Positions 1 through 64,000 of a stretch of DNA of 64,000 nucleotides are shown here, piece by piece; positions within the stretch are counted from its first letter, which is position 1; each line of letters starts with the position of its first letter. The stretch is from NCBI RefSeq assembly GCF_016428585.1, contig NZ_JAELVR010000004.1, positions 248,001-312,000 on the forward strand, read 5' to 3'. The stretch is from Sedimentitalea arenosa (lineage in GTDB: Bacteria > Pseudomonadota > Alphaproteobacteria > Rhodobacterales > Rhodobacteraceae). The notes below the pieces were generated by a model. It was not told where the DNA came from and searched no databases. It saw nothing but the letters and a program-made list of their open reading frames with translations. Position numbers and translations under genes: made by a program.

Positions 1-1
1 T

Positions 2-997
2 GTGCTCGATCTGCTGTCCCCGGCGGTCGACGAGGGGCTGCGCGCGCGGCTGGAGTCGGCAAACCTGCTCGGATCGACACTGATCGTGGAATTGGCCAAG
101 GTCGAAGGTGCCGGTCCCGCGTCGCTGGACAGGACGGCGGACCCCTATCCGGTGATCCCGAGCGTGCCGTCGAATGTGCAGGACATAAACGCGACGCTGG
201 AAGGCGTGTTGAAGCGCGTGAACGGTCTCAGGATCGAGGAGCTGATCCAGCAGGCCACCAGCACGCTGGCGAGCATAGAGACAGTGGCAACAGGCTCCGA
301 GATCCAGACGATTCCCAAGGCGGTAGTCGACCTGATCGAGGATGCCCGCGCGCTGGTGAACAGCGAGGCAGCCAAGGCGTTGCCGGGAGAAGCGCTCGAT
401 GCGTTGGCCGATTTGCGCATCACCATCGACAGGGTGAACAGCGACGGGGTGATCGCAAAGCTGTCTTCGACCCTTGCCAGTGCCGACGCAGCGATGGCGA
501 ACCTGTCCACCGCGTCGGATGAATTGCCGGCGCTGGTCGCGGACCTGCGCGAGGTGGCTGCGGAAGCGCGCGATCTGCCGGCGCGCGAATTGGTGGAGTC
601 GGCGACCGAGTTCCTCAACGGTGCCGACGCGCTGATCGACTCCGAGGAAACCCGCGCCATTCCGCCCGCGCTGACCGCGGCACTTGAGCAGTTGCGCGGC
701 CTTCTGGCCGAATTGCAGACAGGCGGCGCGATCGAGAACACCAACGCGGCGCTGGCCTCGGCCCGCTCGGCGACTGAGTCGCTCGAAAGGGCGACCGCGG
801 ACCTGCCATCGCTGACGGCTCGGCTGGAATCTCTGGTCGCGCGCTCGGAAGATCTGATATCGGCTTATGGGGCGCGGTCGGACTTCAACTCCGAGACGCT
901 GTCGATGCTGCGCGAGATCAGCGCCGCTGCGCGCACGGTGACGTCGCTCGCCCGCTCGCTCGAGCGTAGCCCCAACTCCCTTCTGTTCGGAAAGTGA
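2..997 (+). CDS. pqiB: PqiB/MCE-family lipid transport protein, C-terminal part (5' end outside window)
   Basis: The reading frame is open to the left edge, so only the last 331 or so residues are seen. They form a long run of amphipathic helical repeats rich in Ala, Leu, Ser and Asp with periodic LAxL and LxxLR patterns, as in the tail that follows the MCE domains of PqiB-type proteins. These proteins span the periplasm and move phospholipids between membranes; the MCE domains themselves would lie outside the window. The next gene, 7 bases downstream, encodes the matching lipoprotein, which supports the assignment. Family identity is inferred mainly from this pairing and the helical tail. 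Confidence 0.75.
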   Translation: MLDLLSPAVDEGLRARLESANLLGSTLIVELAKVEGAGPASLDRTADPYPVIPSVPSNVQDINATLEGVLKRVNGLRIEELIQQATSTLASIETVATGSEIQTIPKAVVDLIEDARALVNSEAAKALPGEALDALADLRITIDRVNSDGVIAKLSSTLASADAAMANLSTASDELPALVADLREVAAEARDLPARELVESATEFLNGADALIDSEETRAIPPALTAALEQLRGLLAELQTGGAIENTNAALASARSATESLERATADLPSLTARLESLVARSEDLISAYGARSDFNSETLSMLREISAAARTVTSLARSLERSPNSLLFGK

Positions 998-1004
998 CCC
1001 CGCC

Positions 1005-1574
1005 ATGACCGCTTCCTTCCGCCTGACTCTCGGCCTGCTGTCGGCGCTGGCGCTGACGGCCTGCGGAGACCCCGCCGCGCGGTACCTGCTGGAGCCGCCT
1101 ACCGCGCAGGAGCGGATGCGGCTGCCGGTGTCCACGATCGAACTGCGCGAAGTGACCCTTCCTGTCTATGCGTCAGGATCCGAGATCATGCTGCAGGGCG
1201 AAGACGGTGCCTTGCGCCCGTCCGACAACGCGGTCTGGGCGGACGATCAGGTGCGCGCAGTCACGCTGTCTCTCGCGCGCGACATCGAGGCGGTTTCGAC
1301 CGCGACCGCCGCGGCCGAACCCTGGCCGTTGATCGACTCGCCGCAGGTGCGCGTCGAGGTGCGTATAGATCGGATGGTGGCGCAGACCGATGGTGTATTC
1401 CGCATGTCCGGCCAGTTCGCCATCGCGTCGCCTGGAGGTGCGGTGCGGGAAACGCTGAATCGGTTCGACATCGCGCAACCGATGGCCGCGGGAACGCCGA
1501 CCGCGATCGCCGATGCCACGAGCGCAGCGATCACGACCCTCGCCCGACAAATCGCCAATCGGCTGAGCCGCTAG
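1005..1574 (+). CDS. pqiC: PqiC-family outer-membrane lipoprotein (ABC-type transport auxiliary component)
   Basis: A 189-residue protein with a hydrophobic signal segment and a clear lipobox, LTAC, with the acylated Cys at residue 20. The mature part has the YLLEPP start and the mixed beta/alpha pattern of the PqiC/ABC transport auxiliary family. PqiC anchors the periplasm-spanning PqiB tube to the outer membrane. It starts 7 bases after the pqiB-like gene and probably ends that operon. There is no strong Shine-Dalgarno sequence, which fits translational coupling. Downstream comes only the tRNA gene. Confidence 0.8.
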   Translation: MTASFRLTLGLLSALALTACGDPAARYLLEPPTAQERMRLPVSTIELREVTLPVYASGSEIMLQGEDGALRPSDNAVWADDQVRAVTLSLARDIEAVSTATAAAEPWPLIDSPQVRVEVRIDRMVAQTDGVFRMSGQFAIASPGGAVRETLNRFDIAQPMAAGTPTAIADATSAAITTLARQIANRLSR

Positions 1575-1627
1575 CGGTCAATCCGCCGTTGAGTAGCCCC
1601 TCGGCCTGTTCTAAGAACGGAACGCTT

Positions 1628-1712
1628 GCGGGCGTGATGGAATGGTAGACATATCGGACTTAAAATCCGAAGGCCTTGTGCCGTGTGGGTTCGAGTCCCA
1701 CCGCCCGTACCA
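1628..1712 (+). tRNA. tRNA-Leu (anticodon UAA)
   Basis: An 85-nt cloverleaf. The acceptor strands are 1628-1634 and 1702-1708 (the first pair is G-U). The anticodon stem is TCGGA/TCCGA with loop CTTAAAA, so the anticodon is TAA at 1661-1663. A long variable arm follows. The T arm is GTGGG-TTCGAGT-CCCAC (1685-1701), followed by discriminator A and an encoded CCA at 1710-1712. The long variable arm and TAA anticodon make it a tRNA-Leu reading UUA/UUG. The flanks (1575-1627 and 1713-1875) show no other gene. Confidence 0.97.
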
Positions 1713-1875
1713 CTTCAAGGTAAACTGGCGCCGAGACGGTTTCGACCGGAACGCATGGCGACCCGATTCACCTCAATCTTTTCGAAGCGCATCAAATGGG
1801 TTGGACATCATTTCCGATTTGGCGAAAGGTGATGTCTGGGACGGTCAAGGCCTTTGACCATTCGCGGATACGGAC

Positions 1876-2922
1876 ATGCGACATTTTCTTTTTGCAGTCT
1901 TCGCCCTTTTGCTGAGCGTGGGCGGGTTTCTTCTGCCCGCTGGCGCGTGGGCGCAGGACGCAGTCGCCCCCAACGCGTGTGTGCCTCCGAGCTATCGCAA
2001 CGACGTACGTCCAGACCCGGACGGTGAACCGACCGAGGTGACGATCGGCATGCTGATCGCGGACCTTGTCGCGATCAGCGACGTGGACCAGTCGATTTCC
2101 GTCGATGTGGTCCTGCGGATGCGCTGGACCGACCCGCGTCTCGCCGCTTACGAGGGCTGCAAGCTGCCGATCAGCGCAATCTGGTTTCCCGAGCTGATCC
2201 TCAAGAATTCCGGCCGGATGTTCTCCCGCTGGCCCGAGACCGTGAGCATCGAGGAGGGCGGGCGTGTCACCTACCAGCAGCGGGTATCGGGATCGTTCTC
2301 GACCTACCACAAGCTCGAAGGATACCCTTTTGACCCGGTCGAAATCTCATTGCGTTTCTACCCGTTGGACTGGAGCATCGAGAAACTGGTCTTCAAGGAC
2401 GATCCGGGTTTCACCGGGTCGGCTCCGCTTCTGAACATTTCGGATTGGCGCCTGTTGTCGGTCGAGGCGGCGGTGCAGACCCAGGATATCAACGGGTTTC
2501 ACCAGACCCGGGCCAGCTATGAATTGAAAATCACGGCAGCTCGATACACCAGCTACTACTTCTGGAAGATCATGTTGCCGATCTCGATGATCGTCGTGAT
2601 GTCCTGGTTCGCCTTCTGGATCGACCCCAAGGAATTCGGCACCCAGATCGGTCTGTCCGCCACCTCGGTCCTGACCATGGTCGCCTTCATCTTCGCGACC
2701 ACGAACCTGCTGCCGCGCCTTGGATACTTCACGATGCTCGACAAGTACGTCGCCGCGTCCACTGTGTTTGTCTTCATCGCACTGTTCCAGTCGCTGGCGA
2801 CCGGCTACATGACGTCGCAAGGGCGACACGCTCTGGCGCTGCGGCTCGACCGGATCAGCCGCGTCGTCTTTCCGCTGGGCTTCATCGTCACCTGCGTGAT
2901 GTTCTATACCGCCCTGGTCTGA
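1876..2922 (+). CDS. Prokaryotic pentameric ligand-gated ion channel (Cys-loop receptor superfamily)
   Basis: A 348-residue protein: signal peptide (1-26, ending AWA), extracellular beta domain (about 30-222), then four membrane helices. The loop motif YPFDP (150-154) is the pLGIC Pro-loop without the two Cys of eukaryotic receptors, as in GLIC. M1 carries the conserved Pro (KIMLPIS, Pro235). M2 follows SWFAFW and PKEFG, and its pore-side Glu253 aligns by eye with the -2' Glu of the cation channel GLIC. M3 and M4 run to the C-terminus. The expected product is a ligand- or proton-gated, probably cation-selective channel of the inner membrane. It stands alone between tRNA-Leu and a convergent phosphatase gene. 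The ligand cannot be told from the sequence. Confidence 0.9.
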   Translation: MRHFLFAVFALLLSVGGFLLPAGAWAQDAVAPNACVPPSYRNDVRPDPDGEPTEVTIGMLIADLVAISDVDQSISVDVVLRMRWTDPRLAAYEGCKLPISAIWFPELILKNSGRMFSRWPETVSIEEGGRVTYQQRVSGSFSTYHKLEGYPFDPVEISLRFYPLDWSIEKLVFKDDPGFTGSAPLLNISDWRLLSVEAAVQTQDINGFHQTRASYELKITAARYTSYYFWKIMLPISMIVVMSWFAFWIDPKEFGTQIGLSATSVLTMVAFIFATTNLLPRLGYFTMLDKYVAASTVFVFIALFQSLATGYMTSQGRHALALRLDRISRVVFPLGFIVTCVMFYTALV

Positions 2923-2950
2923 GCCGGCGTGCGATCCGCCGCACGCCGGC
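2923..2950. terminator. Bidirectional stem-loop between convergent genes
   Basis: A perfect 11-bp inverted repeat (2923-2933 with 2940-2950) with a 6-nt loop. It begins right after the stop codon of the ion-channel gene and sits 13 bases before the stop of the convergent phoX-like gene. There is no long T run on either side, so it may work with Rho or as a weak intrinsic terminator for both genes. Confidence 0.7.
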
Positions 2951-2963
2951 ATCAGCTTCATGA

Positions 2964-4988
2964 TCAGAGAGCGATCTTGCCGCCGCCCTGCCGTGTGACC
3001 ACGACCACCGAGGGGCGCGGCGGCATCGCCGGGTCGAAATCGGGCCAGCGGGTCGCCGGGTCCTCGAACACCGAGTCGCGCTCGAATCCCTTGAAGTCCT
3101 TGGTGCCGTCGGTGCCCGGATGCTGCACCGCCAGGAACAGCGTCTCGTTGTCGGCGGTGAAGTAGGGGCCGCACAGCTCGCCGCCGATCGGGCAGCGAAA
3201 GAACAGCTGCGAATGCCCGCGCAGATCGCCTTCGGTTTCCAGCGCATAGAGCCCGTCGGACTTGCCGGTCTTGGCCCAGCTGCTGCCCTGGTCGGTACTG
3301 ATCCAGAGACGCCCGTCGGCGTCGATGGCGCAGTTGTCGGGCGAGCCGAACCAGCCGTTCTCGCTGGTTTCCGGGTTCCACTGGGCGCCGACCTCGGCGA
3401 TCGATGGATCGCCGCACTTGACGAGGATCGACCAGGTGCCCCGGGGTGCGGCGGGATCGCCGCCGTCTTCCTTGATCTCGATGATATGGCCAAAGCTGCT
3501 TTCCGGGCGGGGATTGGCGGCGTTGACCTCGTCAGCCTTGCGACGGGTGTTGTTGGTCAGCATGACATAGGCGGTGCCGTCCCCGCGCGGCTGCACGTCC
3601 TCGGGACGGTCCATCGGAGTTGCGCCGAGGGCATCCGCCGCGAGGCGCGTGTCGATCAGAACATCGGCTTGGCCGGCAAAGCCGTTCTCGGCGGTCAGCG
3701 GCCCTTCGCCATGCACCAGCGGCATCCAGGTGATGCTGCCATCCTCGTCGAACCGTGCGACGAACAGCGTGCCATCGCTCAGCAGGGCGGAGTTTGCGGA
3801 GCGGTCATCGGACACGGTGCCGGTCGAGACATACTTGTAGAGATAGTCGAACCGGTTGTCGTCGCCGGAATAGACCACCAGGTGTCCGTCCGGCGATATC
3901 GTGGTCTCCGCGCCCTCGTGGCGGAAACGGCCGAGCGCGGTGTGCTTGACGGGTTTCGCGCTCGGATCCATCGGGTCGACCTCGACGATCCAGCCCCAGC
4001 GGTTGGGCTCGTTCGGTTCCTTGTCGATGTTCCAGCGGTCGTGGAACTTGCCCCACGCGTACCAAAGTCCCGGCACTCCATATCGCTTGAGGCTGTCCGC
4101 ATGATCATGCGCCGAGACATCGGGTTTGCCGTCTGCGTCCATGACCTCGGTCCAGAAGTAGCCGTGGAAGTTCTCTTCGGCCATCAGGTAGGTCCCCCAG
4201 GGCGTCATGCCGCCGGCGCAGTTGTTGACGGTGCCGATCACGGTCATGCCTTCGGGGTCGGCGTTCGTCTTCATCCGCTCGTGACCGGCGGCGGGGCCGC
4301 TGATCGTCATCTCGGTATCGAGCGGTGTGATGCGCCGGTTCAACGCGCTGTCGCGCACCAGCGCCCATTTCCCGTCCTCGCCGCGGGCGATCTCGACCAC
4401 CGTGCCGCCATGCGCGGCCATCTCGATGTCCACCAACTCCTGCATCATGCCGGCGAACTCCTGCCGGTCCTGCCGACCGAGACCCGGAAACATCACCTCT
4501 TCGTTGGTGTATTCGTGGTTGACGCAGAGCACGCCGCGCGTGCCCTCGTCGTTCAGGGGCCAGAAGCCGACATAGTCGTTGTTGTAGCCGAACTGCTTGA
4601 GCTGGGCCGCAGCGGTCTGGTTCATCACGTCGAATTCGGGCGCGTCCGCGGTGATCGGGTCCCCCCAGCGCAGCAGGATATCGGCGTCATAGCCTTCGGC
4701 GATATGGTGGGTTTCGTCGTTGCCAGCGGTCAGTTCCTTGAACTTGTAGCGGCTGCCGGTCGCGGCAGCGGCCTGCCGCGGCGCGATCATCGCCGAGGTG
4801 CCGAACAGCGCCGTTGTTGCCGAAACGCCGAGAAACCCGCGCAGAACGTCGCGGCGGCCATAACGGGCGTTGATGACGTCTCCGATGGTGCGGCCGAGAT
4901 GCGGGTTGGTCGGGATGTCGTCGAAGGCCTCGAACGCCTCCGCCTTGTTGCCGATTTCGGGGTCGGACAGAATGCTTTTGCGATCCAT
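2964..4988 (-). CDS. phoX: PhoX-type phosphatase (DUF839), Tat-exported
   Basis: A 674-residue protein of the PhoX/DUF839 family: a Ca/Fe-dependent alkaline phosphatase that releases phosphate from phosphomonoesters in the periplasm. The N-terminus has a twin-arginine signal (RYGRRDVLRGF, RR at 45-46) followed by a hydrophobic stretch and an Ala-rich cleavage region. The body has the family's repeated beta-propeller blades, with motifs such as NHEYTNEE and PEDVQPRGDG. The start was set at MDRK because GAGGAG lies 9 nt upstream; a longer frame adds 12 unsupported residues. It is convergent with the ion channel and downstream of the leftward sox genes, but about 100 bases and a hairpin separate them, so it need not be co-regulated. 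Activity is inferred from family membership. Confidence 0.85.
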   Translation of the reverse strand: MDRKSILSDPEIGNKAEAFEAFDDIPTNPHLGRTIGDVINARYGRRDVLRGFLGVSATTALFGTSAMIAPRQAAAATGSRYKFKELTAGNDETHHIAEGYDADILLRWGDPITADAPEFDVMNQTAAAQLKQFGYNNDYVGFWPLNDEGTRGVLCVNHEYTNEEVMFPGLGRQDRQEFAGMMQELVDIEMAAHGGTVVEIARGEDGKWALVRDSALNRRITPLDTEMTISGPAAGHERMKTNADPEGMTVIGTVNNCAGGMTPWGTYLMAEENFHGYFWTEVMDADGKPDVSAHDHADSLKRYGVPGLWYAWGKFHDRWNIDKEPNEPNRWGWIVEVDPMDPSAKPVKHTALGRFRHEGAETTISPDGHLVVYSGDDNRFDYLYKYVSTGTVSDDRSANSALLSDGTLFVARFDEDGSITWMPLVHGEGPLTAENGFAGQADVLIDTRLAADALGATPMDRPEDVQPRGDGTAYVMLTNNTRRKADEVNAANPRPESSFGHIIEIKEDGGDPAAPRGTWSILVKCGDPSIAEVGAQWNPETSENGWFGSPDNCAIDADGRLWISTDQGSSWAKTGKSDGLYALETEGDLRGHSQLFFRCPIGGELCGPYFTADNETLFLAVQHPGTDGTKDFKGFERDSVFEDPATRWPDFDPAMPPRPSVVVVTRQGGGKIAL

Positions 4989-5062
4989 GGGGTTGCTCCT
5001 CAGCGAGTAGAAGGGAAATACCAACTTCAGCTAATGCGCGCGGTGTAACAGGCACATGAAAC

Positions 5063-5081
5063 CGGGCCCCGCACAGGCCCG
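5063..5081 (-). terminator. Possible weak terminator after soxT
   Basis: On the minus strand CGGGCC and GGCCCG flank a 7-nt loop and are followed by GGTTTC, 13-31 bases past the soxT stop codon. The stem is short and the T run weak, so it may only attenuate read-through toward phoX. Confidence 0.4.
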
Positions 5082-5093
5082 ATCGAAGGTGAG

Positions 5094-6152
5094 TCACTCC
5101 GCCGGGGAGAACCCTTCGATCAATTGCCGCAGCCCGAAGGCCGCGCCCGCGAAAATCGCGAGACACGTGACCGGGGCGCTGATGGCGAGCAGGCTGAACG
5201 CGGACAGCCCCTGACCGACCGTGCAGCCCATGGCGATCACCGCACCGGCGCCCATGATGGCCGCGCCGATGATCTGGCGGCGCAGTTCACGCGGGTCCTC
5301 GCACGCCTCCCAACGGAAATGTCCCTTGATCAGCGAGCCGACGAAGGCGCCGATCCAGACCCCGGCGACCGAGCCCACCGCGAAGGAGACAGGGCGTGCG
5401 CTGCCGGTCATGGCATAGAGGATGGTTTCGCCGACCGGGGCGGAAAAGCTGTGCGATACGACGGGCAGCGCCTCGAACCCGGTGCGCGCGACCCAAGCGG
5501 TGCCGGCCCAACCCGACACGATGGCGAGGCCCACGACCACGGACCAGATCACCGCTCTCGGATCAGTTCGAAACGACGAGGACATGAGCGTCAGCGCGCA
5601 GATCGTGAGGCCGAGCGCGATGCCGATGCCCGCAACGGGCAGCCCGGTCAGCGCGGCGGCATGATGGGCCAGACCCGGTGGTGTATCCGTGGTCACCGGT
5701 GCCTGGTGGAACAGCAGATCGCGTAGCGGGGCGAGCGGGCCGGCAAGCACCACATAGGTCGACACGCCCATCACCAGCACGATCACGAAGGAGCGCAGAT
5801 CGCCCCCGCCCAGACGCGCGATCGCGCCATAGCCGCAATTGCCCGACAGGGCCATGCCATAGCCGAACATCAGCCCGCCGACGATCGAGGCCATCGGCAT
5901 CCAGCGGATTGAAAGATAGAAGCTGTCGGTGCCGGCCAGGAGCCCGGAGCCGATCAACGCGAAGCTGCCAAACACCGCCACGCCGATCGCCATCGCCCAC
6001 ATGCGCAACCGCACGTCGCTGCCGCCATAGAGCAGGTCTTCGATCGCGCCGAGCGTACAGAACCGTCCGAGCCGTGCCGCCAGCCCCAGCAGAACGCCGC
6101 CGAACATCCCGATCAAGGCGACGGCATGGCTGTCGGTCAGAACGGCATGCAT
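5094..6152 (-). CDS. soxT: SoxT: YeeE/YedE-family (TsuA-like) sulfur-compound membrane transporter
   Basis: A 352-residue polytopic protein with about nine or ten membrane helices in two homologous halves. The key conserved cysteines of the YeeE/YedE thiosulfate transporter family are present: GRFCTLG (Cys32), SGNCGYG (Cys106) and a C-terminal MGCTVGQGL. In the TsuA structure such cysteines line the path taken by thiosulfate. The gene lies 62 bases below soxR on the same strand, the usual soxT position in Paracoccus and roseobacters, and is probably the last gene of the leftward sox transcript. Uptake of thiosulfate or another reduced sulfur species, perhaps as signal for SoxR, is the family-based inference. 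Confidence 0.85.
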   Translation of the reverse strand: MHAVLTDSHAVALIGMFGGVLLGLAARLGRFCTLGAIEDLLYGGSDVRLRMWAMAIGVAVFGSFALIGSGLLAGTDSFYLSIRWMPMASIVGGLMFGYGMALSGNCGYGAIARLGGGDLRSFVIVLVMGVSTYVVLAGPLAPLRDLLFHQAPVTTDTPPGLAHHAAALTGLPVAGIGIALGLTICALTLMSSSFRTDPRAVIWSVVVGLAIVSGWAGTAWVARTGFEALPVVSHSFSAPVGETILYAMTGSARPVSFAVGSVAGVWIGAFVGSLIKGHFRWEACEDPRELRRQIIGAAIMGAGAVIAMGCTVGQGLSAFSLLAISAPVTCLAIFAGAAFGLRQLIEGFSPAE

Positions 6153-6214
6153 TGCGGACTCCTCCCAGCTCCGCCTGCATCTTGCGCCGGGGCGGCCATT
6201 CGATCAAGTCACGA

Positions 6215-6559
6215 TCAGGAGGCTTCCTCGTTCGCGCAGAACAGCTCGTAGACGACTTCGAGGATGCGGCGGGGCCGGTCGTCGGCGAGCCGGTAGTAGA
6301 TCGCCTTGCCATCGCGGCGCGGAACGACAAGCCCTTCAAGACGAAGCCGCGACAATTGCTGCGATACGGCCGCCTGCCGCGCCGACAGCAGTTCCTCGAG
6401 CTCGGTCACCGATTTCTCCCCGGTGACGAGATGACAGAGAATCATCAGCCGGCCTTCGTGGCTGATCGCCTTGAGGAAGTTCGAAGCCGTGGTCGCGTTT
6501 TCGACCATCGCGTCGAGTTCGTCTTCGGCCATGTCTGGGGTAAACCGGGGAAGAGCCAT
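6215..6559 (-). CDS. soxR: SoxR: ArsR-family persulfide-responsive repressor of the sox genes
   Basis: A 114-residue winged-helix ArsR/SmtB protein. The recognition helix region is SARQAAVSQQLSRLRLEGL, followed by the wing RRDGKAIYYRL. Two cysteines, Cys42 (ILCHL) and Cys108 (LFCAN), match the pair that forms a tetrasulfide link in the persulfide sensors SqrR, BigR and SoxR. When oxidised by sulfane sulfur these repressors leave DNA. The start is at MALPRF; the longer open frame upstream overlaps the neighbouring gene antisense and has no support. It lies third in the leftward operon after soxS and the GlcG-like gene, and candidate operators are found in both sox intergenic regions and elsewhere in the window. 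Confidence 0.92.
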   Translation of the reverse strand: MALPRFTPDMAEDELDAMVENATTASNFLKAISHEGRLMILCHLVTGEKSVTELEELLSARQAAVSQQLSRLRLEGLVVPRRDGKAIYYRLADDRPRRILEVVYELFCANEEAS

Positions 6560-6587
6560 GCGGGCGAATCCTGCTGCTGCGATCGCT

Positions 6588-7091
6588 TCAGAACGCGATC
6601 TGGTCTTCGATTGCGGCGATGCCGGCTTCGGCGCAGACATCGTCCAGTTCGGGGCCGGGTGCACCGGATACGCCGATTCCGGCAACGATGGAACCGCCAC
6701 CTTCATAGACCACCAGCCCGCCGCCAAGCGGCAAGGCTTCGCTAAGATGCCGGATGCCCGAGGCGGTTTCACCTGCCTGGGTCGATTCGGCGAGCTCGGT
6801 CGTCGAGGTGCGGAAGCTGACGGCGGTCCAGGCCTTGCGGCGCGAGGTTTCATAGACATGGACCCCGGCGAACCGGTCGCGCACGAACACCTGCGGAATG
6901 CCGAACCGGTCCACCACGGTCACACCCACTTGGTAGCCGGCGTCGCGACAGGCGATCATCGCGGCTTCGGCCATGGTCTGCGCCACTTCCGGTTTCAGGA
7001 CCTGGAAATCGACGAAGGCGCCGTCGTCCTGTGCGGCGGCCGGCAAGGCCAGGGCCGCGGTGGCGAGGCTAATCGCTGCGATCCGTTTCAT
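6588..7091 (-). CDS. Exported GlcG/HbpS-family (DUF336) protein in the sox locus
   Basis: A 167-residue protein with a Sec-type signal peptide (first 20 residues, ending AAAQ) followed by a GlcG/HbpS fold: GVTVVDRFG, RRKAWTAVSF, then the Gly-rich LPLGGGLVVYEGGG and GVSGAPGPELDDVCAEAG. Some members (HbpS) bind haem and take part in redox sensing; GlcG itself is of unknown function. Its ATG overlaps the soxS stop codon (ATGA), so it is translationally coupled to soxS, and soxR follows after 28 bases. A role as periplasmic haem or sulfur-related partner of Sox cytochromes is possible, but nothing in the sequence proves it. Confidence 0.8.
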   Translation of the reverse strand: MKRIAAISLATAALALPAAAQDDGAFVDFQVLKPEVAQTMAEAAMIACRDAGYQVGVTVVDRFGIPQVFVRDRFAGVHVYETSRRKAWTAVSFRTSTTELAESTQAGETASGIRHLSEALPLGGGLVVYEGGGSIVAGIGVSGAPGPELDDVCAEAGIAAIEDQIAF

Positions 7092-7480
7092 CCGTTCTCT
7101 CCCTTGTAATCCGTGTGGTCAATCAACAGCTTGTTCAATACAGGCCAGAAGAACTGCTCGCCGGGATAGCCTTCGAGCCGCGCGATCTCGCGTCCGTCCT
7201 GCACGACCAGGAAGGTCGGCGTGAAGGTGACGCGGCGCTGCACCTCGAGATCCTCGGGCATCGCGCGCAGGTCCACCCGCCTGAGAGGCGCATAGGCGCC
7301 TTCGCTGGTTTTCGGATAGGCGGGGGCGATTTCGGCATTCCAGCGGGCGCACCATTCGCAGCCGCGCTGTTCGACCATAACGAGTTCGGTCGCCCAGGCG
7401 AGGCCCGTCGCCGATATCAGAACCAGCAGGCCCAGGACCGGCCCGAGAGCGGCCCTGCAAAGAAATCGCAGATTGGACAT
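7088..7480 (-). CDS. soxS: SoxS: periplasmic thioredoxin-like protein
   Basis: A 130-residue thioredoxin-fold protein with an N-terminal signal/anchor segment (about 8-30) and the active-site motif CEWC (Cys41, Cys44), then the cis-Pro region FTPTFLV. SoxS keeps the SoxYZ carrier protein active by reducing it, using electrons passed through SoxV. The start MSNLRF was chosen because GGGGA lies just upstream; the frame continues further upstream without a signal. It is the first gene of the leftward sox operon, divergent from soxV across a 110-bp promoter region. Confidence 0.9.
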   Translation of the reverse strand: MSNLRFLCRAALGPVLGLLVLISATGLAWATELVMVEQRGCEWCARWNAEIAPAYPKTSEGAYAPLRRVDLRAMPEDLEVQRRVTFTPTFLVVQDGREIARLEGYPGEQFFWPVLNKLLIDHTDYKGENG

Positions 7481-7516
7481 GCTGTCCCCGTTGACGTTGT
7501 CATATCGCACAACGTA

Positions 7517-7538
7517 ATCTGAATATGTGAATGATTCA
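7517..7538. promoter_or_regulatory. Degenerate SoxR operator in the soxS-soxV divergent promoter
   Basis: The region holds the near-palindrome TGAATGATTCA (7528-7538). Read on the minus strand it gives TGAAT-C-ATTCACA, closely matching TGAAT-A-ATTCACA in front of soxX. The ATTC-N8-GAAT form is degenerate here: ATCT replaces ATTC at 7517-7520, followed by N8 and GAAT at 7529-7532. The position between divergent soxS and soxV fits autoregulation by SoxR. Confidence 0.6.
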
Positions 7539-7590
7539 AGCTTTTGACTCTGAGTCGGCTTGAAGAACGGAACGTCAGGAGAAACTCGGG

Positions 7591-8328
7591 ATGCTGGAAG
7601 TATCGCTCGTCGGCGCGGCATTCGCGGGTCTTCTCAGTTTCTTCACCCCGTGCATCCTGCCGATGGTGCCGTTCTACCTGTCCTACATGGGCGGGTTGTC
7701 AATGGCGGAGTTGCGCGGCGACGGAGCGATCGCTCCCGGCGCGCAGCGGCGCCTCGTCGTGTCGGCGCTGTTCTTCGCTCTGGGCGTGACCACGATCTTC
7801 ATGCTGCTGGGCATGGGGGCGACGGCGCTGGGGCAGGCCTTCGGGCAGTATCTCGAACCGCTCTCCTATGTCGCGGCAGCGATCCTGGTGGTCTTCGGGC
7901 TGCACTTCCTGGGTGTCATCAAGGTGCCCTTGCTCTATCGGGAGGCGCGGCTCGAGAGCAAGGCCGAGGCCAGTACCGTGCTGGGCGCCTACCTGATGGG
8001 CCTTGCCTTTGGCTTCGGCTGGACGCCTTGCGTCGGTCCCGCGCTGGCCTCTATCCTGATGATCGCCAGCGGCATGGGCGACATCTGGCGCGGGGCGCTG
8101 CTGCTGTTCGTCTATGGCGTCGGGATGACCGCGCCCTTCATCCTGGCCGCCTTCTTCGCCAAGCCGTTCCTGGCCTGGGTGCAGCGACACCGCGCCGCCT
8201 TTGCCTGGGTCGAAAAGGGCATGGGGGTCATGCTGATCCTGTTCGCGGTTCTGATCGTGACCGGTGGCGTCAACCTGATCGCACAGGCGATGATCGATTG
8301 GTTTCCGGGATTCACGTCTCTGGGTTAA
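7591..8328 (+). CDS. soxV: SoxV: CcdA/DsbD-type electron-transfer membrane protein
   Basis: A 245-residue inner-membrane protein of the CcdA family with about six helices and the two buried redox cysteines at the expected places: SFFTPCILPM (Cys21) and GWTPCVGPAL (Cys147). SoxV carries electrons from cytoplasmic thioredoxin to the periplasmic thioredoxins SoxS and SoxW and so keeps SoxYZ active. An AGGAG site sits 9 nt before the ATG. It is the first gene of the rightward sox operon, 27 bases before soxW. Confidence 0.93.
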   Translation: MLEVSLVGAAFAGLLSFFTPCILPMVPFYLSYMGGLSMAELRGDGAIAPGAQRRLVVSALFFALGVTTIFMLLGMGATALGQAFGQYLEPLSYVAAAILVVFGLHFLGVIKVPLLYREARLESKAEASTVLGAYLMGLAFGFGWTPCVGPALASILMIASGMGDIWRGALLLFVYGVGMTAPFILAAFFAKPFLAWVQRHRAAFAWVEKGMGVMLILFAVLIVTGGVNLIAQAMIDWFPGFTSLG

Positions 8329-8355
8329 TCTGGACATACAGGAAGGGAGGATATC

Positions 8356-8934
8356 ATGAGACACTGGATCGCAACCGCTTTCGCGGTGGCCTTGGCCTGG
8401 CCGGTCGCAGCGGCGCAGCTGGGAGATGACGGGCTGCACAAGACCCCGTGGATGCGCGACACGTTCAAGGACCTGCGCGAGGACCTCGCCGAAGCAAACG
8501 CAGAGGGCAAACGCCTGGTCCTGTTCTTCGAGCAGCGCGGCTGCATCTACTGCACCAAGATGCACGAGGAGGTCTTTCCCGATCCCAAACTGACGCAGCT
8601 GATCGAGGACAAGTTCTTCGTCGTCCAGCTCAACCTGCACGGCGATGTCGACGTGACCGATTTTGACGGCGAAACGCTCAGCGAGAAGGACATGGCCCGC
8701 AAGTGGAACCTCCTGTTCACGCCGACGATTCTGTTCCTTCCGGAATCGGTCGCCGAGGGGCAGACCGCGCAACAGGCAGCGGTCGCGGTGATGCCCGGGG
8801 CCTTTGGTGTGGGCACCACGACCGACATGTTCACTTGGGTCGCAGAAAAGCGGTACGAGCTTGATAACGGGGAAGATTTCCAGCGGTATCATGCTCGTCG
8901 CATTCAGGAACGGTCGAACGGCAGCACCGACTGA
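8356..8934 (+). CDS. soxW: SoxW: periplasmic thioredoxin
   Basis: A 192-residue exported thioredoxin: signal peptide (1-20, ending AAAQ), active site GCIYCTK (Cys63, Cys66) and cis-Pro motif LFTPTILFL. SoxW is the partner of SoxV and is usually dispensable for thiosulfate oxidation. GGGAGG precedes the ATG. The gene ends 121 bases before soxX, and that gap contains the clearest SoxR operator of the cluster, so soxX onward can be transcribed separately. Confidence 0.92.
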   Translation: MRHWIATAFAVALAWPVAAAQLGDDGLHKTPWMRDTFKDLREDLAEANAEGKRLVLFFEQRGCIYCTKMHEEVFPDPKLTQLIEDKFFVVQLNLHGDVDVTDFDGETLSEKDMARKWNLLFTPTILFLPESVAEGQTAQQAAVAVMPGAFGVGTTTDMFTWVAEKRYELDNGEDFQRYHARRIQERSNGSTD

Positions 8935-8950
8935 TCGCGCTCTCAGGACA

Positions 8951-8973
8951 TGAATAATTCACAATCGTGAATT
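8951..8973. promoter_or_regulatory. SoxR operator upstream of soxX
   Basis: Two overlapping palindromes: TGAAT-A-ATTCA (8951-8961) and AATTCAC-AATC-GTGAATT (8956-8973, perfect 7-bp arms). Together they contain ATTC-N8-GAAT, the recognition pattern of SqrR/SoxR-type persulfide repressors. The site lies between soxW and soxX, about 83 bases before the soxX start. Confidence 0.85.
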
Positions 8974-9055
8974 TGTTGTTGCGTTCTGAGGCGACCGTGT
9001 CCTACGGTATGCCAAGCTACGAAAGCCGCAGCAGGCGGCAGTCATGGGAGGGAAC

Positions 9056-9526
9056 ATGAAGCTGACGAAACTCACATTGGCAGCGGCGCTGCTGGCCGGA
9101 CCGGCCATCGCCGAAGAGATCATGCCGGTGGATGTCGCCTATGTGGATGGCGCGATCGAATCCTCGTTGACCGGGATGCCCGGTGATGCGGCGAACGCGC
9201 CCGCGATCATGGACAAGGGTGCGGGCAACTGCATCGCCTGCCACGCCGTAAGCGCGCTGAGCGACATTCCTTTCCACGGCGAGGTGGGCCCGCCGCTCGA
9301 CGGCGCCGGCAGCCGCTGGAGCGAGGCCGAGCTTCGCGGCATCGTCGCAAATGCCAAGATGACCTTCGAAGGATCGGTGATGCCGTCCTTCTACAAGAAC
9401 GACGGGTTCACCCGGCCGGGCGACGGGTACACCGGCAAGGCCGCCAGCGGCCCGGTGCAGCCGTTGCTGACTGCACAGCAGGTTGAAGACGTTGTCGCAT
9501 TCTTGATGACGCTGAAGGACGAGTGA
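9056..9526 (+). CDS. soxX: SoxX: monohaem cytochrome c subunit of SoxXA
   Basis: A 156-residue exported cytochrome with a signal peptide ending AIAE and one haem-binding motif, NCIACH (Cys59, Cys62, His63). Later residues GSVMPSFYK supply the usual Met ligand region. SoxXA oxidatively joins thiosulfate to the Cys of SoxY, starting the cycle. The start was placed at MKLTK, just after a GGGAGG site; an in-frame ATG 12 bases earlier overlaps that site and is unlikely. soxY follows after 36 bases. Confidence 0.93.
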   Translation: MKLTKLTLAAALLAGPAIAEEIMPVDVAYVDGAIESSLTGMPGDAANAPAIMDKGAGNCIACHAVSALSDIPFHGEVGPPLDGAGSRWSEAELRGIVANAKMTFEGSVMPSFYKNDGFTRPGDGYTGKAASGPVQPLLTAQQVEDVVAFLMTLKDE

Positions 9527-9562
9527 CGCGCAGCGCGTCACAGGACAAACAGGAGACAAGAG

Positions 9563-9982
9563 ATGGAATTCTCACGACGCGAAACACTGGCCCTGGGATT
9601 GGGAGCCGCGGCGATGACGGTGCTGCCGTTCCGCGCTTATGCCTCTCTGACGGACGAGGCGATTGCCGCCTTCACCGGCGGGGCCGACATGGCCGATAGC
9701 GGGGTCGACCTGATCGCCCCGGAAATCGCCGAGAACGGCAACACGGTTCCGATCGAAGTGTCCGCCCCGGGCGCGGCCGCGATCATGGTGCTGGCCACCG
9801 GCAACCCGACGCCGGCCGTCGCCACGTTCAATTTCGGACCGCTGTCCGCAAGCCAGTCGGCATCGACCCGGATCCGGCTCGCCGGCACGCAGGACGTCGT
9901 CGCGATCGCCAAGATGGCCGACGGCAGCTTCGCGCGCGCGACGTCGACCGTGAAAGTGACAATCGGAGGTTGCGGCGGCTGA
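9563..9982 (+). CDS. soxY: SoxY: sulfur-substrate carrier protein
   Basis: A 139-residue exported protein with a Tat-like N-terminus (FSRRETLALG) and the diagnostic C-terminal swinging arm GGCGG, with Cys137 as the site that carries thiosulfate-derived sulfane and sulfonate groups. An AGGAG site lies before the ATG. It forms a heterodimer with SoxZ, whose gene begins 42 bases downstream. SoxZ has no export signal, so it is probably carried across the membrane with SoxY. Confidence 0.95.
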   Translation: MEFSRRETLALGLGAAAMTVLPFRAYASLTDEAIAAFTGGADMADSGVDLIAPEIAENGNTVPIEVSAPGAAAIMVLATGNPTPAVATFNFGPLSASQSASTRIRLAGTQDVVAIAKMADGSFARATSTVKVTIGGCGG

Positions 9983-10024
9983 TCGGCCGACCGTCACCCA
10001 CCTGAGATCAAGGAGAGTTTAGAA

Positions 10025-10354
10025 ATGGCATCTGGTGTAAAGCCCCGCGTCAAGGTCCCGAGTTCCGCCGCCGCAGGCGAAGCGGTCACGATCAAGACCC
10101 TGATCAGCCACAAGATGGAAAGCGGCCAGCGCAAGGACAGCGATGGCAACGTGATCCCGCGTTCGATCATCAATCGCTTCACCTGCGATTTCAACGGTCA
10201 GAACGTTGTCGATATCAAGATGGAACCCGCGATTTCCACGAACCCGTACTTCCAGTTCGAGGCCACCGTCCCGGAAGCCGGCGACTTCGCCTTCAAATGG
10301 TATGATGACGACGGGTCTGTCTATGAAGACAACAAGTCCGTCACCATCGCGTAA
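10025..10354 (+). CDS. soxZ: SoxZ: partner subunit of the SoxYZ carrier
   Basis: A 109-residue immunoglobulin-like protein with the family features: VKVPSSAAAGEAVTIKTLI at the start, SHKMESGQRKD, the IINRFTCDFNG strand and the ending DNKSVTIA. It lacks a signal peptide, as usual for SoxZ, which is co-exported with SoxY. AAGGAGA lies 9-10 nt before the start. SoxZ shapes the docking surface that presents the SoxY Cys arm to SoxXA, SoxB and SoxCD. Confidence 0.95.
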   Translation: MASGVKPRVKVPSSAAAGEAVTIKTLISHKMESGQRKDSDGNVIPRSIINRFTCDFNGQNVVDIKMEPAISTNPYFQFEATVPEAGDFAFKWYDDDGSVYEDNKSVTIA

Positions 10355-10381
10355 GGCCGGACAACAGGGAGGGACACGGAT

Positions 10382-11242
10382 ATGAAAAAGAGAACGGCGA
10401 CGACATCGCTGACATGGCTGGCCTTGGCGTCGGTTTCACTGGCCGCGCCCGCGTTCGCGGACGAGGACGCCGCTCTGGTCGTCAACGGCGAGATCGAGAT
10501 GGTCACGGAAACCGAGGCCCCGGCGCATCTCGACGGAGCGCTGTCGACCATCCGCTCCGGGTGGACCTTCCGCACGTCGGAAACGCAAGCCTTGCAGATG
10601 GACGACTTCGACAACCCGGCGATGGTCTTCGTCGACCAGGCGGCGGAAGCGTGGAACACCGCGGATGGCAGCGAGGGCAAGTCCTGCGCCTCCTGTCATG
10701 AAGGTGCGGAAACGATGACCGGTCTGCGCGCATCGATGCCCAAGTGGAACGAGGCGGCGGGCGAAGTCTGGACCATGGAGATGTACATCAACGACTGCCG
10801 CGAAAAGCGCATGGGAGCCGAGCCCTGGGGCTGGAAAGCGCAGCCGATGCTGAACATGACGGCCCTGATCGGGGCGCAATCGCGCGGTTTGCCCATGAAC
10901 GTCGCCATCGACGGCCCGGTGCAGGAGACCTGGGAAAAGGGCAAGGAAATCTACTATACCCGCTACGGTCAGCTCGAGCTGAGCTGCGCGAATTGTCACG
11001 AAGATAACTATGACAACTACATCCGCGCCGACCACCTCAGCCAGGGCCAGACCAACGGGTTCCCGGTCTATCGCCTGAAGCAGGCGAACCTGATCGCTGT
11101 CCACAACCGCTTCAAGGGCTGCATCCGCGACACCATGGCCGAGACGTATTCCGAAGGTTCGCCCGAATTCGTCGCGCTTGAGCTTTATGTCGCGAGCCGC
11201 GGCAATGGCCTGACGGTCGAAACCCCGGCCGTCCGCAACTGA
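10382..11242 (+). CDS. soxA: SoxA: dihaem cytochrome c, catalytic subunit of SoxXA
   Basis: A 286-residue exported protein: signal peptide to about residue 27 (PAFADED), two haem motifs SCASCH (Cys102, Cys105) and SCANCH (Cys202, Cys205), and the catalytic Cys247 in RFKGCIRDT, which ligates the active-site haem as cysteine persulfide in characterised enzymes. Two haem motifs place it in the Paracoccus/Rhodovulum type of SoxA. A strong GGGAGGG site precedes it. A terminator-like hairpin follows the stop codon directly. Confidence 0.95.
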   Translation: MKKRTATTSLTWLALASVSLAAPAFADEDAALVVNGEIEMVTETEAPAHLDGALSTIRSGWTFRTSETQALQMDDFDNPAMVFVDQAAEAWNTADGSEGKSCASCHEGAETMTGLRASMPKWNEAAGEVWTMEMYINDCREKRMGAEPWGWKAQPMLNMTALIGAQSRGLPMNVAIDGPVQETWEKGKEIYYTRYGQLELSCANCHEDNYDNYIRADHLSQGQTNGFPVYRLKQANLIAVHNRFKGCIRDTMAETYSEGSPEFVALELYVASRGNGLTVETPAVRN

Positions 11243-11247
11243 TCCCG

Positions 11248-11277
11248 ACCCGCGCCGCTTCGGTGGCGCGGGTTTTT
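11248..11277 (+). terminator. Intrinsic-terminator-like hairpin between soxA and soxB
   Basis: A perfect 9-bp stem, ACCCGCGCC (11248-11256) with GGCGCGGGT (11265-11273), 8-nt loop, then a run of five T. It begins 5 bases after the soxA stop codon, inside what is otherwise a continuous sox operon. It has all the elements of a Rho-independent terminator and would lower soxBCDEF relative to soxXYZA. Confidence 0.75.
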
Positions 11278-11335
11278 CGGATCTATCGCATGCATACATG
11301 CGAATATAAATTTGGATACAGGAAAGAACGATCTC

Positions 11336-13033
11336 ATGATCTCACGCCGTGATTTTTTGCAGGTGTCGATGGCCGCTTCGGCTCTTGTCGGCGCATCGGG
11401 CTTTGGCAACTGGGCGCGGCTGGCCGCGCAACAGGCCCTGACGCAAGATCAATTGCTGGAGTTCGACACCTTCGGCAATGTCAGCCTTATCCATGTGACC
11501 GATATTCACGCGCAGCTGAAACCGATCTATTTCCGCGAGCCCGAGATCAATATCGGCGTCGGCGAGAACAAGGGCGCGGTGCCCCATGTCACCGGCGCAG
11601 AGTTCCGCAAACTCTACGGGATCGAGGACGGCAGTCCTTCGGCCTATGCGCTGACCTACAACGATTTCTCGGCGTTGGCGCGGGAATACGGTCGGGTCGG
11701 CGGGCTCGATCGGGTCGCCACGGTCGTCAACGCGATCCGCGCCGCACGCCCTGACGCGCTGTTGCTGGATGGCGGCGACACCTGGCACGGCAGCTACACG
11801 TGCTACCACACCGCCGGTCAGGACATGGTCAACGTGATGAACGCGCTCAAGCCCGATGCGATGACCTTCCACTGGGAATTCACCCTCGGCTCCGCGCGGG
11901 TCGCCGAACTGGTCGAAAGCCTGCCGTTCGCTGCGCTCGGCCAGAACATCTTTGACGCCGAGTGGGACGAACCCGCCGAGATGTTCAAGCCTTACAAGTT
12001 CTTCGAGCGCGGCGGCGTCAAGATCGCGGTGATCGGGCAGGCATTCCCCTACATGCCGATCGCCAACCCGGGCTGGATGTTCCCCGAGTACAGCTTTGGC
12101 ATTCGTGACGAGCACATGCAGGCAATGGTCGACGAGGTTCGCGCCGAGGGCGCCGAACTGGTCGTCTGCCTATCGCATAACGGGTTCGACGTCGACAAGA
12201 AGATGGCCAGCGTGGTCAAGGGCATCGACGTGATCCTGTCGGGTCACACCCATGACGCGCTGCCCGAACCGGTGCTGGTGGGCGAGACGATCATCGTGGC
12301 GTCGGGGTCGAACGGGAAATTCGTCAGCCGCGTCGATCTGGATGTGCGCGACGGGCGGATGATGGGGTTCCGCCACAAGCTGATCCCGATCTTCTCGGAT
12401 GTGATCGCGCCCGATCCGGCCATGACCGCCCTGATCGACGAGCAGCGCGCGCCCTATGCGGACCAGCTTTCGGAAGTGATCGGCCAGACCGACAGCCTGC
12501 TGTACCGACGCGGAAACTTCAACGGGTCCTGGGACGACCTGATCTGCGACGCGCTGATTTCCGAGCGCGAGGCCGACATCGCGATGAGCCCCGGCGTGCG
12601 CTGGGGACCATCGATCCTGCCCGGCCAGGACATCACGCGCGAGGATATCTGGAACGTGACGTCTATGACCTATGGCAAGGCGTATCGGTCGGAAATGACC
12701 GGCGATTTCATTAAGGTGATCCTCGAAGACGTGGGCGACAACATCTTCAACCCCGATCCCTACTACCAGCAGGGCGGCGACATGGTGCGCGTAGGCGGGC
12801 TGGGTTACCGGATCGACATCACCAAGCCGCAGGGCGAACGGATCAGCGACATGACCCTGCTCAAGACCGGCGAGGCCATCGACCCGGCGAAATCCTATGT
12901 CGTCGCCGGCTGGGCCAGCGTCAACGAAGGCACTGAAGGCCCGCAGATCTGGGATGTCGTCGAAAGCCACATCAAGAAGCAGGGCACCGTGACGGTCGCC
13001 CCCAACACATCGGTTCAGGTGGTCGGCGCCTGA
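11336..13033 (+). CDS. soxB: SoxB: dimanganese sulfate thiohydrolase
   Basis: A 565-residue Tat-exported protein (ISRRDFLQVS) of the 5'-nucleotidase/metallophosphatase superfamily. Metal-site motifs in order: HVTDIHAQL (Asp56, His58), LLDGGDTWHGS (Asp148), a variant NHE-type motif MTFHWEFTLG, LSHNGFDVD and LSGHTHD. SoxB hydrolyses the sulfonate group from SoxY-bound cysteine S-thiosulfonate, releasing sulfate. The start was set at MISRR, with AGGAAAG upstream; an in-frame TTG 24 bases earlier is less likely. In the MTFHWEF motif Phe replaces the Gly that I recall as usual before HWEF, which deserves an alignment. Confidence 0.94.
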   Translation: MISRRDFLQVSMAASALVGASGFGNWARLAAQQALTQDQLLEFDTFGNVSLIHVTDIHAQLKPIYFREPEINIGVGENKGAVPHVTGAEFRKLYGIEDGSPSAYALTYNDFSALAREYGRVGGLDRVATVVNAIRAARPDALLLDGGDTWHGSYTCYHTAGQDMVNVMNALKPDAMTFHWEFTLGSARVAELVESLPFAALGQNIFDAEWDEPAEMFKPYKFFERGGVKIAVIGQAFPYMPIANPGWMFPEYSFGIRDEHMQAMVDEVRAEGAELVVCLSHNGFDVDKKMASVVKGIDVILSGHTHDALPEPVLVGETIIVASGSNGKFVSRVDLDVRDGRMMGFRHKLIPIFSDVIAPDPAMTALIDEQRAPYADQLSEVIGQTDSLLYRRGNFNGSWDDLICDALISEREADIAMSPGVRWGPSILPGQDITREDIWNVTSMTYGKAYRSEMTGDFIKVILEDVGDNIFNPDPYYQQGGDMVRVGGLGYRIDITKPQGERISDMTLLKTGEAIDPAKSYVVAGWASVNEGTEGPQIWDVVESHIKKQGTVTVAPNTSVQVVGA

Positions 13034-13068
13034 GCGCGCGGCCAACAGTATCAAGAGGAGCAGAACGC

Positions 13069-14355
13069 ATGACGTTTGGTTTCAAGGACAAGAAAACGCC
13101 GTCGCGCCGCCAGTTTCTGACCGGCGCGGCTGCCGCCGGGGCAGGGGCCATGGCTGCGGGCGCCGCCAAGGCAAATGGCCCGGACCCGTTGATCACCGAA
13201 GTGCAATACTGGGCGCAGGGCTTCGGCGATGGCGTCGACGCCACGCCTTATGGCCTGCCGATCGAGTATGAGGCCGACGTGATCCGGCGCAACGTGGAAT
13301 GGCTCACCGCAGACACGATCAGTTCGATCAACTTCACCCCGATCCACGCGCTGGACGGGACGATCACGCCGCAGGGCTGCGCATTCGAGCGGCACCACTC
13401 CGGCGCCATCGAGCTGCGCAAGGAAGATTACCGCCTGATGATCAACGGGCTGGTCGATACGCCGCTGGTCTTCACCTATGCCGATCTCGAGCGCTTTCCG
13501 CGCGAGAACCACGTCTATTTCTGCGAATGCGCGGCGAACACCGGCATGGAATGGGCCGGGGCGCAGTTGAACGGGGCGCAATTCACCCATGGCATGATCC
13601 ATAACATGGAATACACCGGCGTACCGCTGCGCACGATCCTGGAAGAAGCGGGTTTGGACGCTGCGGGCGATCTGTCAGACAAGTGGGTTTACGTCGAAGG
13701 TGCTGACGCGTCCTCCAATGGCCGTTCGATCCCGATGGAGAAGGCGCTCGATGACGTGCTGGTGGCCTTCAAGGCCAATGGCGAGGCGCTGCGCAAGGAA
13801 CACGGCTATCCCGTGCGCCTCGTGGTGCCGGGCTGGGAAGGCAACATGTGGGTCAAGTGGCTGCGCCGCGTCGAGGTGATGGACGGCCCCGTGGAAAGCC
13901 GCGAGGAAACCAGCAAGTACACCGATACGCTGGCCAACGGCATCAGCCGCAAGTGGACATGGGAGATGGATGCGAAATCGGTCGTGACCAGCCCCAGCCC
14001 GCAATCCCCGATCACCCATGGCGCCGGGCCGCTGGTCATTTCGGGCCTGGCCTGGTCCGGGCGCGGCGCGATCACGCGCGTCGACGTCTCAAAGGACGGT
14101 GGCAAGACCTGGGAGACCGCGCGCCTGGCCAAGCCCGGCGAGAAGATGGCGCTGACTCGTTTCTATCTCGATACCGAGTGGGATGGCGAGGAGATGCTGC
14201 TGCAGTCCCGCGCCATGGACGAGACCGGCTATGTGCAGCCCACAAAGGCCGAACTGCGCGAGGTGCGCGGATTGAACTCGATCTATCACAACAACTGCAT
14301 CCAGACCTGGTGGGTCAAGGCAAGCGGAGAGGCGGAAAATGTCGAAGTGTCCTAA
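13069..14355 (+). CDS. soxC: SoxC: molybdenum cofactor subunit of sulfane dehydrogenase SoxCD
   Basis: A 428-residue protein of the sulfite oxidase family with a Tat signal (TPSRRQFLTGAAAAGAGAMA), as expected for a cofactor loaded in the cytoplasm. The Mo-ligating Cys is expected in YFCECAANTG, most likely Cys154. A C-terminal dimerisation domain follows (ARLAKPGEKM onward). SoxCD removes six electrons from the sulfane sulfur held on SoxY. The stop overlaps the soxD start by 17 bases, so the two are translationally coupled. The modABC genes at 41224-43780 could supply its molybdenum. Confidence 0.94.
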   Translation: MTFGFKDKKTPSRRQFLTGAAAAGAGAMAAGAAKANGPDPLITEVQYWAQGFGDGVDATPYGLPIEYEADVIRRNVEWLTADTISSINFTPIHALDGTITPQGCAFERHHSGAIELRKEDYRLMINGLVDTPLVFTYADLERFPRENHVYFCECAANTGMEWAGAQLNGAQFTHGMIHNMEYTGVPLRTILEEAGLDAAGDLSDKWVYVEGADASSNGRSIPMEKALDDVLVAFKANGEALRKEHGYPVRLVVPGWEGNMWVKWLRRVEVMDGPVESREETSKYTDTLANGISRKWTWEMDAKSVVTSPSPQSPITHGAGPLVISGLAWSGRGAITRVDVSKDGGKTWETARLAKPGEKMALTRFYLDTEWDGEEMLLQSRAMDETGYVQPTKAELREVRGLNSIYHNNCIQTWWVKASGEAENVEVS

Positions 14356-14974
14356 GAGTTTTGTCGCAAGCGCGCTGATCGCCGCCTTGGCCGCGGGACC
14401 GCTCTGGGCCGAGAAGCTGGGGTTGGGCCGTCCCGCCCTGCCCGAAGAGGTCGCGGCCTGGGATCTCGACGTCAGCCCGGATGGGACCGGGCTGCCCGAG
14501 GGCTCGGGCGATGTCTGGACGGGTGACGAACTGTTCGCCGACTATTGCGCCGTCTGCCATGGCGACTTCGCCGAGGGCGTCGGCAACTGGCCCAAGTTGG
14601 CCGGCGGCAAAGGGACGCTCGATCACGAGGACCCGCTCAAGACCGTTGGCTCCTACTGGCCGTATCTGTCGACCACCTGGGACTACGTCAACCGCTCGAT
14701 GCCGTTCGGCAACGCGCAGAGCCTGACTGCGGACGAGGTCTATGCGATCGTCGCCTATATCCTGTACTCAAACGACCTGGTGGACGAGGATTTCGTGCTG
14801 TCCAAGGAAACCTTCATGGAAGTCGAGATGCCGAACGCCGACGGCTTCATCGTCGATGATCGCTTGACAGCCGAGGCCCATTTCGTGCGCGATCCCTGCA
14901 TGGAAAACTGCAAGGACAACGTCGAGATCACCATGCGCGCGCGTGTGCTGGACGTGACGCCCGAAACAGAATGA
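14339..14974 (+). CDS. soxD: SoxD: cytochrome c subunit of SoxCD, short monohaem form
   Basis: A 211-residue exported protein with signal peptide (ending LWAEK), one haem motif YCAVCHGD (Cys70, Cys73, His74) and the SoxD-type region LAGGKGTLDHEDPLKTVGSYWP. The well-known Paracoccus SoxD is much longer and has a second haem domain; that domain is missing here and the protein ends in DVTPETE. There is no sign of a frameshift, because soxE starts 4 bases later with its own start codon and signal peptide. It therefore looks like a natural single-haem SoxD. Electrons would pass from SoxC to this haem and then to SoxE or another cytochrome. Confidence 0.88.
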   Translation: MSKCPKSFVASALIAALAAGPLWAEKLGLGRPALPEEVAAWDLDVSPDGTGLPEGSGDVWTGDELFADYCAVCHGDFAEGVGNWPKLAGGKGTLDHEDPLKTVGSYWPYLSTTWDYVNRSMPFGNAQSLTADEVYAIVAYILYSNDLVDEDFVLSKETFMEVEMPNADGFIVDDRLTAEAHFVRDPCMENCKDNVEITMRARVLDVTPETE

Positions 14975-14978
14975 CGGC

Positions 14979-15689
14979 ATGGTGAAACCTCACGCGTCGT
15001 GGATACTCTGCCTCTTGCTGTGCACGCCGGCCCTGGCCGAACAAGAAGCGGTGGAGATCGGCGATGCCGAGCGCGGCGCGATCCTGTTTGAGGATTGCGC
15101 CAGCTGTCATGAGGTCGGGGCCGGCGCCGAAGACCGGATCGGTCCACATCTGAACGGTATCTTCGGGCGCAAGGCCGCCGCGCATGACGGTTACCCCTAT
15201 TCCGACGGGATCCAGCGCGCCGGACGTGACGGGCTGGTCTGGGATCTGCGACGTCTGGATGCCTATATCGAGAACCCCAAGGCGCTGGTTTCCGGCACCC
15301 GGATGAATTTCGCGGGATACGACGATCCGAAGGATCGCGCGGACGTGCTGGCCTATCTGCGCAGCTTCTCCGACAATCCTCAGAACATCCCGGAGGCCCA
15401 ACCGACCGCGCGCCCGCGCGAGGTGGAGCTGCCGCCGGAAACGCTCGCCATCGTGGGGGACCCCGAGTATGGTGAATACCTGTCAAGTGAATGCACGGGA
15501 TGCCATCAGCGCGACGGGAGCGCGCAGGGGATTCCGTCGATCACGCAATGGCCGGCCGAGGATTTCGCTATCGCGATGCACGCCTACAAGCGCAAGATCC
15601 GTCCGCATCCGGTGATGCAGATGATGGCGAGCCGCTTGTCCGACGAGGAGATTGCGGCACTTGCCGCCTATTTCGGGGCATTGGACTGA
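14979..15689 (+). CDS. soxE: SoxE: periplasmic dihaem cytochrome c
   Basis: A 236-residue protein with a signal peptide (about 1-20, PALAEQ) and two cytochrome domains. The first is class I-like with DCASCHEVG (Cys40, Cys43) and TRMNFAGYDDP carrying a likely Met ligand. The second has ECTGCHQRDG (Cys172, Cys175) and resembles the cytochrome subunit of flavocytochrome c sulfide dehydrogenase. The gene lies between soxD and the flavoprotein gene soxF. SoxE is the expected haem partner of SoxF and may also take over the electron transfer of the missing second SoxD haem. Confidence 0.88.
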   Translation: MVKPHASWILCLLLCTPALAEQEAVEIGDAERGAILFEDCASCHEVGAGAEDRIGPHLNGIFGRKAAAHDGYPYSDGIQRAGRDGLVWDLRRLDAYIENPKALVSGTRMNFAGYDDPKDRADVLAYLRSFSDNPQNIPEAQPTARPREVELPPETLAIVGDPEYGEYLSSECTGCHQRDGSAQGIPSITQWPAEDFAIAMHAYKRKIRPHPVMQMMASRLSDEEIAALAAYFGALD

Positions 15690-15725
15690 CGACATAACGA
15701 GATACACCGACGGGAGGAGGACCCC

Positions 15726-16985
15726 ATGACACTTAACAGACGGCACTTTCTGGGAACAGCGGTCGGCACCGCCGCCGCGTTGAGCGCCCCGATGGTCATG
15801 GCTGCGGGAACTCCGCGCGTGGTCGTGATCGGCGGCGGCGCGGGTGGCGCAACGGCGGCTCGCTACATCGCCAAGGACAGCAAGGGCGAGATCGAGGTGA
15901 CGTTGGTCGAGCCGACGCGCAGCTACTACACCTGCTTTTTCTCGAACCTCTATATCGGCGGGTTCCAGGAGATCGGCGACCTCGCGCATTCCTATGGCGG
16001 GTTGGCGGCCTCGGGCGTCAACGTCGTGCATGACTGGGCGACCGGCATCGACCGCGACGCCAAGACCGTGACGCTGGCCGGTGGCGGGGTGCTGCCCTAT
16101 GACCGGCTGATTCTGTCACCCGGTATCGACTTCGTCGACGAGTCGGTGCCCGGCTGGGACCTGTCGGCCCAGAACGCCATGCCGCACGCCTACAAGGGCG
16201 GCTCGCAGACCGAGCTGCTGAAGGCGCAGATCCTAGCGATGCCCGAGGGCGGGCGTTTCGCCATGGTCGCACCTCCCAACCCATATCGCTGCCCGCCCGG
16301 CCCCTACGAGCGGATCAGCATGGTCGCGCATCTGCTCAAGGCCAACAACCCGACTGCCAAGATCCTGCTTGTGGATCCGAAGGAGAAATATTCGAAACAG
16401 GCGCTGTTCGAGGAAGGCTGGCAGAAGCATTACGGTGGCATGATCGAGCGCATCGGCCCTGACTTCGGGGCAAGCAACGTGCAGGTGAACCCGGCAGAGA
16501 TGATCGTGTCGATCGACGGCGTCGACGAGAAAGTCGACGTCTGCAACGTGATCCCGGCGCAAAAGGCCGGCGTGATCTGCGAACGTGCCGGCATCACCGA
16601 AGGCAACTGGGCACCGGTTTCAGGCCACACGATGCAATCTCGCGTCGATGAGAACATCCACGTGCTCGGCGATGCGACCGATCAGGGTGACATGCCGAAG
16701 TCGGGCTTTTCCGCCAACAGCCAGGCCAAGGTCGCCGCGATGGCCGTACGCGGGGCCCTGACCGGCTCCAAGGTCTTTCCGGCCAAATTCTCCAACACCT
16801 GTTGGTCGCTCATCGACGCGGATGACGGCGTCAAGGTCGGTGCGACCTACGAGGCGACGGACGAGAAGATCGCCAAGGTCGACGGTTTCATCAGCCAGAC
16901 CGGCGAAGACGCCGATTTGCGCCGCATCACCTACGAGGAAAGCCTCGGATGGTATGCCGGTATCACCGCAGACATGTTCGGCTGA
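15726..16985 (+). CDS. soxF: SoxF: FAD sulfide dehydrogenase flavoprotein
   Basis: A 419-residue Tat-exported flavoprotein (LNRRHFLGTAVGT). The FAD-binding motif VVVIGGGAGGATAARYIA follows the signal. Family motifs include YYTCFFSNLYIGG (Cys70), NPYRCPPGPYERISM (Cys189) and FSNTCWSLI (Cys359); the last two correspond to the redox disulfide of flavocytochrome c sulfide dehydrogenases. SoxF oxidises sulfide with SoxE as electron acceptor and can stimulate the Sox system. A GGGAGGAGG site precedes the ATG. It is the last sox gene and is followed by a strong hairpin. Confidence 0.93.
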   Translation: MTLNRRHFLGTAVGTAAALSAPMVMAAGTPRVVVIGGGAGGATAARYIAKDSKGEIEVTLVEPTRSYYTCFFSNLYIGGFQEIGDLAHSYGGLAASGVNVVHDWATGIDRDAKTVTLAGGGVLPYDRLILSPGIDFVDESVPGWDLSAQNAMPHAYKGGSQTELLKAQILAMPEGGRFAMVAPPNPYRCPPGPYERISMVAHLLKANNPTAKILLVDPKEKYSKQALFEEGWQKHYGGMIERIGPDFGASNVQVNPAEMIVSIDGVDEKVDVCNVIPAQKAGVICERAGITEGNWAPVSGHTMQSRVDENIHVLGDATDQGDMPKSGFSANSQAKVAAMAVRGALTGSKVFPAKFSNTCWSLIDADDGVKVGATYEATDEKIAKVDGFISQTGEDADLRRITYEESLGWYAGITADMFG

Positions 16986-17001
16986 AACCGACCTGACAGA
17001 C

Positions 17002-17030
17002 GGGCCGTCCCGGATCGACCGGGGCGGCCC
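17002..17030 (+). terminator. Terminator hairpin at the end of the sox operon
   Basis: A 12-bp stem, GGGCCGTCCCGG (17002-17013) with CCGGGGCGGCCC (17019-17030), with one G-U pair and a 5-nt loop, 16 bases after the soxF stop codon. The downstream T run is short (TTGCCACTTCT), but the stem is very stable. Confidence 0.75.
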
Positions 17031-17142
17031 TTGCCACTTCTAATTGTCCTGCCGCCCTTGCAGCCCCCCAAAGGCGATACTAAGACTCTGCTAACGTATG
17101 GCCGGGTATGGTCCCGGCAGTCCAAGCAGCAGGCAGGCACAG

Positions 17143-17775
17143 ATGTTTGATCCCATAGACACCTACATGAACACCCTCGTCCCGATGGTGGTCGAGCAGA
17201 CCAGCCGGGGAGAGCGCGCCTATGACATCTTCTCGCGCCTGCTGAAGGAACGGATCGTCTTCATCAATGGCCCGATCCATGACGGGATGAGCCATCTCGT
17301 GGTGGCACAGCTGCTGCATCTCGAGGCGGAAAATCCGTCCAAGGAGATCAGCATCTACATCAACTCGCCCGGTGGCGTCGTGACCAGCGGCCTGTCGATC
17401 TATGACACGATGCAATACATCAAGCCCAAGGTCAGCACGCTCTGTATCGGGCAGGCGGCATCGATGGGGTCGGTCCTGCTGGCCGGTGGCGAGGCTGGCA
17501 TGCGTTTCTCGCTGCCCAACAGCCGCATCATGGTGCACCAGCCCAGCGGCGGCTATCAGGGCCAGGCGAGCGATATCATGATCCACGCAGCGGAAACCCA
17601 GAAGCTCAAGGACCGGCTGTATGACATCTATGTCAAGCATACCGGGCAGACCAAGAAGGCGGTCGAAAAGGCTCTGGATCGCGACAACTTCATGTCGCCC
17701 GAGGAAGCCAAGGAATGGGGCCACATCGACGAGATCGTGGCAAGTCGCGACAAGGGCGACGACAAGGGGGCATAA
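17143..17775 (+). CDS. clpP: ClpP: ATP-dependent Clp protease proteolytic subunit
   Basis: A 210-residue serine protease. The catalytic triad is at the expected spacing: Ser107 (GQAASMGS), His132 (MVHQPSGG) and Asp181 (ALDRDNFMS). The start MFDPIDTYM fits the family, which begins with a short propeptide before [14 protein letters not shown]; a longer in-frame extension has no support. It forms the tetradecameric barrel that degrades proteins unfolded by ClpX, whose gene follows after 154 bases. The gap contains only weak inverted repeats. Confidence 0.96.
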
Positions 17776-17929
17776 CGCCTGCCTTAGTAGCACAGCTGCC
17801 GGGCCACATCGGGCGCGGCACGTTTTGCGATTGTGATGCCCGGATCGCTGTCCTAAGCTGTCCTGTGTGGGTGACCCTGTCCTGAAGAATTCGGGGCGAC
17901 GTTGGAAATCGAAGCCGGAAAGGTTAATC

Positions 17930-19198
17930 ATGGCAACGAACTCAAGCGGCGACAGCAAGAACACGCTCTACTGCAGCTTTTGCGGCAAGAGCCAGCACGA
18001 GGTGCGCAAGCTGATCGCGGGTCCGACGGTGTTCATCTGCGACGAATGCGTCGAACTCTGCATGGACATCATTCGCGAAGAGACCAAGGCGAGCGGGCTC
18101 AAGGCCACCGACGGTGTGCCCACGCCGAAGGACATCTGCGCGGTGCTGGACGATTACGTGATCGGTCAGGCGAATGCCAAGAAGGTGCTCTCCGTCGCGG
18201 TGCACAACCATTACAAGCGGCTGAACCACGCCCAGAAGGCGGGCAACGACATCGAACTGGCCAAGTCGAACATCCTGCTGATCGGCCCGACCGGCTGCGG
18301 CAAGACCCTTTTGGCGCAGACACTGGCGCGGATCCTCGATGTGCCGTTCACCATGGCGGATGCGACCACGCTGACCGAAGCGGGTTATGTCGGCGAGGAT
18401 GTCGAAAACATCATCCTCAAGCTGCTGCAGGCCTCCGAGTACAATGTCGAACGCGCGCAGCGCGGCATCGTCTACATCGACGAGGTCGACAAGATCACGC
18501 GCAAGTCGGAAAACCCGTCGATCACCCGGGACGTTTCGGGCGAGGGTGTCCAGCAGGCGCTTCTGAAGCTGATGGAAGGCACCGTCGCCTCGGTGCCGCC
18601 GCAAGGCGGGCGGAAGCATCCGCAGCAGGAATTCCTGCAGGTCGACACGACAAACATCCTGTTCATCTGTGGCGGCGCCTTTGCCGGGCTCGACAAGATC
18701 ATCGCCGCCCGCGGCAAGGGCAGTGCGATGGGGTTTGGCGCGGACGTGCGTGACAACGACGAACGCGGCATCGGCGAAATCTTCACCGACCTCGAGCCCG
18801 AGGATCTGCTGAAGTTCGGCCTGATCCCGGAATTCGTCGGTCGTCTGCCGGTTCTCGCGACGCTCGAGGACCTGGACGAAGAGGCCCTCGTCACGATCCT
18901 GACGCAGCCGAAGAACGCGCTGGTCAAGCAGTATCAGCGCCTGTTCGAACTGGAAGACACCGAACTGCAGTTTACCGACGATGCGCTGAAGGCAATCGCC
19001 AAGCGTGCCATCGAGCGCAAGACCGGTGCACGTGGCCTGCGGTCGATTCTCGAGGACATCCTGCTTGAGACGATGTTCGAACTCCCAGGCCTCGACAGCG
19101 TGACCAAGGTCGTCGTGAACGAAGAAGCCGTGATGTCGGACGCAGCGCCGCTGATGATCCATGCGGACGCGGAAAAGGACACCGTCTCCGCAGGTTGA
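17930..19198 (+). CDS. clpX: ClpX: AAA+ unfoldase of the ClpXP protease
   Basis: A 422-residue protein. The N-terminal zinc-binding domain has Cys15, Cys18, Cys37 and Cys40 (YCSFCGK and ICDECVELC). The Walker A motif is GPTGCGKT (119-126) and Walker B is [10 protein letters not shown]; the sensor regions and ClpP-docking loop follow. It recognises tagged or specific substrates, including cell-cycle regulators in alphaproteobacteria, and threads them into ClpP. The start MATNSSGD was chosen because it places the zinc finger at the normal distance from the N-terminus. A RidA-like gene follows after 3 bases. Confidence 0.97.
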
Positions 19199-19201
19199 TC
19201 C

Positions 19202-19564
19202 ATGACGATCCAGCGGATTGCGTCCGGCGGCCCGTTTGAAGAACGGGTCGGCTATTGCCGGGCGGTGATTGCGGGCGGTTTGGTGCATGTCTCGGGCACT
19301 GTCGGGCAAGGCGACACTGTGGTCGAGCAATGCCGCTCGGCGCTGTCGGTGATCGAGGACGCGCTGGCCAAGGCCGGGGCTGGGTGGTCCGACGTGGTCC
19401 GCGTGACCTACATGCTGCCCGACCGGGCCGAGTTCGAACCGTGCTGGCCGATCCTGTCAGAGACATTCGGCGCAAATCCACCCGCCGCCACCATGATCGA
19501 ATGTGGCCTCATCGACCCGAAATACCGGATCGAGATCGAGGTGACGGCGCTGCTGCCGGAGTGA
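19202..19564 (+). CDS. RidA/YjgF-superfamily protein, variant without the usual catalytic Arg
   Basis: A 120-residue chorismate-mutase-like fold of the Rid superfamily (VHVSGTVGQ, then [16 protein letters not shown]). In RidA itself an Arg in the PARSxVEV segment is required for enamine/imine deamination. Here the matching segment is [11 protein letters not shown], so that Arg is absent and classical deaminase activity is unlikely. The product belongs to another Rid subfamily of unclear function. The gene lies 3 bases after clpX on the same strand and may be co-transcribed with it. Confidence 0.8.
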
Positions 19565-19649
19565 CGCCGACCCGCCGCCCTGCGCTGCCTTGTCTCTGGA
19601 CCTCGGGCACAGGATGGGTCATATCAGGGTCAACAAACCGGAGACTCTC

Positions 19650-20033
19650 ATGGGCATCCTGAATTCCCTGCTGCGCGCCGTGACCTGGTGGAACGGGCAG
19701 ACACTGAACACCCAGATCTTTACCTGGCGCAAGGGCGTCAAGGTCGGTGAAGACGAACAGGGAAACGTGTTCTATCGCAATGCGGATGACAGCAAACGCT
19801 GGGTCATCTTCAACGGCGAGGTCGAGGCGAGCCGGGTCAGCCCGGATTGGCACGGCTGGCTGCACCGCACTTGGGACGAACCGCCGACCGACCGCCCGCT
19901 CGCCCACAAAAAATGGGAAAAGCCGCACCAGGAGAATCTAACGGGTACCGCGATGGCCTATGTCCCGGCCGGGTCGCTGCGCCGCGTCGATCCGACCCCG
20001 CGCCGCGACTACGAGGCGTGGACGCCGGAGTGA
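19650..20033 (+). CDS. NDUFA12-family accessory subunit of NADH dehydrogenase (complex I)
   Basis: A 127-residue protein matching the alphaproteobacterial NDUFA12/B17.2 family: [16 protein letters not shown] at the start, [20 protein letters not shown], and [15 protein letters not shown], the signature region. In mitochondria and alphaproteobacteria it caps the matrix/cytoplasmic arm of complex I. GGAG lies 6-9 nt before the chosen ATG. The order NDUFA12, mlaD, DUF2155, aat, accC, accB is one I recognise from other Rhodobacteraceae. Confidence 0.9.
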
Positions 20034-20061
20034 AACCGGTCCTTTCGACGGAGCGTACGTG

Positions 20062-20514
20062 ATGTCGCACAACACCACCGAAATCCTGGTCGGGGGCGCG
20101 GTTCTGGCCGGCGCCTTGGCCTTCGCGATCTATGCCGGGCAGGCCTCGGGCCTGTCCACCGGGGGCGATGGCTACGAACTGAACGCGAGCTTCCGTTCGC
20201 TCGAGGGTGTTGGCGTGGGCACTGATGTGCGCCTTGCCGGCGTCAAGATCGGAACCGTTACCAACGTGGAGCTGAATGCCGAAACCTATCGCGCCGATAC
20301 GCGCTTTTCGGTGCGTAACGGGATCGAGATTCCCGATGACAGCGCTGCGGTGGTGGCCTCCGAGGGACTGCTGGGCGGCAATTTTCTCGAGATCGTGCCG
20401 GGCGGTTCGCCCTTTTTCTTCGACCCGGGCGCCGACATCGAAGACACGCAGGGCGCGGTCAGTCTGATCTCGCTTCTCGTCAAGTTCGTGGCCGGCAGCG
20501 GGAGCGGCGAGTGA
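20062..20514 (+). CDS. mlaD: MlaD: MCE-domain protein of phospholipid transport
   Basis: A 150-residue protein with one N-terminal membrane helix (ILVGGAVLAGALAFAIYA) followed by a single MCE domain (YELNASFRSLEGVGVGTDVR, LAGVKIGTVTN, EGLLGGNFLEIVPGG). MlaD hexamers bind phospholipid in the MlaFEDB system, which keeps the outer membrane asymmetric. The genes mlaE, mlaF and mlaC are not next to it. The stop overlaps the GTG of the next gene (GTGA), so the two are coupled. Confidence 0.9.
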   Translation: MSHNTTEILVGGAVLAGALAFAIYAGQASGLSTGGDGYELNASFRSLEGVGVGTDVRLAGVKIGTVTNVELNAETYRADTRFSVRNGIEIPDDSAAVVASEGLLGGNFLEIVPGGSPFFFDPGADIEDTQGAVSLISLLVKFVAGSGSGE

Positions 20515-20870
20515 TCCGCTCTGTCCTGCTCGCGGCGCTGCTTCTGACCACGCCGGCCATCGCCCAGGACCAGGCGGTCTCGGGCAAGGGGGCCGTGCTG
20601 CGGGGGCTCGACAAGGTCAACGGACAGACGGTGGACGTGCAGATCCAGACCGGGGGACGGGCAGAAGTGTTCGGCCTCACGGTGGACTTGGCGGATTGCC
20701 GGTACCCGGCGGAGAACCCGACCGGGGATGCCTTTGCCTTTCTGACGATCCTCGACACCGGGCAGACGAACGTTCGCTTCCAAGGGTGGATGATCGCGTC
20801 GTCGCCGGCGCTGAATGCGCTTGACCACAGCCGCTATGACGTCTGGGTTTTGCGCTGCATCACTTCATAA
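20511..20870 (+). CDS. DUF2155 exported protein
   Basis: A 119-residue protein with a signal peptide ending AIAQ, then the DUF2155 signature GAVLRGLDKVNGQTVDVQI and FGLTVDLADCRYPAENP, and a C-terminal WVLRCIT; the two Cys may form a disulfide. It begins with GTG inside the mlaD stop codon. The function is unknown; the family is largely alphaproteobacterial and periplasmic. Its last 37 bases overlap the 3' end of aat on the other strand, leaving no room for a separate terminator. Confidence 0.85.
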   Translation: MIRSVLLAALLLTTPAIAQDQAVSGKGAVLRGLDKVNGQTVDVQIQTGGRAEVFGLTVDLADCRYPAENPTGDAFAFLTILDTGQTNVRFQGWMIASSPALNALDHSRYDVWVLRCITS

Positions 20871-21478
20871 GGCGAAGGTGTCTTGGGTGCCCTAAAATCG
20901 GCAGGCAGTGCGAGGGCCTCGGCCAAGCGGCGGTGGTACTCCGCGCGGGTCACCTCGATCGCGCCCAGTGACGCCAGATGCGCCGTGAGAAACTGCGTAT
21001 CGAACAGTCGGAACCCGGCCTTGCCGAGCCGGTCCACCAGGTAGGAGAGTGCGATCTTCGAGGCGTCCGTGCGCCGCGAGAACATGCTTTCGCCGAAGAA
21101 CGCGGCCCCGATCGCGACCCCGTATACGCCGCCGACCAAATCGTCGCCGTCCCAGACCTCGAGCGAATGCGCCCGGCCAGCGTCGAACAAGGCAATGTAG
21201 AGCGCGCGGATCTCCGCGTTGATCCAGGTTTCTGCCCGGTCTGCACACCCATCCAGAACGCCGGGAAAATCGGTGTCGATGGTGACGTGATACTGTCCAC
21301 GACGCAGCCGGCGTCGCAGGGAGCGCGAGACGTGAAACCCGTCAAGCGGCAGGATGCCACGGCGCTTTGGATCGACCCAGAAGATTTCTGCATCGTCCCG
21401 GTGTTCTGCCATCGGGAAGATGCCGATCGTGTAGCCTTGCAGCAGAAGCTCGGGCGTCAGTCCCATCGGATCGTCCAT
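20834..21478 (-). CDS. aat: Aat: leucyl/phenylalanyl-tRNA-protein transferase
   Basis: A 214-residue enzyme that adds Leu or Phe to proteins with N-terminal Arg or Lys, marking them for ClpAP (N-degron pathway). Family motifs are clear: LTPELLLQGYTIGIFPMAE, IFWVDPKRRGILPLDGFHVS, HSLEVWDGDDLVGGVYG and FFGESMFSRRTDASKIAL. The start is at MDDPMG or four codons later at MGLTP; neither has a strong ribosome site. It lies 34 bases after accC and is probably transcribed with accBC, as in related genomes. Confidence 0.93.
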   Translation of the reverse strand: MDDPMGLTPELLLQGYTIGIFPMAEHRDDAEIFWVDPKRRGILPLDGFHVSRSLRRRLRRGQYHVTIDTDFPGVLDGCADRAETWINAEIRALYIALFDAGRAHSLEVWDGDDLVGGVYGVAIGAAFFGESMFSRRTDASKIALSYLVDRLGKAGFRLFDTQFLTAHLASLGAIEVTRAEYHRRLAEALALPADFRAPKTPSPYEVMQRKTQTS

Positions 21479-21512
21479 CCCGGGGCGCGTGTTCGGCTGG
21501 CCGAAGCCACGA

Positions 21513-22865
21513 TCACCCGTCGGCCAGGTTGGTTTCCAGCCAATGCTCCAGCCAGTGAATGTTGTAGCTGCCGCGCAGCAGATCCGGTTCCTGGAGCAGG
21601 GCGTGAAACAAGGGCACCGTGGTGTCGACGCCATCCACGATCAGTTCGCCAAGCGCCCGCCCCAACCGGGCCAGCGCTTCGGGTCGGTCACGCCCATGCA
21701 CGATCAGCTTGCCAATCAGGCTGTCGTAATAGGGCGGGATCGAATAGCCGTCATAGAGCGCTGAATCCATCCTGACGCCCAGGCCACCCGGCGCATGATA
21801 TTGCGTGATGCGTCCGGGGCAGGGCGAAAAGTTGGGCAGTTTCTCGGCATTGATCCGGACCTCGATCGCATGTCCCTTTATCTCCAGGTCCTCCTGGGTG
21901 AAGGACATCGGCAGACCGGCGGCGACGCGGATCTGTTCGCGCACTAGGTCGACCCCGAAGATCGCCTCGGTCACGGGGTGTTCGACCTGAAGCCGTGTGT
22001 TCATCTCGATGAAGTAGAACGCGCCGTTCTCGTAGAGAAACTCGATCGTGCCCGCGCCGATATAGTTGATCTTGGCGACTGCATCTGCACAGACCTTTCC
22101 GATCCGCGCGCGCTCTTCCTCCGTGATCACCGGGCCTGGTGCCTCTTCAAAGACCTTCTGGTGACGCCGCTGCAGCGAGCAATCCCGCTCGCCTAGGTGA
22201 ACGGCATTTCCCTTGCCGTCGCCAAAGACCTGGATCTCGATATGACGCGGCGTGGTCAGGTATTTCTCGATATAGACCTCGTCATTGCCGAAGTTTGATT
22301 TCCCCTCGGCGCGTGCGGTCTGGAAGGCGCGTTCCATGTCGGCGGCGGATTTCGCGACCTTCATACCCTTGCCGCCACCACCTGCGGTGGCCTTGATGAT
22401 GACCGGATAGCCGATCTCTTCACCGATGCGCTTGGCGGTTTCGAGGTCCGGCACGCCGCCGTCGCTGCCCGGCACGCAGGGTACGCCAAGCGTCTTCATC
22501 GTGTCCTTGGCGGTGATCTTGTCGCCCATGATACGAATATGCTCGGCGGTGGGGCCGATGAACGTCAGCCCATGATCCTCGACGATCTGCACGAAATTCG
22601 CGTTCTCGGACAGGAACCCGTAGCCCGGATGAATCGCCTGCGCGCCCGAGATCTCGCAGGCCGAGATGATCGCAGGAATCGAAAGATAGCTCTGCGGGCT
22701 GGGGGCGGGGCCGATGCAGACCGATTCATCCGCCATGCGCACATGCATCGCGTCGGTGTCCGCAGTCGAATGCACCGCGACGCTGGCAATGCCCATTTCG
22801 CGCGCGGCCCGGACCACGCGCAGGGCGATCTCGCCGCGATTGGCAATCAGGATCTTGTCAAACAT
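21513..22865 (-). CDS. accC: AccC: biotin carboxylase subunit of acetyl-CoA carboxylase
   Basis: A 450-residue ATP-grasp enzyme that carboxylates biotin on AccB, the first step of fatty acid synthesis. It begins with [18 protein letters not shown]. The ATP-binding Gly-rich loop is [14 protein letters not shown], and the catalytic region includes [13 protein letters not shown] and [16 protein letters not shown]. The length is typical. It is transcribed after accB with an 8-base gap, and aat follows. Confidence 0.97.
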
Positions 22866-22873
22866 GGGATCGC

Positions 22874-23371
22874 CTATTCGATGATGACGAGCGGGGTGCC
22901 GTATTCGACCGCGGCGCCGTCCTCGACCAGGATCCGTTTCACAGTGCCGGATTTCGGCGCCGGAATATGGTTCATCGTCTTCATGGCTTCGACGATGAGA
23001 AGCGTGTCGCCTTCACTCACCGCGGCGCCCACGCTGACAAAGGCGGCTGCATCGGGTTCCGGCTGCATGTAGACCGTGCCCACCATCGGCGACAGAACGG
23101 CGCCGGGATGCGCGGCCGGGTCATCGCTGGCGGCGGGCGGCGTGGCCGCTGCGGGCGCGGAGGACGAGGCGGCCGGGCTGGGCAATGCGGCGGTGACCGG
23201 AGCGGCCGGTGCCGGCGCGACCGCCAGGGTGCCGCGGCTGACGCGCACGTTCAGGCTGTCGTCGGGTCCATAATCGCGTTTGACCTGCAATTCCGTCAGG
23301 TCGTTCTCGCGCAGCAGCTCGGCCAGGGCCTTGATGAATGCCACGTCCGACTCGTGATTGGTGTCTGTCAT
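22874..23371 (-). CDS. accB: AccB: biotin carboxyl carrier protein
   Basis: A 165-residue carrier. The N-terminal dimerisation helices (1-45) are followed by an Ala/Pro-rich linker (50-90) and the biotinyl domain with [13 protein letters not shown], where Lys131 is the biotinylation site. It carries CO2 from AccC to the carboxyltransferase. GAGGAC lies before the ATG. It is the first gene of the leftward accB-accC-aat unit. The 265 bp upstream, up to the divergent ligase gene, hold no further recognisable feature. Confidence 0.96.
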
Positions 23372-23636
23372 GATGTCCTCGACCGGTTCCGCATTCCCGT
23401 CTGATGCGCGGGATTAACACTGCAGGCGCTTATAGGCCAAGGTTCAACCCGTGAAAAGCGCCGTTGCGTAAGCGGACCATGGCAGGGATGCGGGCAAATG
23501 GCCAGCAGCCGACTTGGCGCGGCGCGCGCGTTGTGGAATTGCAGCCGGCATGAAAGGCGCGCTATCCTGACGCGGGGAGGACGACGCGCGTGATGATCAC
23601 AAAGACAGCACTGGGCCTTGGCGAGGTCGGCTGGCG

Positions 23637-25136
23637 ATGAACCTCGCGCAATGGCTTTATCGTCAAGCGCAGGCGCTACCGGAACGGCCCGCCCTGTTCC
23701 ACGGGACGCGGCAGATCGCCGATTACGCGGCCTTTGATGCGCGCGCTGCGCGGCTGGCGGAATGGCTGAGGGCTGGTGGGATCGTGCCCGGTGACCGCGT
23801 CGCCATATTCATGAAGAACTGCCCCGCCTACCTGATCGTGCAATACGCGATCTGGTATGCGGGTGCGGTGGCGGTTCCGATCAATGCCAAGCTGCACGGG
23901 AGAGAGACCGCGTTCATCCTCGAGGATTCTGGCGCGCGGCTGTGTTTCGCCTCGCCGGACCTGGCCGAAGCGCTGGCCGAAGCCGATGTCTCCTGTGACG
24001 TGGTCGACCCGGCCGCGATCGATACCGCGCAAGGCGCGCGGCTGGCGGTGCCGATCCAGCGTGATGCTGACGATTTGGCCTGGTTGTTCTATACCTCCGG
24101 CACGACGGGGCGGCCCAAGGGCGTGATGATCACCAACCGGATGCTGATCGCCATGTCGCTGGCTTATACCGTCGATGTCGACCCGGTCAGCCCGGAAGAC
24201 TCGGTAATCTATGCCGCCCCGATGAGTCATGGTGCCGGGATCTACAACATGATCCATGTCCGGATGGGCACGCGGCATGTCTGTCCCGTTTCGGGCGGCT
24301 TTGACGAGGCGGAAGTCTTCGACCTCGCCCGCCACTTCGGGCGGGCGCAGATGTTCGCGGCGCCGACGATGATCAAGCGGATGGTCGATGCCGCCGCGAA
24401 GAGTGGCGCGACCGGCGAAGGCTTGCGGACGATCGTCTATGGCGGCGGGCCGATGTATTCCGCCGACATCATCGAGGCTGTCGAGCGCTTTGGTCCGGTC
24501 TTTGTGCAGATCTACGGACAAGGCGAATGCCCGATGGGCATCACGGCGCTGTCACGGCACGACGTGACAGACCGCACCCATCCGCGTTGGTGGGAAAGGC
24601 TGGCCAGTGTCGGGCGGGCGCAATCGCCTGTCGAACTGCGCATCGCGGATGCCGAAGGCAACGCGCTGGACCCCGGAGAGGTGGGCGAGATCAGGGTGCG
24701 CGGTGACGTGGTGATGCCGGGCTATTGGCGCAACACCGAGGCCACGGCAGCGACCCTTCGCGACGGGTGGCTCTGCACCGGGGATATGGGGTTCATGGAT
24801 GCGGACGGCTACGTGACCATGCAGGACCGATCCAAGGACATGATCATCACGGGGGGCTCGAATGTCTATCCTCGTGAAGTCGAAGAGGTGTTGCTGACCC
24901 ATCCGCGCCTGCGCGAGGTATCGGTGATCGGCCGGCCCGACCCGGACTGGGGCGAAGTGGTGGTTGCCTGTATCGTTGGGGATGTGGACACGGCAGAGCT
25001 CGATCGGCTCTGCATCGAGAACATCGCCCGCTTCAAGCGGCCCAAGGACTACTTGCGGCTCGACCAGTTGCCCAAGAACAATTACGGCAAGGTTCTCAAG
25101 ACCGAGTTGCGCAAGATGCTGAAGGACAAGACATGA
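23637..25136 (+). CDS. Class I adenylate-forming acyl-CoA synthetase/ligase
   Basis: A 499-residue AMP-dependent synthetase. P-loop motif LFYTSGTTGRPKG, then YGQGECPMGIT (A5), WLCTGDMGFMDADGY (A7/A8 hinge) and the catalytic Lys motif LPKNNYGKVLKTELRK near the C-terminus. It would activate a carboxylic acid to an adenylate and then a CoA thioester. The substrate cannot be read from the sequence; a medium-chain or aromatic acid is possible. The stop overlaps the next gene (ATGA), a 3-hydroxybutyrate-dehydrogenase-like SDR, which suggests use of a hydroxy or keto acid. Confidence 0.85.
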   Translation: MNLAQWLYRQAQALPERPALFHGTRQIADYAAFDARAARLAEWLRAGGIVPGDRVAIFMKNCPAYLIVQYAIWYAGAVAVPINAKLHGRETAFILEDSGARLCFASPDLAEALAEADVSCDVVDPAAIDTAQGARLAVPIQRDADDLAWLFYTSGTTGRPKGVMITNRMLIAMSLAYTVDVDPVSPEDSVIYAAPMSHGAGIYNMIHVRMGTRHVCPVSGGFDEAEVFDLARHFGRAQMFAAPTMIKRMVDAAAKSGATGEGLRTIVYGGGPMYSADIIEAVERFGPVFVQIYGQGECPMGITALSRHDVTDRTHPRWWERLASVGRAQSPVELRIADAEGNALDPGEVGEIRVRGDVVMPGYWRNTEATAATLRDGWLCTGDMGFMDADGYVTMQDRSKDMIITGGSNVYPREVEEVLLTHPRLREVSVIGRPDPDWGEVVVACIVGDVDTAELDRLCIENIARFKRPKDYLRLDQLPKNNYGKVLKTELRKMLKDKT

Positions 25137-25936
25137 CGGATCTGACTGGAAAAACCGCATTGGTCACCGGCTCGGTACAAGGGATCGGACTGGCCATTGC
25201 CGGGGCCTTCGCCACGGCCGGCGCGCGGATCGCGGTCCACGGTCTGGCAGGTGACGCACAGGTGCACGAAGCCTGTGAACACCTCAAGGCGCTCGGCGCG
25301 CCCCAGGCCGAGTTCTTTCACGGCGATCTTCGCAATCCGCAGGAGATCGCCGAGTTGATGGCTGCGGTGCAGGCCTGGGGCGGGGCGGACATCCTGGTCA
25401 ACAACGCTGGTGTCCAGCAGACCGCGCCGCTGTCGTCGATGCCGGCGCAGACCTGGGACAGCATCCTTGCCATCAACCTGAGTGCGGCGTTTCACACCAT
25501 GCAGGCCGCCTTGCCCGATATGGCCGTGCGCGGATACGGGCGGGTCATCAACATCTCTTCGGTGCATGGGCTGGTCGCCAGCAAGAACAAGGCGCCCTAT
25601 GTGGCGGCCAAACACGGTTTGGTCGGGCTGAGCCGGGTGGCGGCGCTGGAGTATGCCGATGCGGGCGAACGGTCCAAGGGTGGTGTAACCGTGAACTGTA
25701 TCTGTCCCGGATGGACGCAGACGGCGATCATCGAGCCGCAGATCGAAGAGCGCATGGACGCCTTCGACGGTGACCGCGACGCGGCCATCGCCGACCTGCT
25801 GCGGGAGAAGCAGCCCAGCCTCCGCGTATCGGACCCGTCCGAGATCGGTGCACTGGCCGTCTGGCTCTGCAGTCCTCTGGCGCACAATATCACCGGAACC
25901 GCGATCCCGATCGATGGGGGATGGACCGCCCAGTAG
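25133..25936 (+). CDS. 3-hydroxybutyrate dehydrogenase-like short-chain dehydrogenase
   Basis: A 267-residue classical SDR. Cofactor motif TGSVQGIGLAIA, then VNNAGVQQTAPL, catalytic Ser in INISSVHGL, Tyr/Lys in YVAAKHGL, and the ending GTAIPIDGGWTAQ. The VHG(L)VAS-KAPYVAAKHG region and the C-terminus match NAD-dependent 3-hydroxybutyrate dehydrogenases, which turn 3-hydroxybutyrate into acetoacetate. It overlaps the ligase gene by 4 bases. Related SDRs with other substrates cannot be excluded. Confidence 0.8.
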   Translation: MTDLTGKTALVTGSVQGIGLAIAGAFATAGARIAVHGLAGDAQVHEACEHLKALGAPQAEFFHGDLRNPQEIAELMAAVQAWGGADILVNNAGVQQTAPLSSMPAQTWDSILAINLSAAFHTMQAALPDMAVRGYGRVINISSVHGLVASKNKAPYVAAKHGLVGLSRVAALEYADAGERSKGGVTVNCICPGWTQTAIIEPQIEERMDAFDGDRDAAIADLLREKQPSLRVSDPSEIGALAVWLCSPLAHNITGTAIPIDGGWTAQ

Positions 25937-25945
25937 CGGTTGCGC

Positions 25946-26215
25946 TCACTCGGCTGCGCCGTCCTCGCGTTCGGCCATTTCCAGCGCCTGCTGCTCAAGG
26001 ATCTCCATGATCTTGCGCTGGATGGCGGTGGGCGGGGCGGTCTGCCTGTCCTGGCGGGACGCGAAATCCCGCGCGCGGGATTCATCGGACGCCGCGCCGG
26101 CGCCTGCGGGCATGACCTTGCTGTCGGACTTCTGCACTGCAGGATCCGGTGGCAAGGACGCCGGATGACCCGTCGGTTGCGGGGCCATCACGGGCAATGC
26201 GATAGATATGTTCAT
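25946..26215 (-). CDS. Small hypothetical protein
   Basis: An 89-residue protein of no recognised family. The N-terminal half is Pro/Ala-rich and probably disordered; the C-terminus is a likely helix (QRKIMEILEQQALEMAERE). Support for a real gene: GGAG 8 nt before the ATG, a promoter-like region with tandem TTAA repeats upstream, and clean packing against the convergent SDR gene (9 bases apart). It is cytoplasmic by prediction, with no signal or membrane segment. Confidence 0.6.
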   Translation of the reverse strand: MNISIALPVMAPQPTGHPASLPPDPAVQKSDSKVMPAGAGAASDESRARDFASRQDRQTAPPTAIQRKIMEILEQQALEMAEREDGAAE

Positions 26216-26245
26216 TCTGATGCTCCATGGACGGAGCCCTCACCC

Positions 26246-26286
26246 AATCTTAAGGTTAACTCAACGGGTGTTAAGATTCCCCTAAC
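26246..26286. promoter_or_regulatory. Tandem CtrA-like boxes and inverted repeat upstream of the small hypothetical gene
   Basis: Two direct repeats of TTAA-N7-YYAAC, at 26250-26265 and 26271-26286, are 21 bases apart, each one base off the CtrA consensus TTAA-N7-TTAAC. They overlap an 8-bp inverted repeat AATCTTAA/TTAAGATT (26246-26253 and 26271-26278). They lie 31-71 bases upstream of the leftward gene starting at 26215. Confidence 0.45.
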
Positions 26287-26313
26287 GAGACAGGTCGCGT
26301 CGCGTTCCACATG

Positions 26314-26340
26314 AAAAAGGCCGGCCCCTCGGGACCGACC
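26314..26340 (-). terminator. Rho-independent terminator of the liv operon
   Basis: On the minus strand a 9-bp stem (two G-U pairs) with a 4-nt loop is followed directly by TTTTT, 26 bases past the livF stop codon. It ends the leftward five-gene transport operon. Confidence 0.85.
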
Positions 26341-26365
26341 CTTTCAACACGACAAGGCGATACGC

Positions 26366-27121
26366 TCAGATCGCGAGGTATTCGGCGCGCAACTCCTCGT
26401 TCTCAAGCACCTCTGAGGCAGCGCCGTCAAAGACGATGCCGCCTGTGTCGAGAATCACCGCCCGGTCGGCCAGTTCCAGCGCGCGCACGGCGTTCTGTTC
26501 GACGATGATCGTGGTCATGCCCTGTTCCTTGATGTGGATCAGCGTTTTCTCGATCTCGTCGACGATCACCGGGGCGAGCCCCTCATAGGGTTCGTCCAGC
26601 AGCAGGACCTTGATGTCGCGCGCAAGGGCACGGGCGATCGACAGCATCTGCTGCTCACCGCCCGACAGGGTCACGCCTTCCTGGTTCTTGCGTTCGCCGA
26701 GGCGCGGGAACAGCTCGTAGAGCCGTTCGATCGACCAGCCGATCGGCGGTGCGATTTGCGCCAGCTTCAGGTTCTCCTCGACGGTGAGACCGGCGATGAT
26801 GCGGCGATCCTCGGGCACGAGGCCCAGACCGACGCTCGCGGCCTCGTAGCTGGTCATCTTGTGCAGCGGTTGGTGGTCGAGCCAGATCTCGCCGTGGGTG
26901 ACCTGGGGATCGCCCAGCCGCGCGATCGAGCGCAGGGTCGAAGTCTTGCCCGCCCCGTTGCGGCCCAGAAGCGCCAGGATCTCGCCCTCGTGGACGTTGA
27001 AGCTGATGCCCTGCACGATGTAGCTTTCGCCGTAATAGGAGTGCATGTCCCACACCGACAGGAAGGCCGGTGCGGTCGTGGCCATGTTGGCGTTCTTGGA
27101 AAAGTCCGGTTTGACGTTCAT
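26366..27121 (-). CDS. livF: LivF-type ABC transporter ATP-binding protein
   Basis: A 251-residue ATPase of the branched-chain amino acid/urea/amide family. Walker A GRNGAGKT, signature LSGGEQQMLSIARAL, Walker B VLLLDEPYEGLAP and the family-typical VGLGLVPEDRRI. Residues 1-18 (MNVKPDFSKNANMATTAP) are an extra tail before the usual start. GGGAGA lies before the ATG. It is the last gene of the operon, followed by a good terminator. It energises import together with LivG. Confidence 0.93.
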   Translation of the reverse strand: MNVKPDFSKNANMATTAPAFLSVWDMHSYYGESYIVQGISFNVHEGEILALLGRNGAGKTSTLRSIARLGDPQVTHGEIWLDHQPLHKMTSYEAASVGLGLVPEDRRIIAGLTVEENLKLAQIAPPIGWSIERLYELFPRLGERKNQEGVTLSGGEQQMLSIARALARDIKVLLLDEPYEGLAPVIVDEIEKTLIHIKEQGMTTIIVEQNAVRALELADRAVILDTGGIVFDGAASEVLENEELRAEYLAI

Positions 27122-27133
27122 GGGTCTTCTCCC

Positions 27134-27889
27134 TTACGCGCTTTCGCCCAGATACGCTTCGCGCACCTTGGGGTTGCCCTTGATGTTCTGCGGATCGTCC
27201 TCGACCAGGGGCGTGCCCTGGGCCAGAACCGTGATCCGGTCGGCGAGACTGAACACCACGTGCATGTCGTGTTCGATGATCGCGATCGTGATGTCGCGCT
27301 CTTCCTTGATCTGCTTCAGCAGGTCGATGGTGTTGTTGGTGTCTGCTCGCGCCATGCCGGCGGTGGGTTCGTCCAGCAGCAACAGGCGCGGCTCCTGGGA
27401 CAGGCACATCCCGATCTCGAGCCGCCGCTTGTCGCCACGGGACATCGCGGCGGCATGCATGTCGCGCTTGTCGATCATGTTCATGTCCACCAGCATCGCC
27501 TCGGCCTTTTCCACGATGTCCTTTTGAGACGGGATCGAGGCGACGGCGTTCAGTTCGAACGATCCGTCACGCTTCGCGAAACAGGGGATCATCATGTTCT
27601 CCATCACCGTCAGATCGCCGAAGATCTCGGGTGTCTGGAAGACGCGGGAAATACCCATCTGGTTGATCTCGTAGGGCGCGCGTCCCAGCACTGACTGGCC
27701 GTCGAACATGACGCTGCCGGTGTCGGGGATCAGCTTGCCGACCAGGCAATTCAGCAGGGTGGATTTCCCGGCCCCGTTGGGGCCGATGATGGCGTGGACG
27801 GTGTTTTCCTTCACCGACAGGTTCACGTCTCCGAGCGCCTGCAACCCGCCGAACCGCTTGTTGACGCCTTTGACTTCAAGGATACCCAT
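27134..27889 (-). CDS. livG: LivG-type ABC transporter ATP-binding protein
   Basis: A 251-residue ATPase: VNKRFGGLQALGDVNLSV at the start, Walker A GPNGAGKST, LivG-typical ISRVFQTPEIFGDLTVMENM, signature region MSRGDKRRLEIGMCLS and Walker B LLLLDEPTAGM. The signature is SRGDKR rather than LSGGQ, which is common among LivG-like proteins. It has 12-base gaps on either side within the operon. Confidence 0.92.
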   Translation of the reverse strand: MGILEVKGVNKRFGGLQALGDVNLSVKENTVHAIIGPNGAGKSTLLNCLVGKLIPDTGSVMFDGQSVLGRAPYEINQMGISRVFQTPEIFGDLTVMENMMIPCFAKRDGSFELNAVASIPSQKDIVEKAEAMLVDMNMIDKRDMHAAAMSRGDKRRLEIGMCLSQEPRLLLLDEPTAGMARADTNNTIDLLKQIKEERDITIAIIEHDMHVVFSLADRITVLAQGTPLVEDDPQNIKGNPKVREAYLGESA

Positions 27890-27901
27890 GTGCTCGTCTC
27901 C

Positions 27902-29104
27902 CTATTCCGCAGGTTTGGTGGATTTGGAGGCCTTGTCCCGTGACCCGGCCTTGCCGCCGCGCACCCAGGCCGCGATCTTCTGGCCGCCCTGGACCAGCCC
28001 GCCGGGCAGGAAAATGACCACCAGCATGAAGACGATGCCCAGCGTCAGGTGCCAGCCCTTGCCGATGAAGGGATAGATCAGCGTGACGATCAGATCCTCC
28101 AATCCGTCGGGCAGGAAGGCGAACCATTCGTGCAGGATGCCCGAGTTGATCTTGGAGATGATGTTCTCCATGTACTTGATCAGACCTGCCCCCAGAACCG
28201 GGCCGATCAGGGTGCCGGCACCGCCGAGGATCGTCATCAGGACGACTTCGCCACTGGCGGTCCAGAACATGCGTTCGGGGCCGACCTGCGTGTCCATCGC
28301 GACCATCAGGCCGCCCGCGAGACCGGCATACATGCCCGAGATCACGAAGGCGGCGAGCGTGTAGGGACGGGAGTTCAGGCCGGTGTAGTTCATCCGCTGC
28401 TGGTTCGACTTCACGGCGCGCAGCATCATGCCGAACGGAGAGCGGAAGATGCGGATCGACAGGTAGAAGGCCAGCAGCATCACCACGGCCGCGATGTAGT
28501 AGCCGGCGTTGAAGGTGAAGAGCCAGTTGCCGACTTCCAGTTCGTAGCTCGACGTCATCGACAATCCGAACAGGTTCGCCCGCGGGGTGGCGCCTTCGGT
28601 GAGGGCTGCGTCGAGAATGCGCGGATCGGCCATCTTGGGCTGCAGTCCCGTTTCACCGCCGGTGATCGGCGTCAGGACTGAATAGGCCAGCGCATAGGAC
28701 ATCTGCGCGAAGGCCAGCGTCAGGATCGAGAAATAGATGCCCGAGCGGCGCAGCGAGATGAACCCGACGAGCAGCGCGAATACCCCCGCGACGATGACGG
28801 CCATGATCATGGCCGGGATCACGTTCATCGTCAGCAGCTTCATCATCCAGATCGCGGCATAGCTGCCGACCCCCAGAAAGGCCGCGTGCCCGAAGCTGAG
28901 GTAGCCCGTCAAACCAAAGAGAATGTTGAACCCGATCGCGAAGATCCCGAAGATCACGAAGCGCTGCATCAGGTCGGGATAGCCCGCGTTGAACTGCGCC
29001 ATCGCCGAACCTTCGGGGAAGGGATTCAGGAGGAAGGGCGCGAACATCGTCAGGCCCGCCACGATCAGCAGAAGGGTGAAGTCTTTCTTGTTCAATCCGA
29101 ACAT
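27902..29104 (-). CDS. livM: LivM-type ABC transporter permease
   Basis: A 400-residue inner-membrane permease with about ten helices and the LivM signature [21 protein letters not shown]. It has a hydrophilic, Lys-rich tail ([18 protein letters not shown]) longer than in E. coli LivM. The loop between about 165 and 205 ([20 protein letters not shown]) is also large. It lies 3 bases after livH and pairs with it to form the membrane channel. Confidence 0.92.
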
Positions 29105-29107
29105 GGC

Positions 29108-30139
29108 TTATTCCTCCATCACGCCCTTGCGGCCCATGAGGCCACGCGGACGGGTCAGCAGAATGATGATGGCGACCAGGTAAATGATGATCTGGTTCAG
29201 GCCTGGCAGAACATCCAGCACCTGGGTCATCGATGCGATACTTTCGAGAATGCCCAGCAGGAAGCCCGCAAGCACGGCTCCGGGCAGCGACCCCATTCCG
29301 CCGACCACGACCACGACGAAACTGAGCACGAGGAAATCCATCCCCATGTGATAGTTCGGCGAATTGATCGGCGTGTACATCACGCCCGCCAGACCCGCGA
29401 CCGCGGCGGCGAGGCCGAACATGATGGTGAAACGCTTGTCGATGTTGATGCCGAGCAGGCCAACGGTCTCGCGATCCGCCATTCCGGCGCGCACGACCAT
29501 CCCGAAGGTGGTGAATTGCAGGAAGGCGAAGACCGCGCCGATGATGATTGCGGCGAAGGCGAAATAGACCAGCCGCCAGTAGGGATAGATGATGGTGTTC
29601 GGATCGAAACCCAGCATCGCGCCGAAATCGAACGATCCGGTGAAGGCCGAGGGTGCGGGCGTCGGGATCGGGTTCGCTCCGTAGAAATACTTGATGACTT
29701 CCTGCAGCACGATGGCCAGGCCGAAGGTCACGAGAATCTGGTCGGCATGCGGACGCTTGTAGAAATGCTTGATCAGGCCGCGTTCCATGATGACGCCGAC
29801 GCCGACCATCACCGGAATGGCGAACAGGATCGACAGGGGCACCGCCCAGTCGATGATCACGTCACCGGTCGCCTGCCCGAAGATGTCGTAGATATAGGGC
29901 ACGTCCACCTTGAGCGGGTTGCCGAGGAAATCGGTCTTGGTCTCGTCGATCACCGTGTGGCTGAGCGTCAGGATGCGTGACAGGGTGACGGCGCAGAAGG
30001 CCCCGATCATGAACAGCGCACCGTGTGCGAAGTTCACGACGCCCAAGGTGCCGAAGATCAGCGTCAGGCCGAGCGCGATCAGCGCATAGGCCGAGCCCTT
30101 GTCGAGCCCGTTGAGAATTTGCAGGATGATTGCGTCCAT
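29108..30139 (-). CDS. livH: LivH-type ABC transporter permease
   Basis: A 343-residue permease with about eight helices. LivH signature: LNGLDKGSAYALIALGLTL and FGTLGVVNFAHGALFMIGAF. A periplasmic insertion (about 60-85, TDFLGNPLKVDVPYIYDIF) is longer than in E. coli LivH, a feature of this subfamily. GAGGG lies before the ATG. A stem-loop separates it from the upstream binding-protein gene. Confidence 0.92.
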   Translation of the reverse strand: MDAIILQILNGLDKGSAYALIALGLTLIFGTLGVVNFAHGALFMIGAFCAVTLSRILTLSHTVIDETKTDFLGNPLKVDVPYIYDIFGQATGDVIIDWAVPLSILFAIPVMVGVGVIMERGLIKHFYKRPHADQILVTFGLAIVLQEVIKYFYGANPIPTPAPSAFTGSFDFGAMLGFDPNTIIYPYWRLVYFAFAAIIIGAVFAFLQFTTFGMVVRAGMADRETVGLLGINIDKRFTIMFGLAAAVAGLAGVMYTPINSPNYHMGMDFLVLSFVVVVVGGMGSLPGAVLAGFLLGILESIASMTQVLDVLPGLNQIIIYLVAIIILLTRPRGLMGRKGVMEE

Positions 30140-30194
30140 TGGTCTGAACCCTCGGATTGATCAGAATGGCAGGCACCGGCGCATCGCGGCCAGA

Positions 30195-30217
30195 GGCCGG
30201 ATACGGGATGTCCGGCC
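30195..30217. promoter_or_regulatory. Intercistronic stem-loop between binding-protein and permease genes
   Basis: A perfect 7-bp stem GGCCGGA/TCCGGCC (30195-30201, 30211-30217) with a 9-nt loop sits in the 116-bp gap between the binding-protein gene and livH. There is no T run, so it is more likely an mRNA-stabilising or partial-termination element giving excess binding protein, as in many ABC importer operons. Confidence 0.5.
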
Positions 30218-30255
30218 GCATCCGAAGATGCAGCCGGGGATCGGTTCGGACTGGA

Positions 30256-31605
30256 TCAGGCGCCCGGGTTGCAGGAGCCGAGCGAGCCGCCCGCGAACTG
30301 CGGGTGATCTGGCGGATAGGTCACCTGGGCGACCGGGGTCACCTCGACGATCTCCAGAAGGTCGAACTCGGAGGTCGGGTTCTCTTTCCCTTTCACGACC
30401 AGCACGTCCTTGAAGCACTGGTGATCTTCGGCGCGATAGAGCGTCGGGCCGTTGCCCATGCCGTCGAATTCGAAGCCTTCCAACGCCTCGACGACGCCAC
30501 AGGGGTTGAACGTGCCGGCGCGTTCCACCGCATCCGCATAGAGCAGCGCCTGCACATAGCAGGTGTGCGCGGCCTGGCTCGGCGGGAAGCCGTACTTGGT
30601 GCCGAAGGATTTCACGAAGGCCTTGGAGGCATCATCCTGAAGCGACCAGTGCCAGTTCGTGGAGCCGAAGATGCCCTTCACGTTGGCGCCGGCACCCTTG
30701 GCCATCAGGCGGCTGTAGAGCGGCACGACGATTTCGAAGTTCTTGCCGTTGACCTGCTTGTCGCGCAGGCCGAACTGCACCGCGTTGGTCAGCGAGTTGA
30801 CCATGTTGCCGCCATAGTGGTTCAGGACCAGCACGTCGGCGCCCGATTGCAGCACCGGCGCGATGTAGGAGCTGAAGTCGGTCTGGGTCAGCGGGGTCTT
30901 CACGGTGTTCACCGTTTCCCAGCCCATGGCCTCGGTCGAGGACACGATCGCCTCTTCCGTGGTGTAGCCCCAGTTGTAGTCGGCGGTCAGGTGATAGGCC
31001 TTGCGGTCGCTGCCGTACATCTTCTCGAGCACCGGCGCGAGCGCCGCGCCGGACATGTAGGAGTTGAAGAAATGGCGGAAGCCGTTGGCCTTCTTGTCCT
31101 TGCCGGTTGTGTCGTTGGAATGGGTCAGGCCGGCCATGAAGATGACGCCCGCTTCCTGGCAGAGCGCCTGCACGGCCACGGCCACACCGGAGGAGGAACC
31201 GCCGGTGATCATCACCGCGCCGTCCTTCTCGATCATCGATTTCGCGGAGGCGCGTGCGGCGTCCGACTTGGTCTGCGTGTCGCCGGTGACGTATTCCACC
31301 TTCTTGCCAAGGATCCCGTTGCCCTTCAGCGCCTTGGAGCTGAAGGTCTCGAGCATGCCGTTGTCCGCGCCGGTGCCGTTGAGATGTTCGACTGCAAGCT
31401 CGTAGGCCCGCAACTCGTCGGCGCCCTCGTCGGCGTAGGGGCCGGATTGCGGCACGTTGAAGCCCAGCGTGACGGTGTCGCCGGTGGGTTCGTTGGTAAA
31501 GGCCGAAGCGGACGACGCGGTGAAGATCGTCGGAACGGCGAGACCGGCTCCGCCGACCGCACTGGTCTTGAGCAATCCGCGACGTGTAAAGTTCGACTTG
31601 GACAT
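30256..31605 (-). CDS. Tat-exported periplasmic substrate-binding protein (liv/amide family)
   Basis: A 449-residue type I periplasmic binding protein. It has a Tat signal (FTRRGLLKTSAVGGAG), which is unusual for this family. The fold begins TVTLGFNVPQSGPYADEGAD; it has VMITGGSSSGVAVAVQALC in the ligand cleft and a Cys-rich C-terminus (FNPCGVVE, HQCFKDV, GSCNPGA). GGGAGG precedes MSKSNF. It would deliver an amino acid, amide or short organic acid to LivHMGF. The divergent ScfR-type regulator hints at a short-chain fatty-acyl-related substrate, but the ligand is unknown. Confidence 0.88.
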   Translation of the reverse strand: MSKSNFTRRGLLKTSAVGGAGLAVPTIFTASSASAFTNEPTGDTVTLGFNVPQSGPYADEGADELRAYELAVEHLNGTGADNGMLETFSSKALKGNGILGKKVEYVTGDTQTKSDAARASAKSMIEKDGAVMITGGSSSGVAVAVQALCQEAGVIFMAGLTHSNDTTGKDKKANGFRHFFNSYMSGAALAPVLEKMYGSDRKAYHLTADYNWGYTTEEAIVSSTEAMGWETVNTVKTPLTQTDFSSYIAPVLQSGADVLVLNHYGGNMVNSLTNAVQFGLRDKQVNGKNFEIVVPLYSRLMAKGAGANVKGIFGSTNWHWSLQDDASKAFVKSFGTKYGFPPSQAAHTCYVQALLYADAVERAGTFNPCGVVEALEGFEFDGMGNGPTLYRAEDHQCFKDVLVVKGKENPTSEFDLLEIVEVTPVAQVTYPPDHPQFAGGSLGSCNPGA

Positions 31606-31749
31606 GTATTCCCTCCCGTTGGTGAAAAGTGCGGCGCGACTCCTCGTTTCGCGCGGCACAGGCACTATTGTGCAAAAGCAGTATGTGAATGCTTCGGAAA
31701 ATTTGGCAATAAGCTCTTTTAATAGAAGGATTATTCTGTAAATATCTCA

Positions 31750-31771
31750 ACAGTCAATCGGCGCCGACTGT
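31750..31771. promoter_or_regulatory. Inverted repeat in the divergent liv/ScfR promoter region
   Basis: ACAGTC-N10-GACTGT with perfect 6-bp arms lies in the 222-bp AT-rich region between the divergent binding-protein gene and the regulator gene, 57-78 bases before the regulator start. It is a candidate operator for that regulator. Confidence 0.4.
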
Positions 31772-31827
31772 AAATAAACTTATGTTGCGGCGCAGAAAGT
31801 CTTTGATATAGAACCGGAATCAAAGCC

Positions 31828-33144
31828 ATGGAAAAGATGGCCCGCGACACCCTCACCGGAAGCCGGATTCGCGAGCGCAGGTTGATCGCCGGATTGCGCC
31901 AGGCCGAACTTGCCCGGCAGGTTGAAATCTCGGCGTCCTATCTCAACCTAATCGAGCATAACCGCCGCAGAATCGGCGGCAAATTGCTGCTCGACATCGC
32001 GCAGGTTCTGGGGGTCGAACCCTCGATGCTGACGCAGGGAGCCGAGGCCGCGCTGATCGCCACGCTGCGGGAAGCGGCGGCCGATGCCGGAGCGGTGGCG
32101 GCCGAGATCGACCGCGCGGATGAGTTCGCAGGGCGCTTTCCCGGCTGGGCCGAGGTTCTGGCGGGCGAGCACCGCCGCATCGCCTCTCTGGAGCGCACGG
32201 TCGAAACCTTGTCGGACCGGCTCACCCATGACCCGCATCTTGCAGCCTCGCTGCACGAAGTGCTGTCGACCGCTGCGGCGATCCGGTCGACTGCGTCCAT
32301 TCTCGCGGAAACGGATGAGCTGGAACAGGAATGGCGCGACCGGTTTCACAAAAACCTCAACGAAGACAGTTTGCGTTTGGCGGAAAGCAGCAAGGCGCTG
32401 GTCGCCTATCTCGACGAAACCGAGCAGGCCGAGGATCGCCGCGGCGCGCCACAAGAAGAGGTGGAGGCCTTCGTGGCCGGGCGCGGCCATCATTTCGATG
32501 CGCTCGAGGAAGGCAGCGCCGCGCCCGACAATCTGGTTCAGGCCGCACCGGAACTGACCTCGCGTGCGGCACGGCTGATCGGTCGCGACGTGCTGACACG
32601 CTATGCCGAGGATGCGCAGAAAATGCCGCTGGCGGCTTTCCGCGATGCGCTGGCGCGGTTCGGTCCCGATCCGATCGCGCTTGCCGAGCGGTTCGGCGTC
32701 AACCTCTCGGCCGTGTTCCGGCGCCTTGCTGCCATGCCGCACGAGGTTCTTCCGTCGGAGGTCGGGCTGGTCGTCTGCGATGCGTCCGGCAGCATCATCT
32801 ATCGCAAGCAGATCGAGGGCTTCGCGATGCCGCGCTTCGGCGCGTCCTGCCCGCTCTGGCCGATCTTCGCCGCGCTCAGCCGTCCGATGGTGCCTCTGCG
32901 CCGCAGGGTGTCGCAACTGGGGCGCTCGGCGATGCAGTTCGATTGCCTGGCGGTGGCCGAACCGGTTTCGGCACCCGAGTTCGACTCTGATCCCCTGTTC
33001 AACTCGACCATGCTGATCTTGCCGGTGCCGACGGACGACGACAGCGGCGGCAATGTGCAGCCCGTCGGCAGCAGTTGCCGGGTCTGTCCTCGGGGTAACT
33101 GCCGTGCCCGGCGCGAACCTTCGATCCTCAGCGAAGGGTTTTGA
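31828..33144 (+). CDS. XRE-family short-chain fatty-acyl transcriptional regulator (ScfR/RamB-like, DUF2083)
   Basis: A 438-residue regulator. An N-terminal HTH (about 10-65, RIRERRLIAGLRQAELARQV and SASYLNLIEHNRRRIGG) is followed by a helical linker, an ImmA-like middle and the DUF2083 domain ending SCRVCPRGNCRARREPSIL, a Cys motif typical of the family. Relatives (RamB, MccR, PrpC regulators) respond to acyl-CoAs and control acetate, propionate or methylcitrate metabolism. It is divergent from the liv-type transporter and probably controls it. The start is either MEKM or MARD three codons later. Confidence 0.85.
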   Translation: MEKMARDTLTGSRIRERRLIAGLRQAELARQVEISASYLNLIEHNRRRIGGKLLLDIAQVLGVEPSMLTQGAEAALIATLREAAADAGAVAAEIDRADEFAGRFPGWAEVLAGEHRRIASLERTVETLSDRLTHDPHLAASLHEVLSTAAAIRSTASILAETDELEQEWRDRFHKNLNEDSLRLAESSKALVAYLDETEQAEDRRGAPQEEVEAFVAGRGHHFDALEEGSAAPDNLVQAAPELTSRAARLIGRDVLTRYAEDAQKMPLAAFRDALARFGPDPIALAERFGVNLSAVFRRLAAMPHEVLPSEVGLVVCDASGSIIYRKQIEGFAMPRFGASCPLWPIFAALSRPMVPLRRRVSQLGRSAMQFDCLAVAEPVSAPEFDSDPLFNSTMLILPVPTDDDSGGNVQPVGSSCRVCPRGNCRARREPSILSEGF

Positions 33145-33230
33145 CACCGCCGCGACCACGGGGTTAAGCTTTCGAAAAAAGAAAAGGCCGCATGGTCGCA
33201 TCATGTGCGCTCGGGGGAGGATAGGCCTGG

Positions 33231-33611
33231 ATGAGCCGAAAGGTGCTGCTGATCGAGGATGAACCGAACATCATCGAAGCCATACGCTTTCTGTTGACCC
33301 GCGACGGGTGGCAGGTGGATACCCATTCCGACGGAGCCGACGCCGTCGATGTCATACGCGCGGCCGGGCCAGATCTGGTGATCCTCGACCTGATGCTGCC
33401 CGGCAAGAGCGGCATGGATATTCTACGCGAGGTTCGCGACATTCCCGATCTGGTCAAGCTGCCGGTCCTGATGCTGACCGCGCGCGGGCAGACACGCGAC
33501 CGCGACATGGCCGAAAAGGCCGGTGTCAGCCGTTTCATGACCAAGCCGTTCTCGAATGCCGAAGTCCTGACCGCCGTGCGTGACCTGCTGGCGCAGGCCT
33601 CGAGGTTGTGA
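33231..33611 (+). CDS. Single-domain response regulator (CheY-like receiver)
   Basis: A 126-residue receiver domain with no output domain. The acidic pocket is at EDEP (10-12), the phosphorylation site is Asp53 (VILDLMLPG), and Thr (LMLTARG) and Lys105 (FMTKPFS) complete the active site. GGGGGAGGA precedes the ATG. It is followed by a coupled small membrane protein and a symporter/histidine kinase, which is the obvious phosphodonor. With no DNA-binding part it must act through protein contacts. Confidence 0.9.
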   Translation: MSRKVLLIEDEPNIIEAIRFLLTRDGWQVDTHSDGADAVDVIRAAGPDLVILDLMLPGKSGMDILREVRDIPDLVKLPVLMLTARGQTRDRDMAEKAGVSRFMTKPFSNAEVLTAVRDLLAQASRL

Positions 33612-33919
33612 CCGAACCCGCGACAGAGCCGGGCCGTGCCCTCAGGCCGGTGTTCCTCGAGCGGCAAAGCTATCGCCGCCGGCGTCTTATGGATGCGGCG
33701 CGCCTGCTACCGCTCCTCGGCATCCTGCTGTTCGTGATCCCTCTACTCTGGCCGGTGCCCGATCCGGACGTTCCGGGCGGTGATGGCGTGCCGATGTCGT
33801 CTGCCATGATCTACATGTTCGCGGCCTGGGCGGCGATGATCGTGGTGATCGCGCTGTTCGGGCTCAGCTCGCGCCACTGGAGCCGCAATGACAGCCCGCA
33901 TGGGCCGGGACAGGGGTAA
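33608..33919 (+). CDS. Small two-helix membrane protein
   Basis: A 103-residue protein starting with GTG inside the stop of the response regulator gene (GTGA overlap). Residues 31-50 (ARLLPLLGILLFVIPLLWPV) and 64-85 (SAMIYMFAAWAAMIVVIALFG) are membrane helices; the tails are polar. It matches no family I can name. The next gene, a symporter-kinase, begins directly after its stop codon, so the three are co-translated, and a role as accessory subunit of that kinase is the natural guess. Confidence 0.8.
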   Translation: MTEPATEPGRALRPVFLERQSYRRRRLMDAARLLPLLGILLFVIPLLWPVPDPDVPGGDGVPMSSAMIYMFAAWAAMIVVIALFGLSSRHWSRNDSPHGPGQG

Positions 33920-36598
33920 GTGACCTCGCTGAACTTCCTGGTGCTGGTGTGCTTGGGCTATGTGGCCCTGCTGTTCACCGTCGCCTTCGCTGCAGACCGC
34001 CTGGCGGCACGCGGGCGCAGCACATGGTTGCGTTCTCCCCTCGTCTATACACTGTCCCTGTCGATTTACTGCACCGCCTGGACGTTCTACGGCGCGGTCG
34101 GCTACGCGGCTCGGTCGGGACTGGAATACGTGACGATCTACCTGGGTCCCACGCTGGTCATGCTCGGCTGGTGGTGGGGGCTGCGCAAGCTGGTGCGGAT
34201 CGGGCGCAGCCAGCGCGTTACCTCGATCGCCGACCTGATTTCGTCGCGCTACGGCAAGTCGAACTCGCTCGCCATCTGTGTCACGCTGCTCGCCGTGATC
34301 GGGGTCACACCCTACATCGCGTTGCAATTGCAGTCGATCACGCTGTCCTTCTCGATATTCGCCGATGCGGACCCAAACGGAGCCTATGCGGAACACTCCA
34401 GCGTCGTTCTGGTGGCCATCGGTCTCGCTGTGTTCGCCATCCTGTTCGGCACCCGCAACCTTGACGTGAACGAACGCCACCACGGGGTCGTTACCGCGGT
34501 CGCGCTCGAGGCCATCGTCAAGCTGCTCGCACTGATCGCGGTCGGGGTGTTCGTGGTCTGGGGGCTGGCCGGTGGCATCGGCCCGATGATGGAACGGATC
34601 GATGCGTCCGAGATCGGCACATGGCAGGTCAACTCCGGGCGCTGGGTGGCAATCACCTTCCTGGCCGCTGCGGCCTTCGTCTGCCTGCCGCGGATGTTTC
34701 AGGTCATGGTGGTCGAGAATGACGACGAGCGTCACCTGCGCACCGCCGCCTGGGCCTTTCCGCTCTACCTGCTGTTGATGAGCCTTTTCGTGGTGCCGAT
34801 CGCCGTGGTTGGCCTCGACATCATGCCGGAGGGCTCCAACCCCGACATGTTCGTGCTGACCATCCCGATCAGCCAGGGGCGCGACGGGCTGGCGATGCTG
34901 TCCTTTCTCGGCGGATTTTCCTCGGCCACCTCCATGGTGATCGTCGCGGCCATGGCGCTGTCCACCATGGTCTCCAACCACATCGTCATGCCGATCTGGC
35001 TGTCCTCCCGCGGGGGCGGCGCGTCGGTTTCGGGCGATGTGCGCGACGTGATCCTGCTGGCGCGACGCGTGTCCATCGCGGTCATCATGGCGCTGGGATA
35101 CTTCTACTACAGGCTGTCCGGAGGCGGGGCGGCGCTGGCGGCCATCGGTCTGATCGCCTTTGCCGGCATTGCCCAGATCCTTCCGGCACTTGTCGGGGGG
35201 CTGTTCTGGCGCGGGGCCACGCGGACAGGGGCTCTTGTCGGCCTGATCGTTGGGTTCGCGGTCTGGACCTATACCCTGCTGCTGCCGACGCTCGGCGCCG
35301 GGATGCTCTCGCAGGCGGTTCTCGACGCGGGGCCGTTCGGCATCGTCTGGCTGCGCCCACAGGCACTGTTCGGTATCGCCGGGCTTGACCCGATGGTGCA
35401 TGCGACCCTCTGGAGCCTGTCGTTGAATGCCATCGCCTTCTGTGCCGTGTCGCTCGCCAGTTTCCCCAGCCCGCTCGAACGCCTGCAGGGCGCGCAATAC
35501 GTCAACGTGTTCGATCATTCGGCAGGGCCGCGCGGCTGGACCGGGTCGGTGGCACAGAGCGAAGACCTGATGATCATGTCGCAGCGCATCCTCGGCGCTG
35601 GGCAGGCGCAGGAGCTGTTCAGCAGCGAGGCGGAGGCACAGGGCGTGAGCGGCCATCTGCCCGAACCGACCCCTGTATTTCTCGAGCGGCTCGAGCGTGA
35701 ACTCGCGGGGTCGGTCGGCGCGGCGACGGCCCATGCGATGATCGGACAGATCGTCGGTGGTTCCTCGGTATCGGTCGAAGACCTGTTGGCCGTGGCGGAT
35801 GAGAGCGCGCAGCTGTTGGAATACTCCAGCCAGCTCGAAGCCAAGTCCGCCGAGCTGAGCCGGACCGCCCGCAAGCTGCGCGAGGCGAACGAGAAACTGA
35901 CCCAGCTTTCGGTGCAGAAGGACGCGTTTCTGAGCCAGGTGAGCCATGAACTGCGCACGCCGATGACCTCGATCCGGGCGTTTTCCGAGATCCTGCGCGA
36001 TGCGGACGGTTTGGAGCCCGCCGACAAGGTGCGCTATGCGACCATCATCCACGACGAGGCGCTGCGCCTGACCCGGTTGCTGAACGACCTTCTGGACCTG
36101 AGCGTTCTCGAAAGCGGACAGGTCAACCTCAATCGCCGCGACGGGCTTCTCTGCGACGTTCTTGACCATGCGTCGGCAGCGGCGCTGGCGGGATCGGATC
36201 GGACGCTGATCCTGCACCGCAACCGCCCCGACGAGGAGATCCATCTCAGCACCGATCTCGACCGCTTGGCGCAGGTGTTCATAAACCTGATCGCGAATGC
36301 CCAGAAGTATTGCGATGCCGAACAGCCCGAGCTGCGGATCCGTGTGCATGGCAATGCAGACCGGTTGATGATCGATTTCGTCGACAATGGCAGCGGCGTG
36401 CCGGGCGAGGCGCAGGGTCTCATCTTCGAGAAATTCGCGCGGATCGGCACGGAGAAAGCGAGCGGGGCCGGCCTGGGCCTGGCGATCTGCCGCGAGATCA
36501 TGCAGCGGCTCGACGGAACCGTCACATATCTGGATGGAATTCCGGGTGGCGCGTTCCGCGTCACACTGCCGATGGCGGCGCGTCTGGCGGCACAGTGA
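33920..36598 (+). CDS. Sodium:solute symporter-type sensor histidine kinase
   Basis: An 892-residue hybrid. Residues 1 to about 480 are a PutP/SSS-like symporter with about 12-13 helices (SIYCTAWTFYGAVGYAARSG, GFSSATSMVIVAAMALSTM). A linker and coiled coil (about 620-665) lead to a HisKA domain with phospho-acceptor His676 (VSHELRTPMTSI) and an HATPase domain with N box NLIANAQKYC, G1 DNGSGVPG and G2 GAGLGLAICRE. CbrA/CrbS-type kinases have this build and link solute flux to gene control. It starts with GTG directly after the preceding stop codon. The transported or sensed solute is unknown. Confidence 0.92.
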   Translation: MTSLNFLVLVCLGYVALLFTVAFAADRLAARGRSTWLRSPLVYTLSLSIYCTAWTFYGAVGYAARSGLEYVTIYLGPTLVMLGWWWGLRKLVRIGRSQRVTSIADLISSRYGKSNSLAICVTLLAVIGVTPYIALQLQSITLSFSIFADADPNGAYAEHSSVVLVAIGLAVFAILFGTRNLDVNERHHGVVTAVALEAIVKLLALIAVGVFVVWGLAGGIGPMMERIDASEIGTWQVNSGRWVAITFLAAAAFVCLPRMFQVMVVENDDERHLRTAAWAFPLYLLLMSLFVVPIAVVGLDIMPEGSNPDMFVLTIPISQGRDGLAMLSFLGGFSSATSMVIVAAMALSTMVSNHIVMPIWLSSRGGGASVSGDVRDVILLARRVSIAVIMALGYFYYRLSGGGAALAAIGLIAFAGIAQILPALVGGLFWRGATRTGALVGLIVGFAVWTYTLLLPTLGAGMLSQAVLDAGPFGIVWLRPQALFGIAGLDPMVHATLWSLSLNAIAFCAVSLASFPSPLERLQGAQYVNVFDHSAGPRGWTGSVAQSEDLMIMSQRILGAGQAQELFSSEAEAQGVSGHLPEPTPVFLERLERELAGSVGAATAHAMIGQIVGGSSVSVEDLLAVADESAQLLEYSSQLEAKSAELSRTARKLREANEKLTQLSVQKDAFLSQVSHELRTPMTSIRAFSEILRDADGLEPADKVRYATIIHDEALRLTRLLNDLLDLSVLESGQVNLNRRDGLLCDVLDHASAAALAGSDRTLILHRNRPDEEIHLSTDLDRLAQVFINLIANAQKYCDAEQPELRIRVHGNADRLMIDFVDNGSGVPGEAQGLIFEKFARIGTEKASGAGLGLAICREIMQRLDGTVTYLDGIPGGAFRVTLPMAARLAAQ

Positions 36599-36688
36599 CC
36601 GGGCGAATCCGCCTGCTGTAAAGAAGTTCGTAACCACAGCCGGTCTAGACCGAAGACCTAGCACAGTCCGCGGGGCAGGTCGGAGTCG

Positions 36689-37855
36689 ATGTCAACCACA
36701 GGGTCCATGTCACCATTGCAGCGCAAGATGGCGGCCGGTCGGGATGCCGCCGAAAGCATCGGGCGATCGGCGGCCGCGGCCTTGCGTTTGGCCATTGCGC
36801 GGGCCGCCGACGACCTGTTCGACCTGGCTCTGGTGGTGATCGGCGTCAGCCAGGCGCGGGTGACTCAGGACGAACTCGCGCCGCACTTGCCGCAGGACCG
36901 ATTGCTGGTGATGCTCGACGGACCGGAGGGCCAGTTCGGCATCTTGACGCTTGACCGCATGCTTCTCACGGCGCTGATCCAACAGCAGACGATGGGGCAG
37001 ATCAGCGGCATGGTGCCGGATGACCGGCCGTTCACGAGTACCGATGCTTCGCTTGCGGCGCCGTTGGTCGACGAGATGCTGACACGGGCCGCTGACCTCG
37101 CCGACAAACCTATCGACATCCAGTGCCTGAGCGGGTTCCGTTTCGGTGCCCGCGCCGAGGACGCGCGCTCGGCGATGCTGTCGATCGAGGCGGAACGATT
37201 CCGGCTGTTCGAGCTGACGCTCGAATTCGGCAGCGAAGGCCAGCAGGGCGTGCTGACGCTCGTGCTGCCCGAGCCGATCAAGGCCGCCACCGGTCAGGAG
37301 GTCGAAGCGGACAGTACGGCGCCGAAGCTCGGCGCCGCGATCGAGATGGCGCGGGCGGACCTGACGGCCGTCATCTGTACGATGCGAGTGTCGCTGTCCG
37401 ATCTTTCGGCGATGGCCCCGGGGGACGTCTTGCCACTGGTCAAGGATCATCTGGACCGCACCGAACTGGTCGGGATCACCGGGCAACCTGTTGCCGTCGG
37501 ACGTCTGGGCCAGATCGGCGGTCTGCGTGCGCTGCGCCTGAACGAAACCAAGTTGCGTATGACGCGCGCGCCTGATCAGTCGGGGTTCGCCGCGGATATC
37601 GGTGCACAACCTTCCGTTGCCAATGATCCGGATGTGCTTGAAGGGGAACTGGCGCCATCCCCGCCCACGACGCCGGACGTTCCGTCAAAACCCGTCACGA
37701 GGCCGCACCGTCCGGAGGAGGATGAGGACGGCGACGATCCTTTCTCGAACATGAGTGCGGAGGAAGCGGCCTTGGAGATATCCGCCCTTGCGGGGCTGTC
37801 GCCGGATGATATCGACGCCGAGGACAACAGCGATCTGCCGATGACGATCGGCTGA
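36689..37855 (+). CDS. FliM/FliN-family (SpoA-domain) protein
   Basis: A 388-residue protein. The N-terminal region resembles the FliM middle domain (DDLFDLALVVIGV, LTLDRMLLTALIQQQTMGQIS). A SpoA/FliN domain follows at about 230-300 (MRVSLSDLSAMAPGDVLPL, VAVGRLGQIGGLRALRLNE), then an acidic, Pro-rich tail (DEDGDDPFSNMSAEEAAL). It may be a flagellar switch component or a switch-like protein. No other flagellar gene is near. It lies 90 bases after the symporter-kinase in the same direction, so a link between that signalling module and motility is possible. The start could also be MSPLQ six codons later. Confidence 0.75.
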   Translation: MSTTGSMSPLQRKMAAGRDAAESIGRSAAAALRLAIARAADDLFDLALVVIGVSQARVTQDELAPHLPQDRLLVMLDGPEGQFGILTLDRMLLTALIQQQTMGQISGMVPDDRPFTSTDASLAAPLVDEMLTRAADLADKPIDIQCLSGFRFGARAEDARSAMLSIEAERFRLFELTLEFGSEGQQGVLTLVLPEPIKAATGQEVEADSTAPKLGAAIEMARADLTAVICTMRVSLSDLSAMAPGDVLPLVKDHLDRTELVGITGQPVAVGRLGQIGGLRALRLNETKLRMTRAPDQSGFAADIGAQPSVANDPDVLEGELAPSPPTTPDVPSKPVTRPHRPEEDEDGDDPFSNMSAEEAALEISALAGLSPDDIDAEDNSDLPMTIG

Positions 37856-37893
37856 TCGGGAGCGAAGTCGCCTCAGGGTCCGGCCTGCCGAGC

Positions 37894-38319
37894 TCAGCCC
37901 TTGTACATCTGCTCCAGCGTCGGGCGCAGCCCGTCGAGTTGGTAGCCGGCCTTCGACGTGCAGGCGAGGATGTCGTCGGCAGGTCGGGTTTCCGCTTGGC
38001 CAAGCGCCCAGACCACCGAACAGCGGGTACCGGAGGCGCAATAAGCCAGCACCGGCCCGTCGGCACTTTCGACCAGGTCGCGTTGCCGGGCAACGTTTTC
38101 GGGGGTCATGGTCTGGTGGGTCAGGGGCAGGGTCTCGAATCTCAGGCCCACCGCGCGCACTGCCGCTCCGATCGCGTCGGCCTGGTGGCTTGGCGGCACC
38201 TCGGAGTCGGGCCGGTTGCAGATCACGAGCGTGATGCCCGCCTCAAGGAGGGCGGGCACGTCATCGACCGCGATCTGCGGTGATACGATATAGCGGGGGG
38301 TCAGTGGGCGTAGGTCCAT
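37894..38319 (-). CDS. DUF442/TIGR01244-type sulfurtransferase or phosphatase-like protein
   Basis: A 141-residue protein of the DUF442 family, also found as the N-terminal domain of the Blh protein of bigR operons. It has a PTP-like active-site loop AYCASGTRCS and VICNRPDSEVPPS near the start. Family members are thought to transfer sulfur or to hydrolyse small thiol or phosphate esters; the enzymatic role here is inferred. It is the last gene of a leftward cluster with two YeeE/YedE halves and an ETHE1-like dioxygenase, 9 bases after the previous stop. Confidence 0.82.
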   Translation of the reverse strand: MDLRPLTPRYIVSPQIAVDDVPALLEAGITLVICNRPDSEVPPSHQADAIGAAVRAVGLRFETLPLTHQTMTPENVARQRDLVESADGPVLAYCASGTRCSVVWALGQAETRPADDILACTSKAGYQLDGLRPTLEQMYKG

Positions 38320-38328
38320 GCCAGAGCT

Positions 38329-38760
38329 TTACGCCGGGCTTTCGAACCTGTCCAGACGTGCCGCGAGTGTCGGGGCCGCGCCCATGCCGACCAGCATCGC
38401 TGCCATGAAGACGAGACCGCCTGTTCCGCCATAGCTGAGCGATGCGACCGCCGGCCCAGGGCAGAGCCCGGCCAGTCCCCAACCGACGCCAAACAGGACC
38501 GAGCCGACGATCAGGCGGCGGTCGAACTCGGGCTTGGGGAGGGCCGGAAACGTTCCGCCCGCAAGCGGTGAGCGGCCCCGTGTCAGATGCCAGGCAACCA
38601 TCATCGGCAGGATCGCCCCGCCCATCACGAAGGCGAGGGTCGGGTCCCAATCTCCGAACACGTCGAGCCAGCCCTGCACCTTGGTGGTGTCGGTCATGCC
38701 CGATACGAACAGCCCGGCCCCGAAGAGGCTGCCGGACAAGAGCGCCAACAGGATACGCAT
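38329..38760 (-). CDS. YeeE/YedE C-terminal half-transporter (DUF6691-like)
   Basis: A 143-residue membrane protein with four helices and the conserved Cys motif GWGLAGLCPGPAV. It corresponds to the second half of a YeeE/YedE sulfur transporter, encoded separately. Its ATG overlaps the stop of the gene for the other half (TGATG), so the two are made together and probably form one heterodimeric channel for thiosulfate, sulfide or persulfide. The start MRILLAL follows from this overlap. Confidence 0.87.
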   Translation of the reverse strand: MRILLALLSGSLFGAGLFVSGMTDTTKVQGWLDVFGDWDPTLAFVMGGAILPMMVAWHLTRGRSPLAGGTFPALPKPEFDRRLIVGSVLFGVGWGLAGLCPGPAVASLSYGGTGGLVFMAAMLVGMGAAPTLAARLDRFESPA

Positions 38761-39188
38761 CAGATCACTCCCAGAACATGGCGGAAGAGCGCGACCGCCA
38801 GGCCGCCCGCCAGGATGTAGAAGACGGTGGCGACGATGCCGCGCAAAGAAAACCGCGAGATCCCGCAGACGCCGTGGCCCGAGGTGCAGCCATTGGCGAT
38901 TCGGGCGCCGACACCCACCAGCAGGCCAGCAACGACGATCACCAACCAGTTGTCGGTGATGTTGGTCGCGATCTGTTGTGCGTAGAGCGGGGTCAGAAGA
39001 ACCGGGAGGACGATCACCCCCGCCAGAAAGGCCAGACGCTCCCACAGCGTGTCGCGACCGGTCCCGTCGACAAGGCCGCCGATGATCCCGCTGGCGCCCA
39101 TGATGCGCCCGTTTCCGAGCAGATACACTGCTCCCGCCAGCCCGATCAGCCCACCGCCGACCAGGCCCCAGATCCAATCCTGATGCAT
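38760..39188 (-). CDS. YeeE/YedE N-terminal half-transporter
   Basis: A 142-residue membrane protein with about four helices and the family motif [20 protein letters not shown], whose Cys residues are expected to handle the sulfur substrate. It is the partner of the DUF6691-like half encoded immediately downstream. It follows the dioxygenase gene by 38 bases. Together these resemble the transport part of BigR-type persulfide-resistance operons. Confidence 0.88.
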
Positions 39189-39226
39189 TCCGTTTGTCCT
39201 TGTTGTTCGCGGTTTTTTCGGTCGGA

Positions 39227-40090
39227 TCAGAGCTTGTTGACCGGCAGTTTCAGAAAGACATCGCCCTTTTCATCCGGCGGCGGCATCTGCCCCGCGCGCA
39301 TGTTGACCTGCAGCGACGGCAGGATCAGCCGCGGCATCGGGAGGGTCGAGTCGCGTTCGTCACGCATCCGGGTGAATTCCTCGATGCTGCGCCCTTTGCC
39401 GATATGCACGTTCAGCGCCTTTTGTTCGCCCACCGTGGTCTCCCAGGCATATTCGTCCCGGCCCGGCGCCTTGTAATCGTGACCGACGAAGATCCGGGTC
39501 TCGTCGGGCAGCGCGAGGATCTTCTGAATCGAGTTGAACAGCGTTTCGGAGGAGCCGCCGGGGAAATCACAGCGCGCGGTTCCGAAGTCAGGCATGAACA
39601 GGGTGTCGCCGACGAACGCCGCGTCGCCGATGACATAGGTCAGGCAAGCCGGCGTGTGGCCGGGCGTATGCAGCACGTCGCCGCGCATCTGGCCAATCTG
39701 GAAACTGTCGCCTTCCTTGAAGAGCGCATCGAACTGACTGCCGTCGCGCTGGAACTCGGTGCCCTCGTTGAAGACCTTCCCGAACGTGTCCTGCACCACG
39801 GTGATCTGGTCACCGATGCCGATCTTGCCGCCCAGTTTCTCCTGAATGTAGGGCGCCGCCGAAAGGTGATCGGCGTGAACATGGCTTTCCAGAACCCATT
39901 CGACCTTCAGACCGGTGTCGCGGATATAGGCGATGATCTCGTCTGCGGAGGAAGTATCGGTGCGTCCTGACGCGTGGTCGAAGTCCAGCACGCTGTCGAT
40001 GACGGCGCAGGCACTGCCCTTCGGGTCGCGGACCACATAGGACACTGTGTTCGTCGCGTCGTCGAAAAATGCTTTGACCTGGGGTGTCAT
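39227..40090 (-). CDS. ETHE1-like persulfide dioxygenase (MBL-fold hydrolase)
   Basis: A 287-residue metallo-beta-lactamase-fold protein. Metal ligands lie in SHVHADHLSAAPY (HxHxDH), LHTPGHTPACL and VGDTLFMPD, with FVGHDY near the end. The metal-site spacing and the PDFGTARCDFPGG segment match the ETHE1/Blh persulfide dioxygenases, which oxidise glutathione persulfide to sulfite. MTPQV was taken as start because GGAGA lies upstream; METF four codons earlier is possible. It is first in the leftward cluster with YeeE/YedE halves and a DUF442 protein, so the cluster removes toxic persulfide and may export the products. Confidence 0.88.
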   Translation of the reverse strand: MTPQVKAFFDDATNTVSYVVRDPKGSACAVIDSVLDFDHASGRTDTSSADEIIAYIRDTGLKVEWVLESHVHADHLSAAPYIQEKLGGKIGIGDQITVVQDTFGKVFNEGTEFQRDGSQFDALFKEGDSFQIGQMRGDVLHTPGHTPACLTYVIGDAAFVGDTLFMPDFGTARCDFPGGSSETLFNSIQKILALPDETRIFVGHDYKAPGRDEYAWETTVGEQKALNVHIGKGRSIEEFTRMRDERDSTLPMPRLILPSLQVNMRAGQMPPPDEKGDVFLKLPVNKL

Positions 40091-40117
40091 GAAAGTCTCC
40101 ATTCGTTGCTCGGCAAA

Positions 40118-40145
40118 CATATATAATTTGACGCATGTGTTTCAA
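40118..40145 (-). promoter_or_regulatory. Candidate promoter of the persulfide dioxygenase cluster
   Basis: On the minus strand TTGAAA (40140-40145) and TATATG (40118-40123) are separated by 16 bases in a locally AT-rich stretch, 28 bases before the chosen start. No ATTC-N8-GAAT operator is seen in this region. Confidence 0.4.
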
Positions 40146-40358
40146 CCCTGTTTCGAACCACCTCGGCTTTCGGGCGGGTTTGACGTGCATCAACGACTCG
40201 TGATCCGGCGTCAGCGAAAATGGCGGCGTCCGGTTTTGCAGAGGTCGACCGCGGTTCCCATCTCGACAGCATACCACGTCTTTCTGCGAAAAAGGCAGGC
40301 AGTCGCACGACCGTTGCAAGACCAGCTATACTGATCCACATCCACAGGGGGAAATCAC

Positions 40359-40574
40359 ATGCGAACCGAAGATCTCAAGCGCAAGGCCGAAAATCTCGAG
40401 CAGATGATTGCGAAGGCAGAGCCCGAGCGGCGACTGGCGCTTCAGCCCCAGTTCAGCGAGTTGCTGGAAAGGATGAAATCGGCGGGTCAGACCGTTCCGA
40501 ACCGAATGCGCGATCTTGACGCCGCGCTGATCGAAGAGGCGATCGAGGCCCGGTTCGACAACATGCCCGTCTGA
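40359..40574 (+). CDS. Small hypothetical protein, helical
   Basis: A 71-residue, charged, all-helical protein (LKRKAENLEQMIAKAEPERR then FSELLERMKSAG) with no membrane segment. A GGGGGA site lies before the ATG. It is convergent with a small membrane protein gene, 4 bases apart. I do not recognise a family. The coiled-coil-like heptads suggest self-association. Confidence 0.65.
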   Translation: MRTEDLKRKAENLEQMIAKAEPERRLALQPQFSELLERMKSAGQTVPNRMRDLDAALIEEAIEARFDNMPV

Positions 40575-40578
40575 GGCC

Positions 40579-40797
40579 TCAGCCGAGCATCACGCCGACC
40601 ACGACCAGCATCAGTCCGATGACAGACAGGAAAAGGGCGCCCAAGTTCAGCGGCAGCACCTTTTCCAGCACCTTGCGCATGTCGTCATCGGCCAGTTTGG
40701 CGCGCCGCGCGCTCCATACCCGGATGATACACCAGATCAATCCGGCGAGACCCAGTAGCGAGACCGCCGCACCGGCCCAGACCATCATATCGAACAT
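40579..40797 (-). CDS. Small two-helix membrane protein
   Basis: A 72-residue protein with two hydrophobic helices (MVWAGAAVSLLGLAGLIWCI and LGALFLSVIGLMLVVVGVML) separated by a basic loop (WSARRAKLADDDMRKVLEK). The start MFDMM was chosen because it gives a compact membrane protein and has GAGGCGG upstream; the longer open frame adds an unlikely Arg-rich tail. The function is unknown. Confidence 0.65.
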   Translation of the reverse strand: MFDMMVWAGAAVSLLGLAGLIWCIIRVWSARRAKLADDDMRKVLEKVLPLNLGALFLSVIGLMLVVVGVMLG

Positions 40798-40958
40798 GCC
40801 GCCTCGGGGCCTCCTGTTTCCGTGCCGAGCGCCTACCCGATAGGTCAGGCTGGCGCAAGCCGACAGGATGCGAGGCGAGTGATGTATTGCGTCTTGCGGC
40901 CCGCGCGGCGTGGCGGTATCCGGCAGGTCCCACCCAGGCCGCGACACGGAGAGCACGG

Positions 40959-41216
40959 ATGAGCGATACCAACACAGACACCAGCTATCGCGTGACGGCG
41001 GACGAGCTGCGCCAGTTCATCGAGCGGGTCGAACGGCTGGAAGCCGAAAAGAAGGACATCGCGGACCAGCAGAAAGAGGTGATGGCCGAGGCGAAGGCGC
41101 GCGGCTATGACACCAAGGTCATGCGCAAGGTGATCGCGCTGCGCAAACGCGACAAGGACGACATCGCCGAAGAGGAAGCCATCCTCGAGATGTACAAGGA
41201 AGCCCTCGGCATGTGA
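40959..41216 (+). CDS. gapR: GapR-family nucleoid-associated protein (DUF2312)
   Basis: An 85-residue coiled-coil protein matching GapR/DUF2312 of alphaproteobacteria: TADELRQFIERVERLEAEKK, then AKARGYDTKVMRKVIALRKRDK. GapR tetramers clamp overtwisted, AT-rich DNA ahead of replication forks and help topoisomerases. A GGAGAG site supports the chosen ATG. The gene is convergent with modC, 7 bases away. Confidence 0.93.
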   Translation: MSDTNTDTSYRVTADELRQFIERVERLEAEKKDIADQQKEVMAEAKARGYDTKVMRKVIALRKRDKDDIAEEEAILEMYKEALGM

Positions 41217-41223
41217 GTGTCGA

Positions 41224-42309
41224 TCAGCCCGCGCCGACATCGGTCCGGGCGATCGAGACGGACTTCACCACCGCATGGATTCGGTCGCCCGGTGCGAGCT
41301 GCATGGCATCCGCGGACCGACGCGTGATCCTGGCCAGCAAACGGTCTTCCCCGGATTTCATCTGCACGATCACGCCCGGTCCGCTGCCTTCGCGCAGCGC
41401 TATGATGTCCGCCGGCAGGATGTTCAGCGCGGATAGTCCGACCGGAACGTCGCGTGACAGGATCACGTCCTGCGCGAGGATCCGGACCCGCGTGACAGTG
41501 CCGGGCGCGGTTTCCATCTGCGGCAGGAACAGGCGCCCGCCGGATACCGACAACTCGGTCAACCCGTCGTCGTGGTGACGCAGAATGGTCGCGGGCAGGA
41601 CCGCGCCGGCCTCCCTCACGCCGATCTGTCGTACCATGTCGGGATCAGACAGAACCGTTTCGGCCCGGCCGGACCTTGCCACCTGGCCGCCTTCGAGCAC
41701 GACGACCGTGGTCGCGAGACGGGCGACTTCGGCCACCGAATGGCTGACATAGAGCATCGGGATGTCGGTCTGATCACGCAGGCGCTCAAGAAAGGGCAGG
41801 ATTTCGGCCTTGCGGGCGGAATCCAGCGCCGCGAGCGGTTCGTCCATCAGCAGCATCCGGGGCCGCGACAGCAATGCGCGTCCGATGGCAACCCGCTGCT
41901 TTTCACCGCCCGACAACCCGCCGGGGCGGCGGTCCAGAAGGTCGGCGATGCCCAGAAGGTCGCAGACTTCCTCCAGCGAGGCGCCCTCGGTATTCCTCGC
42001 GAACCGCTGACCATAGGTGAGGTTCTGGCGCACCGAAAGATGCGGGAACAGCCGCCCGTCCTGGAAGACGTACCCCAAGCGGCGTTTGTGCACCGGGAGC
42101 GACAGCTTGGATGCGGAGTCAAACAGGGTTTCTCCCGACAACTCGATGCGGCCGGAGTCCGGATGCAGCAATCCGGCGACAGCGTTTATCACGGTTGTCT
42201 TTCCGGTGCCCGAACGTCCGAAAAGGGCGGTGATCCCGCCCGGTGCCTGAAAGGCGATGTCCAGTTGCAACTCACCGAGGCGATGGGAGATGTCGACCGA
42301 CAGGCTCAT
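41224..42309 (-). CDS. modC: ModC: molybdate ABC transporter ATP-binding protein
   Basis: A 361-residue ATPase. Walker A GRSGTGKTT, the ModC-typical YVFQDGRLFPHLSVRQNL, signature LSGGEKQRVAIGRAL, Walker B MLLMDEPLAALD. A C-terminal TOBE-type molybdate-binding domain follows (about 290-355, VGLSALNILPADIIAL). The ATG overlaps the modB stop (ATGA). The long open frame upstream of this ATG is an antisense shadow of modB. Molybdate uptake would serve SoxC. Confidence 0.95.
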   Translation of the reverse strand: MSLSVDISHRLGELQLDIAFQAPGGITALFGRSGTGKTTVINAVAGLLHPDSGRIELSGETLFDSASKLSLPVHKRRLGYVFQDGRLFPHLSVRQNLTYGQRFARNTEGASLEEVCDLLGIADLLDRRPGGLSGGEKQRVAIGRALLSRPRMLLMDEPLAALDSARKAEILPFLERLRDQTDIPMLYVSHSVAEVARLATTVVVLEGGQVARSGRAETVLSDPDMVRQIGVREAGAVLPATILRHHDDGLTELSVSGGRLFLPQMETAPGTVTRVRILAQDVILSRDVPVGLSALNILPADIIALREGSGPGVIVQMKSGEDRLLARITRRSADAMQLAPGDRIHAVVKSVSIARTDVGAG

Positions 42310-43004
42310 GCGCCGGCCACCCGTTTCGCGGCGCGGCGCGCCATCAGTTCCGAGGCCAGAAGCGCCGCCATCGCGACCGCGATCGAGATCAGGACCAGCC
42401 GCAACGCCGACGCTTCGCCACCGGGCACTTGCAGAAAGGTGTAGATGGCCGAGGGCAGGGTCTGGGTCTGACCCGGGATGTTGGACACGAAGGTGATCGT
42501 GGCGCCGAATTCGCCCATCGCCTTGGCGAAGGCCAATACCGCGCCCGCGATCAGACCAGGCAGGATCAGCGGCAGGGTCACGGTCACGAAGACCCAGTGC
42601 CGGGACGCGCCCAGTGTCGCGGCGGCCTGTTCCAGCTTGGGATCGACAGATTCGATCGCCAACCGCAGGGCGCGCACAAGGAGCGGAAAGGCCATGATCG
42701 CGGCGGCCAGCACCGCGCCGGTCCACCGGAAGGCCAGCACCAGGCCGAATGTCTCCTGAAGCCATTCGCCGATCGCTCCACGCGCGCCGAAGGTCAGGAG
42801 CAGCAGGTAGCCGGTCACGACCGGCGGCAGGATCAGGGGAAGATGCACCAGCCCGTTCAGGACCTGCTTGCCGGGAAAGCTCCATCGTGCCAGCGCGTAG
42901 GCGACCAGCAGCCCCGGCGGCAGGCTCAGCAACGTCGACCAGAAGGCGACCTTGAGCGACAGCGCCAGTGCCTCCCATTCCGCGGGGGCGAGCCAGTCCG
43001 TCAC
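42306..43004 (-). CDS. modB: ModB: molybdate ABC transporter permease
   Basis: A 232-residue permease with five or six helices and the ModB motifs HLPLILPPVVTGYLLL and the EAA loop EQAAATLGASRHWVFVTVTL, followed by FAKAMGEFGATITFVSNIPG. Both ends overlap its neighbours by four bases (ATGA with modA and with modC), so modABC forms a tight operon. Confidence 0.95.
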   Translation of the reverse strand: MTDWLAPAEWEALALSLKVAFWSTLLSLPPGLLVAYALARWSFPGKQVLNGLVHLPLILPPVVTGYLLLLTFGARGAIGEWLQETFGLVLAFRWTGAVLAAAIMAFPLLVRALRLAIESVDPKLEQAAATLGASRHWVFVTVTLPLILPGLIAGAVLAFAKAMGEFGATITFVSNIPGQTQTLPSAIYTFLQVPGGEASALRLVLISIAVAMAALLASELMARRAAKRVAGA

Positions 43005-43780
43005 CCGCCGCTCTCCGATGCCAGGCCAAAGCCGTGGCTGTGCAGGATCGCGGCGGCTTCGGGTCCGCGCAGATAGGCGAGAAGCGCGCTGGCGTCCGGC
43101 GTGGCGCGTCCGGCGACGAGTGCCACGGGGTAGATGATCGGGGGATGGCTATCTTCGGGGAAGGTTCCGACAACGCGCACCCGCGGATCGGCCTCGGCAT
43201 CCGTGGCATAGACGATGCCGAACGGTGCTTCGCCCGTGGCGACCAGCATCAAGGCTGCGCGCACGTTGTCGGCCTGCGCCACGCGATCGCTCAGCGCCTC
43301 CCAGACGCCGAGGTGCTGCAGTGCCGCGCGTCCGTACAGCCCGGCGGGTACCGCATCGACCAGCGCCATCGCCAGGCGACGATCGCCCAGCAGACCCAAG
43401 AGATCAAAACCCGGTGCGATGACGATCTCGTCATCGACATCCGGGGCCGCGATCAGCACCAGCCGATTGGTCAGCAGATCCCGGCGTGTGCCGGGTTCGA
43501 TCAGCCCCTCCACTTCAAGCCTGTCCATCCACTCGGCATTTGCCGACAGGAACAGGTCGGCAGGTGCTCCATACTGGATTTGCCGTGCGAGGGTCGAACT
43601 GCCACCATAGGAGATGCGCGTCTTGACACCGGTTTCGGCGAAACGTGCCGCGATGTCGTCCAGCGCGGTCTTGAGGCTGGCCGCCGCGAAGACGGTCACA
43701 GGGCCGTCTGCCTGCGCGGATGTCGACGCCGTGACGAGGCACAGCGCCAGCAGCAGCTTCCGGACGGCCGGGAGGATCAT
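43001..43780 (-). CDS. modA: ModA: molybdate-binding periplasmic protein
   Basis: A 259-residue binding protein with a signal peptide (ending AQADG) and the ModA features VTVFAAASLKTALDDIAARF, YGGSSTLARQIQYGAPADLF and IVYATDAEADPRVRVVG, which contribute to oxyanion binding. The start MILPAV leaves a normal signal peptide. No modE gene is nearby, and I found no clear ModE palindrome in the 86 bp upstream. Confidence 0.94.
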   Translation of the reverse strand: MILPAVRKLLLALCLVTASTSAQADGPVTVFAAASLKTALDDIAARFAETGVKTRISYGGSSTLARQIQYGAPADLFLSANAEWMDRLEVEGLIEPGTRRDLLTNRLVLIAAPDVDDEIVIAPGFDLLGLLGDRRLAMALVDAVPAGLYGRAALQHLGVWEALSDRVAQADNVRAALMLVATGEAPFGIVYATDAEADPRVRVVGTFPEDSHPPIIYPVALVAGRATPDASALLAYLRGPEAAAILHSHGFGLASESGG

Positions 43781-43866
43781 GGGGCATGCGCTCCGCTTGC
43801 GGTTGGATCGCAAGAGGTATCGCAAGCCCGCACGGCCCGATGCAAGCCGATTTGCGTGCCGGTTCG

Positions 43867-44742
43867 TCAGGGGGCAATGAAATTGACGCCGGGCAGGGTG
43901 CGGATGCGTTCGATGTCGGAATCGTAGAGCCGTGTCAGTTCATCGACCTCGGCATCCGTCCAGCCGGGCATGTCGAGCTCTTCCTCGATCTTCTCCTCGA
44001 TGGCGTGTTTCTCGAGAAAAGCCATCATCACGCGCCGCTTGCGCGGCTCGCTCATCCTGGGTCGCCGCTGCAGGTGGGCGCGAAACAGCTTCATGCCCTC
44101 GGGTGTCATGATCTCGGACAAGAGGTCGAAACCGCCGACGATCTTCTCGCCGGGCGGCAGGCCGGCCATCTCCCGGATGATCGCCGCCCACAGCACGGGC
44201 GAATCCTCGTTGCACCAGATCGTCATGCTCACATCCGGGGCCGCCTCGTGAATGCGCGCCAGGCAGCCCGACCAGCGCAAGCTTTCGGGCGTGGCATCAC
44301 CGAGCACGCCGTTCTCGCGATGCGGGCCGATCTTGCCGATCACCGCGGGCAGCAGGCTGGCCGGATTGCGCAGGGCCATGAACATCTCGACCCGGTCGCC
44401 GGGGAACAGCCGCTGTAGATGGGCGACGCGCGCGGGGGCATCCGGATAGATCTCGCCGTCCCGGATCGCGAAGCGGAGCGGCCCGAAGAAGAAGGCGTTG
44501 GACAGGATCATCCGGTCGGCGGTGCCGTCATCGAGCAAGGCATCCATCAGAACGGCGCGCGCGTCCGGAGCGGGCGCAGCAGTCTGCATGGCGTCGAGGG
44601 TCTCGTCCAGAAGGTCGCGGTATCGCGCCGGCCCAGGCACGCTGACGCCCCGGGCGGCGAATTGCTGCTGGTTACGCAGCAGGCATCTCAGAAGCTTGTC
44701 GTTGTCCGTGCCATGCGCGCCGGTGTGAAGGATGATCTGCAT
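43867..44742 (-). CDS. Hypothetical protein, possibly sulfotransferase-like P-loop fold
   Basis: A 291-residue soluble protein. It begins MQIILHTGAHGTDNDKLLR, which resembles the 5'-PSB loop at the start of sulfotransferase-fold proteins (LHTGxHKTGTT type), but the Lys/Thr residues that bind PAPS are not clearly present. Later segments VEMFMALRNPASLLPAVI and SMTIWCNED are consistent with such a fold. The C-terminus is helical and acidic. Its role is unknown; it stands alone between modA and the divergent ABC exporter gene. Confidence 0.6.
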   Translation of the reverse strand: MQIILHTGAHGTDNDKLLRCLLRNQQQFAARGVSVPGPARYRDLLDETLDAMQTAAPAPDARAVLMDALLDDGTADRMILSNAFFFGPLRFAIRDGEIYPDAPARVAHLQRLFPGDRVEMFMALRNPASLLPAVIGKIGPHRENGVLGDATPESLRWSGCLARIHEAAPDVSMTIWCNEDSPVLWAAIIREMAGLPPGEKIVGGFDLLSEIMTPEGMKLFRAHLQRRPRMSEPRKRRVMMAFLEKHAIEEKIEEELDMPGWTDAEVDELTRLYDSDIERIRTLPGVNFIAP

Positions 44743-44924
44743 CTCTTGTGTGGTGACCGCCCGTTGCCTGAGATTGGCCTAGCGGCAGTTTCCGGTCAGG
44801 TCAAACGGCTTGGATTCGCCGTGGCAGCGGGGCAGGGGCCCGGGGCGCGGCATCTCACCGCTTGACCCCAAAGCTTCGTGCGGCCATGAACCGGGGCCAG
44901 ACCTACGCGATCAGAGGACCACTC

Positions 44925-46745
44925 ATGGCCCGAACCCAGACCGCCCAGACCAGCCCACCGCCGGCCCCCGGTGCGACCGAGGAGCGTGCGCGTTCCAAGG
45001 AGATCGGCGGGCTGCAAGCGCTCTGGCCGTTCATGGCGCCCTATCGCGGCCTGATCATCGCTTCGGGGCTGGCGCTGGTGCTGACCGCCTGCGTGTCGCT
45101 GACACTGCCGCTGGCGGTGCGCCGGGTGGTCGATAATTTCCGCGTGCAGGACGGTGCGATCCTTGACCAGTATTTCCTTGCGGCACTGGCCATCGCCGGC
45201 TTGCTCGCGATCGGGACCGGGCTCCGCTATGCTCTGGTCACGCGACTTGGCGAACGGGTCGTCGCGGATATCCGCAAGGCGGTGTTCGATCGTGTGATCG
45301 GCATGAGCCCGGTCTTCTTCGAGAAGATCATGACCGGCGAAGTGCTGAGCCGGATCACCACAGACACCACACTGATCCAGTCGGTGCTGGGCTCGTCGAT
45401 CTCGATCGCGCTGCGCAATGCGCTGATTTTCGTGGGCGGTCTGATCCTGATGCTCCTGACATCGGGCAAGCTGACCGGGATGGTCATGCTGATCGTACCC
45501 GCCGTGGTGGTGCCGATCCTCGTGCTGGGGCGCCGCCTGCGCAAACTGAGCCGCGAGAACCAGGATTGGATCGCCGCCAGTTCGGGCAATGCCTCCGAGG
45601 CGCTGGGGGCGGTTCAGACGGTGCAGGCCTTCACCCATGAAGCGGCCAGCCGCAAGCAGTTCGCCGACATGACCGAGACCGCCTTCGACGTCTCGCGGCA
45701 CCGTATCCGGGTGCGGGCGGTGATGACGGTCATCGTGATCTTTCTCGTCTTCACCGGCATCGTCGGCGTGCTGTGGATGGGCGCGCGGGACGTGCGCGAT
45801 GGGGTGATGACCGAAGGCACGCTGATCCAGTTCGTCATCTATTCGGTGATGGTGGCGGGGTCCGTCGCCGCGCTGTCGGAGATATGGGGCGAACTGCAAC
45901 GCGCCGCCGGGGCGACCGAACGGCTTGTCGAACTGCTCAACAGCACCGATACCGTGAAGGATCCGGCGAACCCCGCACAGTTGCCGACGCCGGTGCGCGG
46001 GCATATCGAGTTCCGCGATGTGTCCTTCCGCTATCCGGCACGGCCCGACACCGTGGCGCTGGACGACATCTCGCTCGACATCTCGCCGGGTGAAACCGTG
46101 GCTTTCGTAGGCCCCTCGGGTGCGGGCAAGACGACGATCATCCAACTGATCCAGCGCTTCTATGATCCGGATCGTGGCCAGATTCTTCTGGACGGCGTGG
46201 CGCTGCCGAGTCTGGCGCGCGACGCGTTCCGCCGGCACATCGCCCTGGTGCCGCAGGACCCGGTGATCTTCGGCGGCACCGCGCGCGAGAACATCCGCTT
46301 CGGACGTCCGGAGGCAACCGATGCCGAGGTCGAGGCGGCGGCGCGGGCGGCGGCGGCACACGAGTTCATCTCGCTCCTGCCCGAAGGCTACGAGAGCCAG
46401 GTCGGTGAGCGCGGTGTCATGCTTTCGGGCGGGCAGAAACAGCGGATCGCCATTGCGCGCGCCATCCTGCGCGACGCGCCGGTGCTGTTGCTGGACGAGG
46501 CGACCAGCGCGCTCGACGCGGAGAGCGAACGCGCGGTACAGCGCGCGGTCGACGAGCTCAGCGCCGGGCGGACGACGCTGATCGTCGCGCACCGGCTGGC
46601 GACGGTGAAGAAGGCCGACCGTATCGTGGTGATGGATCAGGGCCGGATCGTGGCGCATGGCTCGCATGATCAGCTTGTCGCGCAAGACGGCCTCTATGCG
46701 CGTCTGGCGCGGCTGCAGTTCACCGACGGTCTCGCTGCCGAGTGA
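44925..46745 (+). CDS. ABC exporter half-transporter (fused membrane and ATPase domains)
   Basis: A 606-residue protein: six-helix type I exporter domain (about 30-320), then an ATPase with Walker A GPSGAGKTT, signature MLSGGQKQRIAIARAI, Walker B VLLLDEATSALD and a switch His in IVAHRLATV. It resembles the MsbA/BmrA-like group and would act as a homodimer exporting lipid, drug or peptide. AGAGGA lies before the chosen ATG; two earlier in-frame ATGs lack a ribosome site. Confidence 0.9.
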   Translation: MARTQTAQTSPPPAPGATEERARSKEIGGLQALWPFMAPYRGLIIASGLALVLTACVSLTLPLAVRRVVDNFRVQDGAILDQYFLAALAIAGLLAIGTGLRYALVTRLGERVVADIRKAVFDRVIGMSPVFFEKIMTGEVLSRITTDTTLIQSVLGSSISIALRNALIFVGGLILMLLTSGKLTGMVMLIVPAVVVPILVLGRRLRKLSRENQDWIAASSGNASEALGAVQTVQAFTHEAASRKQFADMTETAFDVSRHRIRVRAVMTVIVIFLVFTGIVGVLWMGARDVRDGVMTEGTLIQFVIYSVMVAGSVAALSEIWGELQRAAGATERLVELLNSTDTVKDPANPAQLPTPVRGHIEFRDVSFRYPARPDTVALDDISLDISPGETVAFVGPSGAGKTTIIQLIQRFYDPDRGQILLDGVALPSLARDAFRRHIALVPQDPVIFGGTARENIRFGRPEATDAEVEAAARAAAAHEFISLLPEGYESQVGERGVMLSGGQKQRIAIARAILRDAPVLLLDEATSALDAESERAVQRAVDELSAGRTTLIVAHRLATVKKADRIVVMDQGRIVAHGSHDQLVAQDGLYARLARLQFTDGLAAE

Positions 46746-46754
46746 TCCGGCGGA

Positions 46755-46769
46755 GGCCCGTTCCGGGCC
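46755..46769 (+). terminator. Weak stem-loop after the ABC exporter gene
   Basis: GGCCCG-TTC-CGGGCC, a perfect 6-bp stem, 9 bases after the stop codon. It is followed by ATTCCTCTTG with little T run, so termination would be inefficient. The rest of the 246-bp gap before the next gene shows only that gene's ribosome site. Confidence 0.35.
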
Positions 46770-46991
46770 ATTCCTCTTGCTGAACGTTTTCCGGTCGGAA
46801 AACGTGGAGCGTGGCAAACGACGCGCGCGCATGTCCGGGCGGATCGCGGGAGGGCGCCGCAACTGGCGCAACGTCATACACGCGAAACCGCCGCGGGCGT
46901 GACGAGGTGCCTTGCGCGACCGTGGTTTTGGCCCCATTTTAGGCGGAATTCAAAAATACCCAGAAACTGGGCCATCAGGGGAGGAGGCGAT

Positions 46992-48881
46992 ATGTCTATC
47001 GCGAACATGGCGGATCGAAACGCCATCGAGAATGAAATGCCTTGGACCGAGCGGGATGTTCCCAAGACGCTCTACGAGATGCTGTCGCGCACCGCGAAGA
47101 CGCATCCGTCCAACAAGGCGGTGAGCTTCCAGATCCTGTCGGGGCCGACCGACAAGGCGGAAACGCTGACATGGACGCAACTGCGCGAAAAGTCCTGCCA
47201 GGCCGCCAACCTCTTCCGGTCGCTGGGCGTGACCGAGAAGGACGTGGTGGCCTTCATCCTGCCCAATTGCAACGAAACCGTGCTGACCCTGCTGGGCGGG
47301 GCGATTGCCGGGATCGTGAACCCGATCAACCCGCTGCTGGAGCCCGAGCAGATCAGCTCGATCCTGCGCGAGACCAAGGCCAAGGTCGTGGTCACGCTGA
47401 AGCCCTTCCCCAAGACCGATGTGGCCCAGAAGACCGCCGAGGCAGTGCGCCACGCACCGGATGTCGATACCGTTCTCGAAGTCGATCTGAACCGCTACCT
47501 GACGCCGCCGAAATCCTGGATCGTGCCCCTGATCCGGCCCAAGATGGCCGACAAGGAGCATCTCGCTCACGCGGATTACAAGGATTTCAACAAGGAGCTC
47601 GCCAAGCAGCCCAAGCAGTTGGCCTTTGCCGACAGCACCGGGGATCGGGTAGCGTTCTATTTCCACACCGGTGGAACGACCGGGATGCCCAAGGTCGCGC
47701 AGCACAAGTACTCGGGGATGGTCTATAACGGCTGGGTCGGCGGCGAGCTGTTGCTGGGACCGGACGACAACATCATGTGTCCGCTTCCGCTGTTCCACGT
47801 CATGGCCTGCCACGTGATCCTGATGGCAGCGGTCTATTGCGGCAGCCACGTGATCTTCCCGACACCGCAGGGCTATCGCGGTGAGGGCGTGTTCGACAAT
47901 TTCTGGAAGCTGAACGAGCGCTACAAGACCACGTTCATCGTGACGGTTCCGACCGCCATCGCGGCGTCGATGCAGCGGCCGGTGGACGCGGATATCTCGA
48001 CCGTGAAGAAGGCCTTTTCGGGCTCTGCCCCGCTGCCGCTTGAGCTGTTCAAACGGTTCGAGAAGGCGACCGGCGTCACGATCATCGAGGGCTACGGCCT
48101 GACCGAGGCGACGTGCCTTGTCTCGGGCAACCCCGTGGATGGCGAGAAGAAGGTCGGCTCCATCGGCATTCCGTTTCCCTACACGGACGTGAAGATCTAC
48201 AACCAGACGCCGGACGGGCCGGTCGAGGCCGCAGTGGACGAGATCGGCGAGATCTGCATCTCGAACCCGGGTGTTTTTGCCGGTAACACCTACACCGAGG
48301 CGGAGAAGAACGCCGATCTCTACTACAACGGCACGCATTTGCGCACCGGCGACCTGGGGCGGATAGACCCGGACGGTTACCTGTGGATCACGGGACGTGC
48401 GAAGGACCTGATCATCCGGGGTGGCCACAACATCGACCCGGCCGAAATCGAGGAAGCGCTGCTGAGCCATGACGCGGTGGCGTTTGCCGGTGCGATCGGG
48501 CAGCCCGATCTGCATGCCGGTGAAATCCCCTGCGCTTTCGTCGAACTGGTCGAGGGGACCTCGGTCTCCGCAGAGGAACTGCTCGAGCATTGCAGCATCC
48601 ACGTGCATGAACGCGCGGCGCGCCCCAAGCACATCACGATTCTGGACGAGCTGCCCAAGACCGCGGTGGGCAAGGTGTTCAAACCTGACCTGCGCAAGAA
48701 CGCAATCACACGGATCTACAATGGCGCGCTGGAGGAGGCCGGTGTCCCGGCACGGGTGGTGTCCGTGATCGACGACAAGAAACGCGGATTGGTGGCGCAA
48801 CTGGCGCCCAACGGCTCCGACGAGGCCGAGGTCTCCAAGGTGCTTGGCGGGTTCACACGCCCGTGGGAATGGGCGGCCTGA
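46992..48881 (+). CDS. Acyl-CoA synthetase (AMP-dependent, FadD-like)
   Basis: A 629-residue adenylate-forming enzyme, longer than the ligase at 23637. The P-loop is the variant FHTGGTTGMPKVAQ, then EGYGLTEATC (A5), LRTGDLGRIDPDGY (A7), GRAKDLIIRGGHNIDP (A8) and the C-terminal ELPKTAVGKVFKPDLR with the catalytic Lys. GAGGAGG lies before the ATG. It would activate a fatty or other carboxylic acid to its CoA ester; the exact substrate is unknown. No partner genes are adjacent on this strand. Confidence 0.85.
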   Translation: MSIANMADRNAIENEMPWTERDVPKTLYEMLSRTAKTHPSNKAVSFQILSGPTDKAETLTWTQLREKSCQAANLFRSLGVTEKDVVAFILPNCNETVLTLLGGAIAGIVNPINPLLEPEQISSILRETKAKVVVTLKPFPKTDVAQKTAEAVRHAPDVDTVLEVDLNRYLTPPKSWIVPLIRPKMADKEHLAHADYKDFNKELAKQPKQLAFADSTGDRVAFYFHTGGTTGMPKVAQHKYSGMVYNGWVGGELLLGPDDNIMCPLPLFHVMACHVILMAAVYCGSHVIFPTPQGYRGEGVFDNFWKLNERYKTTFIVTVPTAIAASMQRPVDADISTVKKAFSGSAPLPLELFKRFEKATGVTIIEGYGLTEATCLVSGNPVDGEKKVGSIGIPFPYTDVKIYNQTPDGPVEAAVDEIGEICISNPGVFAGNTYTEAEKNADLYYNGTHLRTGDLGRIDPDGYLWITGRAKDLIIRGGHNIDPAEIEEALLSHDAVAFAGAIGQPDLHAGEIPCAFVELVEGTSVSAEELLEHCSIHVHERAARPKHITILDELPKTAVGKVFKPDLRKNAITRIYNGALEEAGVPARVVSVIDDKKRGLVAQLAPNGSDEAEVSKVLGGFTRPWEWAA

Positions 48882-48927
48882 ACGACCCTACCCTCTGACG
48901 AAAGGGGCGACAGGGCCCTTCCGACGG

Positions 48928-49764
48928 TCAGCTCAGGAACGGGCTGGCCGTCATCGATTCGGGCGCCGGTGCGCCGAGCCGGGACAGGATCGTGGGGGCC
49001 AGTTGCAACTGGTCGATCACGGTGCCTTCGGGCGGGCCTTCAGCGGGACCGAAGTAGTAGAGCGCAGTGTCCTGCTGCAAAGCGCCACGTCCGCCGTGAT
49101 GGCCGCGTTCGTCCTGGCCGTGATCGGCGGTAATGATCAATTCGTAACCGGCAGCCAGCCATTGCGGAATGAAGGGAGCGAGCATCTCGTCCATCACCCC
49201 GCAGGCGTGATCCATTTCGGCGCAGTCGTGGAAGAAGCGGTGGCCCATGCTGTCCAGCGTGCAGGTATGCAGCATGCCGTAGTCCAGACCATAGCGTTTA
49301 CAGAGGCTCGTCAGCGTGGCGAATAGATCGACGTCGCTGGGGGTCATCTGGTTGGAATGGCCATACGCGGTCATCGTATGGAAGCGACCGTGGTTGATGC
49401 TGTCGCTGTCGGGCTCGTCATACTCGATATCGCGCACGAAATCGAACGGGTGACGGTTGAAGAACTCGCTCCAGAAGGAATGCGCAACGGCCCCTGTCAC
49501 TCCGCCCGCGGCACGCACCTGGCCGAAGACATCAGGCTGGGACAGGCGGAACACGTTGCCGTTACCGGTGCAGCCATGCACCTGCGGCGAAACGCCCGTG
49601 TGGATCGAGGCATAACAACTGGCCGAGATCGACGGCAGCACGGCGCGATGGGTCCAGACGCGGGCGTCTCCCGACTCCACCCAGCCTTCGAGATTGCCGA
49701 ACAGGCGGCGAAAATTGCGCTCGGGCACGCCGTCAAGTATGATGAGGAGGAGCTTGGTCTGCAT
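48928..49764 (-). CDS. Alkaline-phosphatase-superfamily phosphodiesterase/nucleotide pyrophosphatase
   Basis: A 278-residue protein of the type I phosphodiesterase/NPP group. Metal and nucleophile regions: LLIILDGVPERN (first metal Asp), VLPSISASCYASIHTG (nucleophile region, Ser instead of the usual Thr), HTCTLDSMGHRFFHDC and ITADHGQDERGHHGGRG. There is no signal peptide, so it is probably cytoplasmic. The product would hydrolyse phosphate diesters or nucleotides. It lies 96 bases after bciA on the same strand. Confidence 0.8.
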   Translation of the reverse strand: MQTKLLLIILDGVPERNFRRLFGNLEGWVESGDARVWTHRAVLPSISASCYASIHTGVSPQVHGCTGNGNVFRLSQPDVFGQVRAAGGVTGAVAHSFWSEFFNRHPFDFVRDIEYDEPDSDSINHGRFHTMTAYGHSNQMTPSDVDLFATLTSLCKRYGLDYGMLHTCTLDSMGHRFFHDCAEMDHACGVMDEMLAPFIPQWLAAGYELIITADHGQDERGHHGGRGALQQDTALYYFGPAEGPPEGTVIDQLQLAPTILSRLGAPAPESMTASPFLS

Positions 49765-49860
49765 GTGGGAATCCTTGCATCTTTTCGGCTTGATTTGTGT
49801 ACCTTGCGGCGCCCATGGGCAACGGATAATCGCCCTCTTCCGACCCACGGTGCGCCGCTG

Positions 49861-50808
49861 TCAGAACACCGCGTGATCGCCGCGCGGCGCATCGGCATGG
49901 CCCGCTACGAGGCGGGCGTAGAAGTCGAACAGATGCTCGGTGCCGGTTTCGGGCGTGGCGTCGGCATCGTAGCGCCTCGCGGCGGGATCCCAGAGCAGCA
50001 TGGACTCCGTGGCGTAATAGCGCCCGATGGCGGCGAACTCGGCCCTCGCGGCGAGCGGGGGCAGGACACGCCCGCCAAGGCGCAGCGCGGTTTCGATGCT
50101 GGCGAGCAGGTTGAGGGGGACTCGGCGGTACCGCGGCGGTTTGCCGAGCAGTCGAAAGAGTTCCGCGCCCATCTCCCTGGGGGTGACGGCGGGGCCGGGT
50201 CCGCCAATCGGCAGAATGCGGTTGGCGCGGGATCGATCGGTCACGCAGTCCGCGATGTATCGGCCCAGATCGCCATCACTGATCGGCTTGCAGGCGGTCC
50301 TCGTGCCGTCGCCGAACATGAGATAGGGTTTGCCCTCGCGCAGCCGGTCAAGCTGCCCGCAGACCGATTTGAAAAAGGCGGTGGGCCGGACGATGGACCA
50401 TGTCAGACCCGAGTCTGCGAGCGCGGTTTCGAAAGCGCGCTTTTCGTGCTGGAAGGCAAGGCGGGGCTTCTGCAAGCAGATGGCCGAAAGCAGGACGAAA
50501 CACTCGACATTTGCCTGTTTCGCAGCGGCGAGGATAGCGAGATGAGCGTCACGGTCGATCATTCGGGCGTCAGCGGGATCGCCGGTGCGCGAGGCGAGGC
50601 ACGAGACGACGCAATCATAGGACTTTTGGGCGAAAGCTGTCGCCAACTGCGCCGGGTTGGTTACCGCTCCAGGGTGAAACCGGACACCGTCTATGGCGGG
50701 ATCGCTTCGGCCATAGCAGGTGACATCGTGGCCTGCGTCGCGCAAAGCGCGCGTTGTCGCGTGCCCGGCGGTGCCTGTGGAGCCGAAAACCAGAACGCGC
50801 GCTGCCAT
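49861..50808 (-). CDS. bciA: BciA-like divinyl chlorophyllide a 8-vinyl-reductase
   Basis: A 315-residue NAD(P)-binding atypical SDR. The N-terminal motif is VLVFGSTGTAGHATTRAL, and the middle has CVVSCLASRTGDPAD. The C-terminal part NRILPIGGPGPAVTPREMG and IGRYYATESMLLWDPAARRY is characteristic of BciA, which reduces the 8-vinyl group of divinyl (proto)chlorophyllide with NADPH during bacteriochlorophyll synthesis. In Rhodobacter bciA also lies outside the photosynthesis cluster. GGAAGAG lies before the ATG. It sits between a ten-helix membrane protein gene and a phosphodiesterase gene. Confidence 0.85.
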   Translation of the reverse strand: MAARVLVFGSTGTAGHATTRALRDAGHDVTCYGRSDPAIDGVRFHPGAVTNPAQLATAFAQKSYDCVVSCLASRTGDPADARMIDRDAHLAILAAAKQANVECFVLLSAICLQKPRLAFQHEKRAFETALADSGLTWSIVRPTAFFKSVCGQLDRLREGKPYLMFGDGTRTACKPISDGDLGRYIADCVTDRSRANRILPIGGPGPAVTPREMGAELFRLLGKPPRYRRVPLNLLASIETALRLGGRVLPPLAARAEFAAIGRYYATESMLLWDPAARRYDADATPETGTEHLFDFYARLVAGHADAPRGDHAVF

Positions 50809-50913
50809 GTCTCTTCCCCCTGTGCCGCATCACTGTGTGCAGCGTGGGCCGCTTGCGCAAGCGAAAGGGGCCGCGTTTCGGCGCGGGCCCTTGTCGAGGA
50901 AGATTGGCGAGGC

Positions 50914-52131
50914 TCACTCGGCGGGGATCGCGGCTCCCGGATGGTCCGGACGGCCGAAATGCTGCTTGTTCAACCGCAGAACGAGACCGATCATCAACAG
51001 TTGTGCAGCGATGGCGAGCGCGGTGAGCGACCAGTAGCCGGCTCCGAACTTTGCGATCACGCCGGCAGTGACAAGGCCCTTGTTGATGAAGAAGTGCAGC
51101 ATGACCGACAGGGCGACGCCGGGGCAGACCAGTGCGTAGGAGCCGGCGGACCGCTCGGACCCGAACACGAAGCTGTCGAAATAGCGCTGTCGCAGCAGCA
51201 CGGTGGCGCCGAGCAAGAGGAACAATACCTGCACCGCGAGCAGGCGCGCCAGGAAGATCATCGTCTCGCCGGGGGCGTCATGCACGCTGAAAGCGGTGTG
51301 CAGGCCGTGATCCTGGCGCAGGAAGAGGATGCCGAGAACCGTGGTCAAAGGCACGATGATCATCAGCGTCGGGCCCGATTCCCGCGCCGTGCCGTGTTGC
51401 AGCATCGCGGCGATGCCGGTGATCGCGGCAATCACCGCGTAGAGCACAGCGGCGATACCGAAGAAGGTGGAGAGCACAAGGGAAACACCGACAACCAAGG
51501 TTTGACCGCTCATCGCGGCGGGTGCAGAGAGACCGACGCCGACCATCGACAATGCGAACGCAGGCAGCAGTTGTGCAAAAGAGTTGTGCGCAGTCATGTC
51601 GAAGGCGCCGCCCTGCGACAGGACGCGGCCGAGGAAGTCGCCGATCAGCGACAGCGCCCAGACCCCGATCAGGACGAAGGCCACCAGCGCCATCGGGAAG
51701 AGGTATTCGACGATGCTCCACAATCCCGGTACGAAGACCAGCCCGACAATGAACAGCGCGTTGACGGTCATTGCCATCGCGAGCGGCGCGGCGAGCAGCG
51801 TGGTTTCGCCGTTGGAACTGCGCAGCGCCTTGTAAGCGTCCGTTTGGCGGAATCGGGCCAGTGCGGCGAGGTTCCAACCCAACGATTTGAGGTTGAGGGC
51901 CGCGAAGAAGGCAATACCGATCCAGGCTGCGATGATCGCGGCCTGCATGGTGGGTCCGCCGCTGGCGAAGGCGGCAAGGATGTCCTCGAAGACCGGAACC
52001 GGGCGACCCGGGTGGGGCACCCAGAACATCAGGTACATGAAGAAGGTGACGGTCAGCCCTCCAGCGCCGAGGGAGGCCAGAAAGTAGAGCGGTGAATAGG
52101 CGGACTGGGCCTGGGATGCATGATGTGACAC
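50914..52131 (-). CDS. Ten-helix membrane protein of unknown function with persulfide-type operators
   Basis: A 405-residue protein with about ten hydrophobic helices. It begins YSPLYFLASLGAGGLTVTFF, then MFWVPHPGRP and, late, the Lys/Asn-rich RLNKQHFGRPDHPG. A GTG start at 52131 has AAGGAG 7 nt upstream. I recall a similar family being called TsoY in genome annotation, but could not check this. It does not have the cysteines of YeeE/YedE transporters. Two exact ATTC-N8-GAAT operators lie in its promoter, which points to control by a SoxR/SqrR-type repressor and thus to a role in sulfur metabolism. bciA follows after 105 bases. Confidence 0.75.
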   Translation of the reverse strand: MSHHASQAQSAYSPLYFLASLGAGGLTVTFFMYLMFWVPHPGRPVPVFEDILAAFASGGPTMQAAIIAAWIGIAFFAALNLKSLGWNLAALARFRQTDAYKALRSSNGETTLLAAPLAMAMTVNALFIVGLVFVPGLWSIVEYLFPMALVAFVLIGVWALSLIGDFLGRVLSQGGAFDMTAHNSFAQLLPAFALSMVGVGLSAPAAMSGQTLVVGVSLVLSTFFGIAAVLYAVIAAITGIAAMLQHGTARESGPTLMIIVPLTTVLGILFLRQDHGLHTAFSVHDAPGETMIFLARLLAVQVLFLLLGATVLLRQRYFDSFVFGSERSAGSYALVCPGVALSVMLHFFINKGLVTAGVIAKFGAGYWSLTALAIAAQLLMIGLVLRLNKQHFGRPDHPGAAIPAE

Positions 52132-52147
52132 GGTCGGCTCCTTTTGA

Positions 52148-52163
52148 ATTCAAATATTGGAAT
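52148..52163. promoter_or_regulatory. Persulfide-repressor-type operator 1
   Basis: Exact ATTC-AAATATTG-GAAT, the SqrR/SoxR-type recognition pattern, 17-32 bases before the GTG of the ten-helix protein gene. A plausible minus-strand -10 (TATTTG) overlaps it. Confidence 0.75.
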
Positions 52164-52172
52164 ACATAAAGC

Positions 52173-52188
52173 ATTCAAAAAAACGAAT
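52173..52188. promoter_or_regulatory. Persulfide-repressor-type operator 2
   Basis: Exact ATTC-AAAAAAAC-GAAT, 25 bases upstream of operator 1. A plausible minus-strand -35 (TTGAAT) overlaps it, so binding at both sites would block RNA polymerase. Confidence 0.75.
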
Positions 52189-52217
52189 GTAAAGGGTCGA
52201 GTTGACGCAGCAGAACG

Positions 52218-52243
52218 AAAAAGGCCCGGCGACACGCCGGGCC
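52218..52243 (-). terminator. Rho-independent terminator after the VPLPA-CTERM gene
   Basis: On the minus strand a perfect 9-bp stem GGCCCGGCG/CGCCGGGCC with a 3-nt loop is followed directly by TTTTT, about 30 bases past the stop codon of the gene ending at 52272. It keeps that transcript out of the promoter of the ten-helix protein gene. Confidence 0.9.
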
Positions 52244-52271
52244 CTCAAGACGATGTGAGTCTAATGTGTAG

Positions 52272-52934
52272 TCAGCCGCGCGCGCGCCGGCGCTTCATCA
52301 AGCCGAATGCGGCGAGGCCGCCGACAAGCAGCGGCAGGCCGGCCGGCAGCGGAACAGGGGCGACCGCTCCGGCAACGAGCTTGTCGCCCGTCACCGTCAC
52401 GTAGTCGATCCGGAAACCTCTATTGGCGGCATCAACATCTGTCCAGAAAAGAAGGTTGAACTTGCCGTTAGCGGCACCGGTCAGCGTGATGGTTTCGGTG
52501 GACCAGGCTTCTGGGGACCAGTGTGCATCGCCATCGACACCGCCTTTAAATGCCTGAGTCCAGGCGGACGTGTCGTCGATGGCCGGCGCGGCGACGGACG
52601 TCCATGACAAGAAGAGACTGTCGCTCGCTGTGTTGCTGCTGTTGGTCCGCCAGTTGAAGGAGACAGTAACATTTTCGTATCCGGTGGCATCGATCACCAT
52701 GCTCGAGGCCGCAGCATCTGGGTTGCCATCGCGAACGTCCCGAAGACGCAGCATGCCGTTGTTGACGAAAACGTCATTGGGCGCGCGTTCCAACTCGCTC
52801 CAGCCGCCACCGACGCTTTTGCTGTCGGGACGGTCAAAATCGTCGCTGAAAAGGGTTGCTGCTGCGGCCGAACTCGCGGCAAAGGCGAGGGCCACGGCGA
52901 CGCAGGCAGGTTTCATAACGGCGAGCATTGTCAT
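52272..52934 (-). CDS. Exported VPLPA-CTERM surface protein
   Basis: A protein of about 220 residues with a signal peptide (ending ASSAAAATLF), a beta-rich domain similar to carbohydrate-binding or laminin-G-like folds (DDFDRPDSKSVGGGWSELER), and a C-terminal sorting signal: VPLPAGLPLLVGGLAAFGLM followed by KRRRARG. VPLPA is the Rhodobacteraceae variant of PEP-CTERM, processed by an exosortase. The start was set at MTML because GGAG lies 9 nt upstream. Base composition looks somewhat more AT-rich than its neighbours. It is monocistronic, with its own terminator. Confidence 0.75.
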   Translation of the reverse strand: MTMLAVMKPACVAVALAFAASSAAAATLFSDDFDRPDSKSVGGGWSELERAPNDVFVNNGMLRLRDVRDGNPDAAASSMVIDATGYENVTVSFNWRTNSSNTASDSLFLSWTSVAAPAIDDTSAWTQAFKGGVDGDAHWSPEAWSTETITLTGAANGKFNLLFWTDVDAANRGFRIDYVTVTGDKLVAGAVAPVPLPAGLPLLVGGLAAFGLMKRRRARG

Positions 52935-53041
52935 CGCAGATGGCTCCATACTGGTTAAAAACACAAAAACTAATCTAAATTACCCTTAAAACCCGCAGGG
53001 TTCAAGGACTATCAGGGTTAACACGGCAGGGTGACCCGGCG

Positions 53042-54679
53042 TCAGTGTCCGGCGCTTTCCATCTTGCGATGATCGATCACCTCTTCAAGCCAGCCTATCT
53101 TCATCTCGGGAACCGAGGACAGCAGAAGGTCGGTGTAATCATCGAAGGGCGGGCTGAGCACTTCGGATTTGGAGCCGTAGCGTTGCACCTTTCCCTGGTA
53201 CATCACGGCGATCGAATCCGCGATGGCGCGCACCGTGGCCAGGTCGTGTGTGATGAAGAGATAGGCGACATCCTCTATTTTCTGCAGCTGGAGCAGTAGT
53301 TTCAGGATCCCGTCGGCGACCAGCGGATCGAGTGCCGACGTGACCTCGTCACAGATGATCATCTTCGGTTTGGCGGCCAGCGCCCTGGCGATGCAGACAC
53401 GTTGTTTCTGTCCACCTGACAACTCAGCCGGATAGCGGTCCTGAAAGCCATCTCCCAGTTCGATCTCGTCCAGCAGCTCCTGGATGCGCCGCTGCTTTTC
53501 GCGCCCCTTGAGCCCGAAATAGAACTCCAGCGGTCGCCCGATGATGGTTCCGACAGTTTGGCGCGGATTCATCGCCGTGTCGGCCATCTGGTAAATCATC
53601 TGCAACTCGCGCAGATCCTCGTAGCTGCGCCCGCCGAGGTCGGGCGACAGTGTGCGCCCGGCAAAGTCGATCTGCCCGTCGCGCGGAGGCAGGAGGCCGG
53701 TGATCACGCGGGCAAGGGTCGACTTGCCCGATCCGCTTTCGCCCACAACGGCGAGGGTCTGGCCCGGGTGCAGATCGACGGTGACGTCGTGCAACACGTC
53801 GAACGGGGTGCCGGGATAGCGCGCGGTGATCCCGCGCACGCTGAGCAGCGGTTCGGGTGTCGGTTGTTTCTCCTCGTGCTTGATCGATCGCACAGATACC
53901 AGCGCCTGGGTGTATTCCTCCTGCGGCGTGTTGATGATCTGGTCGGTGGTTCCGTATTCGACCATGTCGCCCATCTTGAGCACCATGATGTGATCGGAGA
54001 CCTGCGCCACCACAGCGAGGTCATGGGTGATATAGAGTGCTGCGACCCCGGTGTCGCGGATTGCGTCCTTGATCGCCGCCAGAACGTCGATCTGGGTGGT
54101 CACGTCCAGCGCCGTCGTCGGTTCGTCGAACACAACGAGGTCGGGTTCGGGGCAAAGCGCCAATGCGGTCATGCAGCGCTGCAACTGTCCGCCCGAGACC
54201 TGGTGCGGATAGCGGTTGCCGATGTTTTCGGGATCCGGCAGCCCCAGCTTGGCGAACAGCGCGACTGCACGCGCTTCAGCGTCTTTTCGCGAGAACTTGT
54301 TGTGGCGGATCGCGGCCTCGGTCACCTGCTCCATGATCTTCTTGGCGGGGTTGAAGGACGCCGCGGCTGATTGGCTGACATAGGTCACTTCACCGCCGCG
54401 CAGGTGGCGCACATCGCGAAGACCGGATTTCAGGATGTCGCGCCCGTTGACCCAGACCTCGCCGCCGGTGATTTCGACGCCGCCACGGCCATAGGCCATG
54501 GTGGCGAGGCCGATCGTCGATTTCCCGGCGCCGGACTCGCCGATCAGGCCCAGCACCTCGCCCTTCTGCAGATCGAAATCGACCCCGTGGACGATCTCGA
54601 TCGGATGCGGCTTTTCGCCTGGCGGATAGACCGTCGCGCCGATCTTGAGATTGCGGACCTTGACGAGCGGATCGGACAT
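53042..54679 (-). CDS. Fused DppD-DppF-type peptide ABC transporter ATPase
   Basis: A 545-residue protein with two complete ATPase domains. Domain 1: Walker A GESGAGKST, signature VSGGQLQRCM, Walker B LVVFDEPTTALD. Domain 2: GESGSGKST, LSGGQKQRVCIARAL, MIICDEVTSALD. Domain 1 recalls DppD/OppD and domain 2 DppF/OppF. The ATG overlaps the stop of the permease gene (TGATG). It powers import of di-/oligopeptides or similar solutes. It is last in the operon. Confidence 0.92.
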   Translation of the reverse strand: MSDPLVKVRNLKIGATVYPPGEKPHPIEIVHGVDFDLQKGEVLGLIGESGAGKSTIGLATMAYGRGGVEITGGEVWVNGRDILKSGLRDVRHLRGGEVTYVSQSAAASFNPAKKIMEQVTEAAIRHNKFSRKDAEARAVALFAKLGLPDPENIGNRYPHQVSGGQLQRCMTALALCPEPDLVVFDEPTTALDVTTQIDVLAAIKDAIRDTGVAALYITHDLAVVAQVSDHIMVLKMGDMVEYGTTDQIINTPQEEYTQALVSVRSIKHEEKQPTPEPLLSVRGITARYPGTPFDVLHDVTVDLHPGQTLAVVGESGSGKSTLARVITGLLPPRDGQIDFAGRTLSPDLGGRSYEDLRELQMIYQMADTAMNPRQTVGTIIGRPLEFYFGLKGREKQRRIQELLDEIELGDGFQDRYPAELSGGQKQRVCIARALAAKPKMIICDEVTSALDPLVADGILKLLLQLQKIEDVAYLFITHDLATVRAIADSIAVMYQGKVQRYGSKSEVLSPPFDDYTDLLLSSVPEMKIGWLEEVIDHRKMESAGH

Positions 54680-55494
54680 CAGCCGCGCCCTCCTTTCAGG
54701 CTTGTGGTGCGGTTCAGCACCCAGTCGGCCACCAGGTTGACCGAGATCGCCAGCGTGGCGATGGCAAACGCCGGGATCAGGGCCGCGGGGATGCCGTAAA
54801 CGATGCCTTCCTTGTTCTCTTTGACGATCCCGCCCCAATCCGCCTGGGGTGGCTGGACGCCAAGACCGAGGAACGAGAGGGTGGATACGAACAGCACCGC
54901 GAAGATGAACCGCAGGCCCATCTCGGCGACCAGAGGTGACAGCGCGTTGGGCAGGATTTCGCGGAAGATGATCCAGGCTGTCTTTTCGCCGCGCAGGCGG
55001 GCCGCTTCGACATAGTCCATCACGGTGATGTCGACGGCGACGGCGCGGGCGAGACGATAGACGCGGGTGGAGTCGAGCAGGCCCATGACGATGATCAGCA
55101 CCGGGATCGTCACCGGCATGACCGACAGGACGACCAGCGCGAAAATCAGCGAGGGGATCGACATCATGAGGTCCACGAAGCGGCTGAGAACCTGGTCGAT
55201 CCAGCCGCCGGAGACCGCCGCAATGAAGCCGAGCACCGAGCCTGTAACGAAGCTCAGAATGGTTGCCATCGTGGCGATGAAGATCGTCGTGCGCCCACCA
55301 TAGATCATCCTGCTGAGCAGGTCGCGCCCGATGCTGTCGGTGCCCAGCAGAAACTGCTCGGAGGACGGCTCCCACACGTCGCCGACCACTTCGGCCATTC
55401 CATAGGGGGCCAGCAACGGCGCGAAGATCGCCATCAGAAAATAGAGCGACGTGAAGAACAGGCCGATCAGTGCGGAGATGGGGATGTTTTTCAT
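54679..55494 (-). CDS. DppC-type peptide ABC transporter permease
   Basis: A 271-residue permease: N-terminal helix and the DppC segment FLLGTDSIGRDLLSRMIYGGR, six helices, EAA-loop region YVEAARLRGEKTAWIIFREI and LSFLGLGVQPPQADWGG. GGAGG lies before the ATG. It pairs with the DppB-type permease encoded upstream; a 115-bp gap separates them and shows no gene. Confidence 0.92.
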   Translation of the reverse strand: MKNIPISALIGLFFTSLYFLMAIFAPLLAPYGMAEVVGDVWEPSSEQFLLGTDSIGRDLLSRMIYGGRTTIFIATMATILSFVTGSVLGFIAAVSGGWIDQVLSRFVDLMMSIPSLIFALVVLSVMPVTIPVLIIVMGLLDSTRVYRLARAVAVDITVMDYVEAARLRGEKTAWIIFREILPNALSPLVAEMGLRFIFAVLFVSTLSFLGLGVQPPQADWGGIVKENKEGIVYGIPAALIPAFAIATLAISVNLVADWVLNRTTSLKGGRG

Positions 55495-55609
55495 GCGGGC
55501 GCCTCCGGTTTGCTGGGGGCGTCGTGTTTTGCCGAGACCGGGGGACCGCCGGCGCTTCCGTGCGGCGGGACTGCGTAGTCGTGCGGCATGAGTCCGTTCT
55601 GCGAAAACC

Positions 55610-56566
55610 TCATTTCGGGTGCCTCAGCCTCGGGTTGGTCAGGATCGACACGATGTCGGCGATCATGTTGAGACCGATATAGACGGCGGCGAAAATCAGA
55701 CCGCAGGCTTGCACCACAGGCACGTCGCGTTTGGACACGTGATCGACAAGATACTGGCCCATGCCCGGATAGACGAAGACCACCTCGATCACCACGACGC
55801 CGACCACGAGGTACGCGAGGTTCAGCATGACCACATTGACGATCGGGGCGATGGCGTTGGGAAAGGCGTGCTTGCGGATCACGTCGAATCGGCTGAGTCC
55901 CTTGAGCTCGGCTGTTTCGATATAGGCGGATTGCATCACGTTCAGGATCGCGGCGCGGGTCATGCGCATCATGTGGGCCAGCACGACCAGAGTCAGCACC
56001 ATGACGGGAAGCGCGATGGCGTTCAGTTTCTGGCCCAGCGTCATGCTGTCGTTGATCATCGCGACCGACGGAAACCAGCCGAGCTTGACCGAGACGAAAT
56101 ACATCAGCACGTAGCCGATCAGGAATTCGGGGATCGAAATCGACGCCAGCGTTACGCCGGAAATCAGCTTGTCGGGCCAGCGGTCGCGGTAGCGCACGGC
56201 CAGCAGGCCGAGGAAGATCGCCAGCGGCACCGCGATGACGGCAGCCCAGAAAGCGAGAAAGAGAGTGTTCCAGAAGCGAGTGCCGAGGCTTTCGGCGATG
56301 TCGCGCCCGTTGGTCAGCGCGGTCCCCAGATCACCCTGCAGCACGCCGCCGAGCCAGGTGAAGTAGCGCGTCACCGCCGGCTCGTTCATGCCCAGTTCCT
56401 CGCGCAGGTTCGCGAGCGCCTCAGGCGTGGCGGATTGACCGAGAATGGACTGTGCCACGTCTCCCGGCAGGATCGTCGTTCCTGCGAAGATCAGGATCGA
56501 CGCGAAGAACAGAAGCAGCAGGCCCAGCGACAGTCGCTGGGCCACGAGTTTCAGGACCGGGTGCAT
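55610..56566 (-). CDS. DppB-type peptide ABC transporter permease
   Basis: A 318-residue permease starting MHPVLKLVAQRL, whose ATG overlaps the stop of the binding-protein gene (ATGA). Features: LREELGMNEPAVTRYFTWLGG, six helices, EAA-loop YIETAELKGLSRFDVIRKHA and YPGMGQYLVDHV. It has the usual DppB length and order. Confidence 0.92.
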   Translation of the reverse strand: MHPVLKLVAQRLSLGLLLLFFASILIFAGTTILPGDVAQSILGQSATPEALANLREELGMNEPAVTRYFTWLGGVLQGDLGTALTNGRDIAESLGTRFWNTLFLAFWAAVIAVPLAIFLGLLAVRYRDRWPDKLISGVTLASISIPEFLIGYVLMYFVSVKLGWFPSVAMINDSMTLGQKLNAIALPVMVLTLVVLAHMMRMTRAAILNVMQSAYIETAELKGLSRFDVIRKHAFPNAIAPIVNVVMLNLAYLVVGVVVIEVVFVYPGMGQYLVDHVSKRDVPVVQACGLIFAAVYIGLNMIADIVSILTNPRLRHPK

Positions 56567-58161
56567 CAGGCCGTCTTGAGCCAGCACTTCACCGCGGCTT
56601 GGTTGCTCATCATTTCGCCGTTGGGATCGTCGATCCAGCCGCCAAGGTCGTTGGAGACGCCGTTCACGAAGTCGTTGAACATCGGCAGGATCAGGCCGCC
56701 CTCGTCGCGCAGCATCATGCCCATCTTGGAATAGATATCCTTGCGCTTGGCGTCGTCGAGTTCGGCGCGGGCCTGCAGCAGCATGGCGTCGAAATCGTCG
56801 CGCTTCCAGCGGGTGTCGTTCCAGTCCGCGGTCGACAGGTAGGCCGTGGCATACATCTGGTCCTGCACCGGGCGTCCGCCCCAGTAGGAGGCGCAGAAGG
56901 GCTGCTTGTTCCAGACTTCCGACCAGTAGCCGTCATTGGGTTCGCGCTTGATCTCGAGTGGGATGCCCGCGGCCTGTGCGGTCTGCTGGAACAGTGCCGA
57001 GGCGTCCACGGCGCCGGGGAACGCGCCATCGGCGGTACGCAGGATGATCGGGCTGCCGTCATGGCCGGATTTCTTGTAGTGCTCGGCGGCCTTTTCGATC
57101 GAATGCTCGCGCTGCGGGATGGTGTCGTCGAACAGCGGATAGGACGCGTTGATCGGGAAGTCGTTGCCGATGCTGCCATAACCGCGGAGGATCTTGTCGA
57201 CCATCTCTTCCCGGTTGATCGCGTATTTCAGCGCGAGGCGCAGTTCGTTCATGTCGAACGGCGGCGTGTCGATATGCATGATGAAGACATAGTGGCCGCG
57301 CCCCGAGGAACTGCGCACCGCCAGGTTGGGCGCGCGATCCAGCAGGCTTGCGACCTTGGGGTCGACCCGGTTGATCGCGTGCACCTGACCCGACTGCAGC
57401 GCCGCCGTGCGGGCGGTGGCGTCGTTCAGCACCAGCTGCTCCACCTCGGCCGCCCAGCCGCGGTTGTCGGCGTCCCAGTAGTCGTCGCGACGCTTGAAGC
57501 CGTGCCGCACGCCGGGCTCGTCCACCTCGAGCGTGTAGGGGCCGGTCCCGATGGCGGCGCCGGGATCGTCCATGCCGCCGCCGGGCTGGATGATCAGGTG
57601 ATAGTCGGCCATCAGGTAGGGCAGGTCGGCGTTCGGGGTCTCCAGTTCGACGATGAAATTGTCGCCGTCGATCTTCATGTCCGCGATTCCGCGCATGATG
57701 CCGAGCGCACCGGACTGGCTGTCCTCGTTCGAGTGGCGCTGCATCGTCATCAGAACGTCTTCGGGCGTCATGTCCTTTCCGTTCGAGAACGGGATTCCCT
57801 TGCGGACCTTGAAGGCCCATGTCTTGGCGTCCGCCGACGCTTCGACGCTTTCGGCCATGCGGAATTCGATCTGGCCTTCGGGATCGACCTCGACCAGCGT
57901 CTCACCCCAGCAGTAGAGGTTGTTGAGCGGCACTTCCGACGCGGTCAGCGCCGGGTCCTGGGTGTTGGTGCTCTCGCCGCCCGAGCTGCCGATCTTGATG
58001 GTGCCGCCCCGTTTCGGAGTCTCCGCGCGGGCCGCGTCTGCAAAGATGGTGCTGGCCACGGCGGCGCTGACGCCGAGGGCCGCGGCCTTACCCATGAATT
58101 CGCGCCGGCTCATGCGGCCCGCAGTCACTCGGCTGGCCATGTAGGTCAGTTGATCGTTCAT
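56566..58161 (-). CDS. Tat-exported peptide/solute-binding protein (SBP family 5)
   Basis: A 531-residue family 5 binding protein. The Tat signal is MSRREFMGKAAALGVSAAVA, preceded by about 20 residues. The mature part starts with PKRGGTIKIGS; family motifs include GPYTLEVDEPGVRHGFKRR. The start MNDQLTY has GGGAGA upstream. It would bind a peptide-like ligand and pass it to the DppBC-like permease. The upstream CocE-type hydrolase suggests the ligand is an ester or peptide broken down after import. Confidence 0.9.
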   Translation of the reverse strand: MNDQLTYMASRVTAGRMSRREFMGKAAALGVSAAVASTIFADAARAETPKRGGTIKIGSSGGESTNTQDPALTASEVPLNNLYCWGETLVEVDPEGQIEFRMAESVEASADAKTWAFKVRKGIPFSNGKDMTPEDVLMTMQRHSNEDSQSGALGIMRGIADMKIDGDNFIVELETPNADLPYLMADYHLIIQPGGGMDDPGAAIGTGPYTLEVDEPGVRHGFKRRDDYWDADNRGWAAEVEQLVLNDATARTAALQSGQVHAINRVDPKVASLLDRAPNLAVRSSSGRGHYVFIMHIDTPPFDMNELRLALKYAINREEMVDKILRGYGSIGNDFPINASYPLFDDTIPQREHSIEKAAEHYKKSGHDGSPIILRTADGAFPGAVDASALFQQTAQAAGIPLEIKREPNDGYWSEVWNKQPFCASYWGGRPVQDQMYATAYLSTADWNDTRWKRDDFDAMLLQARAELDDAKRKDIYSKMGMMLRDEGGLILPMFNDFVNGVSNDLGGWIDDPNGEMMSNQAAVKCWLKTA

Positions 58162-58281
58162 AGAATGTCTCCCGGTTGTCTCTGAAGCGCTTTCAGCGCC
58201 GTTTTTCTTGATTGATGGGTCAAGGTTTGCGTATTTCCGCCGACCCCGCAAGGGGCAATGTCCGACATTCCCGCGCAAAGC

Positions 58282-60255
58282 TCAGAGGTTGTCGCGGGGA
58301 ATGCGCTCGCTCAGGTTGCGTTCGTGCACCACTTCGTCGTTCTCGAGCGCGGTGATCCGCGCGCTCAGGTGGAAGTGGGTCGCATCCGACCACATCTCGC
58401 AGAGTGTCTCTGTGCGCAGCCGGAGCCCGTCGCGTTCCAGCTCGTCCGTCCAGTGACATGCCCCGCGGGCCGAGAGCGGATCGTCGGGGTGGATGCTCCA
58501 GCGCTCGCGCGCCACCGATCCCGCGATCAGACCATGATCCGCATCCTCGACCTTGCCAAAATCGTCCTCGATCACCAGGTGGACCTGCCCGGTGACCTGA
58601 TCGGTCTCGCGGCGGCGCACATGCGCCTCGGGGCGGAGTTCGCGGGTTTGCCACGGGGCGTCCGCATCCGGCGGTGGAAAACTCCAATCGGGCGTCGCGG
58701 TCACGTCGCAGAGCGGCAGATCGACCGATCCGCCAGTCAGGGTCAGGGTGGCGGCGCCGGGCGCGGGCCAGATCAGTGGCCAATAGGCGGTCGAGATCGC
58801 TACCCGCAGCCGATGTCCCGCCGGCACCTTGTAGGCGATGTGATCGAGTTGCAGGGCGATGTCGCAAGGCTGGCCCGGAACGAGGGGCGCCGGTTCTGCT
58901 GCGCCACCGCGATGGCTGAGGTTCAGTACACCATAGGTAATCCGCGTGCTGGCCCCGTCGGGGTGCACATGACAGAGTCGTACGGCGATCTGTGCCTGCG
59001 TCTTGTCCGAGGCCAACCGGAGCCGCAGGCGCGGAGCGCCGGCGATGGCCATGTCCGCGTCAAGCGGCGCGCTGTCGAAACAGGCCGACAGAGCATCGTC
59101 GCGGCGCTGATCGCCCGGCATCTCTGGGCCAAGCCAGATGGCGCAGTATTCGCCAGACTCGGCACCGCAATCCGCCGGCGAGCAGACGTTGCGTGTCAAC
59201 GCGCCGCCGCTCGGAGCGAGCCCCGTGTCTGTCAGGTGCAGCCGTTCGGGGCGGGTGACGGGATCGGCCAGCCAGCGTCCGGGCCGGGTTTCATACCAGC
59301 GCGCAGGCCGCACGCCGTCCATCAGGTAGCTGCGCAGGTCGGGGTCGGAGTCGACGCCGGTGTCGGCCCCCTTGAGCCAGCGGTCCCACCAGCGCAATGC
59401 CTCCTGCAGAAACCCGATGCGCGGCTCGGGCACGGCGAAATGCGGGTACTTGTGAACCCAGGGGCCGATGATGCCCTTGCTGCCGGGGATGTTCTCCACG
59501 ATCTGCGGCACCGCGTTCTTGTAGGCGTCGCCCCAGCCTCCGATCGCCAGCACCTTTGCCTTGATCGCGGCATACTCCTCGCAGACGGACCCGTGCCGCC
59601 AATAGGCGTCCCGGCGCTGGTGGCGCAGCCATGTCGCGGGCAGAAAGGGTTCGTTTTCAAGACGCTCCAGCCACATCCTTCGCCAGTCGGGGCGCAAGGC
59701 CGGGTCGGGCGCGCGGGACGAATAGCTCCACATCGTCGCGCCCCAGCCGAGGTTCTCGTTCAGGAGGCCGCCGCCCTTGTAGTGGATGTCGTCGGCGAAA
59801 CGGTCCACCGTCGAACAGAGCGTGATGATCGCTTTCAGGGGGTCGGGCGCGAGCGCCGCGACCTGAAGCGAGTTGAAGCCGCCCCAGCTGATTCCCATCA
59901 TGCCGACGGTGCCCGAACACCAGGGCTGCGTGGCGAGCCAGTTCACCACCTCGACCGCGTCGGAAAGCTCCTGTTCGGTGTATTCGTCGGTCATCAGCCC
60001 GTCGCTGTCGCCGTTGCCGCGGATGTCGACGCGGATGCAGGCATAGCCGCGCCGGGCAAACCAGGGATGGGTCAGCGCGTCGCGCGCGCAAGTGCCGTCG
60101 CGCTTGCGGTAGGGCAGGTATTCGAGGATTGCCGGCACCGGGTCGTCGGCCGCGTCGACCGGGCGCCAGACACGGGCCGACAGGCGGCAACCATCGGCCA
60201 GCGGGATGACCATGTCGGGCAGTTCTTCGATCTCGCGCAAGGTGTTCGTCTGCAT
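58282..60255 (-). CDS. CocE/NonD-family alpha/beta hydrolase (X-Pro dipeptidyl-peptidase-like)
   Basis: A 657-residue hydrolase. N-terminal alpha/beta domain: LEYLPYRKRDG, VRVDIRGNGDSDG, nucleophile elbow GISWGGF (Ser123), then KVLAIGGWGDAYKNAV with the Asp region and GPWVHKYPHFA with the His region. The C-terminal half is the jelly-roll beta domain of the X-Pro peptidase/CocE family. No signal peptide, so cytoplasmic. It lies 120 bases before the transporter operon on the same strand and 3 bases after dtd; it probably acts on imported peptides or esters. Confidence 0.87.
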   Translation of the reverse strand: MQTNTLREIEELPDMVIPLADGCRLSARVWRPVDAADDPVPAILEYLPYRKRDGTCARDALTHPWFARRGYACIRVDIRGNGDSDGLMTDEYTEQELSDAVEVVNWLATQPWCSGTVGMMGISWGGFNSLQVAALAPDPLKAIITLCSTVDRFADDIHYKGGGLLNENLGWGATMWSYSSRAPDPALRPDWRRMWLERLENEPFLPATWLRHQRRDAYWRHGSVCEEYAAIKAKVLAIGGWGDAYKNAVPQIVENIPGSKGIIGPWVHKYPHFAVPEPRIGFLQEALRWWDRWLKGADTGVDSDPDLRSYLMDGVRPARWYETRPGRWLADPVTRPERLHLTDTGLAPSGGALTRNVCSPADCGAESGEYCAIWLGPEMPGDQRRDDALSACFDSAPLDADMAIAGAPRLRLRLASDKTQAQIAVRLCHVHPDGASTRITYGVLNLSHRGGAAEPAPLVPGQPCDIALQLDHIAYKVPAGHRLRVAISTAYWPLIWPAPGAATLTLTGGSVDLPLCDVTATPDWSFPPPDADAPWQTRELRPEAHVRRRETDQVTGQVHLVIEDDFGKVEDADHGLIAGSVARERWSIHPDDPLSARGACHWTDELERDGLRLRTETLCEMWSDATHFHLSARITALENDEVVHERNLSERIPRDNL

Positions 60256-60258
60256 CTC

Positions 60259-60696
60259 TCAGGTCTCCATCCAGATGGTCACCGGACCGTCATTGATCAG
60301 CGCCACGGCCATGTCGGCGCCGAACCGGCCCTTGGCCACGTCGATGCCCTGCGCGGCGAGATCGGCGGCGAAGAGGTCGTAGAGCGGCTCGCCCTCGTCG
60401 GGCGCGGCGGCGGTTGAGAACCCGGGGCGGTTGCCGCGCGACGTGTCGGCCGCCAGTGTGAACTGGCTGACCACCAGCGCCGCGCCGCCATTGTCAGCCA
60501 GCGACCGGTTCATCTTGCCGGCCTCGTCCTTGAAGATGCGCAGCTTGGGAATCTTCGCGGCGAGCTTTCTGGCCTCGGCCTCTGTGTCGCCCTGCATGGC
60601 GCAGACCAGGATCAGAAGGCCGGGGCCGATCCGCCCGATTACCACGCTCTCAACGGTGACGCTCGCCTCGGCGACTCTCTGGATCAGCGCGCGCAT
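60259..60696 (-). CDS. dtd: Dtd: D-aminoacyl-tRNA deacylase
   Basis: A 145-residue enzyme that removes wrongly attached D-amino acids (and Gly from tRNA-Ala). Family motifs: [16 protein letters not shown], the active-site [20 protein letters not shown] and the C-terminal [10 protein letters not shown] (the usual NxGP motif). The ATG overlaps the stop of the nitroreductase gene (TGATG). The longer open frame upstream is a shadow of that gene. Confidence 0.95.
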
Positions 60697-61376
60697 CAGG
60701 CCTCTCCCCGCCAGTCGACGATCTCGGCCAGATCGGCGCGGTCGGTGCGGAAGGCATTGGCCGGGTTGTCGGGATCGGCGCGGCCGAACGAGATCGCGCA
60801 GAGGATCAGGCGGTCTTCGGGGATGCCGAAGTAACGGTGCAGGAAGGGGCCGTATGAGGCCACCGCCGCCTGCGCGATCGAAGCTACGCCCTGCGCTTGC
60901 GCGGCGAGCGTGAAGGCGGTGACGAACCCGCCGCAATCCATCGCGCCGTAGGGGCCGAGATCGGCGGGGCTCGAGATGATGGCGCAATGCGGCGCGTCGA
61001 ACAGATCGAAATTGCGCATCATCTGGCGGGCCGAGCCGGCGCGGTCGCCTTTTTCTATCCCGACCGCGTCATAGAGTTGAAAACCGCAGGCACGTCGGCG
61101 GTCTTGATAGATGCCGGTATAGCGCTTGGGCCATTCCATGTCGGGGTTTGGGGCCGTGCTTTCGGCCTCGGCGCGCAAGGCGACGCGGAACCGGTCGGTC
61201 TCGTCTCCGCTGGTCAGGGTCACCTGCCAGGGCTGCGCGTTGCACCAGCTCGGCACGCGCCGGGCGGTGGCGATGATGTTCTCGATGGTGGCGCGTGGCA
61301 CCGGATCCGGCCGGAAGGCGCGGCAGGAGTGGCGCTGCGCGAAAAGCGCATCGAGATCGGCATGGGAGAGTGTCAT
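60696..61376 (-). CDS. Nitroreductase-family FMN oxidoreductase
   Basis: A 226-residue flavoprotein: FMN-binding [19 protein letters not shown] and [16 protein letters not shown], then [20 protein letters not shown] and a C-terminal [15 protein letters not shown]. It would reduce nitro compounds, quinones or similar substrates with NAD(P)H. It is the first gene of the leftward run dtd-cocE-SBP-dpp and divergent from hsp20. Confidence 0.88.
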
Positions 61377-61472
61377 GGCAGAGTCCTGCTGGTTTCGGGC
61401 GCAGGATGGCGGCAGGCGGCCGGAACCGCAAGGCCGGGATCGTGGTTGAATTTGACCGGGATCAAGGTTGAC

Positions 61473-61488
61473 ATTCCGGCTTTGGAAT
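61473..61488. promoter_or_regulatory. Persulfide-repressor-type operator in the hsp20 promoter
   Basis: Exact ATTC-CGGCTTTG-GAAT, 36-51 bases before the hsp20 start. A consensus -35 (TTGACA, 61468-61473) shares its last base with the left arm; no good -10 is obvious. This is the same pattern as at soxX and at 52148-52188. Confidence 0.6.
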
Positions 61489-61523
61489 ACGGTTTTCGCA
61501 GGAAACAAGAAGGAGGACCAACG

Positions 61524-61943
61524 ATGGTGGAAAAGACCGAACACACCGGCCTCTGGCCGTCGCTTTACGATCCGTTCCGCGCCATGGGCGCAAGGATTGC
61601 CGACTGGCTGTCGCCCGCGACCGAAGCATCGGGCGGAACCGACAGCTATGACATCACGATGGAACTGCCAGGTGTGTCCGAAGACGATATCGACCTGTCG
61701 GTCGAGGACGGCGTGGTCACGATCCGGGGCGAGAAGAAGACCGAAACCGAGAAGAAGGGAGACACCTGGTATTTCTCGGAGCGCCAGTATGGCGCGTTCC
61801 GCCGGTCGTTCCGGCTGCCCGCGGACGCGGACGGCGCAAAGGCAAGCGCGAGCATGAAGGACGGCGTATTGCATGTGAGCGTGCCGAAACTCGCACCCGA
61901 AGCGACGAACAAGGCACAGCGGATCAAGATCGCGAAGGGCTGA
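61524..61943 (+). CDS. Hsp20-family small heat-shock protein
   Basis: A 139-residue alpha-crystallin-domain chaperone: YDITMELPGVSEDDIDLSVE, GVVTIRGEKKTETEKKGDT, FRRSFRLPADAD and the GVLxVxVPK motif (GVLHVSVPKL), with a C-terminal IKI-type tail. It holds unfolded proteins. AAGGAGG lies 8 nt before the ATG. It is single and divergent from the nitroreductase gene; the promoter contains an operator of the type bound by persulfide repressors. Confidence 0.93.
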   Translation: MVEKTEHTGLWPSLYDPFRAMGARIADWLSPATEASGGTDSYDITMELPGVSEDDIDLSVEDGVVTIRGEKKTETEKKGDTWYFSERQYGAFRRSFRLPADADGAKASASMKDGVLHVSVPKLAPEATNKAQRIKIAKG

Positions 61944-61982
61944 CCCTGAGCCACTCCACGGGGTAACTAGGCGGCGGCGGCC

Positions 61983-63098
61983 CTATTGCTGGGTCGCCGT
62001 CAGATACCCGATTCCGGCCGCCAGCAGCAGACCGAAGATCACGGCAATGGCGATCTTGACCGGTGACCAGGGACGTTGGCCCTGCACCCGTCCAGTCTGC
62101 CCGTTGACGACGAACCGATAGCTCTGCCCCTTGTATTTGTAAGCGGCGAGCCAGATCGGCAGCAGGATATGCTTGAAGGTCACGCCGCGCACGTCGCTGT
62201 CGATGGCGCTGATGCGTTGCTGATCGCCGCCGATATCGAAGCGCACGTCGCGTTCGATGACACGGGCCATGTAGGCACGGGCTTCCTGGTATCCTTCCTT
62301 GAGATCGACAGTATAGGCCTCGGCGCGGAACCCGGCGAGGTATTGCGGCTGGTAGGGCTCGAGCGCCGAGAGGTCCCAGGGCGGCAGCGCATCCGTGTGA
62401 GACTTGGGCAGGCTGCGCGAGGCCAGCACCAGCACGTCGTCAAAAGCCCGCGCGACGCGGCCCGAAACCGGGGTCCAGCGGATGTTGGCGACACGTTGCT
62501 GCACGCGCTTGCCGTTCTGCACCACGGTGCGCGTGGTGTAGTAGATCGTGCCGCGCTGGCCGGAGTAGCGCGACGTGGTGGCGGCGTCGTAGGTCCAGTA
62601 GGGGACATAAATGCCCTGCATTCGTCGCCCCTTGCGCGCGTATTCCTTGAGCCCGGAAGGCGCGAACCAGAGCCTGCCCAGCCAGTCGGTCATCGCGGCG
62701 TGGGCGCTGCGTTCGTCCAGTTGGAACGGCAGCACGCCGCGCGGCTTGATATGGCGGTTGGTGCCGGTGTCGGTGACCACGGGTGTCGCGCAGAACGGGC
62801 ATTCGGCGGCATGGGTCGCCGGATCGAATTCGACCTGCGCGGCGCAATTGGGGCAGGTGAGAACGCGGGTTTCCTCGATCTCGGTGTCGGGAAGGGCGAG
62901 CGCGACACCGGCGTTGAAATCCTGCTCGGTCAGGCGCGCGCCGCCCCAGGGGCCGGCGTTGATCGCTTCGGTGTGGCCGCAATGGTCGCAGACCAGCTGG
63001 CCCTGCGCCGGATCGAAACGGTAGTCTGCACCGCATTGCTCGCAGGGAAAACGATGTTCGGTCGGCGCGGTCGCGGTCTTGGAGTCAGAGGAAGTCAT
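61983..63098 (-). CDS. Zinc-ribbon membrane protein (TFIIB-type zinc finger-like)
   Basis: A 371-residue protein with two zinc ribbons near the N-terminus: FPCEQCGADY with LVCDHCGHTE, and LTCPNCAAQV with AECPFCATPV. A long middle region follows (PYWTYDAATTSRYSGQRGTI and LPIWLAAYKYKGQSYRFVVN), then one C-terminal membrane helix (IAIAVIFGLLLAAGIGYL). Such proteins are sometimes misnamed as replication factors; the function is unknown. It overlaps the preceding small membrane protein gene by 14 bases and follows an SPFH protein gene. Confidence 0.82.
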   Translation of the reverse strand: MTSSDSKTATAPTEHRFPCEQCGADYRFDPAQGQLVCDHCGHTEAINAGPWGGARLTEQDFNAGVALALPDTEIEETRVLTCPNCAAQVEFDPATHAAECPFCATPVVTDTGTNRHIKPRGVLPFQLDERSAHAAMTDWLGRLWFAPSGLKEYARKGRRMQGIYVPYWTYDAATTSRYSGQRGTIYYTTRTVVQNGKRVQQRVANIRWTPVSGRVARAFDDVLVLASRSLPKSHTDALPPWDLSALEPYQPQYLAGFRAEAYTVDLKEGYQEARAYMARVIERDVRFDIGGDQQRISAIDSDVRGVTFKHILLPIWLAAYKYKGQSYRFVVNGQTGRVQGQRPWSPVKIAIAVIFGLLLAAGIGYLTATQQ

Positions 63099-63516
63099 GG
63101 ATGATCCGGGGTGTCATGTTGCGCAGCGCGCCGTCGTTCAGCACCGTGTGCCGCCACATGTGGAAGATTCCGTGCAGCAGCCCGGCGCCCAGCGTCACGA
63201 GAAACAGCGTACGGACCGATCCCGAAAGCGGATCGGGTTCCGCGCTCCAGAGCGCGGCAGCGGCGAGACCGAGCAGCGCGAGAAGCAGCGCATGCGCCGG
63301 CACGAACAAGCGCCGCAGCGCCCCGGTCAGCGCGGGGCCAGGGCGGCCCGACAGGCCGAAGAGCAACGTGCCGCTGGCCCAGAGGCCGACCGCGAGGCTG
63401 AACGCGACGCGAAGGGGCAGGCTGTTGCCTGCAACCAGCGTGGCGATCAGCGCGCCGAACGCGGTCCAGTGCAGCAGCTTGACGGTGGAGCGCCAGATCG
63501 ACCGGGCCGTTGCCAC
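63085..63516 (-). CDS. Small four-helix membrane protein
   Basis: About 143 residues with four hydrophobic helices (LLHWTAFGALIATLVAG, VAFSLAVGLWASGTLLFGLS, ALLLALLGLAAAALWS, LFLVTLGAGLLHGIFHMW). The start is uncertain: a GTG at 63516, 4 bases after the stop of the SPFH gene, fits coupling, but no strong ribosome site is seen. The end overlaps the zinc-ribbon gene. His residues in the first and last helices recall small cytochrome b-like proteins, but that is only a guess. Confidence 0.6.
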   Translation of the reverse strand: MATARSIWRSTVKLLHWTAFGALIATLVAGNSLPLRVAFSLAVGLWASGTLLFGLSGRPGPALTGALRRLFVPAHALLLALLGLAAAALWSAEPDPLSGSVRTLFLVTLGAGLLHGIFHMWRHTVLNDGALRNMTPRIIHDFL

Positions 63517-63520
63517 TACG

Positions 63521-64000
63521 TCACGCGCCCGGTGGTGGAGGTGGCAGAACGGTGAAGAGTTGGGCCAGTTCCTGTACGTCTTCGGCACGTAGCCAGCCAT
63601 CCTGGCCGGCAGTCCAGACATAGGTGTCGCGCGTGACGCTGCCCTCGGCGGCCATCCGGCCGAGCGTCGCCTTGGAGAACGGGCCGCGCGTCTCGCCCGC
63701 GTCGACGATGTGCCAGACATGCTCGACGGGTGGTGGCGGCGGCGCGGCGGCGGGACGGCTGCCCCATGGCCCCTGCTGCTGGCTCATCTGATTTGCCATC
63801 GCCATGCCCATACCGGCCCCGAGCCCGGCCGCCATGCCCCCGCCCGACGGGTTGCTGGCGGCCGAGGTCATCGCCTCGGCGGCGGAATACTGGGTGAACT
63901 TGCCCAAGTCTCCCGCCAGCCCCGCCGATGTGCGCTTGTCGAGTGCCGCTTCGACCGCCGGAGGAAGCGAGATGTTCTCGATGTAGAGCTCGGGGATGGT
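63521..64000 (-). CDS. SPFH-domain protein with C-terminal GYF_2 domain (5' end outside window)
   Basis: The frame is open to the right edge, so only the last 159 residues are seen. The first visible part (IPELYIENISLPPAVEAALD) is the end of an SPFH/Band 7 domain. A Gly/Ala/Met-rich linker follows (GGGMAAGLGAGMGMAMANQM), then a Pro stretch and a GYF_2 domain (HVWHIVDAGETRGPFSK, TYVWTAGQDGWLRAEDV). SPFH proteins build membrane-associated scaffolds. It is followed by the small membrane protein and the zinc-ribbon protein in a coupled array. Confidence 0.8.
   Translation of the reverse strand, partial: TIPELYIENISLPPAVEAALDKRTSAGLAGDLGKFTQYSAAEAMTSAASNPSGGGMAAGLGAGMGMAMANQMSQQQGPWGSRPAAAPPPPPVEHVWHIVDAGETRGPFSKATLGRMAAEGSVTRDTYVWTAGQDGWLRAEDVQELAQLFTVLPPPPPGA

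Follow-up and report, generated by a model that had tools for sequence, protein, structure and literature searches.

Persulfide-sensing repressors of the SqrR/SoxR/BigR type, such as R. capsulatus SqrR and H. denitrificans SoxR, carry two conserved cysteines and have operators of the pattern ATTC-N8-GAAT, a sequence that R. capsulatus SqrR is reported to recognize (PMC9774250). They control, among other targets, sox genes and sulfur transporters (PMC12423496), and SoxR binding regions have been mapped inside sox clusters, according to earlier work cited in PMC10451225. The locus analyzed here shares the operator pattern with these systems but departs from them in its architecture: it has a tandem pair of sites 24 to 26 bp apart, with −35 and −10 elements around the distal one; the gene that the sites precede, tsoY, stands alone; and the sites track an orphan paralogue of the repressor rather than SoxR. 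All coordinates below refer to the window, the 64,000-nucleotide stretch of Sedimentitalea arenosa DNA that was analyzed.

The product of tsoY has likenesses of its own. The naming of the TsoY family (NCBIfam NF047644; selenoprotein TsoY, NF047643) is reportedly tied to a 2025 paper by Haft and Tolstoy. Selenoprotein TsoY is listed with the motif UxxV in PMC13188914; the protein described here matches the family over its full length but is the cysteine form, with CPGV where the selenoprotein has UxxV, and is encoded by a solitary gene outside any selenoprotein cluster. No description of such operator control for the family was found in the literature examined. The SLAC1/TehA (TDT) anion channels and transporters share with TsoY a predicted ten-helix fold, but TsoY has neither a Pfam SLAC1 match nor a significant profile match, carries an invariant cysteine in TM9, and is longer (about 405 versus about 310 residues). 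Like TsoY, the YeeE/SoxT/PmpAB sulfur importers are inner-membrane proteins of sulfur oxidizers with essential or conserved cysteines, and the PmpAB-like pair of this genome also bears an operator; they nevertheless belong to PF04143, a family not related to TsoY in which there are nine or paired four helices.

Paired sites in the tsoY promoter

The tsoY gene lies on the reverse strand (50914 to 52131) and begins with a GTG codon, preceded by a Shine-Dalgarno sequence, GGAG, at 52138 to 52141 on the same strand. Two exact ATTC-N8-GAAT sites had been predicted in front of it, and an exact pattern scan placed them at 52148 to 52163 (ATTCAAATATTGGAAT) and 52173 to 52188 (ATTCAAAAAAACGAAT), with a spacing of 25 bp; neither is assigned a strand. 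Read on the gene strand, the proximal operator, O2 (ATTCCAATATTTGAAT), lies 17 to 32 bp 5' of the start, a position that it keeps in orthologues, and the distal operator, O1 (ATTCGTTTTTTTGAAT), lies 42 to 57 bp 5' of the start, being 24 to 26 bp from O2 in orthologues. The two sites are bracketed by the GTG at 52131 and by an intrinsic terminator of the gene upstream (52220 to 52246, reverse strand), a 12-pair stem with a T tail. This terminator isolates the tsoY promoter, so that the gene has a promoter of its own. The upstream gene, which ends in this strong terminator, occupies 52272 to 52964 and encodes a VPLPA-CTERM sorting-signal protein.

A putative −35 element, TTTACA (52188 to 52193, reverse strand), overlaps the first base of O1, and a putative −10 element, TTTATG (52165 to 52170, reverse strand), follows after a 17-bp spacer. 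The sites had been expected to overlap plausible −10 and −35 elements, and a −35/−10 pair fits the promoter, with the −10 between the operators. A strict sigma-70 scan of the window did not call the pair, which was recognized from the family promoter alignment. The aligned tandem promoters read TTTACATTC-N8-GAATGT-AT-rich-ATTCC-N7-GAAT. In them, the −35 and O1 share the first base of the operator (TTTACA is so placed in 34 of 64 tandem promoters), O1 fills the spacer, and a conserved AT-rich −10 element lies between O1 and O2, an arrangement that amounts to a repressor layout.

The original prediction came with proposals to scan the whole genome for the motif and to align orthologous promoters. 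The scan returned 38 exact copies, most of them within coding sequence, of which four are in the window. Dinucleotide shuffling puts the chance number of exact matches at 0.88 per 64 kb, so the expectation of well under one chance match in that length was too low. None of 20,000 local shuffles reproduced two exact sites in one 60-bp stretch. The fourth window site, at 61473, is within a nitroreductase-like gene and was discounted as a chance match.

The alignment showed the motif to be conserved. Of the 397 genomes sampled from the family, nearly every one of a different genus, 109 carry tsoY. Among the 71 tsoY loci with a sound start, an exact site was present within 110 bp upstream in 51 (counted as genera), whereas shuffles averaged 0.115. 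The same 71 upstream regions contained no match with other spacers (N4 to N7 and N9 to N13), and when all 256 four-base palindromes with N8 were compared, the next best reached only 9 of the 71 loci. Across 105 loci, nearly one per genus, 69 had an exact site; 38 were tandem, defined as one exact site plus a partner that deviates at no more than one base, 31 were single, and 36 had no exact site. In 80 named genomes, including those of Roseovarius, Marivita, Shimia, Phaeobacter, and Mameliella, an exact tsoY site was present in 73 and two were present in 39, spaced 24 or 25 bp apart in 35 of these 39. This conservation upstream of orthologues establishes that the sites are real.

As a positive control, we examined the region between the soxW-like gene and soxX, which contains an exact match, ATTCACAATCGTGAAT, at 8957 to 8972 (no strand assigned). 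We take the soxW-soxX gap to be one of the SoxR-bound regions. An exact site preceded soxX in 20 of 20 genera tested, 69 to 130 bp before the soxX reading frame. The pattern had been assigned to SqrR/SoxR-type persulfide sensors, and both its presence before soxX and its match to the published SqrR sequence (PMC9774250) uphold that assignment. Given its conservation before tsoY and its occurrence before soxX, the motif is very probably a persulfide-repressor operator; before tsoY, where the palindrome lies over promoter elements and is conserved in orthologous promoters, it is predicted to act as one.

Exact intergenic operators also precede other genes of this genome. One lies directly 5' of a PmpAB/YeeE-like split sulfur-transporter pair (L012:1501-2683; C4:196705 in the S. 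arenosa genome), which is a probable member of the same regulon as tsoY, and another lies 5' of a SoxH-like zinc metallohydrolase gene (L002:1501-2490; C1:141960). Exact intergenic operators in the same genome lie 5' of genes for an RND-type adaptor (HlyD; L008:1501-1516), a DsrE-like protein (L051:1501-2001), and cytochrome oxidase subunit I (L043:1473-1516). Several of the kinds of gene found here are listed as likely targets of such repressors (PMC12423496).

Two candidate repressors

The genome encodes two repressors of the SqrR type, about 60% identical to each other. The first, SoxR, is encoded within the window, as had been stated, at 6215 to 6559 on the reverse strand, 46 kb from tsoY; it is of the ArsR-family persulfide-sensor type, has both cysteines, and shares 65% identity with R. 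capsulatus SqrR (PDB 6o8k). The second is an orphan SqrR/BigR-type paralogue on another contig (C26:134460), which is 62% identical to the same SqrR and likewise has both cysteines, placing it in the SqrR type; its score of 108 bits falls short of the 155 bits required by the NCBIfam BigR equivalog. A tree built from 83 regulators recovers the orphan type as a clade with support of 100/100. The orphan SqrR/BigR-type repressor gene at L027:1507-1839, whose product is a candidate repressor with both cysteines, adjoins an enolase-superfamily gene, and the type is solitary in other genera too, for example, by molybdate ABC transporter-like genes in L367.

SoxR had been put forward as the regulator, and it is possible, though we think it rather improbable, that the tandem sites are occupied by the SoxR encoded in the window and that tsoY belongs, as an outlier, to the sox regulon. 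SoxR is encoded 46 kb away, the same 4+4 motif precedes soxX in every genus tested, and genomes with only SoxR-type regulators still have single tsoY sites, mostly with the sox-like ATTCA. In addition, tsoY co-occurs with soxB, which is present in 95 of 109 genomes with tsoY versus 152 of 288 without it (p = 4e-11). Together with the conserved operators, this co-occurrence supports the earlier proposal that the membrane protein is a candidate for the sulfur response. It is co-occurrence without dependence, however. Two genomes, G105 and G370, have no soxB, no sox cluster, and no SoxR, possess only the orphan type, and keep both tsoY operators; G328, with no sox genes and no detectable SqrR-type regulator, has no tsoY site.

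The architecture and the sequence of the sites likewise argue against SoxR. In a sample enriched for operator-less genomes, tandem tsoY sites occurred in 14 of the 20 genomes that carry the orphan type and in 1 of the 33 that lack it (p = 2e-7), and among genomes with an exact site, the counts were 14 tandem and 2 single with the orphan type versus 1 and 10 without it (p = 8e-5); as most orphan-type genomes are related and belong to one SoxR clade, both p-values overstate independence, and shared ancestry explains part of the link. The inner base of the half-site differs in the same direction. All 20 soxX sites have ATTCA, and single tsoY sites also favor A (37 of 64 half-sites), whereas tandem tsoY sites favor C (66 of 132 half-sites, with A in 23) and are mostly ATTCC; the single-versus-tandem contrast gives p = 2e-8 with half-sites counted as independent. 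Autoregulatory sites near SoxR-type genes were found at 4 of 61 loci, close to the background of about 2. Since tandem architecture and site sequence track the paralogue and the sites persist without sox, SoxR is unlikely to be their main binder, and the comparison of genomes points to the orphan paralogue as the probable main regulator of tsoY.

Fold, conserved residues, and neighborhood of TsoY

The 405-residue membrane protein had been described as uncharacterized, but it belongs to a named NCBIfam family, matching the TsoY profile NF047644 from end to end (positions 1 to 378 of 378) with 522 bits against a cut-off of 150. An AlphaFold2 model (pLDDT, 91; pTM, 0.90) has ten long transmembrane helices, in agreement with the number first proposed. 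When this model was compared with the PDB by using Foldseek, TehA and SLAC1 were the sole convincing matches (probability, 1.0; TM, up to 0.60/0.73; E, about 1e-3), and the predicted fold is thus the ten-helix SLAC1 fold. Searches of Pfam and of PDB sequences with TsoY gave no match, nor did a search of a viral structure library. Six diverse TsoY members had no Pfam match to PF03595 (SLAC1/TDT) at E <= 10, and a TsoY-SLAC1 profile comparison with hhalign was not significant (probability, 0.7 to 1.2%). As the sequence profiles fail to support homology, we regard the relationship as fold resemblance, not membership.

The odd helices line the pore in SLAC1-type proteins, and the invariant residues of TsoY lie on odd helices: N124 in TM3, R272 and H275 in TM7, and C336 in TM9. 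The cysteine of C336-P-G-V, which fits the form C/U-x-x-V, was present without exception in the sequences compared (50 of 50 and 16 of 16). Judging from the motif in PMC13188914, rather than from an alignment, the Sec of selenoprotein TsoY would occupy the place of C336.

Within the family, the neighbors of tsoY are housekeeping genes only (smc, ATP synthase genes, and a ParA-like ATPase gene), and the neighborhood is therefore uninformative on function. Plasmid copies comprise two in roseobacters, with unrelated neighbors, and a fragment in Aliarcobacter. The fragment, an unannotated TsoY-like stretch on an Aliarcobacter cryaerophilus plasmid (L253:6001-6819), matches residues 12 to 285 only and is possibly a broken or frame-interrupted gene. 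In a distant species (L238:779-10315), an apparent operon contains a SLAC1-family gene, tsoY, and the gene for an octaheme tetrathionate-reductase-family cytochrome, followed by genes for a TIGR01244 sulfurtransferase/SQR-like fusion, SulP, and a rhodanese.

The original prediction offered a transporter or an electron-transfer protein. The first suits the SLAC1/TehA fold; for the second, no direct evidence was found. We consider it unlikely that TsoY is a membrane redox protein for sulfur compounds with a quinone or cytochrome partner and a catalytic TM9 cysteine or selenocysteine. Such a role would accommodate the agreement of the invariant cysteine with the UxxV motif (PMC13188914), the invariant histidine and arginine in TM7, and the adjoining octaheme cytochrome gene, but the predicted fold is that of an anion channel, and the cytochrome is a neighbor in one genome only and is absent from the S. 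arenosa genome.

Proposed control and role of tsoY

We favor, as likely overall, a model in which a persulfide repressor silences tsoY until sulfane sulfur rises, whereupon TsoY transports a sulfur anion through the membrane. The tandem pair would be the operator of a persulfide-sensing ArsR-family repressor, more likely the orphan paralogue than SoxR. With the distal site in the −35/−10 spacer and the proximal site just downstream of the −10, a dimer on each would exclude RNA polymerase. A rise in sulfane sulfur (persulfide or polysulfide) would lead to bridging of the repressor's two cysteines, its release, and transcription of tsoY. TsoY would then let a sulfur-containing anion cross the inner membrane, which may be sulfite, thiosulfate, or a persulfide species; the helix that holds its invariant cysteine is expected to be pore-lining.

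The predicted regulatory half of this model is strongly supported at the level of sequence. The reading that both sites arose by chance in an AT-rich promoter has a negligible probability and is already refuted: for all that the bare pattern is expected nearly once per window and most genomic copies lie inside genes, the sequence, position, and spacing are kept in dozens of genera and the controls gave zero. Sulfur-anion transport would be the simplest reading of the other half. More speculatively, TsoY may represent a new class of sulfur-anion channel with a SLAC1-type fold, in which a cysteine in the permeation path (Sec in anaerobes) handles sulfane sulfur or thiosulfate, and which in roseobacters is under its own orphan persulfide repressor, not the sox regulator.

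So far as the literature examined shows, the regulatory link to tsoY is new, while the kind of operator and the protein family are already known. Inner-membrane passage of reduced sulfur in sulfur oxidizers has been called poorly understood (PMC11582611). TsoY is a named family without a function described in that literature, and its gene neighborhood is silent. The operator is a clue that ties TsoY to the way in which a large family of marine bacteria responds to persulfide, and it points to sulfide or thiosulfate as the condition, to SoxR and the paralogue as candidate repressors, and to C336 as the residue of interest.
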